From the NCBI RefSeq assembly GCF_001693275.1, contig NZ_CP016477.1, positions 1,798,001 through 1,862,000 of the forward strand: a stretch of 64,000 nucleotides of DNA, written 5' to 3'. The DNA is from Picosynechococcus sp. PCC 7117. Lineage in GTDB: Bacteria > Cyanobacteriota > Cyanobacteriia > Cyanobacteriales > MRBY01. The position numbers and the translations under genes are program-made. Under the pieces are notes generated by a model that was not told the origin of the DNA, made no database searches, and was given only the letters and a program-made list of their open reading frames with translations. Position 1 is the first letter of the stretch. Every line of letters begins with the position of its first letter. Below are positions 1 to 64,000 of this stretch, in pieces.

Positions 1-1002
1 ACAGTCAATGCCACCATTGATCGGGCCTGCCGTCGTCGCGCCCAGGCGAATCACACCGCAACCCATTTATTGCAAGCAGCCCTAAAAAACATTGTGGATG
101 ACTCCATTTCCCAGGCTGGTTCGTTGGTGGACTTTGATCGCCTGCGGTTTGACTTTAATTGCCCCAGGGCGTTAACTGCTGGTGAATTAACCCAAATTGA
201 GGCCCAAATCAATACCTGGATTGCCGAAGCCCACGAAGGCCAAGTGGCAGTGATGCCCATTGCTGAGGCCAAAGCGAAGGGTGCCGTGGCCATGTTCGGC
301 GAAAAGTACGGCGAAGAAGTGCGGGTTGTGGATTTTCCTGGGGTGTCCATGGAGCTTTGTGGTGGCACCCACGTGAAAAATACCGCTGAAATTGGCCTGT
401 TTAAAATCATTTCCGAAACGGGCATTTCTTCTGGGATCCGCCGCATTGAAGCTGTGGCTGGCCCAGCGGTACTGGAATACCTCAAGGTGCGCGACCAGGT
501 GGTCAAAGACCTCGGCGATAAATTTAAAGCCAAACCGGAAGAAATCACCGAACGGGTAGAAAATATCCAGGCGGAACTGCGCAACACCCAAAAGGAACTA
601 GAAAAGGTCAAAGGTGAGCTGGCGATCGCCAAATCCGAAGCCCTCGTGAACCAAGCGGAAACCGTCGGCAAATTTAAGATCCTCGTGGAAAATATGGGCG
701 ATCTCGATGCCAAGGCCCTCCAAACTGCGGCTGAACGGCTCCAGCAAAAACTGGGTGAGGCAGCAGTGGTCTTGGGGTCAACCCCAGAAGACGGCAAGGT
801 TTCCCTGGTGGCCGCCTTTAGCGAAGGGATTTACAAAGGCAAAAAAGTACAAGCGGGTAAATTTATCGGCGGCATTGCTAAACTCTGCGGTGGCGGTGGC
901 GGTGGTCGTCCGAACCTGGCCCAAGCCGGGGGACGGGATGCCAGTAAATTACCCGAAGCTCTCCACACTGCCAAACAGCAACTTCGCGAAACTCTAGGTT
1001 AA
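1..1002 (+). CDS. alaS: Alanyl-tRNA synthetase, C-terminal part (5' end outside window)
   Basis: Charges tRNA-Ala with alanine in the cytoplasm and clears mischarged Ser/Gly in its editing domain. The frame is open from base 1, so the 5' end lies upstream; 333 codons are visible of a family length near 875. Seen: the editing-site zinc motif HTATH at about codons 18-22 and its partner CGGTH at about codon 120 (HxxxH...CxxxH), a helical linker at about 170-220, and the C-Ala/DHHA1 domain ending in a glycine-rich stretch followed by [10 protein letters not shown] rho-independent terminator follows directly. Identification is firm; only the catalytic and anticodon-recognition parts are missing from view. 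Confidence 0.97.
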
Positions 1003-1021
1003 GCTCACACCCCAATCGTCG

Positions 1022-1051
1022 AGATGGGTCGGATTCTGGCCCATCTTTTTT
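1022..1051 (+). terminator. Rho-independent terminator of alaS
   Basis: Inverted repeat 1022-1030/1038-1046 (AGATGGGTC / GGCCCATCT, one G-T pair) with a 7-nt loop, followed by a T run at 1046-1051. It lies 20 bases after the alaS stop. Confidence 0.85.
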
Positions 1052-1056
1052 GCTGT

Positions 1057-1458
1057 TTAGGCTGGGTTGAGATAGCGTTCGACCAATAAAATCGCCACGA
1101 TATCGTCAATGGGTCGGGGAGGTAAACGCATTCCCTGGGGAAGCAATCTCTGGAACAAATTGGGCGGATACATCTGCCAATAGCGATCGCGGGCTTCGAG
1201 GGTGCTATTGCGTTCATTTACAAAGGCGATCGCCATGTCTGGGGGCAAAACAGCGGTGAGCTTTTTATGCCATTCTTTAGCCGTCGTTTGATTGCCCATG
1301 ACCACCAGGGAAACACCATACCTTTGGCACCATTCTTTCGCGATGTTGGGCGCTTGATCCGCCGCAATGACGCCATGGTTCAACAATTGCCCTTGGTCAT
1401 CCAGCGCCGCAAGGCCACATTTGTCACGGCCTGGGTCAAACCCAAGATAAACGCTCAT
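1057..1458 (-). CDS. RuvX/YqgF-like RNase H-fold protein
   Basis: Small 133-residue protein of the RNase H-like superfamily that includes YqgF/RuvX and Holliday-junction resolvases. It begins with a beta strand and the acidic motif FDPG (D8). A conserved glutamate sits in the segment NERNST, and a C-terminal PIDDIVAILL helix supplies more acidic residues; this is the layout of the catalytic acids in the family. It starts 14 bases downstream of the end of the DUF3084 gene on the same strand, so the two probably share a transcript. Cyanobacteria also carry a separate canonical ruvX, so this is likely a paralogue of unproven substrate. The fold is inferred from motifs. Confidence 0.75.
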   Translation of the reverse strand: MSVYLGFDPGRDKCGLAALDDQGQLLNHGVIAADQAPNIAKEWCQRYGVSLVVMGNQTTAKEWHKKLTAVLPPDMAIAFVNERNSTLEARDRYWQMYPPNLFQRLLPQGMRLPPRPIDDIVAILLVERYLNPA

Positions 1459-1472
1459 GTACTCTTCTTATC

Positions 1473-2843
1473 CTATTGTCTGATGACGATTCTACCGTTA
1501 CTGAGGCCCACTAATTCTAAGCGGAGGGGGCCTGCCGTAAAACCATTTTCGATGGCGATCGCCCGAATTTCTGTCACGGGTTCTGGTGCATTATTGAGGG
1601 CTTCGACAAAATTGATAATGTGACCGACATTGCCATCTTTAACCTGGATATCCCCCAGAACCCCGGCTCGCCGCGCTCTAAATTGCGCTGCCCCCAACAG
1701 AAAATCCACTGGACGCCGGGCGGCACTAGGATTTTGCACACTCAGCTCCTCCAGAGACAAAGTGGCAATCACTTCCCCGGCGCGAAAAACCTGCTCATTT
1801 AAAGTCACATCCGCAAACACTTGGACGGAACCTTCCCCCTGGAGGTAGTTCCCCGCTGCCAGGAGGCGCACCACGTAGTCCCGACCATCGGCGATTTGCC
1901 CTAGGAGTTGTTGCACTTGGGCATTGGTAATTTGCACCACCCGCGCCTCAAAGTCAGGATTAACGCCTCCGGTGGCAATGATCGCGTTGCGATTCGCTTC
2001 CCGGAGCAGCTGATCAACGGCTTGGTTAGCTGCTTTGGGATCAATAATCCGCACCACCCCAAAGGCTAAAACTTGCCCTGTCGTAAGGGCGACATTCCCA
2101 CTCCGGAAATTGATGTAGTTGGCTTCGAGGATATCAATTTGCTGTTCTAGGGAGCCAATCTGATTTTCTAGGCCCGTGAGCACTTGATCCTTTTGGGCGA
2201 TCGCCTGGTCGAGTTGGGCAATGCGACCATCGCGCTGGTTGATCTCGGCTTGGAGCTCACTTTGTTGGGCTTCTAGGGCTTCGATCTGCTGGGAGCGTTC
2301 CTCAATAATGGTGTTTTGTTGATTGAGCTGGGCGCGGAGGGTTTCACTTTGGGCCTGGAGGCGATCGCGCTGTTGCCGCAAGGTCGTTTGCTCTGTGGTG
2401 AGCGCATTAATATCAGCCTGAAGTTCGCTGGCCTGTTCCCGAAAACCCGCTAGTTGAGTTTGGGCCGTTTCAAATTTTGCTTCAATTTCTTGTAAATCTT
2501 GTTCTGCTTCTAGGCGATCGTCCCTCGCGGCCTGTAACTCTTTTTCAATCTTTTCCTTTTCTGCCGTCACATCCATCAACTCTTGCCGCCGCTGGGCGAG
2601 GATTTCATCCAACTGAAAAACCCCCTGGCGCAAGGACTTGCTCAAGCCAAACAATAACCCCAAGGTGCTGGCGGCGATCACTGTTCCCGTCATTACCGTG
2701 ACGACCACCGCCGTCTGTTTTGGCCGCAGATTAAATAATGTAAGCCGCGCTTTGCCGACCTTACTACCAAGGCGATCGCCCAGTGCCGCCAGGATGCCCC
2801 CCAAGATTAAAACTGAAAAGATTAGTACAAAAGCACTGGTCAT
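1473..2843 (-). CDS. DUF3084 domain membrane-anchored coiled-coil protein
   Basis: 456 residues. The N-terminus has two hydrophobic segments (about 1-22 and 45-68) flanking a basic loop (GSKVGKARLTLFNLRPKQ). A long Gln/Glu-rich coiled coil follows (about 75-240), then a globular C-terminal region (about 250-456) characteristic of DUF3084 proteins in cyanobacteria. This suggests an inner-membrane protein with a long rod, perhaps tied to envelope structure, but the family has no established function. It is followed closely by the RNase H-fold gene on the same strand. No sign of damage or transfer; HIP1 sites occur within it. Confidence 0.85.
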   Translation of the reverse strand: MTSAFVLIFSVLILGGILAALGDRLGSKVGKARLTLFNLRPKQTAVVVTVMTGTVIAASTLGLLFGLSKSLRQGVFQLDEILAQRRQELMDVTAEKEKIEKELQAARDDRLEAEQDLQEIEAKFETAQTQLAGFREQASELQADINALTTEQTTLRQQRDRLQAQSETLRAQLNQQNTIIEERSQQIEALEAQQSELQAEINQRDGRIAQLDQAIAQKDQVLTGLENQIGSLEQQIDILEANYINFRSGNVALTTGQVLAFGVVRIIDPKAANQAVDQLLREANRNAIIATGGVNPDFEARVVQITNAQVQQLLGQIADGRDYVVRLLAAGNYLQGEGSVQVFADVTLNEQVFRAGEVIATLSLEELSVQNPSAARRPVDFLLGAAQFRARRAGVLGDIQVKDGNVGHIINFVEALNNAPEPVTEIRAIAIENGFTAGPLRLELVGLSNGRIVIRQ

Positions 2844-2895
2844 TTAACAAAAAGGTGACATCCAAACACACAAGTATGACTTCTCTACTTTAGCG

Positions 2896-3627
2896 TTAAG
2901 CGAACTGTTGACTCAGGTTTACGGGGTCATGGACGGTAATTTTTTTCTTATAAATCGAAATCATGTCCTGTTCCCGGAGTTCTCCCAGGAGGCGCGTTAC
3001 TGTCACCCGTGTCGAACCAATTGCTTCGGCGATCGCCTGGTGGGACAGTTTGAGATCAATGCGAATCCCCTCATCGGTCGGCACCCCAAAATCTCGACAG
3101 AGAATTAACAAGAAACTCACCAGACGTGAGCCCATATCCCGGTGGGCCAAGGTTTCAATCATCATCTCCGTTTGTAAAATCCGTGACGACAGCCCTTTTA
3201 GCATTAACATCGCTAATTCTGGGTGCTCATTAAGCGCCTTTTGCACCTGCTCAATGGGAGCCGATAACAGTTCCACAGGGGTAAAAGCCACCGCATGGTA
3301 AAAGCGATCCGACTTTTGTCCCGTGAGTAGCGATAAAACCCCAAAGACACTATTCTCCCGGAGCAGGGCCACCGTAATTTCTTCCCCCGCTTCATAGACC
3401 CGAGACAGCCGGACAGCTCCTTTCAGAAGAAAATAAACCCGTTCCGCTGGGTCCCCCGGAAAAAAGATCGTCTTGCCCCGGTCATAGTTCTCCACAACAG
3501 GTGGGAAGGGGCCACTGTGAAACTGACGAAACGCTGTCGCAAGGTCTGTAATTTGAGTCGCAGGTAGTTCAGGCACTGGATTGGCAGAAGAGAAAGGAGG
3601 TTGGTTGAAATCAGGGTTGTACATCAT
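2896..3627 (-). CDS. ntcA: Global nitrogen regulator NtcA (CRP family)
   Basis: Transcription factor of the CRP/FNR family that senses 2-oxoglutarate and, with PipX, activates nitrogen-assimilation genes when ammonium is scarce. Seen: a cNMP-type effector domain (segment [20 protein letters not shown]), the long dimer helix ([29 protein letters not shown], given here only in part as [15 protein letters not shown]), and the C-terminal helix-turn-helix [20 protein letters not shown], very close to known NtcA. I chose the ATG at 3627 (the adjacent ATG at 3624 is equally possible). A further in-frame GTG lies at 3654, but family members are usually about 222-230 residues. The gene is divergent from fabI across about 280 bp. 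Confidence 0.95.
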
Positions 3628-3726
3628 AGATTCTGTTGGGCAACAGTTCCCCACCGTGATGGGTGAAATATCAGCGCTCAGTGTGCAGAGACCATGAGCA
3701 TTCCCCTTAAACTAAATCTTACTCTG

Positions 3727-3742
3727 GTATAGTATTTTGTAC
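3727..3742. promoter_or_regulatory. Possible imperfect NtcA box upstream of ntcA
   Basis: GTA-N10-TAC in the ntcA-fabI intergenic region. The standard NtcA box is GTA-N8-TAC; a wider spacing (TGTA-N9/10-TACA) was described in early work. NtcA genes are often autoregulated, so the position is suggestive, but the spacing is off and such short motifs arise by chance. Confidence 0.25.
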
Positions 3743-3907
3743 TTTTTGCTTCAAAATAATTATGGATTTCTGGGTTAGTTCCCAGGCATTTTGCAGAATT
3801 TTCCCTGATTTGCCCTAAAGTAGCCGTTTGCATCGAAGTCACCAGAGCGCGAAGATAATATACGCTGGCTTCTTGGCTTTAATTTTTTATACTTTTTGAG
3901 AACCCAT

Positions 3908-4684
3908 ATGCTTGATTTAACCGGAAAAAATGCCCTAGTCACTGGGATTGCAAATAATAAGTCCATTGCCTGGGGGATCGCCCAACAATTACATGCCGCC
4001 GGGGCGAATATTGGGGTTACCTATCTCCCCGATGATAAGGGACGGTTTGAGAAAAAAGTAGGTGAGCTTGTGGCGCCCCTCAACCCTTCCCTTTTTCTCC
4101 CCTGTAATGTGCAGGATGATGCCCAGGTGGATCAAGTGTTTGAGTCTGTCAAAAAAGAGTGGGGCAAGTTAGATATTTTGATCCATTGCCTTGCCTTTGC
4201 GAACCGCGAAGATTTGACGGGTGATTTTAGTGATACTTCACGGGATGGGTTCAATACGGCCCTTGACATTAGTGCCTATTCTTTAACGCGTCTGGCCCGG
4301 GGGGCGAAAACCGTGATGACCGAAGGGGGCGCCATTGTGACCCTAACTTACCTGGGTGGGGTGAAAGTCATCCCCAATTACAATGTGATGGGTGTGGCAA
4401 AGTCAGCCCTCGAAATGAGTGTGCGTTACTTGGCGGCGGATCTTGGCCCCAGTAATATTCGTGTGAATGCCATTTCGGCTGGCCCGATCCGGACTTTGGC
4501 GTCCTCGGCGGTGGGTGGCATTCTCGATATGATTCACCATGTGGAAGCAACGGCTCCTCTGCGTCGGACTGTGACCCAAAAGGAAGTGGGTAATGCGGCG
4601 GCGTTCCTCTGTAGTGATCTTTCGAGTGGGGTCACGGGTCAAGTGCTCTATGTGGATTCTGGCTACGAAATTATGGGGATGTAA
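3908..4684 (+). CDS. fabI: Enoyl-[acyl-carrier-protein] reductase (NADH)
   Basis: Catalyses the last reduction of each fatty-acid elongation cycle (trans-2-enoyl-ACP to acyl-ACP). A short-chain dehydrogenase of 258 residues. Seen: the N-terminal cofactor-binding segment GKNALVTGIANNKSIAWG, typical of FabI rather than FabG. The catalytic Tyr/Lys region runs as TLTYLGGVKVIPNYNVMGVA followed by KSALE, giving the FabI-type Y-x6-Y-x6-K spacing. The C-terminus is GQVLYVDSGYEIMGM. The ATG at 3908 gives the usual start MLDLTGKN; an upstream in-frame ATG at 3896 would only add four residues. A strong terminator follows. Confidence 0.96.
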   Translation: MLDLTGKNALVTGIANNKSIAWGIAQQLHAAGANIGVTYLPDDKGRFEKKVGELVAPLNPSLFLPCNVQDDAQVDQVFESVKKEWGKLDILIHCLAFANREDLTGDFSDTSRDGFNTALDISAYSLTRLARGAKTVMTEGGAIVTLTYLGGVKVIPNYNVMGVAKSALEMSVRYLAADLGPSNIRVNAISAGPIRTLASSAVGGILDMIHHVEATAPLRRTVTQKEVGNAAAFLCSDLSSGVTGQVLYVDSGYEIMGM

Positions 4685-4715
4685 TGTCCTGGTTTAGTGG
4701 CGATCGCCCTTGGGT

Positions 4716-4750
4716 TCCCCCTCAGTGATAGGGGGATTTTGTTTTTTATT
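4716..4750 (+). terminator. Rho-independent terminator of fabI
   Basis: Stem CCCCCT/AGGGGG (4717-4722 with 4730-4735, plus a T-A pair at 4716/4736), 7-nt loop, followed by TTTTGTTTTTT. It separates fabI from rsmH, whose ATG is at 4761. Confidence 0.85.
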
Positions 4751-4760
4751 GGATGGATTC

Positions 4761-5633
4761 ATGGCGGCAGAGTTTAAGCATATTTCGGTATTGAGAGAGG
4801 AGTTGGTAGCGGGCTTGGGAGTAAAACCAGGGGGGCATTACCTCGATGTAACCCTAGGGGGAGGTGGCCATACAGAATTGATTTTGCGGCAATATCCCGA
4901 TGTGCGGGTGACGGGGGTAGACCGAGATAGCCAGGCGATCGCCGCTGCGTCAGAACGATTAAAATCCTTTGGCGATCGCTTCCGGGCGGTGCGGTCAAAT
5001 TTTGGCGAGTTTAATCCCCAGGGAGAAAAATTTGATGGGATTATTGCCGATCTTGGGGTGAGTTCGGTGCAATTTGATCAAGGCGATCGCGGCTTTAGTT
5101 TTCGTTTTGATGCCCCCTTGGATATGCGCATGGATCAGCAACAGACATTAACGGCAGCGGATATTGTCAACACCTATGAGGAAAAGGCGTTGGCGAATTT
5201 ATTCTATGAATATGGTGATGAACGATTGTCACGACAAATTGCGAAAAAAATAGTCATGAAACGCCCGATTCAGACAACTAAAGAACTAGAAGAAATTGTG
5301 TTTTATACCTATCATCCCAAGGCGAGAAAAGCGAAAATTCATCCGGCAACAAGGGTCTTTCAAGCATTACGTATTGCCGTCAATGGTGAACTCGATGCGC
5401 TGCAATATCTATTAGTCAATGCCCCCCAATGGCTTAAACCCCAAGGCCGATTAGGGATTATTAGTTTCCATAGTTTAGAAGATCGTCTCGTCAAAAATGC
5501 TTTTCGGCAGCGGGACATTTGGCGGGTTCTAACAAAAAAGCCAATGGTTGCCAGTGAAACGGAAATTAACCAAAATCCCCGGGCACGATCCGCAAAGTTA
5601 CGCTTTGCTGAGCTGAAAGAAATAGCAGAATAG
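4761..5633 (+). CDS. rsmH: 16S rRNA (cytosine(1402)-N(4))-methyltransferase
   Basis: Methylates N4 of C1402 in the ribosomal P site (formerly MraW). 290 residues. Seen: HISVLREELVAGL at the start, the SAM-binding motif YLDVTLGGGGHTELIL, the acidic DRDSQAI motif, GIIADLGVSSVQFD, the GFSFRFDAPLDMRMD region typical of RsmH, and ISFHSLEDRLVKNAFR near the end. The ATG at 4761 was chosen because MAAEFKHISVL matches the family start; an upstream TTG at 4710 lies inside the fabI terminator region and is rejected. It stands apart from any dcw cluster here, as is usual in cyanobacteria. Confidence 0.96.
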   Translation: MAAEFKHISVLREELVAGLGVKPGGHYLDVTLGGGGHTELILRQYPDVRVTGVDRDSQAIAAASERLKSFGDRFRAVRSNFGEFNPQGEKFDGIIADLGVSSVQFDQGDRGFSFRFDAPLDMRMDQQQTLTAADIVNTYEEKALANLFYEYGDERLSRQIAKKIVMKRPIQTTKELEEIVFYTYHPKARKAKIHPATRVFQALRIAVNGELDALQYLLVNAPQWLKPQGRLGIISFHSLEDRLVKNAFRQRDIWRVLTKKPMVASETEINQNPRARSAKLRFAELKEIAE

Positions 5634-5692
5634 GCGATCGCCTTTTTCTGAAACAGACAAGCTAAGCTGGATGCAGACAAAATTTTCTGGCG

Positions 5693-6289
5693 ATGGGGTC
5701 TAGCGTAATGAATTTCACCCTCAGTCTTCCCGATACATGCAGGCTCAGTGGCGAACAATTTTTTGAGTTGTGCCAAAACAATCCGGACTGCCGCTTTGAA
5801 CTCAGTACCCAAGGAGAATTAATTATCATGCCACCGACGGGCGGAGAAACTGGACGACGCAATATTAAGCTATCTGCCCGCCTAGAAATATGGAGTACAA
5901 CAAATCAACAAGGCGTTGCGTTTGATTCTTCCACTTGCTTTAAGTTGCCCAATGGTGCCCACCGTTCTCCAGATGCGGCCTGGGTAAGCCGTCACCGTTG
6001 GGATGCCCTCACCGCTACCGAAAAAGCGAAGTTTCCGCCCCTCTGTCCAGATTTTGTTGTGGAAATTCGTTCCCCTAGCGATCGCCTCCAAACGCTCCAA
6101 GAAAAGATGCAGGAATATCAAGACAATGGCGCAAAATTAGGCTGGCTGATTGATCCGACCACGGAGCGGGTAGAAATTTATCGAGAAAACCAAGCGCCAG
6201 AAATTTTAGAGCAACCAAATTGTCTTTCTGGAGAACAAGTTTTATTAGGCTTTGAACTCGATTTAAACCCCATTTGGCATCTGGATTAA
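5693..6289 (+). CDS. Uma2 family (DUF820) restriction-endonuclease-fold protein
   Basis: 198 residues with the PD-(D/E)XK-like core of Uma2 proteins, which are greatly expanded in cyanobacteria. Seen: the RFELSTQGELIIMPPTGGE segment, the acidic SPDAAWVS motif, CPDFVVEIRSPSDRL (catalytic D...E-x-x), and GWLIDPTTERVEIYR at the end. The usual lysine after the acidic pair is not obvious, as in many members. An ATG at 5708 (MNFTLSLPD) is an equally good start. The stop codon directly abuts the stop of a second Uma2 gene on the other strand. The biological role of the family is unproven. Confidence 0.85.
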   Translation: MGSSVMNFTLSLPDTCRLSGEQFFELCQNNPDCRFELSTQGELIIMPPTGGETGRRNIKLSARLEIWSTTNQQGVAFDSSTCFKLPNGAHRSPDAAWVSRHRWDALTATEKAKFPPLCPDFVVEIRSPSDRLQTLQEKMQEYQDNGAKLGWLIDPTTERVEIYRENQAPEILEQPNCLSGEQVLLGFELDLNPIWHLD

Positions 6290-6883
6290 TTATTTTTGGG
6301 GATATTGGGCCGTAAAGGTCTGGATTGCTTCTAATCGCGACGGCATTAGCACACATTGCGCTAACAGTTCAAAGTCAAGATCTGGCAGCAATTTACTTTT
6401 GGGTAAAGCTTGGTAGGTAGTTTCTTCGAGGACGTAAATTGAAAATTTTTCCGCTTGCCACAGCCAAACTTCCTGAATGCCGAGGCGTTGATATTTTTCG
6501 AGTTTCTGGGGACTACCGCTGGTGACATTCACCTCAATGGCGAGATCGGGATGCTCTTTTTGTTCACCGAGATAATAGGATTCATCTGGTTCAAAGGAAA
6601 CGGATTTTTCTCGCGAGACACGGGTGGCACTCCCGACAGGATGAAATTCGATCCCTTGATTGAACAAATATAGTTCTACGAGAAAGCCGATAATGGTTTT
6701 GATGGATTCATGGTATTCCCCTAGGGTCATTAGTTCGATTACTCCGTCTAGGTAGGTGATCCGCAGGCTGGCAGCTTGACCGATCGCCGTTTGGATCGCC
6801 TGGAACTCTTCCCAACTGTAGCGGCCAGGGAGGATTAAGCTTTGGGTTTCGGTGAGGACGGGTCGGCTCGTGGCAACGGTCAT
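6290..6883 (-). CDS. Uma2 family (DUF820) restriction-endonuclease-fold protein
   Basis: 197 residues from a second Uma2 subgroup. Seen: YSWEEFQAIQ, the RITYLDGVIELMTLGEYHE segment (the conserved core beginning in this subgroup), SFEPDESYYLG, HPDLAIEVNVTSG (acidic catalytic strand, E-V-N) and KLEKYQRLGIQEVWLW. It differs clearly from its tail-to-tail neighbour, so the pair is not a simple duplication. There are no bases between the two stop codons. HIP1 sites are present, so the pair looks resident rather than recently gained. Function unknown beyond the nuclease-like fold. Confidence 0.85.
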   Translation of the reverse strand: MTVATSRPVLTETQSLILPGRYSWEEFQAIQTAIGQAASLRITYLDGVIELMTLGEYHESIKTIIGFLVELYLFNQGIEFHPVGSATRVSREKSVSFEPDESYYLGEQKEHPDLAIEVNVTSGSPQKLEKYQRLGIQEVWLWQAEKFSIYVLEETTYQALPKSKLLPDLDFELLAQCVLMPSRLEAIQTFTAQYPQK

Positions 6884-7014
6884 AAAATCGTCCCTCGTGC
6901 TGGGTGATGGTATGTTCTATCCTACCGAATTCGGATTAGGAAAAAGGCGATCGCCCCATCCCTTACACTGGGGGATAATCTTTCCGGCAAACAATTTCAG
7001 GCGATAGATATAGA

Positions 7015-8139
7015 ATGCAAACCTATTTTGCAACGGTAGCCCAGGGCATTGAGGAGCTTGCGGCTCAGGAACTGACAAACCTCGGTGCCCAGGCGGTGAA
7101 AACAGAATATTGCGGGGTCTCTTTTCAAGGCGATCGCCAATTGTTATACAAAGTCAATCTCTGGTCACGGTTAGCGTTTCGGGTGCTGGTACAGATTAAA
7201 AAAGTCAAAGCTTTTACAGCCAAGGAACTCTATCGGGGCGTGCAAAGCATTGACTGGTCTGAATACCTCGCGCCCAACCAAACCATTGCCGTCACCTGTA
7301 CCGGTAAAAATAAAAATCTCAATCACACCCATTTCACCGCCCTCCAAGTGAAAAACGCGATCATCGATCAACAGCGGGATCAATTTGGCGATCGCTCCAG
7401 TGTCAATGTCGAAGATCCTGACGTGCTGATCAATGCCCACATTCGCGATAACCGTTGCACTATCAGCCTCGATAGCTCCGGCCATAGTTTGCACCGTCGG
7501 GGTTATCGGCCCGCCATGGGGAAAGCGCCCCTTAAGGAAAATTTTGCCGCTGGTCTCCTGGATCTCGCCGAATGGACGCCGGATCTGTCCCTCGTGGATC
7601 CTCTCTGCGGCTCCGGCACCTTTGTCATTGAAGCCGCCCTAAAAAGTTTGAACTTTGCCCCCGGCCTTTTCCAGGGGGATTTTGGCTTTCAGCATTGGCA
7701 AGATTTTGATGCCGAGCTTTGGCAAACCCTCCTCAACGAGGCCGAATATGCCACCAAAGACCAACTGCAACAGCCAATCATTGGCCAAGACCGCGATCAA
7801 GAAGTGATTCAACAAGCTTGGACGAATGCGGAAAATTGTGGCGTTGCCGACCACATTCAACTGGCCTGTCGGGAACTGGAACAAGTAGAAGCCCCTGCCG
7901 ACCGTGGCGTGATTATCTGCAATCCGCCCTATGGCCATCGTCTCGGTGCCGATGAAGATTTGGGGCTGCTTTATAAACGCATTGGCGATATTTTCAAACA
8001 GCGGTTTAAGGGCTGGACGGGCTATATTCTCACGGGCAATGCAGAACTGGCGAAACGAGTCGGACTGCGGGCGTCGCGACGCTTTGTGGTCTATAACGGT
8101 GGCTTAGAATGTCGCCTGCTGAAATACGAACTCTACTAA
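7015..8139 (+). CDS. THUMP-domain class I SAM-dependent RNA methyltransferase (RlmL/YpsC type)
   Basis: 374 residues. The N-terminal THUMP domain (about 1-155) binds RNA. The C-terminal Rossmann methyltransferase carries VDPLCGSGTFVIEAAL (SAM motif I, about 196-211) and the N-methylase motif CNPPYGHRLG (about 302), which points to N2-guanine methylation as in RlmL (G2445 of 23S rRNA) or its Bacillus homologue YpsC. It lacks the extra C-terminal RlmK half of the E. coli fusion. The NPPYG motif is intact, so an active enzyme is expected; the exact rRNA position is inferred from family only. Confidence 0.88.
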   Translation: MQTYFATVAQGIEELAAQELTNLGAQAVKTEYCGVSFQGDRQLLYKVNLWSRLAFRVLVQIKKVKAFTAKELYRGVQSIDWSEYLAPNQTIAVTCTGKNKNLNHTHFTALQVKNAIIDQQRDQFGDRSSVNVEDPDVLINAHIRDNRCTISLDSSGHSLHRRGYRPAMGKAPLKENFAAGLLDLAEWTPDLSLVDPLCGSGTFVIEAALKSLNFAPGLFQGDFGFQHWQDFDAELWQTLLNEAEYATKDQLQQPIIGQDRDQEVIQQAWTNAENCGVADHIQLACRELEQVEAPADRGVIICNPPYGHRLGADEDLGLLYKRIGDIFKQRFKGWTGYILTGNAELAKRVGLRASRRFVVYNGGLECRLLKYELY

Positions 8140-8204
8140 AGGGTTCTCTGTTAGGATGGGGGGCAAATTGACGCTCTTTTTTCACCTCATTTTTAAACCT
8201 TGGC

Positions 8205-9656
8205 ATGGAGATCCTCTGCACTCGTCCCGGATGTCACCATCCCCAAAATCATTTTAGTGATCTCGATGATCCAACCCACCTAAAAACAGCCCAGCAGAAA
8301 TATTGCACCAGTTGCGGGATGCATTTAATTTTGGGTGGCCGCTACCTTCCCCAAAAACTTCTCGGTCAGGGGGGCTTTGGGACGGCTTTTTTGGCGCGCG
8401 ATCGCTATACGCCGACCATGCGCCTGTGCGTGGTGAAACAGTTTCAGCCCATGGGGAATTTAGATGATCAGCAGTTGGCCATGGCCCAGGAATTGTTTGA
8501 GCGGGAGGCCCATGTTTTAGAACGAATCGGCAATCGCCACCCCCAAATTCCGGATTTGTTTGCCTTTTTCCCGTTGATCGTGCCCCAACCCCAGGGTCAG
8601 GGAACGGCCCAATATTTTTATCTCGTGCAAGAGTACATCGAGGGGAAAGATCTAGAACAGGAATTAGCGGCACGGGGCAAGTTACCAGAGACGGAAGTTA
8701 AAGAAATTTTTGTGTCGATGTTGAAGGTTTTGGCCTTTGTCCACGACCAGGGCACGATCCACCGGGATATTAAACCGTCGAATATTATGCGCCATGTGGA
8801 CGGAGAACTTTATCTGCTGGACTTCGGGGCAGTGAAGGAAGTCACGGCAGGGGCAGGGGCGGCCAGTGTGTCCCAACGTTCGACGGGGATTTATTCACCG
8901 GGCTATGCACCACCGGAACAGATGCGAGGAGCACAGGTTTATCCAGCGACGGATCTCTATGCGTTGGCAGTGACCTGTATTGTGTTGCTCACGGGGGAAA
9001 CGCCGGAAACATTGTTTGATGGGTATCAGAATAAATGGCAGTGGCGCAAATTTATCCAAAAAATTGAACCGCGCTTTGGGGCGCTTTTGGATTTGATGTT
9101 GGAACCCACCCCAGGCGATCGCCCAAAATCTGCCCAGGTCGCCCTCAAACTTTTAGACTTGCCTAACCAGCAACAAGGCTCCGCTCAACCTGCCACCGCC
9201 GCCACAAGGGTACAGCCCCCAGCCCCGGCAAAATCCCCTAAACAACAAAAACAGCCACCCCTTGCGCCACCTAAAAAAACGCCACCTCCTGCGAAAGCCT
9301 CGACTGGGAACCAGGCCGCCACTGGTTCTGTGGTGCCACTCCTGATTGGGGTAGGGTTTACGGGCTTTCAGGGAGTATTATTAATGCCCCTTGTGGGGAC
9401 TTTCCTGGCGGGCAATGTGGGCATGGGCGTTTGGGGGGCGGCCATGGGGTTAATTATTTTGGCGATCGCCCGACGCATCCTCGAACTGAAGGAAATGGTG
9501 ATCCTCGGTGCCATTACCCTGGGGGCGGCTTTTTTCCTGGTGCAAACTATGGAATTTACCACCCTGGCAATGATTGCTGTTTTAGTCGGCGCGGGCTTGG
9601 TGGCGGCGATCGCCTTGTTTACCCTGATTTACCGTTTGCTCCAAAAAATTCTTTAA
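8205..9656 (+). CDS. Membrane-anchored serine/threonine protein kinase with N-terminal zinc ribbon
   Basis: 483 residues. Zinc-ribbon-like Cys pairs at residues 5 and 10 (CTRPGC) and about 34 and 37 (CTSC). The Hanks-type kinase domain (about 45-310) has a complete glycine loop (GQGGFGTAF), the ATP lysine in VVKQF, the catalytic loop HRDIKPSN at about 186 and DFGA at about 206. A Pro/Lys-rich linker (about 330-385) leads to three or four hydrophobic helices (about 385-480). Zinc ribbon and kinase are therefore cytoplasmic and tethered through the C-terminus. It resembles the kinase-WD40 gene at 60.2 kb in its first half. Substrate unknown. Confidence 0.9.
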   Translation: MEILCTRPGCHHPQNHFSDLDDPTHLKTAQQKYCTSCGMHLILGGRYLPQKLLGQGGFGTAFLARDRYTPTMRLCVVKQFQPMGNLDDQQLAMAQELFEREAHVLERIGNRHPQIPDLFAFFPLIVPQPQGQGTAQYFYLVQEYIEGKDLEQELAARGKLPETEVKEIFVSMLKVLAFVHDQGTIHRDIKPSNIMRHVDGELYLLDFGAVKEVTAGAGAASVSQRSTGIYSPGYAPPEQMRGAQVYPATDLYALAVTCIVLLTGETPETLFDGYQNKWQWRKFIQKIEPRFGALLDLMLEPTPGDRPKSAQVALKLLDLPNQQQGSAQPATAATRVQPPAPAKSPKQQKQPPLAPPKKTPPPAKASTGNQAATGSVVPLLIGVGFTGFQGVLLMPLVGTFLAGNVGMGVWGAAMGLIILAIARRILELKEMVILGAITLGAAFFLVQTMEFTTLAMIAVLVGAGLVAAIALFTLIYRLLQKIL

Positions 9657-9679
9657 ACAGCCCAGCTTTACTTTACTTC

Positions 9680-9714
9680 TATGGACAATCTAAGACTGAG
9701 ATTGTTCACCCATA
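9680..9714. other. Interrupted inverted repeat between the kinase gene and acnB
   Basis: Stem ACAATCT (9685-9691) / AGATTGT (9699-9705) with a 7-nt loop, continued outward after a TCAC bulge by TATGG/CCATA (9680-9684, 9710-9714). No T run follows, so it may be a weak terminator or a leader structure rather than a classic terminator. Confidence 0.35.
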
Positions 9715-9743
9715 GCGCCATTACAGTGGGCATTACAATAGAG

Positions 9744-9761
9744 TATCTAAAACGTTAGATA
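9744..9761. promoter_or_regulatory. Palindrome in the acnB leader, possible operator
   Basis: TATCTA-AAACGT-TAGATA, perfect 6-bp arms with a spacer that is itself nearly symmetric. It lies just after a TACAAT (-10-like, 9734-9739) and 17 bases before the acnB ATG, a suitable position for a repressor. No regulator can be named. Confidence 0.35.
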
Positions 9762-9777
9762 ACCGATAGATCTCCCT

Positions 9778-12384
9778 ATGCTAGAAGCCTACCGCAAACA
9801 CGCCGCCGAACGCGCCCAATTGGGAATTCCCCCTTTACCGCTAACCGCAGAACAAACCTCTGAACTCTGCGATCGCCTCAAAAATCCCCCCGAAGCAGAA
9901 CAAGCAGAACTGCTGAGTTTATTGCGCGATCGCGTGCCTCCTGGTGTTGATGAAGCCGCCTATGTGAAAGCCGGATTCCTCACAGGCATTGCCAAAAAAG
10001 AAATTACCTGTCCCCTGATCAGTCCCCAAGGCGCGGTCGAACTCCTCGGCACAATGGTCGGTGGCTATAACGTCCAATCCCTCGTCGAACTCCTCAAATC
10101 CCCCGACAGCAATATTGCCAGTGCCGCCGCCACTGCCCTGAGTAAAACCCTGTTGGTTTTCGATGCCTTTAACGATGTCCTCGAACTCGCCGATACCAAC
10201 TCCTACGCCAAACAAGTGATTGATGCCTGGGCAGAAGCCGCTTGGTTTATCGGTAAGCCCAAAGTTCCTGAGGCGATCGCCGTTACTGTCTTTAAGGTTC
10301 CCGGTGAAACCAACACCGATGACCTTTCCCCCGCGCCCCACGCCACCACTCGCCCCGACATTCCCCTCCATGCCCTCGCAATGTTGGAATCAAAAATGCC
10401 AGAGGGGTTAGAAACCATCGCTGAACTAAAGCAAAAAGGTCATCCCGTTGCCTATGTCGGTGATGTGGTCGGTACCGGTTCCTCTCGGAAATCAGCGATC
10501 AACTCTGTACTATGGCACCTCGGCCACGACATTCCCTTTGTCCCCAACAAAAAAGCAGGGGGTTATATTCTCGGTGGTAAGATTGCCCCAATTTTCTTCA
10601 ATACCGCTGAAGACTCCGGTGCACTGCCCATTGAGTGTGATGTCAGCAGACTCAAAACTGGCGATGTGATCACCATTCATCCCTACGCAGGCAAAATTAC
10701 CAACGAAGCGGGTGAAACAATCTCGACTTTTGAACTGAAGCCTGAAACGATCCTCGACGAAGTGCGGGCTGGTGGTCGAATTCCCTTGCTGATTGGTCGG
10801 GCACTCACCGACAAAACCCGTGAAGCCCTCGGACTCGAACCGACGACGGTGTTTGTGCGTCCCTCCCTGCCAGAAGATACCCACAAAGGGTTTACCTTGG
10901 CACAAAAAATGGTGGGTAAAGCGTGCGGTTTAGAAGGGGTTCGTCCTGGGACATCCTGTGAGCCGACCATGACCACCGTGGGTTCCCAAGACACCACTGG
11001 CCCGATGACTCGCGATGAGCTAAAAGAGCTGGCTTGTCTCGGTTTCAATGCGGACTTGACCCTACAAACTTTCTGTCACACTGCCGCCTATCCGAAGCCA
11101 GTTGATGTCGTTACCCACAAACAACTGCCCGACTTCTTCGCGACCCGTGGTGGTGTTGCCCTCAAGCCCGGTGATGGCATTATCCACTCTTGGTTAAACC
11201 GGATGTTATTGCCCGATACCGTGGGAACTGGTGGTGACTCCCATACCCGTTTCCCCTTGGGGATTTCTTTCCCGGCGGGTTCTGGTTTGGTGGCCTTTGC
11301 AGCGGCCCTCGGTGTAATGCCCCTTGATATGCCGGAATCTGTCCTCGTGAAATTTACAGGCGAACTGCAACCCGGTGTAACCCTGCGCGATATCGTCAAC
11401 GCGATTCCTTGGGTGGCGATGCAACAGGGTAAATTGACCGTCGGCAAGGAGAACAAGGTTAACGTCTTTAACGGTCGGATCATGGAAATGGAAGGTCTGC
11501 CGGATCTCAAGGTGGAGCAAGCCTTTGAATTGACCGATGCCACTGCTGAGCGTTCCTGTTCTGGTTCCACCATCAAACTCAGCGAAGAAACCGTTGCTGA
11601 ATATCTGCGTTCTAACGTGGTTCTCATGAAGAACATGATCGCCCGTGGTTATTCTGATGCGCGGACTCTGCTGCGCCGCATTGCGAAGATGGAGGAATGG
11701 CTGGCGAATCCTTCTCTCATGTCAGCGGATCCTGATGCGGAATATGCGGATGTGATTGAGGTGAACCTGAATGAGATTAAGGAACCCATCGTTGCGGCTC
11801 CCAATGACCCTGACAACGTCAAACTGATGTCTGAATGTGCCGGGGACAAAGTTGATGAGGTGTTCATCGGTTCCTGCATGACGAATATTGGTCACTACCG
11901 CGCGGCGGCGAAAATTCTTGAAGGGGCGGGTGTTGTCAAAGGTCGTCTTTGGATTTGTCCGCCCACGCGCATGGATGAAAAGCAACTCCGGGATGAAGGG
12001 GTTTACGGTGTCTTTGCGGCGGCAGGGGCACGGACAGAAATGCCTGGTTGTTCCCTCTGTATGGGGAACCAAGCTCGCGTGGAGGATAATGCAACAGTTT
12101 TCTCTACTTCGACCCGTAACTTCAATAACCGGATGGGCAAGGGGGCACAAGTTTACCTTGGTTCTGCGGAGTTGGCAGCGGTTTGTGCGCTCCTCGGTAA
12201 GATTCCCACTGTGGAAGAATATCAGGCGATCGTCTCTGAGAAGATTGATCCATTCAAGGGTGATCTGTATCGTTACCTCAACTTCAATGAGATTGATGGC
12301 TTTGAGGATGAGGGTCGCGTAATTGCCCTCGAAGATATGCCGAAGATTGAGGATCTTCTCGGTATGCCTGTGGGCGCGAAATAG
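9778..12384 (+). CDS. acnB: Bifunctional aconitate hydratase 2 / 2-methylisocitrate dehydratase
   Basis: Interconverts citrate and isocitrate in the cyanobacterial TCA pathway and supplies 2-oxoglutarate, the signal sensed by NtcA. 868 residues, the normal AcnB length and domain order: HEAT-like N-terminal domain (about 1-160), swivel domain 4 (segment [17 protein letters not shown]) ahead of domains 1-3. The [4Fe-4S] ligands are seen as C700 (GSCMTN) and C758/C761 (GCSLCMGN). All are intact, so an active enzyme is expected. It is followed by a strong terminator. No exact HIP1 site occurs after 10280 in this gene, although its codon use looks like that of its neighbours. Confidence 0.98.
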
Positions 12385-12407
12385 ACGAATCTAAAATTTT
12401 ATAATTG

Positions 12408-12437
12408 AGGTGAGTCAAAAATGGCTCACCTTTCTGT
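12408..12437 (+). terminator. Rho-independent terminator of acnB
   Basis: Stem AGGTGAGTC (12408-12416) / GGCTCACCT (12423-12431) with an AAAAAT loop, followed by TTTCTGTT. It marks the left edge of the accessory island. Confidence 0.8.
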
Positions 12438-12557
12438 TCTAGAAAGAAAAAGAGCGAGCCAACAAAAGATATTTATTGTCGTGCAATCGAAGAGAATATT
12501 TTTCAGAATTTTATGATCAAGAAAATAGATAAGTTTACTATTTTCAATTAATTAAAG

Positions 12558-12880
12558 TTAGTATAATTCAATATTTTCAATTAAAATTAAAGCTTGATCT
12601 TTCAATCTTTTCCAATTCAAAATCATGTCATTAGCTAAGTTTTTAGAGTTGCGCTGAAATCCAATTAGAGATTCTATTTGTTCACTATTATATTCACAAG
12701 AAGTTAAAGGTTGTGAATTGAGATTGTAAAAAACCTTTTGCAACGTGTGCCAAGCTGATTTGATTCTGATTTTTTCTTTCACTAAATCACCAATATGTAG
12801 GATTATAAATATTTCATAGTGATCTTGGTTTTCTGATTTGCACATGGTTTCCCATTCATTCACAGTAATACGAATAACAT
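12558..12880 (-). pseudogene. 3' fragment of the DUF3883/sacsin-like ATPase gene, cut off by IS1
   Basis: This is not an independent gene. Read on the minus strand from 12880 it continues the frame of the large gene that stops at 13664: after removal of the IS element and one target copy, ...EVKTINPKYS runs on as DVIRITVNEWETM. In DUF3883 domains the EVK strand is usually followed by a segment with an N-E-W/F-like motif, so the join restores the domain. The GTG at 12861-12863 that could start a 101-residue protein is an internal valine codon. The fragment ends at a stop at 12558. As AT-rich as the main part. It is probably not translated in its present context. Confidence 0.85.
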
Positions 12881-12888
12881 CACTATAT
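12881..12888. repeat. Target-site duplication, left copy (CACTATAT)
   Basis: Exact 8-bp direct repeat with 13669-13676, directly flanking the inverted ends of the IS1-family element. IS1 elements typically duplicate 8-9 bp. Confidence 0.9.
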
Positions 12889-12951
12889 GGTGGTACTAAA
12901 AGGGTAATGACGGTTTTGTTAAGGTAGAACGGAAGTCATTGACTCCGACCC

Positions 12952-13251
12952 ATGCCTCAATGTCCCAGCTGTCAATCCCAACATACAGTCAAAAATGGGC
13001 ACATCCACAACGGTAAACAGCGCTTTCTCTGCAAGCAATGCGGTCGTCAATTCGTGGAACATCCCACCAATAAACTCATTGATGCTGAAACCCGCGCTCT
13101 GATTGACCGTCTGCTTTTCGAACGTATTTCGATGGCCGGCATCGCCAGAGCTGTTCAAGTTTCTGAACAATGGCTGCAAAATTACGTCAATATGAAAGCA
13201 GCACAAGTACCAAGAAGGGCCAAGGTTGTCCCCAAAAAAAGGGGTCTTTAA
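12952..13251 (+). CDS. insA: IS1-family InsA (DNA-binding, frame A of the transposase)
   Basis: 99 residues. A zinc finger of the IS1 type is seen (CPSCQSQHTVKNG, then CKQCGRQF), followed by a helix-turn-helix region (ISMAGIARAVQVSEQWLQNY). In IS1, InsA alone binds the ends and represses, while the InsAB' fusion is the transposase. The frame ends at TAA 13249-13251, just after an A7 run at 13234-13240 where ribosomes are expected to slip by -1 into insB. Confidence 0.93.
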   Translation: MPQCPSCQSQHTVKNGHIHNGKQRFLCKQCGRQFVEHPTNKLIDAETRALIDRLLFERISMAGIARAVQVSEQWLQNYVNMKAAQVPRRAKVVPKKRGL

Positions 13252-13661
13252 AGGTGCAGTGTGACGAACTCTGGTCTTTTGTTGACCACAAAGGCAATAA
13301 ACAGTGGGTCTGGCTGGCCCTTGACGTTCAAACCCGGGAAATTATTGGTCTGCACGTTGGTTGCCGTGGTCGAGAGAGTGCAAAAGCACTGTGGGCGTCA
13401 TTGCCTGGGGTATATCGGCAATGTGGAGTCTTCTACACGGATGAGTGGGAAGCCTACCGTGGCGTATTCCCTTCAAAGCGTCATCGGGTGGTTAGCAAAC
13501 AGAGTGGTAAAACCAGTTATATTGAGCGCTTTAATTGTACTGTGAGGCAAAGGATGTCACGGTTTGTGAGACGCAGTCTAGCCTTCTCCAAGTGTGTATT
13601 TAATCACATTGGACTATTGTGGAATTTCATCCATCACTACAATTCCTCATTACCCCTTTAG
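13170..13661 (+). CDS. insB: IS1-family InsB (catalytic DDE frame of the transposase)
   Basis: Catalytic part of the IS1 transposase, normally made as a -1 frameshift fusion with InsA at the A7 run 13234-13240; fused length about 236 residues, close to the 232 of IS1. The acidic triad is visible in CDELWSF (D), FYTDEWEAY (D) and SYIERFNCTVRQRMSRFVRR (E, with the basic helix of this family). Only the codons from about 13239 onward are likely used; the stretch from 13170 overlaps insA. The stop codon TAG lies within the right inverted repeat. Intact and possibly active. Confidence 0.92.
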   Translation: MAAKLRQYESSTSTKKGQGCPQKKGSLKVQCDELWSFVDHKGNKQWVWLALDVQTREIIGLHVGCRGRESAKALWASLPGVYRQCGVFYTDEWEAYRGVFPSKRHRVVSKQSGKTSYIERFNCTVRQRMSRFVRRSLAFSKCVFNHIGLLWNFIHHYNSSLPL

Positions 13662-13663
13662 TA

Positions 13664-16600
13664 CTACCCACTATATTTTGGATTAATAGTTTTTACCTCA
13701 ACGTACAATTGATCATTACTTTTTTTGCATAAAAAATCGTAACCCATCACATCTGGTTGTTTTGCTACATCATAACCCAAGTCTTCATAAAATGATTTTG
13801 CTTGATTTTCTCCAAAGTTTCCCCAACATTCTGGATCCTTGCCTGTTCCATCTGGATTGCTGATCACACTAGTTCTAGCCAATGTACGATCAGGTTGCTG
13901 TTGACCAATGTCGTTAATTGCCTGAGTATCATCAAATATTAGATTATCAAAAATTGCTTTTAAGTCTTTAAAACCACTTTCTCTAAAATATTGGATAGAT
14001 TCTTCAATGGGATCATCGAGAAAATCCAGTAATCTTTCACTGCTAATTTTCCTATTACTTAATTCTAATTCTCGAATTAAATATTCACCGATTCTTGCAT
14101 TTTTTCTGTTATTCCATTTTTCCACATAATCAATGTTGTGATTTTCATTATAGTAGTTATAAATAGGTTCATTGTAATTGATTTTCTCAATGCAACAATA
14201 TAATTTTTCAGAATTATAAATTGTCAAATCATCTAAGCATTTTAATATTTTCTTACTTTGATTTCTAATGACTTCTATATCAGTGGTATTAACTAGATAC
14301 ATACTAATTAAATCAACTCTTTGTTTGATTAAATTGTGTAAAACATTACAAGTTTTATTGTTTTTGGATACGGGCCTGATATCTTGTTTTGTGATTTTTT
14401 TGACACCCACAGAATCATAAAAAGACTGGCAATTTTCGGAATATTTAACAAGCTTTGAATTTCTTTTAAACGGCAAGCTTAGATTTGAATCCAAATAATA
14501 CATTTCAGAAATAGGATGCAACTGATCGTCACAAGCTAGTATTTTTCCTGTCTTTCTATATTCAAGTAGAAGATTTTTATCTTGAATATTTACACCTTTA
14601 TTAATGATTTCAGATATTGATTTATAAATTTTTAATGTATGGTGATTTTCACCACTAGATAAAAGCTTCAAATATGCATTAATATCTAATGTTCTTTTAA
14701 TACCCAAAAAATCTTCAACTTTCGCTGGTAGATTAATAGCGGAAATTAACAAATCTAAGCCATTTAACTCATTTGCTAGAGATGCAGAATAGACTTTTCC
14801 TGGCTCATAACATTGTTGATCTAAACAAGGTATTGATCGAAGATATTGCGTGACAATGAATTTAAAAAGAGAAATGACCGTTCTCGGTGTATCTTGATTT
14901 ATCCGTATTTTTGAGTTGTCTTCTAACCTTAATCTTCCCCAATGTTCAGCTAAGTACGTCCATAACTTAATAGAAAATTGATAATTTCTATTACAATTTA
15001 AGATTTTTTTGATAGCAAATGAATCGAAATCTGAAATTTGAGAATTGCTGAGATCACCAACACCAATAAATTGACGATATGCTTTAAACAATTCATCTTC
15101 AGCACTAATCAAATTTTTTGTAATCGGAATAATTTTAAGCTCTTCGGCTACCCCTATCTTTAAAAAAAAATTTTTCCATAAAACTTTATCATTATTATGA
15201 CTTATGTATTTGTTACTAACTATTTCATTGCAATCAATTGTCGCAAACAGATCTTCTAAATTTTGGATTGGTTGATAATCATTAGATAAATAACATCTAT
15301 CTGCAGGTGCCAATTGATTATTTTTCAATAAAACTGGTAGTTTTTTTAAATTGTTAAAGTCATCTTCAGATAATTCTTTATAATAATATAATATCTCAGT
15401 CGTTATAAAAACGGCATTTTCTGCTGTAACTAAAGTAGAATCTTTTGTCAGTAAACTAATTTTATGCTTGAGTAATTCAATACCATATTTTTCTTGAACA
15501 CCGATACTAATAAAAAACTGCCTCCAGCTTTCTCGTGATTGTCCCTCATCACAATAATCGACACTAATCAAATTTTTCAATTTGATTTCATTGAGCAATT
15601 TTAAATTCTGAGAAGAATTCGTATAAAAATCAGTAAAATTGCAATTATGGGCTTCTTGTAAACCATCATTTGTCCTCAGTAATAAGTGGCTCAACTCTCG
15701 TTTTAATTCATTTGGAATTTCTTTTCCTTTAAGTACTTTATAAATAAACTGTGTGATCTTAATGGTATTATTTTCATTGATTTTATGATTTTTAATCATC
15801 GGAATAATAATTCTTTTGATGATTTCTATTCCATCCGGCTTAATAGTATGGATTTTCAAGAAAAATTTTCGCCATTCATCAATATCACTATGACTTTTAC
15901 AATAATCAGATATGATAAACTTAAAGCTATTTTGGGATAAGTCGTCAGTTATAGACTCCAACAAATAATCTGGTCGATAGTAATCTGACAGATAGCAACT
16001 GGAAGCTTCACTGGAAAAATATTTGTCATTGGTTTTATAGAGCAATTGAATGTTTTTTAAGAATTGGTATTCTTGCACTGTCAATTGATCGCGATATTTA
16101 AAAATAAAACGAATATAATTAATATAATTTTTGATTTTATCATTAAAGGGTTTATATTGATTTTTTTTCAATCTATTTTTAATTAATGAAATTGGCTCAA
16201 ATTCTGTGACTCCTAACTCCCTTAGACAATCATCAACAGCTTTGTTTGTGTTGCAAATTGTTTGAAGATCAGGATGAATAAAATTGAAGTTATCAAAAGT
16301 CAGTAATTGTCTGTCATCGGAAGAGGGTCGAAAATAAATAGAAGATTTTTCTGGTGAAATATAGCTTCGATTTTCAAGCCATATAATTGCAATAGAATTT
16401 CTTTTGATTTGTTTGGTGTATCTTTTCTTGTTGATAACCTCAAGAAGTGTAATATATTCATTAAAATTCAATCCAGACTTTAAGAAATCACACAAGCTAC
16501 TGAAATCAAAAGTTTCTACACCTAAAGATTTGAGCTTTTGAGAACATAGTAAATCATGACTAACAAAATATTTGTCTATCCCTAAAGCTGATTTAATTCT

Positions 16601-18184
16601 TGCTGAATCAATTGTTTTTATAATTCCTGTTTCATCAAGAATGGCTTCACTAACCTTTAATAAATTGCCAATTTCATCAGAAGGAATAAAAGCAATATCG
16701 TGTAATCCTTTTTCGAAGCCTTTATTAAAGCAAGCAGCCGTAGTTTCATTGATAGATATTTTTTCAGGAATAAGCTTTACAATGTGATTTCGATATTCGG
16801 GATACTCAGTGCATATCCATGCTATAAAATCAAAAAAGAGATAGCCTATTTGTTGAAAAATAAAGCCATTCCACTCATTGTCTCTATGCAAATCTTGACG
16901 ATTAGCAGTAGTCAAAAAATCAGCATTAACTAAAACTGGGAATTGATAATCTTTGACATTTGTTGGTAAATAAGTAAATAAAACTGATTCATTAGAAGTC
17001 AAAGAAACTAAATTGTTGCTCTCTAGTTTTACAGCAAAACTTAATTTGGTCTTAGTCGCTTCTTTGAGTTTTTTGGGAACTTTTTGATCGTTTTGAATTT
17101 TGTCTTTAACTGTTTGGTCGACATCAAAATCAAAATCTTTTGAAAGCCAATTATTTTTGAGTTTGCTATTATATAATATTTGACTGAAATCATTATTTCT
17201 TTTCAGTTGAAGACTAAGTTTTAAATCTTGACTTAACCCAGACACATTTATTAATTGAACATGACGTAAAAATAACATAAATCTTGGTTCAGTAAACAGT
17301 TGTTTCAATTTTCTTTTATACTCATTGATTTTATCTACACCAACATGAAGTGCAATAGCTACAGAGTATTCACTGAAATCTGGACATTGCTCGATTTCAA
17401 TTGGTAGGTGATTTTTTTCTGTCCATATTGGTTTTATTTCCCAGGGTGTTTCTTCCGAATTCTCATAATGACTTCTGTCGTATCGAAACTGATATCCACC
17501 GGAAAATATATAAACACAATCAGCGTCTGCAAAAACTGATTTAAAGCCTATGCCTTTATAACCTGTTTTGGACGAATCTGTTTCTTTTGTACTATCGCCA
17601 ATACTTGAAATTGCCTCAACTTCTCTATCATTAAAAGGTTTGCCATTATGCAAAATCAAAAAATATTCTTGCAATAATATAAAATGAACTTTAACCCTTC
17701 CTGATTGAGATGGAAAATCATCTGCATTTTGCAATATTTCAAAAATAAATCTTTCAGATTCTGTATATAAATCTCCTGCGATCTTCTTTAATGCTCTTGA
17801 TAAATTTACTGCATCTCTCGTTGTACTTCCTGTCTCTTGAAATAGCCTATTAATTATCTGCTCATATTGATTAGTTATTTTTTTGATTTTAATCAAATCT
17901 TTATTGGCATCACCTTGAATTAAATATTTATTACTTCTTTTTTTGCACTCTTCTGCAGATGCCAAACAGAAATAAAACTGATAATAAGCTCCATTTTCTA
18001 AATTACTGTTCTTGACATATACATCATTGACAATTTCTGATTGACCAGGATATTTGATATGCCTATCGTCACAAGTTCGTATTTCATTGAAAAATCCAAA
18101 GGATTTATCTTTGATAGCCTTATATTTCCCAATTAAAATTGGTTGTGAAATTTCCCATGTGTCAAGCAACTCTTGGATTTTCAT
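13664..18184 (-). pseudogene. Sacsin/HSP90-type ATPase with C-terminal DUF3883 (NOV) domain, interrupted by IS1
   Basis: 1506 residues remain before a stop inside the IS end. A GHKL ATPase domain lies near the N-terminus: E149-x-LQNADD (N box, 151-156), HNGKPF (179-184) and GYKGIGFKSVF (208-218). The long middle shows repeated segments about 170-200 residues apart, each with a motif like W(R/K)xFFxxIGV followed by a YLS(N/D)DYxP-like strand. At the C-terminus (from about 1458) is a PD-(D/E)XK-like DUF3883 fold: GYD (D1483) and EVK (E1496, K1498). Removing the IS and one target copy gives an uninterrupted frame of 1612 residues. AT-rich, without HIP1, so probably acquired by transfer. Bacterial homologues often lie near restriction-modification and phage-defence genes; a defence role here is inference. 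Because the EVK motif survives, the truncated protein could retain some activity. Confidence 0.88.
13669..13676. repeat. Target-site duplication, right copy (CACTATAT)
   Basis: Exact partner of 12881-12888. The bases flanking the two copies differ (T versus C before, G versus T after), so the duplication is exactly 8 bp. Confidence 0.9.
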
Positions 18185-18454
18185 GTTTTATATATTTTTT
18201 AGAAGAGGTTAAATTTTGAATTAAAAATAAGTAAACTTGTACTTTCGAAGTACCAAAACTTTTGTCTCTAAATTAGCACAAGTTTCAACTATTTTTTCAA
18301 TATTACCTTAAATCAAGAAATTCATGGATGAATAGCTATTCTGAAATGAAGAGATTTACTGTGTATTCATAATAGCTTGTACACCTCTTGGTAAGATTTC
18401 GACAGTAGAAAAATATTAGGCGATCGCCACTACTTTTTCATCTTTTTACTAAGA

Positions 18455-18844
18455 CTATTGGGTAGTCATTTCCAGAATCGCTTCAGAGAGAACTTTTACC
18501 GTATTTTCTAGTTGTTCTACTCTTTCTTCCATCGTCTGGGGCAGCGGCAGTTTTTCAACCAAGGGCACCAAATTTTTCCACCCTCTCTGACAAGTGATAC
18601 CATAGGCTTGTTTATAGATTTGGTAGCACTTATCATAGGTGCCATAGCGGGCTTGCAACAACTTTTGATCTACCTTTTTGTTTCCAGGTAAAGCATAAGG
18701 TTGTCCCAAATCTTTTTGGGCTGCGACGATTGTGCGTAGGCGTTCATACAAACCAGCAGTGATCGCAAAAACGCGAGCCGTATTTTTTAAGCTTTGCTTG
18801 TCTAATTCTTCTAATTCATCAATGATGCGGCTAAATCTGGACAT
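18455..18844 (-). CDS. Unknown 129-residue protein
   Basis: Not recognised. Soluble, mostly helical, with a central conserved-looking segment (YGTYDKCYQIYKQAYGITC, then RGWKNLVPLVE) and a C-terminal heptad-like helix (ERVEQLENTVKVLSEAILEM) that may form a short coiled coil. It begins 19 bp downstream of the end of the coiled-coil gene at 18864-19412 and very likely shares its transcript. It lies at the right edge of the HIP1-free island; a HIP1 site at 18420 is just downstream of it. Codon use is less AT-rich than in the island. Function cannot be inferred. Confidence 0.75.
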   Translation of the reverse strand: MSRFSRIIDELEELDKQSLKNTARVFAITAGLYERLRTIVAAQKDLGQPYALPGNKKVDQKLLQARYGTYDKCYQIYKQAYGITCQRGWKNLVPLVEKLPLPQTMEERVEQLENTVKVLSEAILEMTTQ

Positions 18845-18863
18845 GGCTATCTTCCTACTTTAA

Positions 18864-19412
18864 TCATTTATCCAAGAGACTTCTTTGAGTATTGGGAATC
18901 CCTGATCCCATTTGTGGTTTCTCTGGATCTGCTTCAGGATTCAAATCGATGGTGCCTGGATCCTTTGGGTCATCTTCAAAGAAGATCAGTTGTAAAAATT
19001 GCCATACAGCCTGGAATTTGCCGAAGATTGAATTGGTTTGTCTCACCCTCTCCGCCACGGCATAGGCTTCTTGTTCCATTTGTCTCAGTTCTGAGTAGAG
19101 TCGGTCTTTTTTGATGGTGGTTCTTTCTAAATTCTGAATTAAAGTCGTAATCTCTTGGTTAGCCGCATCGAGTTGACGCTCAAGCTGGATTTTTTCATCG
19201 CCCTTTAAGACCAATTGTCCTTCTAGGGCGTCGATATCTGTTTCCAGGATTTCTATTTGGTCTCTGTATTTCTCCGTCCAACTTTGGAGGGCACCCCGAG
19301 AAATTCGCAGGGATTTAATTACCTCAATGGCGTCTTGAAATGCCTGATCCTCTGGTTTTTCCTTTGCCAGTTGATACAGTTCTTGAACTTTTTCTTCAAA
19401 TCCTTCTTTCAC
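18864..19412 (-). CDS. Unknown coiled-coil protein, 182 residues
   Basis: Not recognised. The N-terminal helical segment (about 1-40) is followed by a long coiled coil (about 40-125: QIEILETDIDALEGQLVLKG, then heptads to RQMEQEAYAVAERVRQ). A hydrophobic, aromatic stretch (FGKFQAVWQFLQLIFF, about 130-146) may be a membrane-contact or re-entrant helix, and the tail is acidic and proline-rich. It is first of a two-gene unit with the 129-residue gene. Its upstream region contains the three DnaA-box-like repeats described separately, but nothing shows a link. Confidence 0.75.
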   Translation of the reverse strand: MKEGFEEKVQELYQLAKEKPEDQAFQDAIEVIKSLRISRGALQSWTEKYRDQIEILETDIDALEGQLVLKGDEKIQLERQLDAANQEITTLIQNLERTTIKKDRLYSELRQMEQEAYAVAERVRQTNSIFGKFQAVWQFLQLIFFEDDPKDPGTIDLNPEADPEKPQMGSGIPNTQRSLLDK

Positions 19413-19763
19413 GCAGCCTCTCCATACACTTACTTCCCTTAAGGATATTGGGAGAGCGTGATTAGTCTCAGTTTTGCTTTAATGTTCTTAAAAAACGTTC
19501 CGAAAAATTCACTGCTTTTTGTCGCGCAAAAAATATTTCAACATTTATCTCCCCTCAGTCAATTTTCCCTTGATAATATTGGCGATCGCCAAAAAGATCC
19601 TTTATGTTTCCTTAAGATTTAGCTGGGTCTCTTGTGGAAAACTTTCGGATTTTTGTGGAAAAAGAACTGTTTTTGTGGAAAAAACTTGAAAAAATCTGCC
19701 AGAGCAGATGCCCCCAACTGGAAAAAATCACAATGGGGGCGATCTCCAAAAATTTTAAGACCT
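19413..19763. other. 351-bp noncoding AT-rich stretch with DnaA-box-like repeats
   Basis: No convincing gene on either strand; a plus-strand frame at 19634-19861 runs into yggT from the opposite side and its N-terminal part merely translates the repeats. It holds the promoter side of the coiled-coil gene (19413 on), a HIP1 site near 19581 and the three TGTGGAAAA copies at 19633-19682. Confidence 0.7.
19633..19682 (+). repeat. Three phased DnaA-box-like 9-mers (TGTGGAAAA)
   Basis: Exact copies at 19633-19641, 19654-19662 and 19674-19682, all in one orientation, 21 and 20 bp apart (two helical turns). The complement, TTTTCCACA, is the form described for cyanobacterial DnaA boxes. Flanks are AT-rich. 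It may be a DnaA-binding cluster or a simple imperfect tandem repeat of about 20 bp. Confidence 0.5.
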
Positions 19764-20030
19764 TTAGAATAAAGCGCCACCGCCCAGGACACCACCAACG
19801 GCTTGGAGCAAGAAAATTGCCACAATGGGGGATAGATCCAAGCCTCCCAGGGGCGGAATAAACGAACGGAACAGGTTAAGGTAGGGGTCGGTCACAGGGC
19901 TCAGAAAACCCATCACTTGCATTGCCCAATCTGCGGTCTGAAACCAACTGAGAAGAATGCGGACAATGAGAAGCAGAAGATAAATCTGGATAAAGTTTCC
20001 GAGGCTGACTCGTAATAATTCGGCTGCCAT
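19764..20030 (-). CDS. YggT family membrane protein
   Basis: 88 residues with two hydrophobic segments (about 10-30 and 66-86) and the family core between them: LLIVRILLSWFQ, then DPYLNLFRSFIPPLGGLDLS. YggT/Ycf19-type proteins in cyanobacteria and chloroplasts have been linked to nucleoid partitioning and thylakoid or division-related processes, but the mechanism is unsettled. The length is normal for the family and the core motif is intact. It stands alone, with the noncoding DnaA-box-like stretch just downstream. Confidence 0.88.
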   Translation of the reverse strand: MAAELLRVSLGNFIQIYLLLLIVRILLSWFQTADWAMQVMGFLSPVTDPYLNLFRSFIPPLGGLDLSPIVAIFLLQAVGGVLGGGALF

Positions 20031-20122
20031 ATTCCTGTTACCGTATAAAAAACTGAAGACCTGACAATGGGGTCTTTGTCGTTCATCTTAACCGATGTTG
20101 CAAAATTGCTTGGGTACGGATA

Positions 20123-20425
20123 TCAAGAATTGGGGTTCAATGGCTCCTGACCATTGTGGGGATGTAATACCGTCATTTGTTGGCGGACATCGTCAATGGC
20201 ACCATTCAGTTGGGCAATCTTATTCTCCAGGCTGCGACGGGCCATTTCCATCCCTTCTTCGGTGTCAAAGCTGAGAGGTTCTTCTTCCTCTGACCACTGG
20301 GCCTGACGCGGGGCATTATTGTCTTTCACTTTCGAAGCGGCGATCGCCCCGGCAATGCCCCCCACAACACCACCAAAAATAGTGCCTAACAGAAACCCCG
20401 TCCCAAATCCATCGCGTTGACTCAT
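20123..20425 (-). CDS. Small membrane-anchored protein with glycine-zipper helix
   Basis: 100 residues. The N-terminus is one glycine-rich membrane helix (GTIFGGVVGGIAGAIAAS, about 14-31), as in YtxH-like proteins. An acidic linker (WSEEEEPLSF) and a C-terminal amphipathic helix follow (ARRSLENKIAQLNGAIDDVR). A cyanobacterial protein of unknown role, probably on the inner or thylakoid membrane with a soluble helical tail. It ends about 90 bp upstream of yggT on the same strand, so the two may be cotranscribed. Confidence 0.7.
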   Translation of the reverse strand: MSQRDGFGTGFLLGTIFGGVVGGIAGAIAASKVKDNNAPRQAQWSEEEEPLSFDTEEGMEMARRSLENKIAQLNGAIDDVRQQMTVLHPHNGQEPLNPNS

Positions 20426-20578
20426 AGGAAACCAAAACCCTTGATTCTTCTCAGTGCTACCTTAAGCTTAACGGTTGGGGATCGCTCTTGACCAGGGTGC
20501 GTTTGCAAAGATTTTTGCCAGGGAATGACCCTTGCTTGGAGATTTATTTTTTGTCTCCTGACACGCCAGCGTTAGAGG

Positions 20579-21235
20579 TCAGCGAGTACCAAAGGTGCGA
20601 TCGCCTGCATCCCCTAGACCGGGCACGATAAAGCCTTGATCATTCAGTTCTTGGTCGATCATCGCCGTATAAATTTGTAGGGCGGGATAGTCTAAACTCA
20701 GTTTCTGGAGGGCTGGCGGAGCCGCAACCACAGAGATAATGCGCACATTCTCCATGGCAATGCCGCGTTTTGTCACTTCAGCCATGGCCGCCGTGATCGT
20801 CCCCCCTGTTGCCAACATCGGATCGAGGAGCAGTAGACGAGTTTCTGGGGCAAATTGCGCTGGCAAATTATTTAGATAACAAGCCACCTCAAGGGTTTGT
20901 TCGTCCCGCCGATAGCCGAGGTGGTAGGTGGCAGCAATATTCGGGATTACCTCTTGGGCTCCTTCCATTAAACTGAGTCCGGCCCGCAGGATGGGAATTG
21001 CAATAAGCGGCGTTTGGGGATGGATTAAGGTGGCTGGGGCCTGGGCGAGGGGAGTTTCAACGGCCGCATCGAGGGTGGGCAGCCAATAGCGACAGGCTTC
21101 GTAGGTGAGCCATTTTCCCAGTTCTTTCATGGCCGTTTTAAACAGGGGGGTGGGGGTATTGGTTTCCCTGGCGATCGCCAACCAATGCTTGAGGAGGGGA
21201 TGATCAGGCACAAAAACCCGGAGTTGCGAAGCCAT
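20579..21235 (-). CDS. upp: Uracil phosphoribosyltransferase
   Basis: Salvages uracil: uracil + PRPP to UMP. 218 residues, normal for the family. Seen: the PRPP-binding loop DPMLATGGT, the flexible arginine region (HLGYRRDEQTLE) and the uracil-recognition C-terminus (IVPGLGDAGDRTFGTR). Start MASQLRVFVPDHPLLKHWL matches homologues. pyrR, a regulator that can have the same weak activity, lies 2.2 kb away. It is divergent from moaE across about 60 bp. Confidence 0.96.
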   Translation of the reverse strand: MASQLRVFVPDHPLLKHWLAIARETNTPTPLFKTAMKELGKWLTYEACRYWLPTLDAAVETPLAQAPATLIHPQTPLIAIPILRAGLSLMEGAQEVIPNIAATYHLGYRRDEQTLEVACYLNNLPAQFAPETRLLLLDPMLATGGTITAAMAEVTKRGIAMENVRIISVVAAPPALQKLSLDYPALQIYTAMIDQELNDQGFIVPGLGDAGDRTFGTR

Positions 21236-21297
21236 AGACGTTTTGCATCAAGAAAGAACCGTCCTTTAGACTAGCATAAGCTTTTAGATGAAACTCG

Positions 21298-21756
21298 ATG
21301 CGCGTCCCTACCTATCCTCACGATCAGTTTGCGATCGCCTTTGCCCCCCTCTCCTTTGATGCGGTGTATCGTCTCGCCGAAGACCCCGGTAGTGGGGCTG
21401 TAGTGGTGATGAGCGGTACCGTCCGGAATCGCAGCGATGGCAAGGCTGTCCATTATCTCGAATATCAAGCCTATGAACCAATGGCGATCACCGTTTTCCA
21501 ACAAATCGCCCACGACATCCGCCAACAGTGGCCCGACACAAATCGAGTCGTGATTCACCACCGCATCGGTAAGCTGGAAATCGGCGAAATTAGCGTCCTT
21601 GTCGCCGCTAGTTGTCCCCACCGAGCCGAAGCCTTTGCCGCCTGTCGCTACGGCATCGATACGATCAAACACAATGCCCCAATCTGGAAAAAGGAATTTT
21701 TTGCCGGGGGTACGAGCGAATGGGTGCAGGGTTGCCGCACTGCTGAGGGGTGTTAA
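21298..21756 (+). CDS. moaE: Molybdopterin synthase catalytic subunit
   Basis: Large subunit of molybdopterin synthase; with the thiocarboxylated MoaD it inserts two sulfurs into precursor Z. 152 residues. Seen: GAVVVMSGTVRNRSDGKAVH, YLEYQAYEPMA, the RIGKLEIGEISVLVAASCPHR core and the catalytic lysine region at the end (IWKKEFFAGGTSEWVQGC). Cyanobacteria need molybdopterin for nitrate reductase, in line with the NtcA-regulated nitrogen metabolism of the genome. No moaD is adjacent in this window. Confidence 0.94.
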   Translation: MRVPTYPHDQFAIAFAPLSFDAVYRLAEDPGSGAVVVMSGTVRNRSDGKAVHYLEYQAYEPMAITVFQQIAHDIRQQWPDTNRVVIHHRIGKLEIGEISVLVAASCPHRAEAFAACRYGIDTIKHNAPIWKKEFFAGGTSEWVQGCRTAEGC

Positions 21757-21847
21757 TCCTTCCTGACAGATACCCTTGTAACCGTTTGAAGAAAGTTTAG
21801 GCGATCGCGTATGATGGGACGCTGGTTCACATAAGGAAATCGCGGAT

Positions 21848-23398
21848 ATGGCACGTCGTTTAGCACTATTGAGCGTCTCAGACAAAACTGGCATCGTCGA
21901 ATTTGCCCGGCAACTCGTAGAAGAATTTGAATTTGACATCATCAGTAGCGGCGGCACCGCCAAAGCCCTCAAGGATGCAGGCGTCCCCGTCACCAAAGTC
22001 AGCGATTACACCGGTTCCCCAGAAATTCTCGGTGGCCGTGTGAAAACCCTCCACCCCAAGATCCACGGGGGCATTCTCGCCCGTCAGGACTTTCCCGAAC
22101 ATTTACAAGACTTAGACGACAATAATATTCGGCCCCTCAGCCTCGTCGCGGTCAATCTTTATCCCTTCGAGCAAACGATCGCCAAAGCAGGTGTGACCGT
22201 TCCCGAAGCCGTTGAACAAATTGATATCGGTGGCCCCGCAATGCTCCGGGCAGCGGCGAAAAACTTTGGTAGCCTCACTGTTATTTCCAATCCCCGTTAT
22301 TACGACGAATATTTAACGGAACTGCGCAGCAACGGCGGCACCGCGACCCTCGAATTTCGTCAACGCATGGCCGGGGAAACCTTTGCTCTCACCTGTGCCT
22401 ATGACCAGGCGATTTCGAGCTATTTTGCCAGCACCGTGAATGCCAATACAGACTTACCCCAACGCTTGGGCCTCAGTGGCGAAGCAGTGCAAACCCTCCG
22501 CTATGGCGAAAACCCCCACCAGAAAGCCACTTGGTACAAGACCGGAACCCAAATTGGTGGTTGGGCCGCCGCTGAAAAACTCCAGGGCAAGGAACTCAGC
22601 TACAACAACCTCGTGGATCTCGAAGCGGCACGACGGATCATTGCCGAGTTCCCCGATGGCGATCCTGCCGTCGCAATCCTCAAGCATACTAATCCTTGCG
22701 GTGTGGCCCTCGGTTCGACGTTACAAGAAGCCTACGAAAAAGCCTTTGCCGCCGATTCTGTGTCTGCCTTTGGGGGCATTGTCGCCCTAAATAAACCCCT
22801 CGATGGCCCCACTGCCGAAGCCATGGGGAAAGTCTTTTTAGAATGTGTGGTTGCCCCTGACTGCACCCCGGAAGCCAGAGAAATCATTGCGAAGAAGAAA
22901 AATCTGCGGGTTTTAACCCTCCCCGATCTGCTCACTGGCCCGACCCAAACCCTCAAGGCGATCGCCGGTGGCTTTTTAGCCCAGGATGCCGATACCCAAA
23001 TTGAAGCACCCCAAGATTGGCAGTGCGTCACGGAGAAACAACCCAGCGAGGCGGATCTCGCGGAATTGTTCTTCGCCTGGAAACTGTGCAAGCACGTTAA
23101 ATCCAACGCGATTCTCGTTTCCAAAGATCGGGCTACGGTTGGTGTGGGGGCTGGTCAAATGAACCGGGTCGGTGCCGCAAAAATTGCCTTTGAACAGGCG
23201 GGCGAAAAGGCCCAGGGTGCGTATCTAGCCAGTGACGCCTTTTTCCCCTTCGATGATTCGGTACGGAGTGCGGCCGCAGCAGGGATTAAGGCGATCGTTC
23301 AGCCGGGTGGTTCCATTCGGGACGAAGATTCGATCAAGGCCGCCAATGAATTGGGGCTGATCATGATGTTCACGGGTTCCCGCCATTTCCTCCACTAG
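21848..23398 (+). CDS. purH: Bifunctional AICAR transformylase / IMP cyclohydrolase
   Basis: Final two steps of purine synthesis: AICAR + 10-formyl-THF to FAICAR, then ring closure to IMP. 516 residues. The N-terminal MGS-like cyclohydrolase (about 1-195) begins ARRLALLSVSDKTGIVEFAR and carries GRVKTLHPKIHGGILARQD. The C-terminal transformylase (about 200-516) has LRYGENPHQKATWY and AILKHTNPCGVALG, and ends TGSRHFLH as in the family. It is convergent with pyrR, with a terminator between. Confidence 0.98.
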   Translation: MARRLALLSVSDKTGIVEFARQLVEEFEFDIISSGGTAKALKDAGVPVTKVSDYTGSPEILGGRVKTLHPKIHGGILARQDFPEHLQDLDDNNIRPLSLVAVNLYPFEQTIAKAGVTVPEAVEQIDIGGPAMLRAAAKNFGSLTVISNPRYYDEYLTELRSNGGTATLEFRQRMAGETFALTCAYDQAISSYFASTVNANTDLPQRLGLSGEAVQTLRYGENPHQKATWYKTGTQIGGWAAAEKLQGKELSYNNLVDLEAARRIIAEFPDGDPAVAILKHTNPCGVALGSTLQEAYEKAFAADSVSAFGGIVALNKPLDGPTAEAMGKVFLECVVAPDCTPEAREIIAKKKNLRVLTLPDLLTGPTQTLKAIAGGFLAQDADTQIEAPQDWQCVTEKQPSEADLAELFFAWKLCKHVKSNAILVSKDRATVGVGAGQMNRVGAAKIAFEQAGEKAQGAYLASDAFFPFDDSVRSAAAAGIKAIVQPGGSIRDEDSIKAANELGLIMMFTGSRHFLH

Positions 23399-23423
23399 GA
23401 TTTCGTATTGAAACAAAGCGAGC

Positions 23424-23457
23424 AGGTGTGTCGTAAAAATTGTGATGCACCTTTTTT
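23424..23457 (+). terminator. Rho-independent terminator of purH
   Basis: Stem AGGTGTGTC (23424-23432) / GATGCACCT (23444-23452) with two G-T pairs, 11-nt loop and a T6 run at 23452-23457. It ends just before the pyrR stop. Confidence 0.8.
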
Positions 23458-23462
23458 GCTGT

Positions 23463-23996
23463 CTATTTGATCAGTTCCACAGCGTCGCGGCCATCTAAAT
23501 CCTGGAGATAAACCTTGACTTGTTCTTCTTTGGCCGTGGGGAGTTTTTTCCCAGTAAAATCTGGCTGGATGGGCAGTTGGCGGTGACCCCGGTCAACTAA
23601 AACCGCTAGGCGGATTACCTCCGGGCGACCATAGTCATTCACGGCATTGAGGGCGGCGCGGATAGTGCGACCTTTGTAAATTACATCATCGATAAGGACG
23701 AGATTCTTGCCATTGAGATCAAAGGAAATATCTGTTTTTGAGGGTGTGCGTACCCGAATTTGGTCGAGGTCATCCCGATAAAACGTAATATCAAGGGCAC
23801 CGACGGGCACCGCAATGCCTTCGAGGGTTTCAATTTGCTTGGCAATATTTTCAGCAAGGGGAACGCCACGGGTATGGATTCCCAGCAGGGCTAAGTCGGT
23901 CAAATCCCCCGCTTTTTCGACAATTTGTGAGGCCAGACGGGTGATGGTGCGACGCATCTCCTCGGCGGATAAAATTTCGATGACGCTCTTTGTCAT
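23463..23996 (-). CDS. pyrR: PyrR: pyrimidine attenuation regulator / uracil phosphoribosyltransferase
   Basis: 177 residues of the PRTase fold. Seen: [20 protein letters not shown] at the start, the PRPP loop [19 protein letters not shown], and a C-terminal [20 protein letters not shown] segment typical of PyrR. In Bacillus PyrR binds pyr mRNA leaders in a UMP-dependent way. No PyrR-binding leader or pyr operon is seen here, so in this organism it may act in trans or mainly as an enzyme. Start at ATG 23996. Confidence 0.93.
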
Positions 23997-24354
23997 GGGC
24001 TCATTCTAAGCAAAAGTATTGCCATTGTAGAGCTTGTTTCGGGTCGATGGGAATCAACAAGATATGGGCTTCAACCGTTAGAAAAATTCATAAAGCGCGG
24101 CATTTTAGCGGTGGAAATGTCATGCTAGAGGTAGATTAGGGGGCAAAAATGCTCGATTTTTCTGCTTTTTGACCTTGTAAGAAAATTAAAGCTCTTGCCA
24201 AAAGGCGATCGCCTTTTCCTTAATCGATCCTGGGCTTAGGCCAGATATTAAGCTGATTAACTTTAAAATTACGCGCCGATTTTGTCGATAAATCCCTGAC
24301 ACGCCTGAGCCTTGTTGCACCTCAACCATTTTGAAGTTGCCACGGAGGTTTCCG

Positions 24355-24606
24355 ATGTTTCTCAACCACGCCCCAGAACAGGTCTTGATCGAAGTGCTGA
24401 ATCTGCATGAATTATGGGATCCGTTCAAAACAAAAGTTTGGGCCCGTGCCCATGCCGGAGAAGAAATGCAAGACCCGGAATTTTATCCCAAAGCTGAACT
24501 GCTTTTCCCTTCGGGAGAATCTCTCCCCAAAGCCTGGATTGATCCCCATTATCGTGCCAATGTGCCCATGCCAGAACATTTATCTGCCGCTGCGGCGACG
24601 GGCTAA
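24355..24606 (+). CDS. Conserved cyanobacterial protein, 83 residues, unknown
   Basis: Not assigned to a functional family. The ATG at 24355 is preceded by a good ribosome-binding site (GGAGG, 24344-24348); an in-frame TTG at 24331 is upstream of that site and rejected. The sequence is soluble and compact: LIEVLNLHELWDPFK, HAGEEMQDPEFYPKAELLFP and SGESLPKAWIDPHYR look like conserved blocks. A clear terminator follows. Similar small proteins are sometimes called acetyltransferases in annotations, but no acetyl-CoA-binding motif is visible and I do not adopt that name. Confidence 0.75.
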   Translation: MFLNHAPEQVLIEVLNLHELWDPFKTKVWARAHAGEEMQDPEFYPKAELLFPSGESLPKAWIDPHYRANVPMPEHLSAAAATG

Positions 24607-24644
24607 GATCAGCTTCTTTTTGAAATCCCATTGAGCTTTTGAGG

Positions 24645-24684
24645 CTCTCCCCGTCATTATTGTAGATTAAGGGAGAGTTTTTTT
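24645..24684 (+). terminator. Terminator of the 83-residue gene
   Basis: CTCTCCC (24645-24651) / GGGAGAG (24671-24677), 19-nt loop, T7 at 24678-24684. Confidence 0.75.
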
Positions 24685-24708
24685 ATGCTCGGTGATGAGA
24701 TTAGCCAC

Positions 24709-24748
24709 AAAAAAGAGAGCCCGTGGGATAACTTTCACGCAACTCTCT
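24709..24748 (-). terminator. Terminator of leuS
   Basis: On the minus strand AGAGAG/CTCTCT (24743-24748 and 24714-24719) with an inner CGTG/CACG stem, followed by a T6 run (A run 24709-24714 on plus). It lies 28 bp after the leuS stop. Confidence 0.75.
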
Positions 24749-24775
24749 ATTTCTTTACTATTTAGTTATTGGCAA

Positions 24776-27334
24776 CTACTTAGGAATCACGAAGTTCACC
24801 AATTTGTTCGGGACAACGATCACTTTTTTAATCTCTTTGCCCGCAATGTAACGTTGGGCAATGTCAGAGGCCGTGGCAGTTTTCTCTAGATCCGCTTTGC
24901 TAATCCCTGCTGGTACTTGGATTGTCCCCCGGGTCTTTCCGAGGATCTGGATCACAATGGTAATTTCGTCCACCGTCAGGGCCGCTTCATCTAACTGCGG
25001 GAAAGGAACGGTGTGGATCGATTCACTGTGACCGAGATTTGACCAAAGTTCATCGGCGATGTGGGGCGCAAAGGGAGCCAGCAGTAAAATCAGCGTTTCG
25101 ATCGCCTCTTTATACACAGGAGAATCCACGCATTTCACGTCTTTGATCGCGTTATTGAGCTTCATCAGTTCGGCGATCGCCGTATTAAATTGGTAGTCCC
25201 CTTCGAGGTCTTCTTGGATTTCTTTGATCGCGGTGTGCACAGCCCGACGCAGATCTTTTTCTGCCTTAGACAGTTCGCCTGTCGCTTTAACGCTAGTTTC
25301 TGCGGCTTCATAGCCAGCAACTAAATTCCAAATCCGATTTAAAAAGCGGAATTGCCCTTCCACATCGGCATCGTCCCACTCTAGATCCTTTTCGGGGGGT
25401 GCTTTAAAGAGGATAAACATCCGCGCCGTATCCGCGCCGTATTTGTCTAACACCAGGGCCGGATCGACGCCGTTGTATTTCGACTTCGACATCTTTTCGT
25501 AGAAGCCTGTGAGCGGTTCGCCGGTTTCTGGATCTTTGGGATCATTGGGGTCAACTTGATCAGCGGGCACATATTTATTCGTGCGCGGATTTTTGTAGGT
25601 CAGCGCCTGCACCATCCCCTGGGTTAACAAGCGATTGAAGGGTTCATCTACGCTCACCAGTTGGCGATCGCGCACCACTTTTGTGAAAAAGCGGGAGTAG
25701 AGCAGGTGGAGAATCGCGTGTTCAATGCCGCCCACGTATTGATCGACGGCCATCCAATCGTTAACTGGGTCGAGGGCAAAGGGTTTTTCGGTGTTATTGG
25801 CGTCGGTGTAGCGCAGGAAATACCAAGACGAATCAATAAAGGTATCCATCGTGTCCGTTTCCCGACGGGCAGTTTTCCCGCAACAGGGACAGTCCACCGT
25901 CTGCCAGTCGGCCATCTGGGCCAAGGGCGAACCACCCCGCGCCGAAAATTCCACATCTTCGGGTAATACGACAGGGAGATCACTGTCCGGCACAGGCACC
26001 ACACCGCAATCATCACAGTAGATCATCGGGATCGGGCAGCCCCAGTACCGCTGTCGGGAGATCAGCCAATCCCGCAGACGATATTGAATTTGTTCTCGAC
26101 CGAAACCGTTTTCGGCGGCAAATTTGGCGATCGCCTTTTTCCCTTCGGTAGAAACTAGGCCATCGAACTGGCCACTATTCACCATAATGCCCGCCTCGGT
26201 ATAAGCCTCTGTGAGTGCCGCCGTCGCGTCGCCACCTTCTGGAATAATTACTGTTTTGATCGGTAAATTATTTTCCTTGGCAAACTTAAAGTCACGGCTA
26301 TCGTGGGCCGGAACCCCCATCACTGCCCCTGTACCATATTCATACAGCACATAATTGGCGATTAGAATCGGCACTTTTTCCCCAGTGAAAGGATTGGTCA
26401 CCTTGCCCCCAGTCGCAACCCCTTTTTTCGGCTTATCATCGGCGGTGCGATCCTGTTCGCTTTCCTGGCTCACCTCAGCGATAAACGCATCAACAGCAGC
26501 TTTTTGTGCGGGCGTTGTTACCTGGGCGACGAGGGGATGTTCCGGCGCGAGGACAACGTAGGTGACTCCAAAGACCGTATCTGGGCGCGTGGTAAAGACT
26601 GCGACTTTTTCGTCGCTACCGACAACGGGAAATTCTAGGTGCGCCCCGGTGGATTTGCCGATCCAGTTTTCTTGCATCAATTTCACCCGCTCCGGCCAAC
26701 CGTCGAGGGTATTGAGATCCTGGAGGAGTTCTTCGGCGTAGTCGGTGATCTTCAGGAACCATTGGCGCAGCAATTTTTTCTCCACGATCGCCCCCGACCG
26801 CCAGGAACGGCCTTCCGCGTCTACCTGTTCATTCGCCAAAACCGTCTGATCAATGGGATCCCAATTTACTGCCGCTTCTTTTTGGTAGGCTAATCCAGCT
26901 TTGTAAAACTGCAAAAAGAGCCATTGCGTCCATTTGTAATAGTCGGGGGAACAGGTGGCGACTTCTCGATCCCAATCGATAGAAAGGCCCAACTGTTTAA
27001 GCTGCTCGCGCATTTGAGCAATATTTTGATACGTCCATTTTGCGGGCGGAATCCCCCGGTCGATGGCGGCATTTTCTGCGGGTAGCCCAAAAGCGTCCCA
27101 ACCCATGGGATGAAGCACTCGATAGCCTTGCATTCTTTTGTAGCGGGCAATGACATCGGTGATCACATAGTTGCGCACATGACCCATGTGGAGCTTGCCG
27201 GAGGGATAGGGAAACATCGACAGAGCGTAAAATTTTGGCTTGTCACTTTGGCTAGGGGTTTTGTCTAAGCCAAGCTCTAGCCATTGTTGTTGCCATTTCG
27301 CTTCAATATCAGCGGCACTGTATCGCGTTTCCAC
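24776..27334 (-). CDS. leuS: Leucyl-tRNA synthetase
   Basis: Class I synthetase charging tRNA-Leu. 852 residues, full length. Seen: the HIGH-type motif [11 protein letters not shown] (about 46-56), the connective-polypeptide editing domain (about 220-420, including a threonine-rich [15 protein letters not shown]), a zinc-binding set (CDDCG and CPCCG), and the KMSKS-type loop [13 protein letters not shown]. The C-terminal anticodon-binding domain ends in [17 protein letters not shown]. Well preserved, with several HIP1 sites. Confidence 0.98.
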
Positions 27335-27493
27335 TCTTGGTTCTCCGTGTTGTAAGGGTCAGTGGCTTATTTTAACCCCCGAGTGGATGGGTTGCTGCCT
27401 AGGAGGGCCAGGGATTTTTTTAGGGGCGATCGCCTTTATTCTCGCCTCGGAAAAAGATCGGGCACAATGGACAATAGGGCCACAGGAGAAAAG

Positions 27494-28141
27494 ATGTCGC
27501 CAAGCGATCGTCAATTTGATGAACCTTCCTTTTGGGCAAAGATCAAGAAACAACCCCGCAACATCGGCAAGCCGATCCTGGAAAATGCCTTGATTTTGTA
27601 CTTTTGCTTGCAAGATCCAGAAACGCCGATTCAGATCAAAGGGGCGATCATTGCGGTACTGGCATATTTCATCATGCCCCTGGATGCGGTCACCGATTTT
27701 CTGCCAGTGGTGGGTTATGGAGATGATTTTAGTGCTCTCATTGTCACCCTTGGAACATTTTTTCAACATATCAAACCAGAACATCGAACCGCCGCAAAAG
27801 ACAAATTAGATCAGTGGTTTGCCCAGGATGAATCAGCGATATTAAAACAGCAAGAATTGCAGCAATATTTACAAGTTTTATTGGTCGCTTTATTAAAGTC
27901 AGAATATAGACTCGATCCAGATCTTGATAACCTGAAGGTCATTATTGATTTTACCCGTAAGAAAATCCAAGCAATCAAAATGCTAGATTCCCAGAAGCTA
28001 GACCTAGCAGAAATGGAGATACAATTAAAATCAGCTTACCAAGGTGCTATCAAAATTCTTAAAAAAGAAAATAAAGCTGCTGTACGCCAACTACCAAAAG
28101 AATGTCCTTGGTCGATATTTGTTATTTTAGGCAAGGCGTGA
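27494..28141 (+). CDS. YkvA/DUF1232 family membrane protein
   Basis: 215 residues from the ATG at 27494, chosen because AGGAGA (27482-27488) sits six bases upstream; earlier in-frame starts at 27362 and 27467 lack this. The DUF1232 core is seen as ALILYFCLQDPETPIQIKGA, AVLAYFIMPLDAVTDFLPVV and GYGDDFSALIVTL, two hydrophobic helices flanking the conserved P-x-D-x-x-D-F-x-P pattern. The C-terminal half is helical and charged. The family has no established biochemical role. The last third has few HIP1 sites and is more AT-rich. Confidence 0.8.
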   Translation: MSPSDRQFDEPSFWAKIKKQPRNIGKPILENALILYFCLQDPETPIQIKGAIIAVLAYFIMPLDAVTDFLPVVGYGDDFSALIVTLGTFFQHIKPEHRTAAKDKLDQWFAQDESAILKQQELQQYLQVLLVALLKSEYRLDPDLDNLKVIIDFTRKKIQAIKMLDSQKLDLAEMEIQLKSAYQGAIKILKKENKAAVRQLPKECPWSIFVILGKA

Positions 28142-28338
28142 TTTGTTTTTTTATATTTACAGTCTAGTCAAGTATTGTCTGATAATTTAAAAAACTTAAA
28201 TCTTGAATCTTCTTGATTTCCAAAAATTAAGTAAAAAATTATTTGAAAGAAATTCAGGTGATGCTAGATAATTAGAGAACCACTTTTTGAAATAGACAGC
28301 TTTTCATCAATCACTGGAAGCGTTGGAGAAGATTACCC

Positions 28339-28926
28339 ATGGTGAAGCACATTTATCGGCTAGGGATTGTCGCTGTGTTGTTGGGTTTAAGCGCCTGTGA
28401 AGTAACCATTGGATCTGATCCGCAAACGCCCCCGACAGAAGATGTGACTACCCAAGATCCACCAGGCAATACGGCAACCCGTTCTGGGGCTAGTGATGAG
28501 GGCGTTGCTGAAATAGGCACAGGTGGCGGCATCGCAACATCAAGACCGCCGCAACCACAACCCCAGGCGCAACCGCAATCGCCGCCACAACCCATTGCCC
28601 AAACCTCTACCAGCTTTGAAACCCGCTGTGGTTGGTTCTCGAATCCGACTCCAGGCAATATTTCTCTCTATGATGCCGACCGGGAATGGATCATTGGCGT
28701 CCAAGGGGGACACCAGGTAGCAACAGATTGGGACTGGCCGAATTTTGCGCCGGATCAGTGGGTGGTGACCAATGTGGGCAGTTACGGCTATGGTTGCGCT
28801 TGTATGGATGTGCAGGCAAACCCAGCAACAGGCACGATCAACGACATCCGCAATGTGCGCGCCCAGGCGATCGCCATTTGTCAGCAGGATCCGGCCCTCA
28901 ATCGCTGGGCAAATCTTTTCCCCTAA
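28339..28926 (+). CDS. Lipoprotein with DUF4087-like C-terminal domain
   Basis: 195 residues. The signal peptide ends in a lipobox (LGLSAC, Cys at about 20), so the protein is lipid-anchored outside the cytoplasm. A low-complexity linker rich in Thr, Pro and Gln (about 25-95, including PQPQPQAQPQSPPQP) leads to a compact C-terminal domain: TRCGWFSNPTPGNISLYDAD, REWIIGVQGG, then YGYGCACMDVQ with cysteines likely forming disulfides. This domain resembles DUF4087. The likely place is the outer or cell membrane facing the periplasm; function unknown. Confidence 0.78.
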   Translation: MVKHIYRLGIVAVLLGLSACEVTIGSDPQTPPTEDVTTQDPPGNTATRSGASDEGVAEIGTGGGIATSRPPQPQPQAQPQSPPQPIAQTSTSFETRCGWFSNPTPGNISLYDADREWIIGVQGGHQVATDWDWPNFAPDQWVVTNVGSYGYGCACMDVQANPATGTINDIRNVRAQAIAICQQDPALNRWANLFP

Positions 28927-28983
28927 AATTCATGTCCGATTTTGTAATCTAGGGAAAAAGGCGATCGCCCCTGAAAATCTCCC

Positions 28984-29748
28984 ATGTTTTATCTATCCCA
29001 AGCCCACCTCGAACGCTTCCAACGTTGCCCGCCAGCCTTCCAAGCCCTTTATCTGGAGCAACTGACAGCCCCCAATGACCCAGATTATCGGGAAAATCAG
29101 CAATGGGGCATCCGGTTTCACCAGGCAATGCAACAACTCCAGCTAGGCTTGCCCCCAGCGCAAATTACCACAGACCCCAATCTCCACCAGAGTCTCCAAG
29201 CCCTGCTCACCGCCCAACCCCAACTCCTCGACCAACAGCAACAAACTACCGCCGAATACCGCCGCACCCTGATGATGGACGATTTTCTGCTCACGATTAT
29301 TTGTGATTGGATCAATTTTGGTGCTGATACCCTCCAAATTTACGACTGGAAAACCTACCGTCAACCCCGCCAAAGCGATGATCTAAAAGACCACTGGCAA
29401 ACGAAGCTCTATCTTTATGTCATGGCCGAGACCACGGGTTATCAGCCGGAACAACTCGCGATGACTTACTGGTTTATTGCCCCAGGGCAACCGCCCCAAT
29501 CCCTGACATTTCAATATGATCAGACTTGGCATCAGCACATCCACACTGAACTGGTCGCCCTGCTGACCCAACTGCAACAGAATTTAGATCAATACTTTCA
29601 AGACGGTACGCCTTTGCACCATGGCGATCGCCAAATTTGTCCCCATTGCCCACCCCACCAGCATTTACCTAGGGCTGAAACCTTAGATTTTCTCAGCGGG
29701 AAAAGCCTAGAGGACTTTCTGGGGGAGATTGAAGCAGTACAATTGTAG
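28984..29748 (+). CDS. PD-(D/E)XK nuclease superfamily protein (RecB/Cas4-like)
   Basis: 254 residues. The N-terminus is typical of the RecB/Cas4-like nuclease group: [21 protein letters not shown]. The active-site strands are IICDWINFG and [12 protein letters not shown] (D...DxK). Near the C-terminus, [11 protein letters not shown] gives two cysteines; with Cys in the N-terminal RCP this could be an iron-sulfur cluster of Cas4/AddB type, though a fourth cysteine is not evident. No CRISPR or recBCD-like genes are adjacent. It ends 42 bp before prfC and may share its transcript. Probable DNA exonuclease; role unknown. Confidence 0.83.
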
Positions 29749-29789
29749 ACGCACCATTCATCCAGAAGCACAAACCCCAGACCAGATTT

Positions 29790-31406
29790 ATGGCGACAGA
29801 ATTGCACACAGAGCTAGAAGAAGCCGTCCGATTGCGACGGAATTTTGCGATCATCTCCCACCCGGACGCAGGTAAAACCACCCTCACCGAAAAACTTTTG
29901 TTGTACGGAGGTGCCATTCACGAAGCCGGAGCCGTCAAAGCCCGCCGGGAACAGCGCAAAGTTACCTCTGACTGGATGGAGATGGAGCAACAACGGGGGA
30001 TTTCCATTACCTCGACGGTGCTGCAATTTTTGTATAACGGTTACCAAATTAATCTGCTAGATACCCCTGGTCACCAAGACTTTAGTGAAGATACTTACCG
30101 TACCCTCGCCGCGGCGGATAATGCGGTAATGCTGGTGGATGCGGCCAAGGGTCTAGAGACCCAAACCCGTAAATTATTTGAAGTCTGCAAACTGCGATCG
30201 CTGCCCATTTTTACCTTTATCAACAAATTAGACCGTCCGGGGCGGGAACCCCTAGAACTCCTCGATGAAATTGAACAGGAGCTGGGTCTACAAACCTATG
30301 CGGTAAATTGGCCGATTGGCATGGGCGACAGATTCCAGGGAGTTTATGATCGTCGGTTAAAAGAAGTGCATTTATTTGAACGGACAGCCCACGGCACCAA
30401 GGCTGCCACGGAAACTGTTTATAAAATTGACGATCCGGCCCTCGAAGATATTTTAGATGCGGATCTTTACGAACAACTCCAGGAAGAATTAGAAATTCTC
30501 GAAGAAATTGGCGCAGATTTTGATCTAGAAGCGATCCATGCGGGCAAGCAAACCCCCATTTTCTTTGGCAGTGCAATGACCAATTTTGGGGTGCAACTTT
30601 TCCTCAGTGCGTTCCTAGAATATGCCTTGAAGCCGGAGCCCCGTGCTTCTAGCCTCGGTGATTTGGAACCGACTTACCCGGAATTTACTGGGTTTGTCTT
30701 TAAGCTCCAGGCAAATATGGATCCCAGACACCGCGATCGCGTTGCCTTTGTGCGAGTCTGTACCGGGAAATTTGAAAAGGATATGACCGTCAGCCATGCC
30801 CGCACCGGAAAAACAGTGCGTCTATCCCGCCCCCAAAAGCTTTTTGCCCAGGGCCGCGAATCCCTCGAAGAAGCCTATGCGGGGGATGTGATCGGTTTGA
30901 ACAATCCGGGGGTGTTTGCCATTGGCGATACGATTTATTGCGGCAAAAAATTAGAATATGAGGGCATTCCCTGCTTCTCGCCGGAACTATTCGCCTATTT
31001 AAAAAATCCCAATCCTTCTAAATTCAAACAATTCCAAAAAGGAGTGAAGGAACTCCAGGAGGAAGGGGCCGTACAAATCATGTATTCTGCCGATGAATTT
31101 AAGCGGGAACCCATTTTAGCTGCCGTTGGACAACTGCAATTTGAGGTGGTGCAACATCGTCTCAGAAGCGAATATGGCGTAGATAGCAAGCTCGAACCGA
31201 TCCCCTACAGTGTGGCGCGCTGGGTCACGAATGGTTGGGAAGCCCTGGAAAAAGCAGGCAAAATTTTTAATACGATGATCGTCAAAGATCTCTGGGAACG
31301 GCCAGTGATTCTCTTTAAAAATGAGTGGAATCTTCACCAAATTCAAGGGGATCATCCGCACCTAAAATTGTCGGCGATCGCCCCCATTGGTTCTTCTGTT
31401 AAATGA
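29790..31406 (+). CDS. prfC: Peptide chain release factor 3
   Basis: GTPase that recycles RF1/RF2 from the ribosome after termination. 538 residues, full length. Seen: G1 [13 protein letters not shown], switch region [10 protein letters not shown]3 [17 protein letters not shown]4 INKLDRPGR, then the EF-Tu-like domain 2 and the C-terminal RF3 domain ([16 protein letters not shown]). The segment [10 protein letters not shown] distinguishes RF3 from EF-G. It is followed after 21 bp by the TerD gene on the same strand. Confidence 0.97.
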
Positions 31407-31427
31407 TGTTTCGCTTGGTAAAAGCCC

Positions 31428-32036
31428 ATGGCAATTCAACTGAAAAAAGGCAACCGCATTTCCCTCAAAAAAGAAGCCCCTGGTCTCAAGAAAGTGATGC
31501 TTGGCCTCGGCTGGGACATGGCAACCAGCAATTCAGGGGGCGGTTTCCTCGGCATTTTTAAAAAGCCCGCCGGTAGCATTGACCTCGACTCCGGGGTTCT
31601 GTGCTTAGATTCCCAAGGGAAACTCAACAGTGCCAGTGACTTTGTGTATTACGCCAATCTTAATCACAAATCTGGGGCGATCGCCCACCAAGGGGACAAC
31701 CTCACTGGCGCAGGCGAAGGGGATGACGAGCAAATTTTTGTCGATTTAGAGCAGGTGCCTGCAACGATCCAAAGCTTGTTATTTACCGTCACCATTTACC
31801 AAGGCCGACAACGGGGCCAGGAATTTGGCCAGATTAAAAATGCCTTCGTGCGCCTCGTTGACCTGAGCAACAACCAAGAGATCGCCCATTACAAACTGTC
31901 CGGGGAAACCTACCAAGGCAAAACGGGAATGTTGATGGCCGAGTTACGTCGGGAGGAAAATGGCTGGGCCATGACTGCCCTTGGTGATGGCCTTGACCCC
32001 CAGGATGCTGAAAATCTCCTGCGCAAATATCAATAA
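31428..32036 (+). CDS. TerD family protein
   Basis: 202 residues of the TerD fold, a calcium-binding beta-sandwich tied to tellurite and other stress responses. Seen: MAIQLKKGNRISLKKEAPGL, KVMLGLGWD, the metal-binding DLDSGVLCLDSQGKL and GDNLTGAGEGDDEQIFVDL, and CA-ligand-like aspartates throughout. It is a lone terD paralogue; terA/B/C/Z genes are not adjacent. Position just after prfC suggests cotranscription. The role in this organism is unknown, most likely membrane or stress signalling. Confidence 0.88.
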   Translation: MAIQLKKGNRISLKKEAPGLKKVMLGLGWDMATSNSGGGFLGIFKKPAGSIDLDSGVLCLDSQGKLNSASDFVYYANLNHKSGAIAHQGDNLTGAGEGDDEQIFVDLEQVPATIQSLLFTVTIYQGRQRGQEFGQIKNAFVRLVDLSNNQEIAHYKLSGETYQGKTGMLMAELRREENGWAMTALGDGLDPQDAENLLRKYQ

Positions 32037-32047
32037 CTGTGGAATTA

Positions 32048-33139
32048 CTACTGTTTGTTGGGACGATAAAAAGGTTTTTTCACCACCTGGGCTGGGTACT
32101 GTTTGCCCCGGATTTCTACGGTGACAGCTTGACCCACTTTGCTAAATTCCAATGGGAGATAGGCTAAGGCGATCGCCTTTTCGAGGGTGGGGGACATCGT
32201 ACCGCTGGTCACAAGGCCCACTGCTTCACCATTCACGAGCACAGGATAGTCATGGCGAGCGATACCGCGCCCCTGCATCTCTAGGCCCACCAAACGCCGT
32301 CGAATGCCCGCTGCTTTTTGGGTCTGCAAAATATCCTTAGCGATAAACGTATCTTTTTCTTGCCAGTGGATCAGCCACCCCAAACCCGCTTCCAAGGGGG
32401 TTGTCTCGTCGTCCATATCCTGACCATAGAGATGTAACCCGGCCTCTAGTCGCAAAGTATCCCGTGCTCCCAAACCACAGGGCATCACCCCCGCATCGAT
32501 TAAAGCGCTCCAAAGTTTTTTTCCTGCTGTCGGTGCGACCATCACCTCAAAGCCATCTTCGCCGGTGTAGCCAGTTCGGGCAATAAAAGCCGTTTCCCCG
32601 AAAATTTGTCCTTGGCCGTGGTTAAACAGCTTCAGGGTCGCTAAGTCTAAATTTTCCACAACAGGTTGCAAGGCTTTCTCCGCCTGGGGGCCTTGGATCG
32701 CCAGCAAGATATTTTCTTGGGAGACATCGGTTAAAGTGATCCCCTGCGCTGTCAAATGGCGCGTTAACCAGTCCCAATCCTTCTGGGTGGTGGCCGCATT
32801 CACAATCAAAAAGCCCTGGCGATCGCCCTGGTGATAATAGATCACATCATCGATGATGCCGCCATGGTCATTGAGTAGCACTGTGTATTGCGCTTGACCG
32901 GGAGCAAGTCGTGCCAGATTTGAAGGCACCAGTTTTTGCATGGCTGCAATGAGGTTTTCCCCAGCCAACTGAAACTTGCCCATGTGGGAAATATCAAACA
33001 TTCCCACCTCTGTGCGCACCGCCTGATGCTCCACCTTTAGGCCTTTGTATTGCACGGCCATCTCCCAACCGGAAAACGGTACAAATTTGGCACCCGCTGC
33101 AATGGCGAGGTCATGGAGGGGCGTGCGCTGTAAAGTCAT
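32048..33139 (-). CDS. gcvT: Aminomethyltransferase (glycine cleavage T protein)
   Basis: T protein of the glycine cleavage system; moves the methylene group from H-protein-bound aminomethyl to tetrahydrofolate. It is important for photorespiratory glycine in cyanobacteria. 363 residues from ATG 33139 (MTLQRTPLHDLAI), which fits the family; an in-frame start at 33157 would add six residues. Seen: KFVPFSGWEMAVQYKG, VGMFDISHMGKF, TGYTGEDGFEV, LGARDTLRLEAGLHLYGQD (catalytic region) and the C-terminal VTSGTMSPTLEKAIALAYL. It begins about 50 bp after dnaX on the same strand, and no glycine riboswitch is seen. Confidence 0.96.
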   Translation of the reverse strand: MTLQRTPLHDLAIAAGAKFVPFSGWEMAVQYKGLKVEHQAVRTEVGMFDISHMGKFQLAGENLIAAMQKLVPSNLARLAPGQAQYTVLLNDHGGIIDDVIYYHQGDRQGFLIVNAATTQKDWDWLTRHLTAQGITLTDVSQENILLAIQGPQAEKALQPVVENLDLATLKLFNHGQGQIFGETAFIARTGYTGEDGFEVMVAPTAGKKLWSALIDAGVMPCGLGARDTLRLEAGLHLYGQDMDDETTPLEAGLGWLIHWQEKDTFIAKDILQTQKAAGIRRRLVGLEMQGRGIARHDYPVLVNGEAVGLVTSGTMSPTLEKAIALAYLPLEFSKVGQAVTVEIRGKQYPAQVVKKPFYRPNKQ

Positions 33140-33186
33140 AGGGGCTTCTTCATCCAAGAGACATCACCACCAATGATACGAGGTTC

Positions 33187-35421
33187 TTAGAACGGAATCT
33201 CATCGTCCGGGGCAACTGGCACAGGTGGACGGCCTTGGACAACGGGGGTAGTTGGTGGTTCGGGAACAGATGGCGGAGATTTTTCGGGTTCGCTAGGCAG
33301 CACAACCTGCACATCCGTTTCTTCTGGGGGGACAAAGTGAGTCAGTTCGATCACCTCTCCGTCAAACAATTCTGCAAACTGTTGGGCGATCGCCTGGATA
33401 TCATCGGTCGTTTCTGGGATCTCTGCTGCGGCTGTGAGTTCAGGCGCTGATGCTGATTCAACGATGGGAGGAACCGCTGGGGATGGTGAGGCGATCTCTC
33501 CGAGATCCGCTTTGCGGTGCGCCGTTGGTGTTGATTCCGGAGGTTTTGGATCTGGTACTGGTCTTGTTGGCGACCCTGGAGGCGCTGGGGCCATGGGCTG
33601 CGGGGTTTCCGTAACCGGGGGCGGCGACATCTCGACAGGATTTCGCGCTGGGGGTGGGGAAACGACTGTCGGCGTTGGTGCAGGCGTAGATAAAATCGGG
33701 GTTACTGATGTTCCCCCCTGACCATTCTCTAAACCATGGCCCACTTGTAAGGTCACCTTAAGGGGATTGCCACAGATTTTCTCAAAGGCCGCCTCAAGCT
33801 GGAGGGTTTTATTTTTGGCAATTTTGAGTAAATTGGCGCTTTTAATGCCAATAAGGGCAGTGTGCTCTGTAAGCTGAAGCAGTTTGCCATGGTCTCGAAA
33901 CAAAGACTGGCTCAACAGGGGCAGTTGGCGCACAATGCCTTGCCACAGTTCCTCCCGTTCCAGGGCCGAAATTGTCGGGCTTGTGGTTGCAGGAGGTGAC
34001 GGTGATAAAGGGGGGGGCTCGGTGGGCTGAACCGTTGGGGACGCGACATTCTGGGGCGGTGGCGCTTTGGCGATCGCCTTTGCTTCTGGTACAGGGGCCG
34101 GAACTTGGGGAACTTCGGGTTTGGGAGGAACTTGGTGAACTTGAGTATCTACCGGAGAGGGGGGCGTTCCAGAACCGTGGCCATTGGTTGCAGGGGGTGT
34201 TTCCCCAAAGGGATGGGGGATGTCCTGCTGTGGTGGCGGAGAAGTCGGCAGTGTCGCAGTAGGCTGCGTTTGTAGATTGATCTGAGTATTTAAAGGAGTG
34301 GTCGCGGTTCGAGTAGTTTGGGTCTGTCCAAAAGCAGCGGGAAGTAATCCCAAAAGGGTAATTTCTAACCACAGACGCGGTTGGGTCGTATTTTTGAGTT
34401 GATATTCACTTTCTTTGAGGTGTTGCTGTCCCTGCAAAATAGTTGAAAGCTCCCACTGGTTTGCTTCCTGGCAAAGGATTTCCCACGTCGGTTGGGTCAC
34501 AGCGATCAGATCTCCCCGTTGGGGGGCAGTTTTGGCAATGAGCAAATTTAGATAAAAACTCGCCAAATTTTGCAGCACAACCAAGGGTTCCCGACCTCGG
34601 TTTAACAGGCTCCGGCATTGTTGAATAACTGCCTCTGGATCATTGCTGTGAATCACCTGGAGCAATTGCAATAGATCCCGCTCCGGCACGGCCCCTACTA
34701 AATCCCAGACCTTATCAGGGGTAATTTCACCGGACAATAAACTCAGTTGATCCAATAAACTTTCTGCATCCCGCAACCCTCCGTTGGCAATTTGCGCAAT
34801 TAACGTCACCGATTCGAGGGGAATATCGATATTTTCTAAATGGGCAATTTTCCGTAGGTGGGCGACCATCGCATCGAGGGGAATGCGTCGATAGTCAAAC
34901 CGTTGACAGCGGGAAATAATCGTGGGTAAAACCCTTTGGGGATCCGTTGTTGCTAGGACAAAGACGACGTGGGCAGGGGGTTCTTCGAGGGTTTTCAATA
35001 GAGCATTGAACGCCGCCACACTCAACATATGGCATTCGTCGATGACATAAACTTTGTAGCGGCACTGGACAGGGGCAAACTGCGATCGCTCGATGAGTTC
35101 GCGAATATTATCAACGCCCGTATTACTCGCCGCGTCAATTTCAATCACATCTAAGGCTGACCCATTGGCGATCGCCCGACAAACTTCACACTCGCCGCAA
35201 GGGTGGGGCGTCGGTTGGGCTGCATTTAGACAATTTAGAGACTTAGCCAAGATCCGCGCACTGGAGGTTTTCCCTGTTCCCCGTGGCCCTGAGAATAAAT
35301 AGGCTGGGGCAATGCGTCGCTGTTCGAGGGCATTACTCAAGGTTGTGGCGATCGCCTCTTGGCCAACCAACTGCGCAAAAGTCTGGGGACGATATTTGTG
35401 GTGGAGCGGTTCGTAGGCCAT
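33187..35421 (-). CDS. dnaX: DNA polymerase III subunit gamma/tau, without intein
   Basis: Clamp-loader ATPase. 744 residues from ATG 35421 (MAYEPLHHKYRPQTF). Seen: Walker A GPRGTGKTSSAR, the zinc module CGECEVC, Walker B VIDECHML, sensor-1 ATTDPQRVLPTI, and FDYRRIPLD. The second half (about 370-600) is long, proline-rich and probably disordered. The Walker A region and the rest are continuous, so the split dnaX intein known from Synechocystis is absent here. I did not find an obvious slippery A6G site for a separate gamma product. It lies upstream of gcvT on the same strand. Confidence 0.95.
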   Translation of the reverse strand: MAYEPLHHKYRPQTFAQLVGQEAIATTLSNALEQRRIAPAYLFSGPRGTGKTSSARILAKSLNCLNAAQPTPHPCGECEVCRAIANGSALDVIEIDAASNTGVDNIRELIERSQFAPVQCRYKVYVIDECHMLSVAAFNALLKTLEEPPAHVVFVLATTDPQRVLPTIISRCQRFDYRRIPLDAMVAHLRKIAHLENIDIPLESVTLIAQIANGGLRDAESLLDQLSLLSGEITPDKVWDLVGAVPERDLLQLLQVIHSNDPEAVIQQCRSLLNRGREPLVVLQNLASFYLNLLIAKTAPQRGDLIAVTQPTWEILCQEANQWELSTILQGQQHLKESEYQLKNTTQPRLWLEITLLGLLPAAFGQTQTTRTATTPLNTQINLQTQPTATLPTSPPPQQDIPHPFGETPPATNGHGSGTPPSPVDTQVHQVPPKPEVPQVPAPVPEAKAIAKAPPPQNVASPTVQPTEPPPLSPSPPATTSPTISALEREELWQGIVRQLPLLSQSLFRDHGKLLQLTEHTALIGIKSANLLKIAKNKTLQLEAAFEKICGNPLKVTLQVGHGLENGQGGTSVTPILSTPAPTPTVVSPPPARNPVEMSPPPVTETPQPMAPAPPGSPTRPVPDPKPPESTPTAHRKADLGEIASPSPAVPPIVESASAPELTAAAEIPETTDDIQAIAQQFAELFDGEVIELTHFVPPEETDVQVVLPSEPEKSPPSVPEPPTTPVVQGRPPVPVAPDDEIPF

Positions 35422-35591
35422 GGGAAACAACGAAAAATTCGGTAAAGGACGGCGATCAGTAAACAGTTATGGATCCAGCAGCAACGATAAAGAATCGATA
35501 TCTAACGTCCAATGTCTAATATCTGGGGGTTAACAACATAAAATGGGTGAGTACAAGAACGACTAGAGCAAGCAAAAGGATTATTAAGGAT

Positions 35592-36731
35592 ATGGCGGGT
35601 TGGTTAAAAAAGCTATTTTCTCCCTCTCAGGGTCGGGGCCAAACACCCACCGTAGACCTTCCCCCCCTCACCGACGCAGATTTTGAATTTTTATTGGCGC
35701 AGCTCCTCCAGGGAATCTCGCGGGGATGGCAGCCTGATCGCCTAGAAGTATTTATCGCTGATTTGGGGATTCGCGGTAAAGTCACCGCCTGGGAAGCATG
35801 GTTAGAACGCTACAGTACGCAAATACTAGCACAGGCACAACCCCCCCAACAACAACAGGTTGGCACACGACTGCTCTATATCAGTAATGCCTTTAAAAAC
35901 TCACCAAAGCTACAGCGTTTCGCCCGTGCTTTCGGGGATACAGGGCAACAATTAGTGACCGGACGCGGAAAAATCGCCATTGAAATTTGGGAATATGCTG
36001 GTGCCGATAAACTCGCTGAGCAAGAAGTGGCCCCAGAAAATACCCCAACATCAGCACAACCCCAAGAAGCGTCCCCAGAAGTAGCAGAACCAGTTGTCAC
36101 CCCCGAAGCAGAAATGATGGTGGAGCCCCTGCCTGAAGTTCCGGAAACAATCAAGCCAGAAGTAGCAGAACCCCCAACCCAAGAGGCACCAGAGGAATTC
36201 ACCCAAGAAACCACGACCGAGGACACCACTCAAACAATCGAGGCCTTATTTCAGGCTGGTCTGACAAAAGCTGATCAAGGGGACTTTGCCGGGGCGATCG
36301 CCGCCTGGGATGAGGTGATTGAACTTAATCCAACAGTTTCTGCAGTGTGGCATAACCGGGGCAGTGCCTTTGGTCGCCTCAAGCAATATGACCAAGCCCT
36401 CGAATCCCTCAAACAAGCAATTCTGTTAGCCCCCGATAACGTTCTCATTTGGCGCGATCACAGCTATGTGCTTATGGCCCTTGAACAATGGCAGGCGGCT
36501 CTCAAGAGCTGGAATACCACCATCGAATTGCAAGAAGACCTCACCGAAGCTTGGTACCAGCGGGGCCTCACCCTCGAACAACTCAACAAACTAGAAAACG
36601 CCCAAATCAACTACCGTCGCGTTTTGCATCTTGCGCCGGATTTTGCCCAGGCCCAGGAGCGTTTAGAGGCCATCGAAGCAGTGCTCAATGCCCCGTCCTC
36701 ACCGCTACCGACAGATCCTTGGGCTGAATAA
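35592..36731 (+). CDS. Tetratricopeptide-repeat protein
   Basis: 379 residues from ATG 35592 (MAGWLKKLFSPSQ); an in-frame GTG at 35547 is possible. N-terminal domain (about 1-140) is helical, unknown, with DFEFLLAQLLQGISRGWQPD. An acidic, Pro/Thr/Glu-rich linker (about 145-225) leads to three or four TPR units (about 230-370): LFQAGLTKADQGDFAGAIAA, then AVWHNRGSAFGRLKQYDQAL and AWYQRGLTLEQLNKLENAQ. Probably a soluble scaffold protein. It is followed after 53 bp by rnhA on the same strand. No enzyme motif is present. Confidence 0.82.
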   Translation: MAGWLKKLFSPSQGRGQTPTVDLPPLTDADFEFLLAQLLQGISRGWQPDRLEVFIADLGIRGKVTAWEAWLERYSTQILAQAQPPQQQQVGTRLLYISNAFKNSPKLQRFARAFGDTGQQLVTGRGKIAIEIWEYAGADKLAEQEVAPENTPTSAQPQEASPEVAEPVVTPEAEMMVEPLPEVPETIKPEVAEPPTQEAPEEFTQETTTEDTTQTIEALFQAGLTKADQGDFAGAIAAWDEVIELNPTVSAVWHNRGSAFGRLKQYDQALESLKQAILLAPDNVLIWRDHSYVLMALEQWQAALKSWNTTIELQEDLTEAWYQRGLTLEQLNKLENAQINYRRVLHLAPDFAQAQERLEAIEAVLNAPSSPLPTDPWAE

Positions 36732-36784
36732 TTAAGCGCGGCCACTGCTCTGTCCCCATCTCCATTGTTCTTTCCCCGTATTTC

Positions 36785-37666
36785 ATGGCACAACAACGCA
36801 CAATTGACCGCATTTATACCGACGGTGGCTGTATTCGCAATCCTGGCCCCGGTGGTTGGGGAGTGGTGATTCAGTTTACTGATGGCACCGTTCTGGAAAT
36901 GGGCGATCGCCAACCCGAAACCACCAATAACCGCATGGAAATGCAAGCCGCAATCCAGGCCCTCGAATTTGTCCGCGACTGTCCCCAGCCAGAACCAGTA
37001 CGCCTTTTTACCGATAGCAAATATGTCATCGATGGCATCACCAAATGGATTAAAGGCTGGCAAAAAAAGGGCTGGAAAACCGCCACCGGCAACCCTGTTT
37101 TAAATCAAGACCTCTGGCAGCAGCTCAATCAACTGAATCAACCGACCATCTCTTGGTGTCACGTCAAAGGCCATAGCGGTGAGGCGGGGAATGAACGGGC
37201 CGATGCGATCGCCAATGGCTTTGCCCGGGGTCAAGCTCCTAACCTACGCAGCCCTAATGCAACCAAAGATCTACCAAAATCTAGAGGTACGAGCGCCAAC
37301 AGCCCGCCACAATTGACGATAGATTACCCAAAATCTAACGTTGTAACGCCGAATCCATCTCCCCAAGAGCCCATGACAGATCTCACCAGCCTTGCCCCTG
37401 AAGACATTACCCTGCCCTACCATGAACGAGTTAAGCGCTTAACAGACCTCATCGAAAGTCTCCGTATTGCCGATGAAATTGCGGAAAATGGTTATTTTAT
37501 TAGTAGTTCTGAGTTGGCAGATCTAATGGATGTGAATGCCAGTGCCGTCACCAGTCGGGGCCATGAATGGACTTGGCGCAATTGGATTGTCTCCCGGGTC
37601 AAACGAGAAGGTAATCAGATCCTTTGGCAACTCGACCGCATTATCGGTGATGAGACGACGACCTAA
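36785..37666 (+). CDS. rnhA: Ribonuclease HI with extra C-terminal domain
   Basis: Degrades the RNA strand of RNA-DNA hybrids. 293 residues, about 140 longer than a normal RNase HI. The RNase H domain (about 1-150) has the four acids in YTDGGCIRNPGPGGWG (D13), NNRMEMQAAI (E), LFTDSKYV (D) and NERADAIANG (D). A linker rich in Ser/Pro/Asn follows (about 155-205), then a folded tail (about 210-290: ERVKRLTDLIESLRIADEIA, GYFISSSELADLMDVNASAV) that looks like a helix-turn-helix of unknown partner. Its end overlaps the helicase gene by 17 bp. Confidence 0.9.
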   Translation: MAQQRTIDRIYTDGGCIRNPGPGGWGVVIQFTDGTVLEMGDRQPETTNNRMEMQAAIQALEFVRDCPQPEPVRLFTDSKYVIDGITKWIKGWQKKGWKTATGNPVLNQDLWQQLNQLNQPTISWCHVKGHSGEAGNERADAIANGFARGQAPNLRSPNATKDLPKSRGTSANSPPQLTIDYPKSNVVTPNPSPQEPMTDLTSLAPEDITLPYHERVKRLTDLIESLRIADEIAENGYFISSSELADLMDVNASAVTSRGHEWTWRNWIVSRVKREGNQILWQLDRIIGDETTT

Positions 37667-39164
37667 ACTCACCTATGACCGGGGCACCCTGATCCTCCAT
37701 CCCCCACCCCAGGGTAAAACTTGGCTAGATTTCGTCACTTGGGATGACCGCATTGAAAAATTTAGGCTCTCGGCCCAGGATTATCGCCCCCTCGTGGAAC
37801 AGTTACGAAACGAAGGGGTAGATTTTATTGATGCGGCCCAACAATTTTCCCCCCTAGATTTTGATCCGGCTTTCCCCCTCGAACCCTATCCCCACCAACG
37901 GGAAGCTCTGTTAGCCTGGAAAAAAGGCGATCGCCAGGGGGTTGTGGTCTTACCTACTGCTGCCGGAAAAACCTACCTCGCCCAACTGGCCATGGCCAGC
38001 ACTCCCCGCACAACCTTGGTGGTGGTGCCTACCCTCGATTTGATGCACCAATGGTATGCCCAGCTCAGCACCGCTTTTCCGAACATTGATGTGGGGCTGT
38101 TGGGAGGCGGCTCCCGTGATCGCACCCCTATCCTCATCGCCACCTACCACAGCGCCGCGATCCACGCCGAAACCCTCGGAAACCAATATGCCCTGATTAT
38201 TTTCGATGAATGTCACCATTTACCCAGCGACTTTTTCCGGGCGATCGCCGAATATTCCATTGCCCCCTATCGTCTCGGTTTAACTGCCACCCCCGACCGG
38301 AGCGATGGCCGTGAGCAAGATCTAAAACACCTCATTGGGCCTGTCGTATATGACCGCACTCCCAGTTCCCTCTCCGGGAAAGCCCTAGCCGAGCACCAAA
38401 TTATTCAGCTCAAAATTCCCCTAACTACCACCGAGGCCGACCAATATCAACAACTCATCGCCACCCGCAATCAATTTCTCCAGGACAATCATATCTATCT
38501 GGGTTCCCTCGAAGGTTGGCAAAATTTTGTTGCGCTCAGTTGTCGTTCCGCTGCGGGTCGCCGTGCCATGTTAGCCCACCGTCAGGCCAAAGATATCGCC
38601 GCTGGCACCGCCGGAAAATTGCGCACCCTCGCCCAGTTGATCGAGCGTCACTACCCCGAAAAAATTCTGATTTTCACCAACGATAACGCCACTGTTTATC
38701 GTATCTCCCAGGACTTTTTAATTCCCGCCATTACCCACCAGACTCCGGTCAAGGAACGACACCAAATCCTCGAAAAATTTCGTCGCGAAACATACCATAT
38801 CCTGGTGACTTCCCATGTTTTGAATGAGGGGGTTGATGTGCCCAATGCCCGGGTGGCGATTATTCTCTCCGGTAGTGGTTCGAGTCGAGAATATGTACAA
38901 CGTTTAGGGCGGATTTTACGCAAAGGTAAATCATCGACAAAGTTGGCCCTTTTGTATGAATTGGTAGCAGAAAATACAAATGAAGAGCAACTTTCCCAAC
39001 GGCGACGTTCTCCCCTTAACCAAACAAAGCAACCACTTACCTCTGTCAATTTAAACAGCAATTTACCACGGGTTGCAGAATCTCAGAATTCTTACAGAAC
39101 AAACTCTCCAGGAGAATCTACACCCCCCAAAGTTCCACCAGAGTTAGGTCTTCCTGACGACTAA
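37650..39164 (+). CDS. XPB-like superfamily 2 DEAD/DEAH helicase
   Basis: 504 residues from ATG 37650, within the end of rnhA. Seen: Walker A VVLPTAAGKTYLAQL, motif Ia, Walker B LIIFDECHHLPSDFF, motif III LGLTATPDRSDG, and motifs IV-VI in the second RecA lobe (ILVTSHVLNEGVDVP, SREYVQRLGRILRKGK). The N-terminal region (PKLTYDRGTLILHPPPQGK) resembles the damage-recognition side of bacterial XPB-like proteins. Sharing a transcript and overlapping with an RNase HI suggests work on R-loops or stalled transcription; this is inference. Confidence 0.87.
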   Translation: MRRRPKLTYDRGTLILHPPPQGKTWLDFVTWDDRIEKFRLSAQDYRPLVEQLRNEGVDFIDAAQQFSPLDFDPAFPLEPYPHQREALLAWKKGDRQGVVVLPTAAGKTYLAQLAMASTPRTTLVVVPTLDLMHQWYAQLSTAFPNIDVGLLGGGSRDRTPILIATYHSAAIHAETLGNQYALIIFDECHHLPSDFFRAIAEYSIAPYRLGLTATPDRSDGREQDLKHLIGPVVYDRTPSSLSGKALAEHQIIQLKIPLTTTEADQYQQLIATRNQFLQDNHIYLGSLEGWQNFVALSCRSAAGRRAMLAHRQAKDIAAGTAGKLRTLAQLIERHYPEKILIFTNDNATVYRISQDFLIPAITHQTPVKERHQILEKFRRETYHILVTSHVLNEGVDVPNARVAIILSGSGSSREYVQRLGRILRKGKSSTKLALLYELVAENTNEEQLSQRRRSPLNQTKQPLTSVNLNSNLPRVAESQNSYRTNSPGESTPPKVPPELGLPDD

Positions 39165-39225
39165 AATGCCCTTGATTTCGCCCATAAAGTGCCTCTTTTT
39201 ACAAAGAAAACTGCTCAGAAAAATC

Positions 39226-39272
39226 GTTAACCAAATTATAACTTAATCTTTTTTAAACTTTGGAATTATAAT
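39226..39272 (+). promoter_or_regulatory. Probable phoU promoter with weak Pho-box-like repeats
   Basis: A perfect TATAAT at 39267-39272 has no TTGACA-like -35. In its place are CTTAATCT (39242-39249) and TTTAAACT (39252-39259), one exact and one 7/8 match to the cyanobacterial Pho box (Y-TTAA-YY-W), plus GTTAACCA at 39226-39233. The spacing is not the regular 11 bp. Confidence 0.35.
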
Positions 39273-39323
39273 GTAAGAATAGTCTCTATAAAAAGCGATA
39301 TAAAGAAACGCAATTTAAAATCT

Positions 39324-39992
39324 ATGCAATTGTTTCATCAGCCACCCCAAAGAGAACGAACGCAATTTGAACGTTCCTTACAACGTTTAGAACAAGAAGT
39401 TTTGCGGATGGGGGCGCTGGTCGAGCAAGCCTTTCGTTTGGGTCATAATTGTCTGTTTAAAGAAGATTTAGAGGCCTATGAAACGCTCCGGGCCTTAGAT
39501 AAAGAAATCGACCGCTACTATCGCCGGATTGAAGCTGATTGCTCGGCAATGCTGACTCTGAAGGCCCCAGTGAGCCAAGATTGTCGGTTTGTGAGTGCGT
39601 TTATGCAGTTGGTGCGAGATTTGGAGCGGATCGCTGATTATGCTGAGGATTTGGCGGAAAAGTCGATGCGTTTAGTCCCCTATCCGACCCACATTCTGAT
39701 GGCGGATATTGAAGGGATGTCGGAACATGCCCAGTTGATGTTGTCCACAAGCTTGGTGGCCCTGGCGGATCTAGATCCCAATGCCGGTGCTTATGTAAAG
39801 AGATTAGATGATCGGGTCGATGATGATTATGATCGCATTTATGCAGCCCTGGCCCAGCAGCAAAATCAGCCTGGGGTGATTGAACCATTTATTTTGATGG
39901 CGTTGATTATTCGGGATCTAGAACGGATGGCTGACCACGCGACAAATATTGCCCAGCGCGTTTCTTATATCATTACTGGACAACGGGGCTAA
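39324..39992 (+). CDS. phoU: Phosphate-signalling protein PhoU
   Basis: Negative regulator of the Pho regulon and phosphate transport. 222 residues forming two PhoU three-helix bundles. Seen: FERSLQRLEQEVLRMGALVE at the start, the metal-contacting EADCSAMLTLKAPVSQDCRF, and VRDLERIADYAEDLAEKSMR with its second-half counterpart IIRDLERMADHATNIAQRV; the two E(R/K)-x-A-D motifs hold the metal ligands. It is not next to pst transporter genes. A stem-loop cluster follows the gene. Confidence 0.95.
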   Translation: MQLFHQPPQRERTQFERSLQRLEQEVLRMGALVEQAFRLGHNCLFKEDLEAYETLRALDKEIDRYYRRIEADCSAMLTLKAPVSQDCRFVSAFMQLVRDLERIADYAEDLAEKSMRLVPYPTHILMADIEGMSEHAQLMLSTSLVALADLDPNAGAYVKRLDDRVDDDYDRIYAALAQQQNQPGVIEPFILMALIIRDLERMADHATNIAQRVSYIITGQRG

Positions 39993-40043
39993 CGATAGAA
40001 AGAATACCCTTCTAGCTTTTCTCAAGTATTGACACCCCTCTAG

Positions 40044-40099
40044 CTCCCCTCAAGGGGAGAAGCCCCTTCCGGCCTAACGGCCACCTTCCCCAGGGAAGG
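40044..40099. repeat. Three tandem short hairpins between phoU and the Sua5/YciO gene
   Basis: CTCCCC-TCAA-GGGGAG (40044-40059), GGCC-TAAC-GGCC (40071-40082), and CCTTCCC-CA-GGGAAGG (40084-40099) occur in one GC-rich block between convergent genes. This may serve as a two-way terminator or be a dispersed palindromic repeat; there is no T run. Confidence 0.5.
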
Positions 40100-40108
40100 A
40101 TAGTGGGT

Positions 40109-40780
40109 TTATTGTGTGGCGTCGGAGAGGTCGACCACGTCAAGCCAGCCTTCGAGGGCATCCCAGCCGAGGCCTTTACGGATGAGGGTCGGTTGGCGAT
40201 CGCAAAAGTCGAGAATCGTTGAAGTCTTGGTGCCGGGCTCGCTGTCACTGTCGATGATGATATCCACAAGGGGCTCTAGGGCATCAAAAAGGCGCGCTTT
40301 TTCAAGGCCGAGGGTAAAGGGTTCACCATCTTCATCAGGCAAGTGGGCCGAGGTGGAAATAATCGGATTGCCAAGGGCCTGGAGTAAACCCTGACAGATC
40401 GCATGGTCAGGGACACGGATCCCGGTGCTGCGGCGTTTGGGACTCATCACCAGTTTCGGCACCTGTTTTGTGGCGGGAAGCAAGAAGGTATAGGGGCCAG
40501 GAATTGCCCGTTTCATAATCCGGTAAGCTTCGTCACTGACCAGGGCATATTCAGAAATATTCGACAGGGACGAGCAGAGGAAAGTGAGGGGTTTGTCATT
40601 GGCGAGGCGCTTGAGTTGGCGCACTTTTTGCACGGCTTGCTTTGCGGTGAGATCACAACCAATGGCGTACACTGTATCTGTTGGATATAACATCACGGCC
40701 CCAGCCCGGAGTTGTTGGGCGATCGCCTCTAAATCCCGTTGTTGGGGATTTTTCGGGTGGAGTGAATAATAATTAGCCAT
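40109..40780 (-). CDS. YciO/Sua5 family, probable L-threonylcarbamoyladenylate synthase
   Basis: 223 residues of the YrdC fold, which binds double-stranded RNA or ATP and, in Sua5/TsaC, makes threonylcarbamoyl-AMP for t6A of tRNA. Seen: GAVMLYPTDTVYAIGCDL, KQAVQKVRQLKRLANDKPLT, PGPYTFLLPATKQVPK, STGIRVPDHAICQGLLQAL and NPIISTSAHLPDEDG. The STSA(N/H) motif is present as STSAH, as in the YciO subgroup, so the t6A activity is likely but not certain. Divergent from larC with only 13 bp between start codons. Confidence 0.88.
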   Translation of the reverse strand: MANYYSLHPKNPQQRDLEAIAQQLRAGAVMLYPTDTVYAIGCDLTAKQAVQKVRQLKRLANDKPLTFLCSSLSNISEYALVSDEAYRIMKRAIPGPYTFLLPATKQVPKLVMSPKRRSTGIRVPDHAICQGLLQALGNPIISTSAHLPDEDGEPFTLGLEKARLFDALEPLVDIIIDSDSEPGTKTSTILDFCDRQPTLIRKGLGWDALEGWLDVVDLSDATQ

Positions 40781-40793
40781 TGTTTTTGCCGCT

Positions 40794-42032
40794 ATGAAAA
40801 AAATTGCCTATCTCGAATGCCCGACGGGGATTGCAGGAGATATGTGTCTCGGTGCATTGGTAGATGGGGGCGTACCGCTGGAATATCTCAAAAATCAGCT
40901 AAATCGCTTGGGAATCGCCGCTGAATACGATCTTCGGGCGGAAACGGTGATTCGTCAAGGACAGCGGGCGACAAAGGTCTTTGTGGATCTCAAAACTAAG
41001 GCAGCTCACCATGACCATGATCATTCCCAGGATCAGACTCATCACCATCATGCTGACCATGCCCCCCACCGCCATCTGCCAGAAATTCAGGCCATGATTA
41101 AAGGGGCAGGCTTACCAGAGCGGGTTGAACGCTGGAGTTTGGCAATTTTTCAGAATTTGGCGATCGCCGAAGCAACGGTTCACGGTACAACCCCAGAGCA
41201 AGTACATTTCCACGAAGTTGGCGCGACCGATGCCCTGGTGGATATTGTGGGGACTTGTTTAGGGCTAGATTGGTTAGAAATTGATGAACTATATTGTGCG
41301 CCCATGCCCACTGGGGGCGGCACGGTGAAAGCGGCCCACGGAATTTTGCCTGTCCCGGTACCGGCGGTGCTCCAACTCTGGCAACAACGCCAGGTTCCGG
41401 TTTATAGCAATGGCATCGAAAAAGAATTAGTCACTCCCACCGGCGCGGCGATCGCCACCACTTTAGCAACGGACTTTTGTCAGCCACCCGCCATGACCCT
41501 CGCAAAAATTGCCCTGGGTTCCGGCACCATTGATTTACCCTTGCCGAATTTATTGCGGCTCTGGATCGGCCACCAGCCAGAAACGCCCCACTTAGAAACC
41601 ATAGCTACCCTCGAAACCCAAATTGATGATCTCAATCCCCAGGCGATCGCCTATGCCTGCGAAAAATTACAAGCGGCCGGGGCATTAGACGTTTTCACCC
41701 AGGGGATTATGATGAAAAAAAATCGCTTGGGTACTCTCCTAACGGTGATTTGTCCCGTGGCATTGGTCGAGATTTGCGAAGAAATTCTGTTTACCGAAAC
41801 CAGCACCCTCGGCATCCGTCGCCACACCCAAACCCGGTCAATTCTCCACCGGCGCTTTGAAACCGTTGCCACCCCTGCTGGAGAGATTCAACTGAAAATC
41901 GGCTACCGGGGTGACAAAATCTACAACGTCCAACCGGAATACGAAGACGTTAAGGCGATCGCCCAACGAACTGGACAATCCTGGCAGGCGATCGCCCAAC
42001 AAGCCCTTTGCCAATTCCACACCGAGTCTTGA
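40794..42032 (+). CDS. larC: Nickel pincer cofactor biosynthesis protein LarC
   Basis: Inserts nickel into the pincer cofactor (with LarB and LarE) used by lactate racemase and related enzymes. 412 residues as one continuous frame, so no programmed frameshift as in some LarC1/C2 pairs. Seen: YLECPTGIAGDMCLGALVDGG at the start, a His/Asp-rich loop (about 70-95) suited to hold nickel, EVGATDALVDIVGTCLGLDW, PMPTGGGTVKAAHGILPVPV, and GTLLTVICPVALVEICEEIL. LarA, LarB and LarE are not in this window. Cyanobacterial LarC homologues are widespread even without LarA, so the client enzyme is unknown. Confidence 0.93.
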   Translation: MKKIAYLECPTGIAGDMCLGALVDGGVPLEYLKNQLNRLGIAAEYDLRAETVIRQGQRATKVFVDLKTKAAHHDHDHSQDQTHHHHADHAPHRHLPEIQAMIKGAGLPERVERWSLAIFQNLAIAEATVHGTTPEQVHFHEVGATDALVDIVGTCLGLDWLEIDELYCAPMPTGGGTVKAAHGILPVPVPAVLQLWQQRQVPVYSNGIEKELVTPTGAAIATTLATDFCQPPAMTLAKIALGSGTIDLPLPNLLRLWIGHQPETPHLETIATLETQIDDLNPQAIAYACEKLQAAGALDVFTQGIMMKKNRLGTLLTVICPVALVEICEEILFTETSTLGIRRHTQTRSILHRRFETVATPAGEIQLKIGYRGDKIYNVQPEYEDVKAIAQRTGQSWQAIAQQALCQFHTES

Positions 42033-42061
42033 CCCCTCAAAAAATCCAGCACCGTCGTCCC

Positions 42062-43210
42062 CTATGCCTTACGAATATTCAAAAAACGCTGGTATTTCTG
42101 ATAGAGGGGTAAACCGGGGAAATCCTGCTTAAAAATATCCGGCACATCATAATCATTGGGGGGATAGGTGTCTTTAATCGTCTGTAACTCCCCGGCAATT
42201 TGTTCCCACTTTCTGAGATCCCCCAGGAGAGCCTTAAACTCAGCCCCTGCATTTTTATTGCGGTAGTTCAATGCGAGAAAGTGAAACACTTTGACGTGGC
42301 CCAAAAGGTTATTTTGGTTCCTCGGCATCCCCATCGCCGAACACAGCGTGTAAACCGTTTCCTCGATCTCCGAAACCCGCTGTTCCAAAACCTCTAGATC
42401 GGTGCCAATCGGCTGTGTCAACACTTCCTGGGCCAGTTTAAAGGTTGATAACAGCAGAGAATAGCGGGATTTCAGGTTTCTCAAAATGTTCAGCAACTTC
42501 ACGCCACTTTTGTAGCGACTAACCTCTTTAATTGCCAAAATATAGTTTTTGGTGACCCGCAGGCCCTCATCGGTTTTAAATTCCTTGAGGAAAGGGGTAA
42601 CTCTCGCTTTCATTTCGAGGACAATTTCGGTGCTGTCGGTGTGGTTGTCTAAGATATCGGCGATCGCCTCGTAGACCTTAAGCTGAGTCGGGCTGCGATA
42701 CAGAAATTCCGTTTCGTTAATCAAGACAAAGCTTTCAAGGGAAAATAACATCACCTCAAACAAATCAATCGTATTCTTGAGGTTTTTGAAGGTGCCCATG
42801 TTCAGATCGATTAAAATCCGAATCCGAAAGAAATCAAGGAACTCCTGATTGCCGAATTTTCGATTTTCCAAGCCCTGGAGAGTGATCGCCTTCGTTTCAA
42901 GTTGCTTCCAAAGCTGCCCATAGCGATCAAGAGAATAAGGCGGAACCGCAGGCTTCGCAAAATAGTTTGTGACCTTCTCCACCAAGCTCTTGTTGCCAAA
43001 AATCGGCTTCTTCCAAAAAGAATCGGCGGTTTTTTCTTCCGTCGATGGAGACTCTGGGGCCGCAGTCGCCTGATTCGTCGTACCTTGAGGGGTGGGAGTT
43101 ATTTTGAGGTCAAAGTGAGCCTGGAGTACACCAAACTCCTCCTGGGTAAGCTGACCTTCCTTGACTAAAGAGAGTAGACGCTCTAATTGTGGTGCGTTAT
43201 TGATGGGCAT
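42062..43210 (-). CDS. Unknown 382-residue protein
   Basis: Not recognised. The ATG at 43210 (MPINNAPQLERLL) has a good ribosome-binding site (GAGGAA just upstream), so I prefer it over the in-frame start at 43252. The N-terminal 35 residues (LERLLSLVKEGQLTQEEFGV) resemble a short SHOCT-like oligomerisation motif. A Thr/Pro-rich linker (about 45-65) and a large helical domain follow (about 90-382) with many charged residues and no catalytic motif that I can name. Convergent with larC. Predicted cytoplasmic. Confidence 0.75.
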   Translation of the reverse strand: MPINNAPQLERLLSLVKEGQLTQEEFGVLQAHFDLKITPTPQGTTNQATAAPESPSTEEKTADSFWKKPIFGNKSLVEKVTNYFAKPAVPPYSLDRYGQLWKQLETKAITLQGLENRKFGNQEFLDFFRIRILIDLNMGTFKNLKNTIDLFEVMLFSLESFVLINETEFLYRSPTQLKVYEAIADILDNHTDSTEIVLEMKARVTPFLKEFKTDEGLRVTKNYILAIKEVSRYKSGVKLLNILRNLKSRYSLLLSTFKLAQEVLTQPIGTDLEVLEQRVSEIEETVYTLCSAMGMPRNQNNLLGHVKVFHFLALNYRNKNAGAEFKALLGDLRKWEQIAGELQTIKDTYPPNDYDVPDIFKQDFPGLPLYQKYQRFLNIRKA

Positions 43211-43422
43211 GCTTTCCTCACTGATTTGATCAAATAACCCCAGCGCTACCATGTAGTGTATCTCTCCCCTGGGGTTTGTTACATTGCGTTGTTGATCTTT
43301 TACGAAACCGCCGAAAAATTACTGAAATAATTTTCCCATTGAGCGAGGCGTCAACCCAAGACCAAAAATTCCCCACCCCTTGCCCAAGATTGGGCCTCAA
43401 CATTGGGTCTTACTATCCGTTC

Positions 43423-43959
43423 CTAGAAGCGAATTTGGCTAGAGTGAATCATCCCCATGCCGCCGCAGACATCGGTATAGAACCAATTTCCTTGGTTGCC
43501 GTAGAGGTTGATGGTTTGGCGCGATCGCACGGTGCACAAAATTGGTCTATTGGGGTAAGTGCGGACATTCGAGGGGGGAGCAAAGACAAAAGCAGTATCA
43601 TTCGCGCCCGTATTACCAGGATTACCATCACAGACAAAGTTCAGCATATTTTGGGTGGCCGTGGATCTGGGGCTATGGGTCACACCATCATGGAAGCTCG
43701 TCCAGGTGTTATCCCAACAATGGGCCTGGGCATTAATCTTCATTTGGCCGAGGTAGTACGTAAAGTTAACACTACGTTCACTGGCCCGCCGGATGGAACA
43801 ACGATCCACATTGATACTCGCGCCAGTCACCGCTTGACCCATATAGACGTTGCAGGATTGGGCATTGAGATTTTTCTGGGGGCCTAGGGCTGTGGCCAGG
43901 ACTAAACCGAGGGGGACTAGCAACAGACTTAGGGATTGGTGCATTGTAGGGTGTAACAT
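43423..43959 (-). CDS. Secreted Cys-rich protein with SH3-like tail, unknown
   Basis: 178 residues from ATG 43959, which is preceded by GGAGGT at a fitting distance. A signal peptide (SLLLVPLGLVLATALG, cleavage near LNAQS) directs export. The mature part has a domain with three or four cysteines (AQSCNVYMGQ, DRCSIRRAS, AHCWDNTW, NFVCDGNPG) and ends in an SH3b-like strand set (CTVRSRQTINLYGNQGNWFY, GMGMIHSSQIRF). Probably periplasmic or extracellular. A longer frame on the opposite strand is a shadow without signal peptide or ribosome site. Confidence 0.72.
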   Translation of the reverse strand: MLHPTMHQSLSLLLVPLGLVLATALGPQKNLNAQSCNVYMGQAVTGASINVDRCSIRRASERSVNFTYYLGQMKINAQAHCWDNTWTSFHDGVTHSPRSTATQNMLNFVCDGNPGNTGANDTAFVFAPPSNVRTYPNRPILCTVRSRQTINLYGNQGNWFYTDVCGGMGMIHSSQIRF

Positions 43960-43977
43960 CTCAGTTACCTCCACCAT

Positions 43978-44641
43978 CGAAAAAGTAATGTAGGGCTAAT
44001 AATATTGTCGCTATTTTTCCCTGCAACAACGGCTTGTTTTTATAAAAAGTAATAACAAATGGCTTAAAAAATTTAATTTTTTCTTTATTTTATTTTTTGA
44101 TCGATTTAAAAATTATTCAATAAGAGAATTGTCCTTAAAAACAGAGGATTTAAGCCATTAACCAGAAAAATCACTTTAGAAAATAAGGCTTGCCCCGATG
44201 GGGTTGAGGGGGGATTCCCCACATTCGGGGATCATTTGACTCTTTTAAAGGATTTATAACCCAGAGAAAAATAAAAAGTTCTGGGTCGTATTTCTATATT
44301 TTTTTATTGATATTTTCTCGCTACTTTTTATTCAGATTGAAAAAGATTTTTTTTCGGCAGCAATCTATCAAATATCGCACCATTGGTAAACTTTGGGCGT
44401 GATTTTCGTCATAAAGATGTACTTGATAATCCTGTCAGCTGACCAGATAATTTTTGGGTAGTGCGACAGCGGCCTGATGTGGCTTTGTGCTTTGGGGGGA
44501 GAAGCGAGGCGATCGCCAAGGGAGTTTTGACCGATAAACTAATAGGTAGTGGTACTGTACTTCTTGGAATCTCAAAATGTTTCAGCAAATGCAGCTGCAT
44601 AAACGCGCTCCAGAAAATATGTTGCCCCGATCGGTCAGGCG
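43978..44641. other. 664-bp noncoding stretch with two inverted repeats
   Basis: AT-rich at 43980-44400. It contains AATGGCTTAAA (44058-44068) / TTTAAGCCATT (44149-44159), 11-bp exact arms 80 bp apart. It also has a nested GC-rich hairpin: CCCCGA (44193-44198) / TCGGGG (44225-44230) outside and TGGGG (44199-44203) / CCCCA (44217-44221) inside. A HIP1 site lies near 44508. Short frames of 63 and 71 codons at 44.4-44.7 kb have no support. No tRNA is seen. Confidence 0.65.
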
Positions 44642-45841
44642 ATGAAACGTTTTTTGCGATTTTTTTTATTTCTTAATCACCGAACGCTGTATTGGACGAT
44701 CCGCCAGGCGTTACGACGGCGACTGTTGGGGCTTTCGGCGGAGATTGCCTTTAACGTCATGCTGTCCTTGTTCCCGACGATTATTATGGCGTTGACGGCC
44801 CTAGGCTTATTCACGGCCACCCTCGATAACCAAACCATTCTACAGTTGGCGAGCTATTACGAAGATGTGATGCCGGTGTCGGTATGGACGCTTCTGCGGG
44901 AGTTCGCGGCAGAAATTAGCAAAACTCCCAGTAGAAGTTTATTTTCGGTTAGTTTTGTCGCGACGATCTGGGTCTCGTCCGGAGCGCTGAGTGCGGCAAT
45001 GAATGCCCTCGATCAAATCCACGAAATCCCCCCGGAACAACGGCGTCCTTTCTGGAAAGCAAAGTTGATGTCGATTTTTATTACCCTGGGGGCGATCGCC
45101 CTTTTGATTTTTGCCTCATTTCTGGTGCTGGTGGGCGATAGCGTCATTAAAGTCGGACTCGATTTAATTGTGCGCTTACCTGTAGATACGACGGGGGTCA
45201 ATGTTTTGGTCACCCTCTGGCGGCTGCTGAGTTTCCCGTTAGCGTTGGGGTTAGGGACGGGCATTATTGCGATGGTGATTAACATTCTGACGAGTCCCCC
45301 TGATCGGCGTCATCCCCTGCGCAAACTCAAACAGATGTCCTTTGGCTTAGTGATCGCCCTCATTGCCTTTTTCGCCCTGTGTTTTTCGATTCTCTTTATC
45401 CAAAATCTGATTGTCGATATGAAGATCAACTACGATCTGGCCAATCTGTTGGTCATTCTCTGGCGTTTTTTGAGCCTGCCCGTCGCCTTGGCGATCGTTT
45501 CCATTGCCTTTGCTTTTATCTACAGCATGGGTTCTAGTCGCCTGATTAAAGGGATGCCCATTTTGCCCGGTGCCGTTCTGGGGGCCGTTTCCTGGGCGAT
45601 TATCTCTTCTCTATTTCGCCTCTATGTTGCCAACTTTGGCCAATATAACCGTGTTTATGGGGCTGTGGGGACGGCGATTATTCTGATGCTCTGGCTCCAA
45701 CTCAGTGCCCTGGTGATGCTCCTGGGAGATCAGCTGAATGTCGTTGTCGGCGAAGCAATGCTTGCAGATGCCCTCAAACGCGGCGATCGCCAACTCAACA
45801 AAAATCCCCCACTGCCAGAAGAAGCACCAGGGGAAATTTAA
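44642..45841 (+). CDS. YihY/BrkB family integral membrane protein
   Basis: 399 residues with about six membrane helices. Seen: RQALRRRLLGLSAEIAFNVM, ALTALGLFTATL, VSSGALSAAMNALDQIHEIP, helices at about 140-165, 185-215, 220-260 and 260-300 (QIGTA-type), then GAVLGAVSWAIISSLFRLYV and YGAVGTAIILMLWLQLSAL, which are typical family blocks. Once called RNase BN, these proteins are now regarded as membrane transport or lipid-related factors; the function is unsettled. It ends convergent with metK. ATG 44642 fits the family start. Confidence 0.9.
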   Translation: MKRFLRFFLFLNHRTLYWTIRQALRRRLLGLSAEIAFNVMLSLFPTIIMALTALGLFTATLDNQTILQLASYYEDVMPVSVWTLLREFAAEISKTPSRSLFSVSFVATIWVSSGALSAAMNALDQIHEIPPEQRRPFWKAKLMSIFITLGAIALLIFASFLVLVGDSVIKVGLDLIVRLPVDTTGVNVLVTLWRLLSFPLALGLGTGIIAMVINILTSPPDRRHPLRKLKQMSFGLVIALIAFFALCFSILFIQNLIVDMKINYDLANLLVILWRFLSLPVALAIVSIAFAFIYSMGSSRLIKGMPILPGAVLGAVSWAIISSLFRLYVANFGQYNRVYGAVGTAIILMLWLQLSALVMLLGDQLNVVVGEAMLADALKRGDRQLNKNPPLPEEAPGEI

Positions 45842-45879
45842 TTAGCTTTTTAGGTTTAGGACGTCAGTACGCAAGAAAA

Positions 45880-47133
45880 CTAGGCAACTGTTGCCGTGGC
45901 CAGTTCCTGTTTGAGAATATCTACCTTATCCAAACGTTCCCAGGGAAGATCTAAGTCTGTCCGACCAAAATGTCCATAGGCGGCCACATCCTGATAAAAA
46001 CGCCCATTACGTTGGCTCGGTAAATTGCGCAGATCGAAAGCTTGGATAATCCCCGCCGGACGCAGTTCAAAATGTTTCTGCACGACTTCGAGCAACCGAT
46101 CCTCATCCACAGTGCAAGTACCAAAGGTCTCGATCATCACACTCACTGGACGAGCCACCCCAATCGCGTAGCTCACCTGCACCTCACATTTTTCCGCAAG
46201 GCCCGCTGCGACAATATTTTTCGCCACATAACGGCAAGCATAGGAAGCACTGCGGTCTACTTTAGTGGGATCTTTGCCGGAGAAAGCACCGCCCCCGTGA
46301 CGAGAATAGCCACCGTAGGTATCGATAATAATCTTGCGGCCCGTAAGTCCAGAATCTCCCTGGGGGCCACCAATGACAAACTTACCAGTGGGGTTTACCA
46401 GGAACTTCGTACTGTCACTTAAACCCACCGTTGCCCCGACAAAAACAGGTTTAATCACTTTTTCCAACAGATCCGCCTTGATCTTGGCCTGAATCTCCGT
46501 ATTGTCTGTGAGTGCCCCAATGGTCTCTGTGTGTTGGGTCGAAATCAAAATCGTATCGATCCCCACGGGTTTGCCGTCCTCGTAGATCACCGTTACTTGG
46601 GTTTTACCGTCGGGGCCGAGGTAAGGCAGTTCACCGCTTTTGCGCACTTGGCTCAATTTCAGAGACAAACGATGGGCCAAACTAATCGGGAGGGGCATGA
46701 ATTCGGGTGTCTCGTTGCAGGCATAGCCAAACATTAACCCCTGGTCTCCGGCACCAATTTCATCGAGTTGGTCGTCACTGAGTTTGTCCCGTTGCTCCTG
46801 GGCGCTGGTGACCCCCTGGGCGATGTCGGGGGATTGTTCATCCAGGGCAACCATCACAGAGCAGCTATTGGCAGAAAAGCCATTGTCGGCATTGGTGTAG
46901 CCAATTTCTTTGATTTTCTGGCGAGCCACCTGGATAAAATTCACATTCGCTTGGGTTGTTAGTTCACCCGTAATTAGTACCAAACCGGTATTGGTCACAA
47001 CCTCAGCAGCAACACGGCTACTGGGATCAGCAGCAAGTACGGCGTCTAAAATTGCATCGGAGATTTGGTCACAAATTTTATCGGGATGTCCCTCGGTGAC
47101 GGATTCGGAGGTAAAGAGATAACGACGAGACAA
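45880..47133 (-). CDS. metK: S-adenosylmethionine synthetase
   Basis: Makes SAM from methionine and ATP, feeding the several SAM-dependent methyltransferases of this window. 417 residues. Seen: [20 protein letters not shown] (start), [20 protein letters not shown] (methionine loop), [20 protein letters not shown], and [20 protein letters not shown] (phosphate-binding). C-terminal extension beyond the E. coli length as in cyanobacteria. The leader of about 130 bp shows no SAM riboswitch that I recognise. Confidence 0.98.
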
Positions 47134-47266
47134 TGTTGTATATCCTCTTGAGTTTAGAAAGTGGACAAGCGGGGTAGTGGCTTTTTATTTTATCTGGTTG
47201 AGTTCCTTTCTCTTTCAGAATTCGGGAGTTTCTGCTGGGCGATCGCCAATTTTCCTGACTGCTAGG

Positions 47267-48259
47267 TTAACCATGCCGCCGTTGGTGCCAGTGCCAAGCG
47301 TGTTGCAAAATAGTTTCTAGATCAGCATATTGGGGTTGCCAACCCAGAACTGTACGGGCTTTTTCACTGCTCCCCACAAGGCTGGGGGGATCACCGGGGC
47401 GACGGTCGGTGGCGATCGCCTTGATCTCTTTGGCGGTAATTTTGCGGGCGGCCTCAATTACCTCTTTAACCGAAAAACCGTTGCCATTGCCGAGGTTAAA
47501 GGCATTGGTTGCCCCGCCTTGCCGTAAATATTCCAGACCTAAAACATGGGCGTCGGCGAGGTCACTCACATGGATATAATCCCGGACGCAAGTGCCGTCG
47601 GGGGTAGGATAATCGGTGCCAAAAATTGAAATACTGTCTCGCTTACCGAGGGCCGCAAAGAGCACCAGGGGGATCAAGTGGGTTTCGGGGTTGTGGTCTT
47701 CTCCTAGGTTGCCCTCTGGGTCTGCCCCAGCGGCGTTGAAATAACGGAACATCACTGACCGCAAGCCATAGGCCCGGTCAAAATCCCAGAGCATTTTTTC
47801 GACCATCAGCTTGCTCATGCCGTAGGGGTTGATCGGGTTTTGGGGATGAGCTTCGGGGATGGGAATTTCGCTTGGTTCGCCGTAGGTGGCACAGGTGGAA
47901 GAGAAGACAAACTGCGTGACTCCCGCTGCGATCATCGCCTCCAGGAGTGTTAAAGTCCCGACCACGTTATTGCGATAGTATTTGGCGGGCGCTGTGACCG
48001 ATTCTCCCACATAGGCATAGGCGGCAAAGTGCATCACCGCATCGATTTTGTGGTCTGCAAATATTTGATCTAACAAAGGGCGATCGCCTGTGTCCCCAAC
48101 GATCAATTCCGCTTTGAGTACCGACGCCACTAGATCTCGATGACCATAGACCAAGTTATCCAGCACGATGACCCGATAACCGCGCCGTTGCAGACTCAAT
48201 ACCGCCTGGGAGCCAATGTAACCCGCTCCCCCCGTGACTAAAACTGTTTTGTCTGCCAT
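47267..48259 (-). CDS. galE: UDP-glucose 4-epimerase
   Basis: Interconverts UDP-glucose and UDP-galactose for exopolysaccharide and galactolipid supply. 330 residues, an extended SDR enzyme. Seen: the NAD-binding VTGGAGYIGSQAVLSLQ, FSSTCATYGEPSEIPIPE, the catalytic Y-x-x-x-K (NPYGMSKLMVEKML), FRYFNAAGADPEGNLGE and DYIHVSDLADAHVLGLEYL. These give GalE rather than a dTDP-glucose dehydratase. It ends about 130 bp upstream of metK on the same strand, though separate promoters are possible. Confidence 0.94.
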   Translation of the reverse strand: MADKTVLVTGGAGYIGSQAVLSLQRRGYRVIVLDNLVYGHRDLVASVLKAELIVGDTGDRPLLDQIFADHKIDAVMHFAAYAYVGESVTAPAKYYRNNVVGTLTLLEAMIAAGVTQFVFSSTCATYGEPSEIPIPEAHPQNPINPYGMSKLMVEKMLWDFDRAYGLRSVMFRYFNAAGADPEGNLGEDHNPETHLIPLVLFAALGKRDSISIFGTDYPTPDGTCVRDYIHVSDLADAHVLGLEYLRQGGATNAFNLGNGNGFSVKEVIEAARKITAKEIKAIATDRRPGDPPSLVGSSEKARTVLGWQPQYADLETILQHAWHWHQRRHG

Positions 48260-48350
48260 GGCTGTCCCCCTGTTTCTCTATCTAAATGACCGCTAGAACA
48301 TTCGTGCAATTAACTGGTTCGGCATCCAATTCTTTTCTCAAATTCAGAAA

Positions 48351-48698
48351 CTAGAATTTAGACACTTTCCCATGGAGCCAATTTACCAGGAGAGTCGGGC
48401 AATTTTTCATAAACCAACGCCAGGCCAAAATCCGAAAAATAGGCTTAGAAAATCGGGCAATGTATTTCGCCAAGCGATTGAGGGGGCGGCGGCGGACTTT
48501 TTTGTTGATTAAATTCACCGAGCCAATGTCGTAGAGGCATTCTAAAACCAGTTTGACCGTGGTCTCTTCCCGCAAAAACATGGTTTCAATGAGCAGCAAC
48601 ATATCCTGGAGGCGTTTCTCTTCAAATTCTTGCTCCTGGACGGTTTTTGTGAGGGGGGCTGTAACCTCGGATTGGACAGTAATTGGGGCTTTGGACAT
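48351..48698 (-). CDS. Conserved cyanobacterial protein, unknown, 115 residues
   Basis: Not assigned. N-terminal 25 residues flexible, then helices: EQEFEEKRLQDMLLLIETMF, REETTVKLVLECLYDIGSV, and a basic stretch (LINKKVRRRPLNRLAKYIAR) ahead of a hydrophobic helix (FRILAWRWFMKNCPTLLVNW). The last segment could lie at the membrane surface. About 90 bp upstream of galE on the same strand. It looks like a real, resident gene, but no function can be given. Confidence 0.7.
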   Translation of the reverse strand: MSKAPITVQSEVTAPLTKTVQEQEFEEKRLQDMLLLIETMFLREETTVKLVLECLYDIGSVNLINKKVRRRPLNRLAKYIARFSKPIFRILAWRWFMKNCPTLLVNWLHGKVSKF

Positions 48699-48830
48699 GG
48701 GCAGATCACAATGGGCGCATTGAAAACATCATAGTGGGAGTTTAGGGGGCCTGTACAAATCAAAACTTTGGCCCACTGCGTGATATTCTGAGAGAAATTA
48801 TTTCTGTTCCTTTTTTGCCAGCCACTGTCT

Positions 48831-49421
48831 ATGTCTTCGCCTTCTTTTGATTCCGGACGGGAGCTTGATGCTCAGGACATCGTTACCCTCACCGATGCCA
48901 TGGGGCGATCGCTAGATTGTTACGTTGAGAATGAAATTACCCAGGATGGCACTGAATACTATTTTTTGATGCCAGTAGACCAGCCAGTGGTGATCCTCGC
49001 TTGGGACGAAGATGAAGCCGAGGAGAGCGATTTACCGGAAACGGAACTGGTTGAAGATCCAGAGGAACTTGCAGAAATTTTCCCCGATGCCAAGGCGGTA
49101 CTGGCAGAACATGATTTAATCCTCCAGGATACAGCCCATGTGATGACCGTTCGTGGTGAGTTGCCCCCCCTGGAAGAGGATAAAATTCTCTCTTTAGAGA
49201 TTGAAGATGATGACTTTGAAGACGAAGAGCTAGAGGCCGAAGAGTTACAGGAATTAGCGCGCTTCTACCACCTCGACCAACTGTATAGCATCTACACGCC
49301 CCTAGAGCCGATTCCTATTTTTGTGAAGGTGACTGAGGATGAAGAAATGGAGATCCTCGAACCTGGGGATCCGATGATCCAAAGTTTAGTTGATACGCTC
49401 CTGCTCCAAGATGCCGACTAA
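48831..49421 (+). CDS. DUF3727 domain protein
   Basis: 196 residues, strongly acidic (many Glu/Asp in about 60-145, such as EEDKILSLEIEDDDFEDEEL). The first part (about 10-65) has a beta strand set with LTDAMGRSLDCYVENEITQD and GTEYYFLMPVDQPVVILAW, the DUF3727 pattern shared by cyanobacteria and plants. The end (YSIYTPLEPIPIFVKVTEDE) is likewise conserved. The stop overlaps the mltG start by 11 bp; adjacency to mltG is common in cyanobacteria, so the two are presumably translationally coupled. Function unknown. Confidence 0.86.
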   Translation: MSSPSFDSGRELDAQDIVTLTDAMGRSLDCYVENEITQDGTEYYFLMPVDQPVVILAWDEDEAEESDLPETELVEDPEELAEIFPDAKAVLAEHDLILQDTAHVMTVRGELPPLEEDKILSLEIEDDDFEDEELEAEELQELARFYHLDQLYSIYTPLEPIPIFVKVTEDEEMEILEPGDPMIQSLVDTLLLQDAD

Positions 49422-50499
49422 TGCGCCCCCCAAAACGCAACCCTTAGCACAGCGAAAACGGGGCTTTCCTTGGTTTTCTGGGATCCTCGCCCTGACAGTG
49501 GGGATCGCCTTTTGGCAGAGTTGGGCCTGGTGGCGGTGGGCGATCGCCCCTGGGGAAAATGCTGACCAGACGGTACAACTCGACATTCCAGTTGGTACAG
49601 GCGCAGCCCAAATTGGCGAAGATTTAACGGCTTTGGGTTTAATCCAATCGCCCAAGGCATGGCAGATCTGGGTAAAGTGGCTCAGGCTCACGGATCGGGG
49701 CGGCAGTCTCAAGGCGGGCACCTATCAATTTCCGCCCAACCAAGATCTCCCGGCGATCGCCCAGCAAATTTGGTCGGGGGACGTGGTACAGACGAGCGTG
49801 ACCATCCCCGAAGGTTGGACGATCCAACAGATGGCAAACCGTTTTGAAGCTCTGGGGTTTTTTCCGGCCACGGAGTTTATTGCGGCGACCCAAACCATCC
49901 CCCGCGAGCAATTTCCCTGGTTGCCAGCAGATTTAACCTCCTTAGAAGGCTTTTTATTTCCCGACACCTATTTTCTCGATACCGCCCAACCCAGTCCCCC
50001 AGCGATTATTGAGCAGATGTTAGGCCAATTTGAGGCGGTGGTCCTGCCCCTCTATGAGGCCGAAACGGTGCCTTTGGATTTGTCCCTCGCGGAATGGGTA
50101 ACCCTAGCGAGCATTGTGGAAAAAGAGGCGGTGATCCCGGAGGAGCGGCCGTTAATTGCCGGGGTATTTATCAATCGCCTGGAACAGGGTATGCGCCTAG
50201 AAACAGACCCAACGGTGGAATATGGCCTGGGCATTCGCCAAACGAAGGAACAGCCCCTGACCCTTGAGCAGGTGCGCACCCCTAATCCCTACAACACCTA
50301 TCTCAATGAAGGTTTACCACCAGGGGCGATCGCCTCACCGGGACTAGCCAGTTTTCGGGCCACCTCCAATCCTGAAGCGACGGACTTTTTATTTTTCGTG
50401 GCCAACTACGACGGCACCCATGTTTTCAGTGAAACCCTGGCAGAACATGAAGCCGCCACCCAACGGATCCGCGCCGCCATCGACGGTGAGACGGAATAG
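49411..50499 (+). CDS. mltG: Endolytic murein transglycosylase MltG
   Basis: Inner-membrane lytic transglycosylase that cuts nascent glycan strands and so sets peptidoglycan chain length. 362 residues from ATG 49411. N-terminal cytoplasmic tail of about 16 residues, one membrane helix (FSGILALTVGIAFWQSWAWW, about 21-40), a LysM-like domain (about 55-130) and the YceG catalytic domain: the catalytic glutamate is in LASIVEKEAVIPEERPLIAG, with FINRLEQGMRLETDPTVEYG and NPYNTYLNEGLPPGAIASPG following. Intact. Confidence 0.95.
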   Translation: MPTNAPPKTQPLAQRKRGFPWFSGILALTVGIAFWQSWAWWRWAIAPGENADQTVQLDIPVGTGAAQIGEDLTALGLIQSPKAWQIWVKWLRLTDRGGSLKAGTYQFPPNQDLPAIAQQIWSGDVVQTSVTIPEGWTIQQMANRFEALGFFPATEFIAATQTIPREQFPWLPADLTSLEGFLFPDTYFLDTAQPSPPAIIEQMLGQFEAVVLPLYEAETVPLDLSLAEWVTLASIVEKEAVIPEERPLIAGVFINRLEQGMRLETDPTVEYGLGIRQTKEQPLTLEQVRTPNPYNTYLNEGLPPGAIASPGLASFRATSNPEATDFLFFVANYDGTHVFSETLAEHEAATQRIRAAIDGETE

Positions 50500-50519
50500 T
50501 TAAAAAAGCAATCGTGACG

Positions 50520-51425
50520 ATGTCTAGCTTGGTGCCCCAGTTAACAGCCGACGGTTCCTATACGTTTTTCTCGGAGGAATTTCAGGAGCATTTTCACTCC
50601 CAGGTGGGGGCCAAACGGGAGGCTGAGGAAAAATTTCTTCTGCCCTGTCGGATCGCCGAACTCGCCCAACAACCCCAACTCCGGCTTTTGGATGTTTGCT
50701 ATGGCTTGGGTCATAATACCGCAGCAGCCCTCACGGAAATTTGGCGCGTTAATCCCCACTGCCAAGTGACCTTATTTGCCCTAGAAAAAGACCAGGCGAT
50801 CGCCCTCGATAGCCTTCAGCAAAATATCCTGGCGGCCTATCCCAAAACGGTAGTTTCCCTACTCCGGGAATTGAGCGAAAATCTTCAGATCGAAACAAGT
50901 CTATTCAAAGCTCAATTGCTCACAGGAGATGCACGGCAAACTATCCAACGGGTGATTCAAGCAGATTTCCAGGCTGATGCTATTTTCCTCGACCCCTTTT
51001 CACCGCCAAAATGTCCCCAGCTCTGGACGATGGAATTTCTCAATTTAGTGGCCCAATGCCTTGCCTCCGACGGCTATTTGGCGACCTATTCCTGTGCGGC
51101 GGCGGTGCGGGTGGCTCTCCAGGCAGCAGGTTTACAGCTCGGCAAAACTCCCGGTGTCGGTCGAAAGTCTCCCGGAACCCTAGCGCGGTTTATTCCTGAG
51201 AATCTGACGCCTTTGTCCCAACAGGAGCAGGAACATCTTCTCACCAATGCGGCGATCGCCTACCGCGATCCGACCCTCCGGGATGACGCAGACACAATCT
51301 TGCAGCGGCGACGGGACGAACAACAGTCCAGCCAGCGGGAATCCACGAGTCACTGGAAAAAACGTTGGTCAGCCCTCAATTCAACTGCGCCCGAAAACGA
51401 TGCACACTCACCGACAACAAAATAA
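50520..51425 (+). CDS. MnmD-type tRNA wobble-uridine methyltransferase
   Basis: 301 residues from ATG 50520; a GTG six bases earlier is also in frame. It corresponds to the methyltransferase half of MnmC (MnmD), which converts nm5s2U34 to mnm5s2U34. Seen: TADGSYTFFSEEFQEHFHS, the SAM motif LLDVCYGLGHNTAAALTEI, the acidic LDPFSPPKCPQLWTMEFLN (D-x-F-S-P-x-x-P-x-L-W, a hallmark) and ATYSCAAAVRVALQAAGLQL. No MnmC FAD oxidase half is attached, as usual outside proteobacteria. Its last 50 bp overlap the end of an ABC permease gene on the other strand. Confidence 0.9.
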   Translation: MSSLVPQLTADGSYTFFSEEFQEHFHSQVGAKREAEEKFLLPCRIAELAQQPQLRLLDVCYGLGHNTAAALTEIWRVNPHCQVTLFALEKDQAIALDSLQQNILAAYPKTVVSLLRELSENLQIETSLFKAQLLTGDARQTIQRVIQADFQADAIFLDPFSPPKCPQLWTMEFLNLVAQCLASDGYLATYSCAAAVRVALQAAGLQLGKTPGVGRKSPGTLARFIPENLTPLSQQEQEHLLTNAAIAYRDPTLRDDADTILQRRRDEQQSSQRESTSHWKKRWSALNSTAPENDAHSPTTK

Positions 51426-52506
51426 TCGCAAACCCTAGCAATGCCAAAATATTCGGCCACAGGGAGTCAATCGCCACCCCTTTAAGAATCAAACTCCGGG
51501 CGATCGCCACATAATGGCGCAACGGATCAAACCACGAGAGAATCTGGAAAAATTTCGGCATACTCTCAATCGGGGCGATCGCCCCCGAAAGCTGGATAAT
51601 TGGCGCATTAAAAAAGAATGACGTTAAGACCACCTGTTGCTGGGTGCGGGATAGAGTTGCCAGTAAAATTCCTAAACCGATACTCACAAAAACATACAGG
51701 CCAGAGAGGGCATAAAAAATCAAAAAATTGCCGCGAAAAGGCAAGTGAAAGATAAATTTTCCTATCGCCGATGCAATTAAAACATCCCCCATTAAAAGAA
51801 TAAATAAGGGGATTATTTTTGCCAACAAAATCTCCCAGCCCGATGCCGGAGTCATGAGTAATTGCTCTAGTGTACCCACATCTTTTTCGCGAATGACAGT
51901 CACTGAAGAAATCAGAGAACCCGTTAATGTTAATACTAAACCAATCACTCCCGGTACAAAGAACCAACTACTGGTTAACCCCGGATTATATAAAAAACGG
52001 CTTTGGGTTTCGACGGGGGGCATTTTAAATTCAGGATTTTTTTGGCGAGTGTATTGATTTACAATTTGATTAATATAGCCATTTGTAATGCCTGCAGTAT
52101 TGGCATCAACCCCATCAATAAAAACTTGTACTTCCGTTGAATTGCCTTGGTTTAAATCTCGATCAAAGTTGGGCGGAATAATTAATCCGGCGGTTAATTT
52201 ACCATTCCGTACTTGCTCCTGTAACTGAGCTTCATTTTTAGGGATTGACTCAATTTGAAAGATGTCATTTTCCGTCAAGGCAGAAACAAATTCACGACTT
52301 TGGGCAGAGTTGGCGTAATCGATTAAACCTAAACTGAGGTGATCGACATTGGGGCTGAGGGCTAAACCAAAAACTAATAATTGAATCGTCGGCGGAAAAA
52401 TTAACAGAAAAATAGATTGGCGATTTTTGAGGATTTGGCGAATTTCCTTGAGGGTTAATGCCCAGAAACGACCATCAAAAAAGCCTTGTAGTAAATTAAT
52501 TTTCAT
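51376..52506 (-). CDS. ABC-2 type permease (YbhR/YhhJ-like)
   Basis: 376 residues, last gene of a four-gene export operon. N-terminal helix (about 25-45), a long extracytoplasmic loop (about 50-175), then five helices from about 175. The family end is seen in LSWFDPLRHYVAIARSLILKG, and the core includes FFVPGVIGLVLTLTGSLISS. VIREKDVGTLEQLLMTPASG is the ABC2-type coupling region (E-x-G-T). Paralogous to the permease directly upstream; 10 bp separate them. Together with the double ATPase and adaptor it forms a YbhGFSR-type exporter. Its 3' end overlaps the MnmD gene. Confidence 0.92.
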   Translation of the reverse strand: MKINLLQGFFDGRFWALTLKEIRQILKNRQSIFLLIFPPTIQLLVFGLALSPNVDHLSLGLIDYANSAQSREFVSALTENDIFQIESIPKNEAQLQEQVRNGKLTAGLIIPPNFDRDLNQGNSTEVQVFIDGVDANTAGITNGYINQIVNQYTRQKNPEFKMPPVETQSRFLYNPGLTSSWFFVPGVIGLVLTLTGSLISSVTVIREKDVGTLEQLLMTPASGWEILLAKIIPLFILLMGDVLIASAIGKFIFHLPFRGNFLIFYALSGLYVFVSIGLGILLATLSRTQQQVVLTSFFFNAPIIQLSGAIAPIESMPKFFQILSWFDPLRHYVAIARSLILKGVAIDSLWPNILALLGFAIILLSVSVHRFRAQLN

Positions 52507-52516
52507 ACATCAATAT

Positions 52517-53623
52517 TTAGTCCGATATCTGCATATTTTTCATGATTTTTGTGGCAGCCTTAAAAAGGATTAAACCAATAATCCCAACCACAATGGGTAC
52601 ATACCAAATACTGCGCCAACCACTACCCCGTACAAAGGCATCACGGGTGAGCAAAATGTAATAGCGAGCGGGAATAATATTGGAGATTAATGATAAGGGA
52701 AAGGGAATATTTTCTAAGCGATAAATAAATCCAGAGAGTAGAAATGAGGTTAAAAATCCGGCGATCGCCGTGCCTTGGACGGCGGCATTTTGGTTGCCAC
52801 CCCGTGCGCCGATAAATAACCCGAAGGACACCGCCGCCGCGAGGTAAATACCTGTGCCGATAATTAATGGCAGGGGACTGGTTTGGAGGCGGATATGGAA
52901 CAACACAAAGGAGATGGTCATCACAACAATGGTTTCGGCGATCGCCACTAGCCAGTACGCCAATCCTTTCCCTAACAGCCATTCCGTAGAACTGAGATCG
53001 GAGGCATAGACCTGCACAGCGGTTCCCTGTTCCTTTTCTCGCACGACTGCAATAGCGGCAAGCATCGACGGAAACACCCAGAAGACGACCCCAAAAATCC
53101 CCGGCACAATATACAGGGCTTCCTCCCGACCGGGATTAAACCAAATTCGCACCCGTGCTTGAATGCCTTCGGGACGCTGGGCATTGGGCAGAGTTTGGAT
53201 AAAAAAGTTGGTTACCGCCCGCACGCTGTTTTGAATCACCCGCGCATTATTCACATCTGTCCCGTCAATCAACGCTTGCACCTTGGCATTGCCCGCCGCC
53301 ACATCTGCCGCAAAGGTCGGGGGAATGACGATGGTCGCCTTGGCTGTGCCCCGATCCAGTGAGGATAACGGCGAAGTTCCAGCGAGGGGCGTGGGGATAA
53401 ATTGATTGGTGGCAAAGAGCCGCTCCACGTAGCTGCGGCTCAGGGGCGAATTGTCGAAATCCTGAATGCTCAGGGGAATATTTTTGGTTTCTAACCGGAT
53501 CGCGTAGCCATAAATTAACAACATTCCCAAGGGCAGCACCAACGCTAAAGCCACCGTGAGGCGATCGCGGCTAAATTGTGCCAGTTCCTTTTTCGCTTGG
53601 GACAAAATTCGTTTTAGGCTCAT
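52517..53623 (-). CDS. ABC-2 type permease (YbhS-like)
   Basis: 368 residues, third gene of the export operon. Layout: an N-terminal helix (ALALVLPLGMLLIYGYAIRL, about 26-45), a periplasmic loop, then five helices from about 175 with VVREKEQGTAVQVYASDL as the coupling motif and GFLTSFLLSGFIYRLENIPF as a late helix. The partner permease downstream has the same architecture, so the transporter is probably a heterodimer. Only 3 bp separate it from the ATPase gene upstream, which indicates tight coupling. Confidence 0.92.
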   Translation of the reverse strand: MSLKRILSQAKKELAQFSRDRLTVALALVLPLGMLLIYGYAIRLETKNIPLSIQDFDNSPLSRSYVERLFATNQFIPTPLAGTSPLSSLDRGTAKATIVIPPTFAADVAAGNAKVQALIDGTDVNNARVIQNSVRAVTNFFIQTLPNAQRPEGIQARVRIWFNPGREEALYIVPGIFGVVFWVFPSMLAAIAVVREKEQGTAVQVYASDLSSTEWLLGKGLAYWLVAIAETIVVMTISFVLFHIRLQTSPLPLIIGTGIYLAAAVSFGLFIGARGGNQNAAVQGTAIAGFLTSFLLSGFIYRLENIPFPLSLISNIIPARYYILLTRDAFVRGSGWRSIWYVPIVVGIIGLILFKAATKIMKNMQISD

Positions 53624-53626
53624 TAT

Positions 53627-55591
53627 TTAACGTAGATCCTCCGCCCGTTGGACTGTGCCGATAAAGGAATCTTCGAGGGTAAAGGGAATGGTGCGCTGGC
53701 TATAAATTTCAATCCCTTCTTGCTGTAAGGTTTGCTGGACAAAATTTAAGTCTTGGGCGGGATTATCTAAAACGAGGTGCAGGCGATCGCCAAAAATCGA
53801 CACCCGCCAATGGGCTAATTTTTCCTTGAGTAAATCCGAACTGTGCTGAATTTGGTTGGTACAAAACTCGATCAATTGTCCCGGTTGCGCCGCCTTAATT
53901 TCTGTGGGGGAACCCTGCGCCACGATCTCCCCCGCCACCATAAACGCCATCCGATTACAATTTTCCGCCTCCTCTAAATAGTGGGTCGTGACGAGGATCG
54001 CCGTCCCCTGCCGCGCAAAATCCCGAATTAAGCGCCAAAATTGCCGTCGCGCCACCGGATCCACCCCCGAAGTCGGTTCATCGAGAAATAAAATATCCGG
54101 CTCGTGCATCACCGACGCGCCAAATGCCACCCGCTGTTTCCAACCCCCCGGTAAACTGCCCGTTGTGATTTTTTCCCGACCGAGTAACCCACAGGTTTCC
54201 AACACCCACGCGATTTTTTCCCGTCGCAATTTTCGGGGAATGCCGTAAACGCCGCAATAAAATTCCAAATTTTGCTGAATACTCAGATCATCGTACAGGG
54301 TAAATTTTTGGCTCATGTACCCAAGGCGCGATCGCACCTCAGACCGATGCAAATTTTCGCTTTCGCCCGCTAACTGTATCAGTCCTGCTGTCGGTGGCAA
54401 GAGACCGCAGATCATTTTAATCGTGGTAGTTTTGCCTGCGCCGTTTGCGCCGAGGAGTCCATAAATTTCGCCGTAGTGGACATCGAAGGTGACATTTTTC
54501 ACTGCCTGAAATTCCCCAAAGGTTTTTTGCAGTTGTTGGGCAGAAATGGCGAGTTTTGGAGCTTTTGGGTTGGCATTTCCCCGTTTTCGGTAATAGGGGA
54601 ATGATTTATACACCGGATCTGCCCCTTGCTGCCGCAGATGGTTTACAAAGACATTTTCGAGGGTCGGTTCATTCGCCTCTAAACTTTGCACCTGAATGTT
54701 CGCAGCGGCTAGGGTTTGCGTAATATCTCGCCGGGCTTGGTCAACGTCGGGGGTCAAAATATCGAGGCGATCGCCAAAGGATTGCACATCGATCACCGTT
54801 TCCGGCGCCTGGTTGCGTAACAATTTTTCCGCTGCGGTTAAGGGAGTCGCCCGCAATTCCAAGCGATGTAACCCTAAATTTCGTTGCAATTCCCCCAGTG
54901 TGCCAAGCTGCTGAATTTCCCCCTCATAAATCAGGGCGAGGCGATGACAGCGTTCCGCCTCATCCAGATAGGGCGTTGCCGTCACAATCGTCACCCCCTG
55001 CGCCGCAATCCCCGCCAGCAAATCCCAAAACTCCCGCCGCGACACCGGATCAACCCCCGTCGTCGGCTCATCGAGCAACAAAATTTTCGGCTGGGCAATC
55101 AACGCACAACATAACGCCAGCTTCTGTTTCATCCCCCCCGACAACTGCCGCGCCAACCGATTTGGAAACTGATCCAAATTCATCAATTTCAGTAAATACC
55201 GATGGCGATCGCCAAATATCCGCTCTGGCACATTCCGTAAGCCCGCCACATAGCGTAAATTTTCCAGAATGCTCAGATCCAAATACAGCGAAAACGTTTG
55301 CGTTAAATAGCCCACATCCAAGTGGGACTCCTGCGGTGTTTTGCCGAGCATTGCCACCGTTCCCGCCGTGGCCCCCATTACCCCCGCCAAAATCTGAAAC
55401 GTACTCGTTTTCCCCGCCCCATCCGGCCCAATCAGCCCAAAAATTTCCCCTGCCTTCACCGAAAAATCAATGCCCCGCACCGCCCGCACCGCGCCATAGT
55501 CTTTCCGCAGTCCCGCCACCTGAATCGTCGTTTCCCCGTAGCGTAACCCGTTGCTAAAAGTTGAATGATTGCTCGTCGCTGTCATCATCAC
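53627..55591 (-). CDS. Double ATP-binding ABC protein (YbhF-like)
   Basis: 654 residues with two nucleotide-binding domains in one chain. First domain: Walker A GPDGAGKTSTFQ, signature RQLSGGMKQKLALCCAL, Walker B LLLDEPTTGVDPVSRREFWD. Second: Walker A GANGAGKTTTIK, signature GSLPGGWKQRVAFGASV (LPGGW rather than LSGGQ), Walker B LFLDEPTSGVDPVARRQFWR. Both catalytic pairs look intact, but the second signature is altered, so the two sites may not be equivalent. It starts with three Met codons (MMMTATS). The gene shares one base with the adaptor gene upstream. Confidence 0.94.
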   Translation of the reverse strand: MMMTATSNHSTFSNGLRYGETTIQVAGLRKDYGAVRAVRGIDFSVKAGEIFGLIGPDGAGKTSTFQILAGVMGATAGTVAMLGKTPQESHLDVGYLTQTFSLYLDLSILENLRYVAGLRNVPERIFGDRHRYLLKLMNLDQFPNRLARQLSGGMKQKLALCCALIAQPKILLLDEPTTGVDPVSRREFWDLLAGIAAQGVTIVTATPYLDEAERCHRLALIYEGEIQQLGTLGELQRNLGLHRLELRATPLTAAEKLLRNQAPETVIDVQSFGDRLDILTPDVDQARRDITQTLAAANIQVQSLEANEPTLENVFVNHLRQQGADPVYKSFPYYRKRGNANPKAPKLAISAQQLQKTFGEFQAVKNVTFDVHYGEIYGLLGANGAGKTTTIKMICGLLPPTAGLIQLAGESENLHRSEVRSRLGYMSQKFTLYDDLSIQQNLEFYCGVYGIPRKLRREKIAWVLETCGLLGREKITTGSLPGGWKQRVAFGASVMHEPDILFLDEPTSGVDPVARRQFWRLIRDFARQGTAILVTTHYLEEAENCNRMAFMVAGEIVAQGSPTEIKAAQPGQLIEFCTNQIQHSSDLLKEKLAHWRVSIFGDRLHLVLDNPAQDLNFVQQTLQQEGIEIYSQRTIPFTLEDSFIGTVQRAEDLR

Positions 55592-56835
55592 TATCGCTGC
55601 ACATTTTGGGTCGCATCCGTCAAAATCGTCGCATCCGCAGGCATTCCCGGTTTCGCAAAACCCGCTTCATTTTCAATCTGCAATTTCAAACCGAACACCT
55701 GGGTCACCCGATCATCCCGAAAATAAATATTCTCCGGCGTAAAGGAAGCCTCCGTATCAATTGCCGCCACCGTTGCCCGTAAAGGTTCCTCCGGCGCAGA
55801 GTCCAAAAACACCGCTGCCGTCTGCCCAATTTGAATCGCCCCTACTTCCTTTTCCGGAATAAAGCCCCGTAGATACACATCCCCCAAATTCACCAGGGTT
55901 AACAGGGTTTTTCCCGTCGCCACCACTTCCCCCGGTTCAGCAGTGCGGGTTAATACCACCCCATCGATGGGACTGACCAATTCTAAATCCTTGAGTTTCG
56001 CGGCAATTTCGTTGTAATTGGCTTGGGCATTTTGCACTTGGGCTTGGGCGGCATTGAGTTGGGTTTGGGCTTGGGCGAGTTGGGTTTGCAACCGTTGCAC
56101 CTGTACAGCACGAATATCTGGATTGAACTGGCTGGCTTGGGTTTGGGTGAGATTTCCTTCGGCGGTTTTCACCTGTTCAGCGGCGGCAGCCACCACGGCA
56201 CGGCGGGCATCGAGGTTTTCCTTCGTCGATAAATATTGGGTTTGGGCCTGTTCTAAGCGCTGCTTGGACACCACACCGGATGCGTACAATTCCTGAAAGC
56301 GATCGCCATCGGCTTTGGCAAGGGCGAGTTCTGCTTCGAGTTGTTTGACCTGAGCTTGGGCTTGGGCGAGTTGGGCTTTCGCGGCGGCAACATTGGCTTG
56401 GGCGGCATTCACCCGTCCGGTGGTGTCATCCTGGGCCTGCTGTTGGGTGAGTTGGGCTTCGGTGATCTGATTTTCAATGACGGTAATTTGCAGTTGGGCT
56501 TGGTTCACCTGTTGTTGGGCAGCGTTAATCCGTGCCTGGGCGCCATCAAGGGATGCTTGCAATTCCGCACTGTCGAGGGTGACGATAACTTGCCCCTTTT
56601 GTACCGTATCTCCTTCCCGCACGGCGATCGCCTCTATTTTCCCGCCCACCTTGGCGCTAATATTCGTTTCATAGCCTTCGATTCTGCCGCTGAGTTCGAT
56701 GCCTTGGGTGGGTTCTGGACGGAGGAAATAGTTCACCAGACCAACGCCCAATCCCCCCACCAGCACGATGGGCAGCGCAATTTTAAGAAATTTTGGAATG
56801 CCTTTGTTTTGGGTCGTTGCGGCGGCAGTCATCAC
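55591..56835 (-). CDS. HlyD family efflux adaptor (YbhG-like)
   Basis: 414 residues, first gene of the export operon. N-terminal membrane anchor (FLKIALPIVLVGGLGVGLVN, about 15-35), a barrel-sandwich (lipoyl-like) domain (GIELSGRIEGYETNISAKVG, KGQVIVTLDSAEL), a long alpha hairpin coiled coil rich in Ala/Gln (about 80-265), then the second lipoyl half (LELVSPIDGVVLTRTAEPGE) and a beta barrel (LRGFIPEKEVGAIQIGQTAA). It links the inner-membrane transporter to an outer-membrane channel (TolC-like), which is not in this window. The substrate is unknown; YbhGFSR in E. coli is associated with drug and ion export. Confidence 0.93.
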   Translation of the reverse strand: MMTAAATTQNKGIPKFLKIALPIVLVGGLGVGLVNYFLRPEPTQGIELSGRIEGYETNISAKVGGKIEAIAVREGDTVQKGQVIVTLDSAELQASLDGAQARINAAQQQVNQAQLQITVIENQITEAQLTQQQAQDDTTGRVNAAQANVAAAKAQLAQAQAQVKQLEAELALAKADGDRFQELYASGVVSKQRLEQAQTQYLSTKENLDARRAVVAAAAEQVKTAEGNLTQTQASQFNPDIRAVQVQRLQTQLAQAQTQLNAAQAQVQNAQANYNEIAAKLKDLELVSPIDGVVLTRTAEPGEVVATGKTLLTLVNLGDVYLRGFIPEKEVGAIQIGQTAAVFLDSAPEEPLRATVAAIDTEASFTPENIYFRDDRVTQVFGLKLQIENEAGFAKPGMPADATILTDATQNVQR

Positions 56836-57012
56836 ATTTCTAGGAGATTTTCGTCGTTAATCTAACTACCTTTCATTATGGAAGGGATAAGCCGGGGGAT
56901 GGCTCAGCACGTAGTATTTCGACAAATTGCCATCGCTGATAAGGTTTATCTATTTTTGGCGACACCCGGCAAAATTCCAGGGAAAATGGTGGGCAACTTC
57001 AGGCGATCGCCC

Positions 57013-57738
57013 ATGGCCAATCTCAAAATCCCGAAGCAAGAGTATTGCCCCTACGCCCAATATTGGGAACCGAAATCGACCCCAGAAGGTTATGTGCTCT
57101 CAGCAGAATCTCCCCAATCGAGAAGCTGGGCCGCGATGGGCTGTGCGGGTCTTTTTATTACGGTGTGGCTCGGCATTTGGTGCGGGGTTTCTTTTACGAT
57201 GTTTGCGATCGCCTTAGTACAGATCTTCCAAGGCCCGACGTTGGGAGCCATATTTATGTTGCTGTTCCTAATTCCCTTTGTGGCCATTGGTGTGGGCGGA
57301 CTGATTTGGGTGGGGCGACTCCTCTACCAAAAATACCGCATCAAAACTGGGGTACTGATTTTACCGACCTATCCGCTCTATGCTGGGGAAACCTATCGGG
57401 TGCGCTATCGTCGTCCCTTGCGTAACGGGCAAACAACCCAAACCGCCCTTTTATCTGCCACTTGGTTGCATTACGAATGGGTGCAATATTATCGCGGCAC
57501 AGACCTCGAAACTGTGACCCACGGGCTTTCAACCCAGGCTTGTTTGGAGCGCGCCATTGGTCGGGGAGTCAAGCAACTGGAATACACAATCGATCTGACC
57601 ATTCCCGCCGATGCCAAGCCGAGCATCTACGCGCCGCCCCACAATCAACTGCGCTGGGAACTTCAGGTGCGTTGTCATTTGCCCCAGGTTGTGCGGGATA
57701 CATCTTTTTTTAAGTTAAGGGTGGTGAGTAGACCATGA
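57013..57738 (+). CDS. Membrane protein with beta-sandwich tail, unknown
   Basis: 241 residues from ATG 57013 (MANLKIPKQEYCP); an in-frame ATG at 56878 would add 45 residues of poor quality. Two membrane helices (about 43-68, GLFITVWLGIWCGVSFTMFA, and about 75-102, LGAIFMLLFLIPFVAIGVGG) lead to a cytoplasmic or periplasmic tail (about 115-241) of beta strands: LYAGETYRVRYRRPL, ...LEYTIDLTIPADAKPSIYAP, and LRWELQVRCHL, resembling the C-terminal half of arrestin/Spo0M-like sandwiches. First of three tightly packed genes; its stop overlaps the next start by ATGA. No known family. Confidence 0.72.
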   Translation: MANLKIPKQEYCPYAQYWEPKSTPEGYVLSAESPQSRSWAAMGCAGLFITVWLGIWCGVSFTMFAIALVQIFQGPTLGAIFMLLFLIPFVAIGVGGLIWVGRLLYQKYRIKTGVLILPTYPLYAGETYRVRYRRPLRNGQTTQTALLSATWLHYEWVQYYRGTDLETVTHGLSTQACLERAIGRGVKQLEYTIDLTIPADAKPSIYAPPHNQLRWELQVRCHLPQVVRDTSFFKLRVVSRP

Positions 57739-58118
57739 CAACGCTGAAAACGCCCATTACGCTACATCTCGACCGTGATGCAGTCAGTTTAGGCGGCAGA
57801 TTATCGGGTGACTTTGTCTGGCGGTCAGAAAATCCAGACCGTTGCCCGAAAAAAGCGACGGTTTCTATCCTGTGGTCAACGGAAGGCCGAGGCAAAGGCG
57901 ATCGCCACCGGGTCAGTTCCCAAATCCTTGACCAAAATATGGTGCTGAATCTCATGGGGCGAAACCATCCTTTTACGTTTGAGATTCCGTTGGATGCGCC
58001 TATTGCCTACGATGGCTTTTTATTTCGGTTGATGTGGTCTGTGGAAGTGCGGATCACGTTTCCAGGCTTGTTTAGCGACAAAGATACAGCGGTAGCTCCT
58101 TTTCAGGTATTGGCTTAG
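57735..58118 (+). CDS. Small arrestin-like beta-sandwich protein, unknown
   Basis: 127 residues, start overlapping the previous stop (ATGA). All-beta in appearance: ITLHLDRDAVSLGGRLSGDF (arrestin_N-like first strands), ATVSILWSTEGRGKGD, and HPFTFEIPLDAPIAYDGFLF followed by RLMWSVEVRI, the strands that in arrestin/Spo0M domains hold the F-x-I-P-L...S-Y-x-G pattern. No enzyme residues. It could be the cytoplasmic partner of the first protein. The fold is inferred from motifs only. Confidence 0.68.
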   Translation: MTTLKTPITLHLDRDAVSLGGRLSGDFVWRSENPDRCPKKATVSILWSTEGRGKGDRHRVSSQILDQNMVLNLMGRNHPFTFEIPLDAPIAYDGFLFRLMWSVEVRITFPGLFSDKDTAVAPFQVLA

Positions 58119-58120
58119 GC

Positions 58121-58753
58121 ATGGCGACAAATCCTTACCAGGCCATCGGTTTACGGCACAATCCCTTTATCGGCACGGAACAACTGGCGCAGACGGTCAC
58201 TTTTTGGCTGGATCACGGTTATTCTGAAGCGCCCTTGCCAGGGGGAAATCAATTTGTGCAAATCCTGGGGGAAAAGGGTTTCGGGAAAACGGCCCATCTG
58301 CACCATTGGCGATCGCAAACGGGGGGAAGTTATTGTTATGTGCCGCCCAATTATCTCCAGCGCTGGCAATGGCTAAAAACGGGGGCGATCGCCTATTGGG
58401 ACGAAGTGGATCGCCTGCCCCTGGGGTTATTTCTGGGGGGACTGCTCCGGGTGCGTTTCCGGCGGGGGACGGTGGTGGTTGGTAGCCATGTGGATATTAG
58501 TTTTTGGGCGAAATTGGTGGGGCTAAAAACAATAACAATTCAGCTGCCGCCCCTCGACGTACCCACTTTGCAAGCTTGGGCCGCGTTCAAAATTGCGGCG
58601 GCCACCATCCCGGATCAGACTTGTCCTCTAACCCTTTCCCCAGAAAAGGCGGCGGAAATTGTGACCCAATCCCAGGGATCTTGGCGACGGGCCGCAGATT
58701 ATCTCCACATCTGGGTGGCGGCGATCGCCTTTTCAAATTCACAACAAGATTGA
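58121..58753 (+). CDS. Small P-loop ATPase, unknown
   Basis: 210 residues; start 2 bp after the previous stop. Seen: Walker A GEKGFGKTAHLHHW (about 50-58), Walker B-like AIAYWDEVDRLPLG (D, then E), sensor-like GTVVVGSHVD, a C-terminal helical part (VPTLQAWAAFKIAAATI, SPEKAAEIVTQSQGSWRRAA). The layout suggests the AAA/ORC-DnaA side of the P-loop class rather than a kinase or GTPase. It may be the motor or switch for the two sandwich proteins of the same unit. No specific family can be named. Confidence 0.7.
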   Translation: MATNPYQAIGLRHNPFIGTEQLAQTVTFWLDHGYSEAPLPGGNQFVQILGEKGFGKTAHLHHWRSQTGGSYCYVPPNYLQRWQWLKTGAIAYWDEVDRLPLGLFLGGLLRVRFRRGTVVVGSHVDISFWAKLVGLKTITIQLPPLDVPTLQAWAAFKIAAATIPDQTCPLTLSPEKAAEIVTQSQGSWRRAADYLHIWVAAIAFSNSQQD

Positions 58754-58877
58754 CTTAACTGTAATGGAAAAAAATTCAAGTCATCTTGTCGAGCCACTGC
58801 ATCAGTAATTTGTTTGATTCACTACAAAAGTGCAGATATTCACCATCAGTTCTGTTTTTTTAAGTGGAGAAAAACCA

Positions 58878-59384
58878 ATGACTATTTCTTTCAAAGCCCT
58901 TTCTTTCGCAACCCTCGGTACCCTTTCTTTAACTACTGGCTTCATGCTCAACGCAGCGAATGCTTCACCATTGCTCCGATCCAAGCCCCTGACTCAAATT
59001 AGTCAATCTAGACAATCCCAAACCTTTGATCTGCGACCGATTCCCGCCCAAAATATTTTTCAACCCCAGTTCGATCTGGCTGCTCCCGTTTCTCTCGTTG
59101 GTCGTTGGCAGGGGAATATGGGCAGTGTTGGCGATGATGTTTTAACTAACTTTGATGTGACGTTGTCCCCTGGGGGCAATGGTTCCTGGAAACTTTACGG
59201 TGGCCAGGGTGTGATGCAACAAGGAACCGCTTCGGCTTCACTTCAAGGGAGTAATGTCACCATTCAGCTCAATGGTTTTTCTGGGCAAACTGTCGTCCTC
59301 GAAGGCACCCTCCAAAATGGCGGCACGAAAATCTCTGGGAAATTAGCGGGCTATCCCAATAGTTTTTTCAATCTTCAGAAGTAA
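58878..59384 (+). CDS. Secreted protein of unknown function
   Basis: 168 residues from ATG 58878, preceded by a GGAGA site. The signal peptide (SFATLGTLSLTTGFMLNA, cut near NAANA-SPLL) is clear. The mature part starts with a low-complexity Ser/Gln stretch (LTQISQSRQSQTFDLRPIPA) and ends in a beta-rich domain: LVGRWQGNMGSVGDDVLTNF, VTLSPGGNGSWKLYGGQGVM, IQLNGFSGQTVVLEGTLQNG. This looks like a small lipocalin-like or calycin-like sandwich, but I cannot name it. A strong hairpin terminator follows. Probably periplasmic. Confidence 0.78.
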   Translation: MTISFKALSFATLGTLSLTTGFMLNAANASPLLRSKPLTQISQSRQSQTFDLRPIPAQNIFQPQFDLAAPVSLVGRWQGNMGSVGDDVLTNFDVTLSPGGNGSWKLYGGQGVMQQGTASASLQGSNVTIQLNGFSGQTVVLEGTLQNGGTKISGKLAGYPNSFFNLQK

Positions 59385-59415
59385 GACAATGTACAAATGA
59401 TGCAAAATTTGGCAG

Positions 59416-59464
59416 CAGCACTGAAATTATCCCGCAAGATAATGGCAGTGCTGATTATTTTGTT
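59416..59464 (+). terminator. Terminator after the secreted-protein gene
   Basis: CAGCACTG (59416-59423) / CAGTGCTG (59446-59453) with an inner ATTATC/GATAAT stem and CCGCAA loop, followed by ATTATTTTGTT. Confidence 0.8.
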
Positions 59465-59515
59465 GGCGATCGCCTCAATGTATGTATAGAGCATTACCCT
59501 CCTTTAGCAATAGCT

Positions 59516-59613
59516 TCATGTGGTAGGCAGAAATGGGTTAAACACAGGCACTTCCGCTTTCTCAAAATCTTCTACTCTGAGATCACGTTTGTATCCAGTA
59601 ACCAGCCCTTCAT
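59516..59613 (-). pseudogene. Collapsed vapC toxin remnant (PIN domain)
   Basis: On the minus strand, an ATG at 59611-59613 opens MKGWLLDTNVISE, the usual VapC start with the first PIN-domain aspartate, then meets a stop. In another frame the same stretch reads VEDFEKAEVPVFNPFLPTT up to a stop at 59516, the typical VapC C-terminus. The start and end of the toxin gene have thus been joined with loss of about 100 internal codons and a frame change. No functional toxin can result. Confidence 0.8.
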
Positions 59614-59716
59614 AGCTCCACTTCTCTAACGGGACTCTGAACACGGGCTTTTGGCGATTTTCTGCCATTCATCCCAGACCTTCATAGCTCCACTTCTCTA
59701 ACGGGACTCTGAACAC
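59607..59716 (-). repeat. 38-bp direct repeat (antitoxin end plus toxin start), two copies
   Basis: Identical 38-bp copies at 59607-59644 and 59679-59716 with a 34-bp spacer. On the minus strand the repeat reads the last codons of the Phd antitoxin (VQSPVREVEL, stop) overlapped by the vapC ATG (ATGA). It is therefore a duplication made during decay of the toxin gene, not a CRISPR unit. Confidence 0.85.
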
Positions 59717-59990
59717 CCGACGACTCAAAATCCAGGCTATTCAAAGGGGATTGAGAGAGTAGTTCGTGAATATTGGGTTGTTTCAATAAAGGTAAAAGTT
59801 TAGCGAATTGATCCGCAGCGAGGATAACAACTGCATCTTTTCCTCGTACTGTGACCAGTTGTGGATCAGCATCCCGCGCTAGACGCACCACCTCACTAAA
59901 CCGGGCTTTGGCGTCTTCTAATTTCCAAGTCTGAAGATTCTCTAAACTGTGGACTACCGCATCGCCAGAAGAAACCGAAAATGAAGTCAT
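59682..59990 (-). CDS. Orphan Phd/YefM family antitoxin
   Basis: 102 residues. N-terminal DNA-binding/dimer domain of Phd/YefM type: TWKLEDAKARFSEVVRLARD, PQLVTVRGKDAVVILAADQF (residues about 22-64). The C-terminal tail (about 65-102, LLKQPNIHELLSQSPLNSLD and on) normally blocks the toxin. The stop overlaps an ATG by ATGA, as in intact phd-vapC pairs, but the toxin gene downstream has been reduced to fragments. The antitoxin frame itself appears complete and may still bind its own operator. Confidence 0.9.
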   Translation of the reverse strand: MTSFSVSSGDAVVHSLENLQTWKLEDAKARFSEVVRLARDADPQLVTVRGKDAVVILAADQFAKLLPLLKQPNIHELLSQSPLNSLDFESSGVQSPVREVEL

Positions 59991-60202
59991 TTTTCTTACC
60001 TGACTATATCTAGTTAGATACTAACCTAGAGGCGATCGCCTTGTAGATTGCACCTAAGGGATCTACAAAAATCTCCGGAAAAATAGGGAATCAATTTTCA
60101 CTTTGGAAATTACAGGGACTATCCCCGTTAGTTTACGGGGAAAGTTTTAACGGAACGATGGCTTCCTGCCACAATGGAAAGGTTTCTGTGCGATCGCCAC
60201 TG

Positions 60203-62041
60203 ATGATTCTTTGCCTGAATCCCACTTGTTCCCAACCCCGTAACCCTGATCAGGGGAAATTTTGCATGGCCTGTGGTCAACCCCTGGTGTTAGGCGATCG
60301 CTATATAGTCCGGCAAGTTCTGCACCAAGGAACTAAGGGACGCACCCTCTTGGGCATTGACCGGGGCACTTTTCCCGAAAGTTATTGCATTCTTAAGCAA
60401 GTTTTTCTGACCCAGAGCGTGCAGGCTCAGCAGTTTGTGGAAATGTTCCAGGAGAATGCGGCGCGGTTAAAAACGTTAGGCGATCGCCCGGAATTTCCGA
60501 CGGTTTTAGGGCTATTTTTACCGGAACATTGGCATCAAATCACGATTCCACCGACCCTTGTGTTTGAAAAAATTGCTGGGGAAAGTTTACGGCAGCGGCT
60601 CGATCTTATGGGGCCATTCTCCGAGGCAAAATTACGGGAGTTTCTCCAGGACATTCTCCCTTTAGTGCAGTTGATCCATGACCACGGGCTCATTCACCGG
60701 GATCTGAATCCGGATAATCTTCTGTTTACTCCAGCACAGCATTGGGCGATCGTCGATTTTACGGCGGCGAAGGTGACCTCAAAAATGGCCAGCGCGGAAC
60801 CCGGCACCCTAATCGGTTCGGGAATTTACACCGCCCCAGAGCAACTGCGGGGTCAAAGTTATCCTGGCAGCGATCTTTACAGCCTGGGGGTGATCTGTCT
60901 GGAACTGCTCACCTCAATTCATCCCTTTGATCTCTACAGTGTGCGCGAAAATCGCTGGGTCTGGCGGGATTATCTCACAATACCGATTAGCAATAATCTG
61001 GGCCACTTGCTGGATCAAATGCTGGCTGAAGCCGTTGGCGATCGCCCCCAATCTGCCCAGGCGATCCTCGATCAACTTTTCCCAACCGCCAGACCAGTCA
61101 CCCCAAAACCGATACCACGAGTTGCCCCCGAACCGCCTCAAATTATTTCCCTAATTGAACCCAGCCCCGTGCCCCAATGGTATTGTTTTCGCACCTTTAC
61201 GGGTCACCACGCCTATATCACCGCTTTGCAGTTTGCTCCAGATGGTCAGTTCCTTGCCAGTGCTGCCGCGGATCAAACCATTCGCCTCTGGGATCTAGAC
61301 CGCCGCCGGGAGTCTCGTTGTTTGCGGGGGCACCGGGGAATTATTTCTGGATTAGCCTTTTGGGGCGATCGCCTCATTTCTGGCAGTTGGGACTACACCA
61401 TTCGTCTCTGGAATTGGCAACAGGGAGAACAGACCGCTTGTCTCCAGAAAAGATCGACTTGGATTCAGGGGCTTGCTTGCTGGGAAAAAACAGGGCAATT
61501 AGCCACTTTGGGGGCCGATCAAGAAATCGTTGTCTGGGATTTAACGACACAAAAAATTCTCTACACTTTTACCGTATCGGGTGCTCAACTGATCCGAGCA
61601 TCCCAGACGAAAAACCAGCTCTGGCTCGCCCAGGGAAATCATTTAACTTGCTATGAACAAAGCCAGTCTGTTCAAACTCTCCCGGAACATCAGGGAGACA
61701 TTCTTGATTTTCAAGTCAGTGCCGATGGTCAATTTTTAATCAGTATCGCCACGGATCGGACCCTCAAAATTTGGCCCCTCGCTTCTGATTACACACCCAA
61801 AATTCTTCGGCCAGTCATTCCCTTTACCCAATTGGCGATCGCTCCAAACCAGCGCTTTTTTGCCGGCGGCGATCGCCAAGGAAACCTTTCCCTCTGGCAA
61901 CTCGGTCAGGAACAACCTTTCGTCGAACTAGTTGCCCACAGTGGTGAAATAAAGGCGATCGCCATTGCCCCAGACAGTCAGATTATTGCCACCGCTGCCG
62001 CCGATAAAACCATTAAACTCTGGCGATTCGGGATACAATGA
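60203..62041 (+). CDS. Zinc-ribbon / degenerate Ser-Thr kinase / WD40 fusion protein
   Basis: 612 residues from ATG 60203 (MILCLNPTCSQP); an in-frame start at 60158 adds 15. Zinc ribbon: CLNPTC and CMAC in the first 30 residues. Kinase domain (about 35-290) with an altered glycine loop (HQGTKGRT), the ATP lysine kept (ILKQVF), catalytic loop HRDLNPDN (usual Lys replaced by Asn, at about 165) and DFT in place of DFG (about 184). This suggests weak or absent kinase activity. The C-terminal half is a seven-blade WD40 propeller (about 330-612), for instance DQTIRLWDLDRRRE and ADKTIKLWRF. A sensing or scaffold role is likely. Paralogue of the kinase at 8.2 kb in the first half. Confidence 0.87.
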   Translation: MILCLNPTCSQPRNPDQGKFCMACGQPLVLGDRYIVRQVLHQGTKGRTLLGIDRGTFPESYCILKQVFLTQSVQAQQFVEMFQENAARLKTLGDRPEFPTVLGLFLPEHWHQITIPPTLVFEKIAGESLRQRLDLMGPFSEAKLREFLQDILPLVQLIHDHGLIHRDLNPDNLLFTPAQHWAIVDFTAAKVTSKMASAEPGTLIGSGIYTAPEQLRGQSYPGSDLYSLGVICLELLTSIHPFDLYSVRENRWVWRDYLTIPISNNLGHLLDQMLAEAVGDRPQSAQAILDQLFPTARPVTPKPIPRVAPEPPQIISLIEPSPVPQWYCFRTFTGHHAYITALQFAPDGQFLASAAADQTIRLWDLDRRRESRCLRGHRGIISGLAFWGDRLISGSWDYTIRLWNWQQGEQTACLQKRSTWIQGLACWEKTGQLATLGADQEIVVWDLTTQKILYTFTVSGAQLIRASQTKNQLWLAQGNHLTCYEQSQSVQTLPEHQGDILDFQVSADGQFLISIATDRTLKIWPLASDYTPKILRPVIPFTQLAIAPNQRFFAGGDRQGNLSLWQLGQEQPFVELVAHSGEIKAIAIAPDSQIIATAAADKTIKLWRFGIQ

Positions 62042-62079
62042 CCACCGAGCAAAAACAAGAATTTAAAACATAAAGCCCC

Positions 62080-63174
62080 ATGCTACGAGCCGGAATCGTC
62101 GGACTGCCCAACGTTGGAAAATCCACCCTTTTTAATGCCCTCTGTGAAAATGCCAAAGCAGACGCGGCCAACTTTCCTTTTTGTACCATCGAGCCCAATG
62201 TGGGGGTGGTGGCGGTTCCCGATGGGCGTCTTGATGTCCTCGCCGATATTTCCAAATCCGCCAAAATTGTCCCCACCCGCATCGAATTTGTCGATATCGC
62301 TGGCTTGGTAAAAGGGGCAAGCCAAGGGGAAGGTTTGGGCAATCAGTTCCTCGCTAATATCCGTGAAGTGGATGCGATCGTCCATGTGGTGCGCTGTTTC
62401 GACGACGATGACATCATCCATGTGTCCGGTTCCGTTGACCCGATCCGCGACATTGAAGTGATTAGCCTAGAGTTGATCCTCGCTGATTTGGCCCAGGTGG
62501 AAAAACGCCTCGACCGCGCCCGCAAACAAGCCAAGAGTCGCGCCAAGGAAGCTCTGTTGGAAGTGGCCGTTTTAGAAAAGATTTTGCCCGTCCTTGAAGA
62601 TGGTCGTCCGGCCCGGGAAGTGGAATTGGATGAAGAGGAAGAACTCGCGATCAAAGCCCTCGGTTTGCTGACCCGTAAGCCTGTAATCTATGCGACAAAT
62701 GTTTCTGAGGAAGATCTCGCCGATGGTAATGCTTGGGTAGAACAGGTCAGGGAGTTAGCCCAAGGGGAAAACGCCCAGGTGGTCGTGGTTTCGGCCCAGG
62801 TGGAAGCAGAATTAGTGGAATTAGACGCCGCCGAAAAGAAAGATTTCCTCGAATCCCTCGGCGTAGAAGAAGGGGGGCTGCAATCTCTCATTCGCGCCAC
62901 CTATGAACTGTTGGGTTTACGAACCTATTTCACCACTGGCCCAGAAGAAACCCGCGCTTGGACGATCCATGTGGGCATGAAAGCGCCCCAGGCCGCCGGG
63001 GTAATTCACACAGACTTTGAACGGGGCTTTATCCGGGCGGAAACGGTGGCCTATCAAGATTTGGTGGATTGTGGGGCAATGCCTGCGGCCAAGGAAAAGG
63101 GCCTAGTGCGTGCGGAAGGAAAAGAATACTTAGTCCAGGAAGGGGATGTAATGTTATTTCGTTTTAATGTCTAG
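62080..63174 (+). CDS. ychF: Redox-regulated ATPase YchF (Obg family)
   Basis: Universally conserved P-loop protein that binds ATP rather than GTP and associates with ribosomes; linked to oxidative stress. 364 residues, full length. Seen: Walker A GIVGLPNVGKSTLFNAL, the switch region ANFPFCTIEPNVGVV, G3 FVDIAGLVKGASQGEGLGNQ (up to 20 residues shown), a coiled-coil insert (VEKRLDRARKQAKSRAKEAL), the altered specificity motif NVSEED, and the C-terminal TGS domain (FTTGPEETRAWTIHVGMKAP, KEYLVQEGDVMLFRFNV). Confidence 0.97.
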   Translation: MLRAGIVGLPNVGKSTLFNALCENAKADAANFPFCTIEPNVGVVAVPDGRLDVLADISKSAKIVPTRIEFVDIAGLVKGASQGEGLGNQFLANIREVDAIVHVVRCFDDDDIIHVSGSVDPIRDIEVISLELILADLAQVEKRLDRARKQAKSRAKEALLEVAVLEKILPVLEDGRPAREVELDEEEELAIKALGLLTRKPVIYATNVSEEDLADGNAWVEQVRELAQGENAQVVVVSAQVEAELVELDAAEKKDFLESLGVEEGGLQSLIRATYELLGLRTYFTTGPEETRAWTIHVGMKAPQAAGVIHTDFERGFIRAETVAYQDLVDCGAMPAAKEKGLVRAEGKEYLVQEGDVMLFRFNV

Positions 63175-63955
63175 GGAAATGGTCAAGGTTTGGGGGAAGG
63201 TTCTTGTTCTGGGTTTGTTGATTTGGTTTTTGGGGTGGAGTCCGGTTTGGGCTGAATCCCTAGGCGATCGCCTTGATCATTATCCCCAGTGGCAGGATTT
63301 ACCAAGCTTGAATCCGGTGCAAACTGGAAAAGATCTGATTTATCCGGATTGGTTTGCGGGCACCTGGCAGGTGACGAGTACCCTGATCGACCAAGTGGCT
63401 CCCCTCGCGCCGGATTTAGTGACACCTGGCTTTGCTGCTAACGAAACGTTAATTGGTCAGCCTTTTGTGTTTCGGGTTCGGTTTCAACTCCAGACGAACT
63501 TTTTGGTAAAACCTTTATCTTTGCCGAGGCAGACTGGGGCGGCGATTGTGGCAGACCGGGCGTTTAATGGTGCTGAAATTGCCCAGGCTTATCTAGGCGA
63601 AAAAACGGTACAAAAAGTAGAAGTCGATCCCCAACATCCCAACCGCCAGTTAACGATTTTAAAAGGCGATCGCCGCCTCATTTCCACTGTCACAGGCCGC
63701 GCCCAAGCTCAACCTAAACCCGACCAGTTTTTCAGTAGTGAACTCACCCAACAGCAATTTCAAAGTAGCGAGCAAATCTACCTGAATCGCGTTGAAACAA
63801 CGACGGATTATCAACAGCTTGACTCCGATCATGTTACAGCCAATCAAGTAACTGCGATTTATTTGTCTCCCAGTGATCCAGACTTTTTCCAGGCCCAAAA
63901 TAAACCTGTAGCCCTTTACCATTACCATTTAGATTTAACGAAAATTTCTGAATAA
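63167..63955 (+). CDS. Secreted or lumenal protein, unknown (DUF6816-like)
   Basis: 262 residues, start overlapping the end of ychF by 8 bp; an ATG at 63179 would avoid the overlap. A signal peptide is clear (VLVLGLLIWFLGWSPVWAES, cut after AES or WA-E). The mature part is beta-rich: PDWFAGTWQVTSTLIDQVAP, FVFRVRFQL, RQLTILKGDRRLISTVTGRA, and ends in VALYHYHLDLTKISE. It resembles a cyanobacterial/plant thylakoid-lumen-type protein family (DUF6816). Coupling to ychF is likely translational. Function unknown. Confidence 0.78.
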   Translation: MSREMVKVWGKVLVLGLLIWFLGWSPVWAESLGDRLDHYPQWQDLPSLNPVQTGKDLIYPDWFAGTWQVTSTLIDQVAPLAPDLVTPGFAANETLIGQPFVFRVRFQLQTNFLVKPLSLPRQTGAAIVADRAFNGAEIAQAYLGEKTVQKVEVDPQHPNRQLTILKGDRRLISTVTGRAQAQPKPDQFFSSELTQQQFQSSEQIYLNRVETTTDYQQLDSDHVTANQVTAIYLSPSDPDFFQAQNKPVALYHYHLDLTKISE

Positions 63956-64000
63956 ATCAGGAATTTTAAACACGTTTCAGAACGATTTTTAATACAAAGC

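Follow-up and report, generated by a model that had tools for sequence, protein, structure and literature searches.

Arrestins are central adaptors in eukaryotic membrane signalling and trafficking. The roles of their bacterial relatives are to our knowledge almost unknown, Spo0M of Bacillus subtilis aside, and we know of no AAA+ partner gene for Spo0M. The locus analyzed here consists of three adjacent genes, termed P1, P2 and P3, in the cyanobacterium Picosynechococcus sp. PCC 7117. Spo0M (PF07070; 5cl2) is a prokaryotic member of the arrestin clan, and the predicted P1 domain matches 5cl2 with an E-value of 1.7e-6. In addition, a fusion of P2 with P1 from another genome (L099, see below) matches PF07070 with an E-value of 1.1e-4, which is slightly below the cut-off. 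Spo0M however carries both lobes in one soluble chain and has no membrane hairpin. Associations of Spo0M with FtsZ and with division proteins have been reported (PMC5325327).

The eukaryotic arrestins, the ARRDC/TXNIP proteins and Vps26 of the retromer display the same beta-sandwich lobe and are the best structural matches of P1. Their order of domains, Arrestin_N followed by Arrestin_C, is found in a fusion protein of the Deinococci class. However, these proteins are encoded by one gene, have no membrane helices between the lobes and have no clamp-loader-like ATPase partner.

The predicted AAA+ core of P3 is that of RarA/MgsA, RuvB, RFC/DnaX, Orc/Cdc6 and DnaA/Hda. P3 differs from RarA, RuvB and the clamp loaders in having only 210 amino acids, with no collar, oligomerisation or DNA-binding domain, and its partner genes encode arrestin-like proteins and not DNA-repair or clamp proteins. 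The MoxR-vWA ternary systems (PMC7159879) also comprise three proteins, among them an AAA+ ATPase and one with a non-enzymatic adaptor domain, and show a patchy distribution that includes cyanobacteria. They are however defined by the MoxR clade and the vWA domain, and no Pfam or NCBIfam model of either matches P1, P2 or P3; the paper makes no mention of arrestins (PMC7159879).

The open-access literature searched contained no paper that names an arrestin-AAA+ operon, and subscription journals may hold one. The original prediction, made from the DNA sequence, was that no named system has this make-up, and searches of Pfam, NCBIfam, PADLOC, PHROGs and open-access papers bore this out. The unit is rated as a system of a new kind: each of its folds is known, and their combination was not found in these libraries and papers. 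A gene set encoding a putative split membrane arrestin with a dedicated AAA+ protein would give a testable handle on bacterial arrestins and on the cooperation of arrestin lobes, and the clamp-loader-like AAA+ ATPases would gain a new type of partner and a very small form.

Organization of the three-gene unit

The window, i.e. the whole stretch of DNA analyzed, comprises 64,000 nucleotides of the 3.43 Mb host genome, in which a single copy each of P1, P2 and P3 was found. As originally described, P1 and P2 share a four-base ATGA overlap and P3 starts two bases past the P2 stop codon. The motifs listed for the proteins are likewise all present, IPADAKPS in P1 and both GEKGFGKT and YWDEVD in P3. 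Table 1 gives the positions of the genes and their features.

Table 1. Positions in the window of the genes P1, P2 and P3 and of their predicted domains and motifs
Feature	Position	Strand	Remarks
P1, predicted membrane-anchored arrestin-domain protein, 241 aa	57013..57738	+	Recurs 5′ of P2 in ~19 cyanobacterial loci
P1 residues 34-109, two-long-helix hairpin, predicted membrane anchor	57112..57339	+	AlphaFold2 helices 34-73 and 77-109; hydropathy and charge pattern
P1 residues 111-240, predicted arrestin-fold lobe	57343..57732	+	Foldseek/VIA-align Z 12.1 over 129 residues to ARRDC3 N-lobe
P2, putative single-lobe soluble arrestin-like protein, 127 aa	57735..58118	+	Fused to P1 or P3 in Deinococci-class genomes
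P2 motif W-x-T-E-G-R-G	57873..57893	+	T, G, G invariant; R in 21/22 members
P3, predicted minimal AAA+ ATPase, 210 aa	58121..58753	+	Model, profile and conserved residues
P3 Walker A, GEKGFGKT	58268..58291	+	K56 and glycines invariant, 21/21 members
P3 Walker B, IAYWDE	58388..58405	+	D94 and E95 invariant, 21/21 members
P3 sensor-2-like SWR	58679..58687	+	R189 invariant, 19/19 members; aligns with GDAR of RarA-like protein

The mechanical open reading frame of P1 begins at position 56878. The start at 57013, which was the one originally assigned, is favoured because the N-terminal residues are conserved in relatives (MANLKIP, MAKVKLK, MSKLKLN).

Comparison with the nearest relative gives dN/dS ratios of 0.11 (P1), 0.17 (P2) and 0.16 (P3), which indicate purifying selection. 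When 21 loci were compared using open reading frames of at least 90 aa, only the clusters holding the triad spanned all 21 loci, and the next cluster spanned four. The low ratios, together with joint recurrence in genomes that share no common flanks, argue that the triad is more than a chance association. Scans of the window P1, P2 and P3 with Pfam, NCBIfam, PADLOC and PHROGs gave nothing useful, and a PDB sequence search with the profiles of the three proteins gave chance matches only.

P1

The AlphaFold2 model of P1, built on 11 sequences and of moderate confidence (pLDDT 78.5, pTM 0.65), displays the two helices of the hairpin followed by a sandwich at about residues 111–240. A sandwich fold had been named beforehand as a point on which the proposal could fail; it is predicted by AlphaFold2 and Foldseek agrees. 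The best Foldseek matches in the PDB are the ARRDC3 N-lobe, Spo0M, TXNIP, arrestins, Vps26 and one Ric1-Rgp1 chain, and the best 50 listed are all arrestin-clan or Rgp1-containing chains. The second structural comparison aligns the 129 residues at 2.5 Å. Arrestin_N is matched by six of 11 P1 relatives, with a best E-value of 1.9e-5. As modelled, the P1 lobe belongs to the arrestin clan. The description of P1 as a membrane sandwich protein is therefore retained as to the sandwich and refined as to its nature, i.e. the sandwich is itself a predicted arrestin domain that is homologous to P2.

The window P1 has no significant Pfam match, and the arrestin sequence signal comes from the relatives. 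A search of the host genome with Arrestin_N (PF00339) gave no match, thus the arrestin copies of the window appear to lie below single-sequence detection.

Positive charges are clustered right after helix 2, which is a modest signal. Because of this clustering, both ends of P1 are probably cytoplasmic, which is where the soluble P2 and P3 would also be located.

P1 relatives with no adjoining P2 or P3 are present at L025 1–765, L077 5028–5888 and L026 5933–6676, thus P1 may act without the other two proteins. The relative in L077 adjoins a TPR/CHAT-like gene. One P1 relative shows a weak match (E = 0.011) to the cyanobacterial TRADD-N-associated two-helix membrane domain PF20712.

P2 and the Deinococci-class fusions

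P2 had been proposed to have arrestin/Spo0M-like strands, and the sequence evidence agrees with this. Five of nine P2 relatives match Arrestin_N (best E = 7e-5), further weak matches are to Spo0M and Rgp1, and the P1 and P2 profiles are homologous by hhalign (probability 95.8, E = 6.5e-9) with cross-matches in searches as well. Here again, the window protein has no significant Pfam match and the arrestin signal comes from the relatives. On this evidence P2 shares the predicted arrestin fold with P1.

In the window the two putative arrestin lobes are encoded by separate genes, and two lobes in one chain are found only in fusions of the Deinococci class. In three genomes of the class of a Deinococcales MAG, P2 and P1 form a single protein; P3 adjoins it directly in L099 and lies nearby in L097 and L098. 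The layout of this protein is Arrestin_N, a membrane stretch and Arrestin_C. The Arrestin_N matches of the two P2-P1 fusions tested score 35.1 and 38.6 bits against a Pfam cut-off of 24.9, and the Arrestin_C (PF02752) match of the L099 fusion scores 27.7 bits, which equals the cut-off. This order of domains suggests a split arrestin in cyanobacteria, with P2 as its N-type and P1 as its C-type lobe. Such an assignment is uncertain, as the P1 domain structurally fits an N-lobe best.

Two further genomes of the same class (L058, L096) show P2 and P3 as one protein beside P1. P2 is thus fused to each of its partners in turn and, by the usual logic of gene fusions, all three proteins would be in one complex with P2 at its center. 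The fusions indicate likely contacts among P1, P2 and P3, and the presence of both kinds argues strongly for physical assembly of the three proteins. In L058 (Deinococcales, positions 2104–3596) two tandem P1 genes are found ahead of the P2-P3 fusion, thus the membrane part of that organism may be a heterodimer.

P3

P3 was originally described as a P-loop ATPase with Walker A and Walker B motifs. This is upheld and can be refined to a minimal AAA+ protein of the clamp-loader/RarA/DnaA type. The AlphaFold2 model (nine sequences, pLDDT 85) shows a compact AAA+ core and lid. The Foldseek list is headed by RuvB, MgsA/RarA and clamp loaders, whereas an ORC/Cdc6 chain and RFC come first in a second structural comparison (best Z 12.9, 190 residues, 2.9 Å). 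The P3 profile aligns with a RarA-like protein (probability 97.6, E = 2.7e-12) over a region that includes the DE-x-x-R and sensor-2 regions. By the model and the intact Walker A, Walker B and sensor-2 elements, P3 is an AAA+ ATPase of this type with predicted activity.

The stretch between Walker A and Walker B is short in P3. The chain ends after the lid helices and the model displays no collar, C-terminal oligomerisation or DNA-binding domain, thus the analogy to clamp loaders applies to the core domain only. The putative arginine finger, i.e. the K/R after sensor 1, is not conserved in the alignments (AKLVGL, SRLVGY, ARMTGF, AQASGL), which suggests that P3 may be a switch rather than a ring motor.

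P3 retains a GL-x-x-NPF start, which resembles that of ExeA-type ATPases. In an envelope assembly or quality-control device P3 would act like an ExeA/GspA- or MoxR-type ATPase, and P1 and P2, through their arrestin domains, would provide a secretion, pilus or thylakoid/plasma-membrane complex with chaperone-like scaffolds. An actinobacterial P3 relative matches TIGR03015, an XrtA/PEP-CTERM-associated ATPase, with an E-value of 2.3e-6, a Deinococci relative matches AAA_22 (E = 1.1e-4), and Spo0M reportedly associates with division and membrane-organising proteins (PMC5325327). However, the TIGR03015 match scores 27.2 bits, far below the cut-off of 324.5, and secretion, pilus and XrtA genes are absent near the loci surveyed. 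TIGR03015 does not match the window P3 and gives only weak matches in the host genome, short of significance at E 0.01. The 50 structural matches listed for P3 in the second comparison include neither TnsC nor ExeA chains, which carries no weight against a relationship to these proteins. An envelope role of this kind is considered quite improbable.

Distribution and gene order

P3 is present in five of 386 cyanobacterial genomes, a count that leaves out one genome (G172) with a 25-residue fragment and no adjoining P1 or P2. P2 is found in nine of 291 genomes of the host's order. A scan of genome contigs with the single P3 sequence gave no match, and an alignment used as query gave 18 loci. The unit is rare in cyanobacteria and occurs in three bacterial phyla.

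Conservation of gene order was the other point on which refutation had been set beforehand. The order P1-P2-P3 is conserved in approximately 19 cyanobacterial loci and in three actinobacterial genomes. It is kept in five genomes of the host genus, in two Halomicronema and in Snowella, Okeania, an Oscillatoriales MAG, Calothrix, Nodosilinea, Plectonema, Nostoc, Richelia, Coleofasciculus and one uncultured cyanobacterium. The Alkalinema locus shows the same order with broken reading frames. In the Anabaena cylindrica PCC 7122 plasmid pANACY.03 (L079 3918–6423), an insertion that carries a transposase-like gene breaks P3. The genes cas1 and csx18 lie a few kb from this broken unit. In the genome of L046, P2 was looked for and not found.

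The three actinobacterial genomes (L093–L095) belong to the order of an Acidimicrobiales MAG, and this MAG carries all three genes, with P3 on a different contig from P1-P2. One further actinobacterium (L118) shows the order P3-P1-P2. A broad P3 profile matched 48 genomes of the actinobacterial phylum, and only two of these (G587, G1002) were counted as relatives. The two weak matches that were opened are RarA-like proteins and were not counted. Matches L007–L011 from the first phylum search (E ~0.004) were taken as chance.

In RI_101, P1-P2 and P3 are at different places and all three are present. Each of the three RI_101 proteins groups with Snowella in its tree, thus the split is probably secondary. 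The P1, P2 and P3 trees agree on the main groups. The separate location of P3 in RI_101 and the stand-alone P1 relatives are what might be expected if P1 and P2 acted as adaptors on their own, formed no complex and had nothing but the operon in common with P3, an unrelated ATPase. Against this are the P2-P3 and P2-P1 fusions, the retention of the triad when unlinked and the congruence of the trees, and such independence is very improbable. Retention of all three genes when unlinked, together with the congruent trees, supports a single complex.

The very patchy distribution over three phyla, and the plasmid copy near cas1/csx18 that is interrupted by a transposase gene, are consistent with an anti-phage or programmed-death system. 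In such a system P3 would be an ATP-dependent sensor or switch, P2 would act as adaptor, and P1, with its two helices, would be the membrane effector and cause damage there upon release. Two-helix membrane proteins are common as defence effectors, and one P1 relative shows the weak TRADD-N-associated match. However, no PADLOC model matches P1, P2 or P3, and no relative was found in viral contigs (P3 and P2 profiles) or in phages (P3). A search of plasmids with the Deinococci-type proteins also found none. The immediate neighbours are mostly housekeeping genes, i.e. MoeB, magnesium chelatase H, agmatinase-like, chorismate synthase and glycine dehydrogenase, and the PADLOC matches among ten neighbours are MoeB-like and methyltransferase proteins. 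Conflict systems usually swap in variable effector domains, and no such domain is swapped in here. A role in defence is possible and the neighbourhood gives it no support; as a reading of the unit it is improbable.

Proposed function

The reading preferred here, which appears somewhat better than evenly probable, is that P1, P2 and P3 form one complex at the cytoplasmic face of the membrane, i.e. a split, tethered arrestin in which P3 binds P2 and ATP-dependent docking or removal of P2 leads to capture and release of a membrane protein. P1 would be one arrestin lobe, anchored by the two-helix hairpin, P2 would be the other, detachable lobe, and P3 would be a small AAA+ protein that binds P2. 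Binding and hydrolysis of ATP by P3 may dock P2 on P1 or remove it, by analogy to the opening and closing of a clamp by a clamp loader. The bilobed arrestin at the membrane would then capture and later release a membrane protein, either a cargo or a receptor. That an ATPase drives or switches a membrane device was also the original suggestion, and P3 may have this role. The folds, gene linkage, fusions, selection and conserved catalytic residues are results of computation, whereas the loading and unloading cycle, its direction and the membrane-protein cargo are conjectural.

In a more general form, the unit would represent an ATP-driven bacterial arrestin cycle in which the clamp-loader-like P3 joins the exchangeable lobe P2 to the membrane-tethered lobe P1 and separates them again. 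The resulting adaptor could be used repeatedly to gate or sort membrane proteins, and would correspond in prokaryotes to the arrestin/Vps26 cargo adaptors, here equipped with a motor of its own. This wider proposal is tentative and rather unlikely.

Other features of the window

The plus-strand open reading frame at 60158–62041 encodes a Ser/Thr protein kinase fused to WD40 repeats, and its kinase part matches the PADLOC PD-T4-6 models (E = 8.4e-86). A Phd/YefM-type antitoxin gene (E = 3e-10) is at positions 59682–59990 of the minus strand, with no obvious adjoining toxin open reading frame. A 43-base direct repeat is present at the 3′ end of the antitoxin gene in two copies that are 98% identical (59602–59644 and 59674–59716, spacing 72). 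Divergent from P1, the minus strand displays an export cluster at 51376–56835, where the open reading frame translations show an HlyD-like protein, an ABC protein with two ATPase domains and two ABC-2 type permeases.
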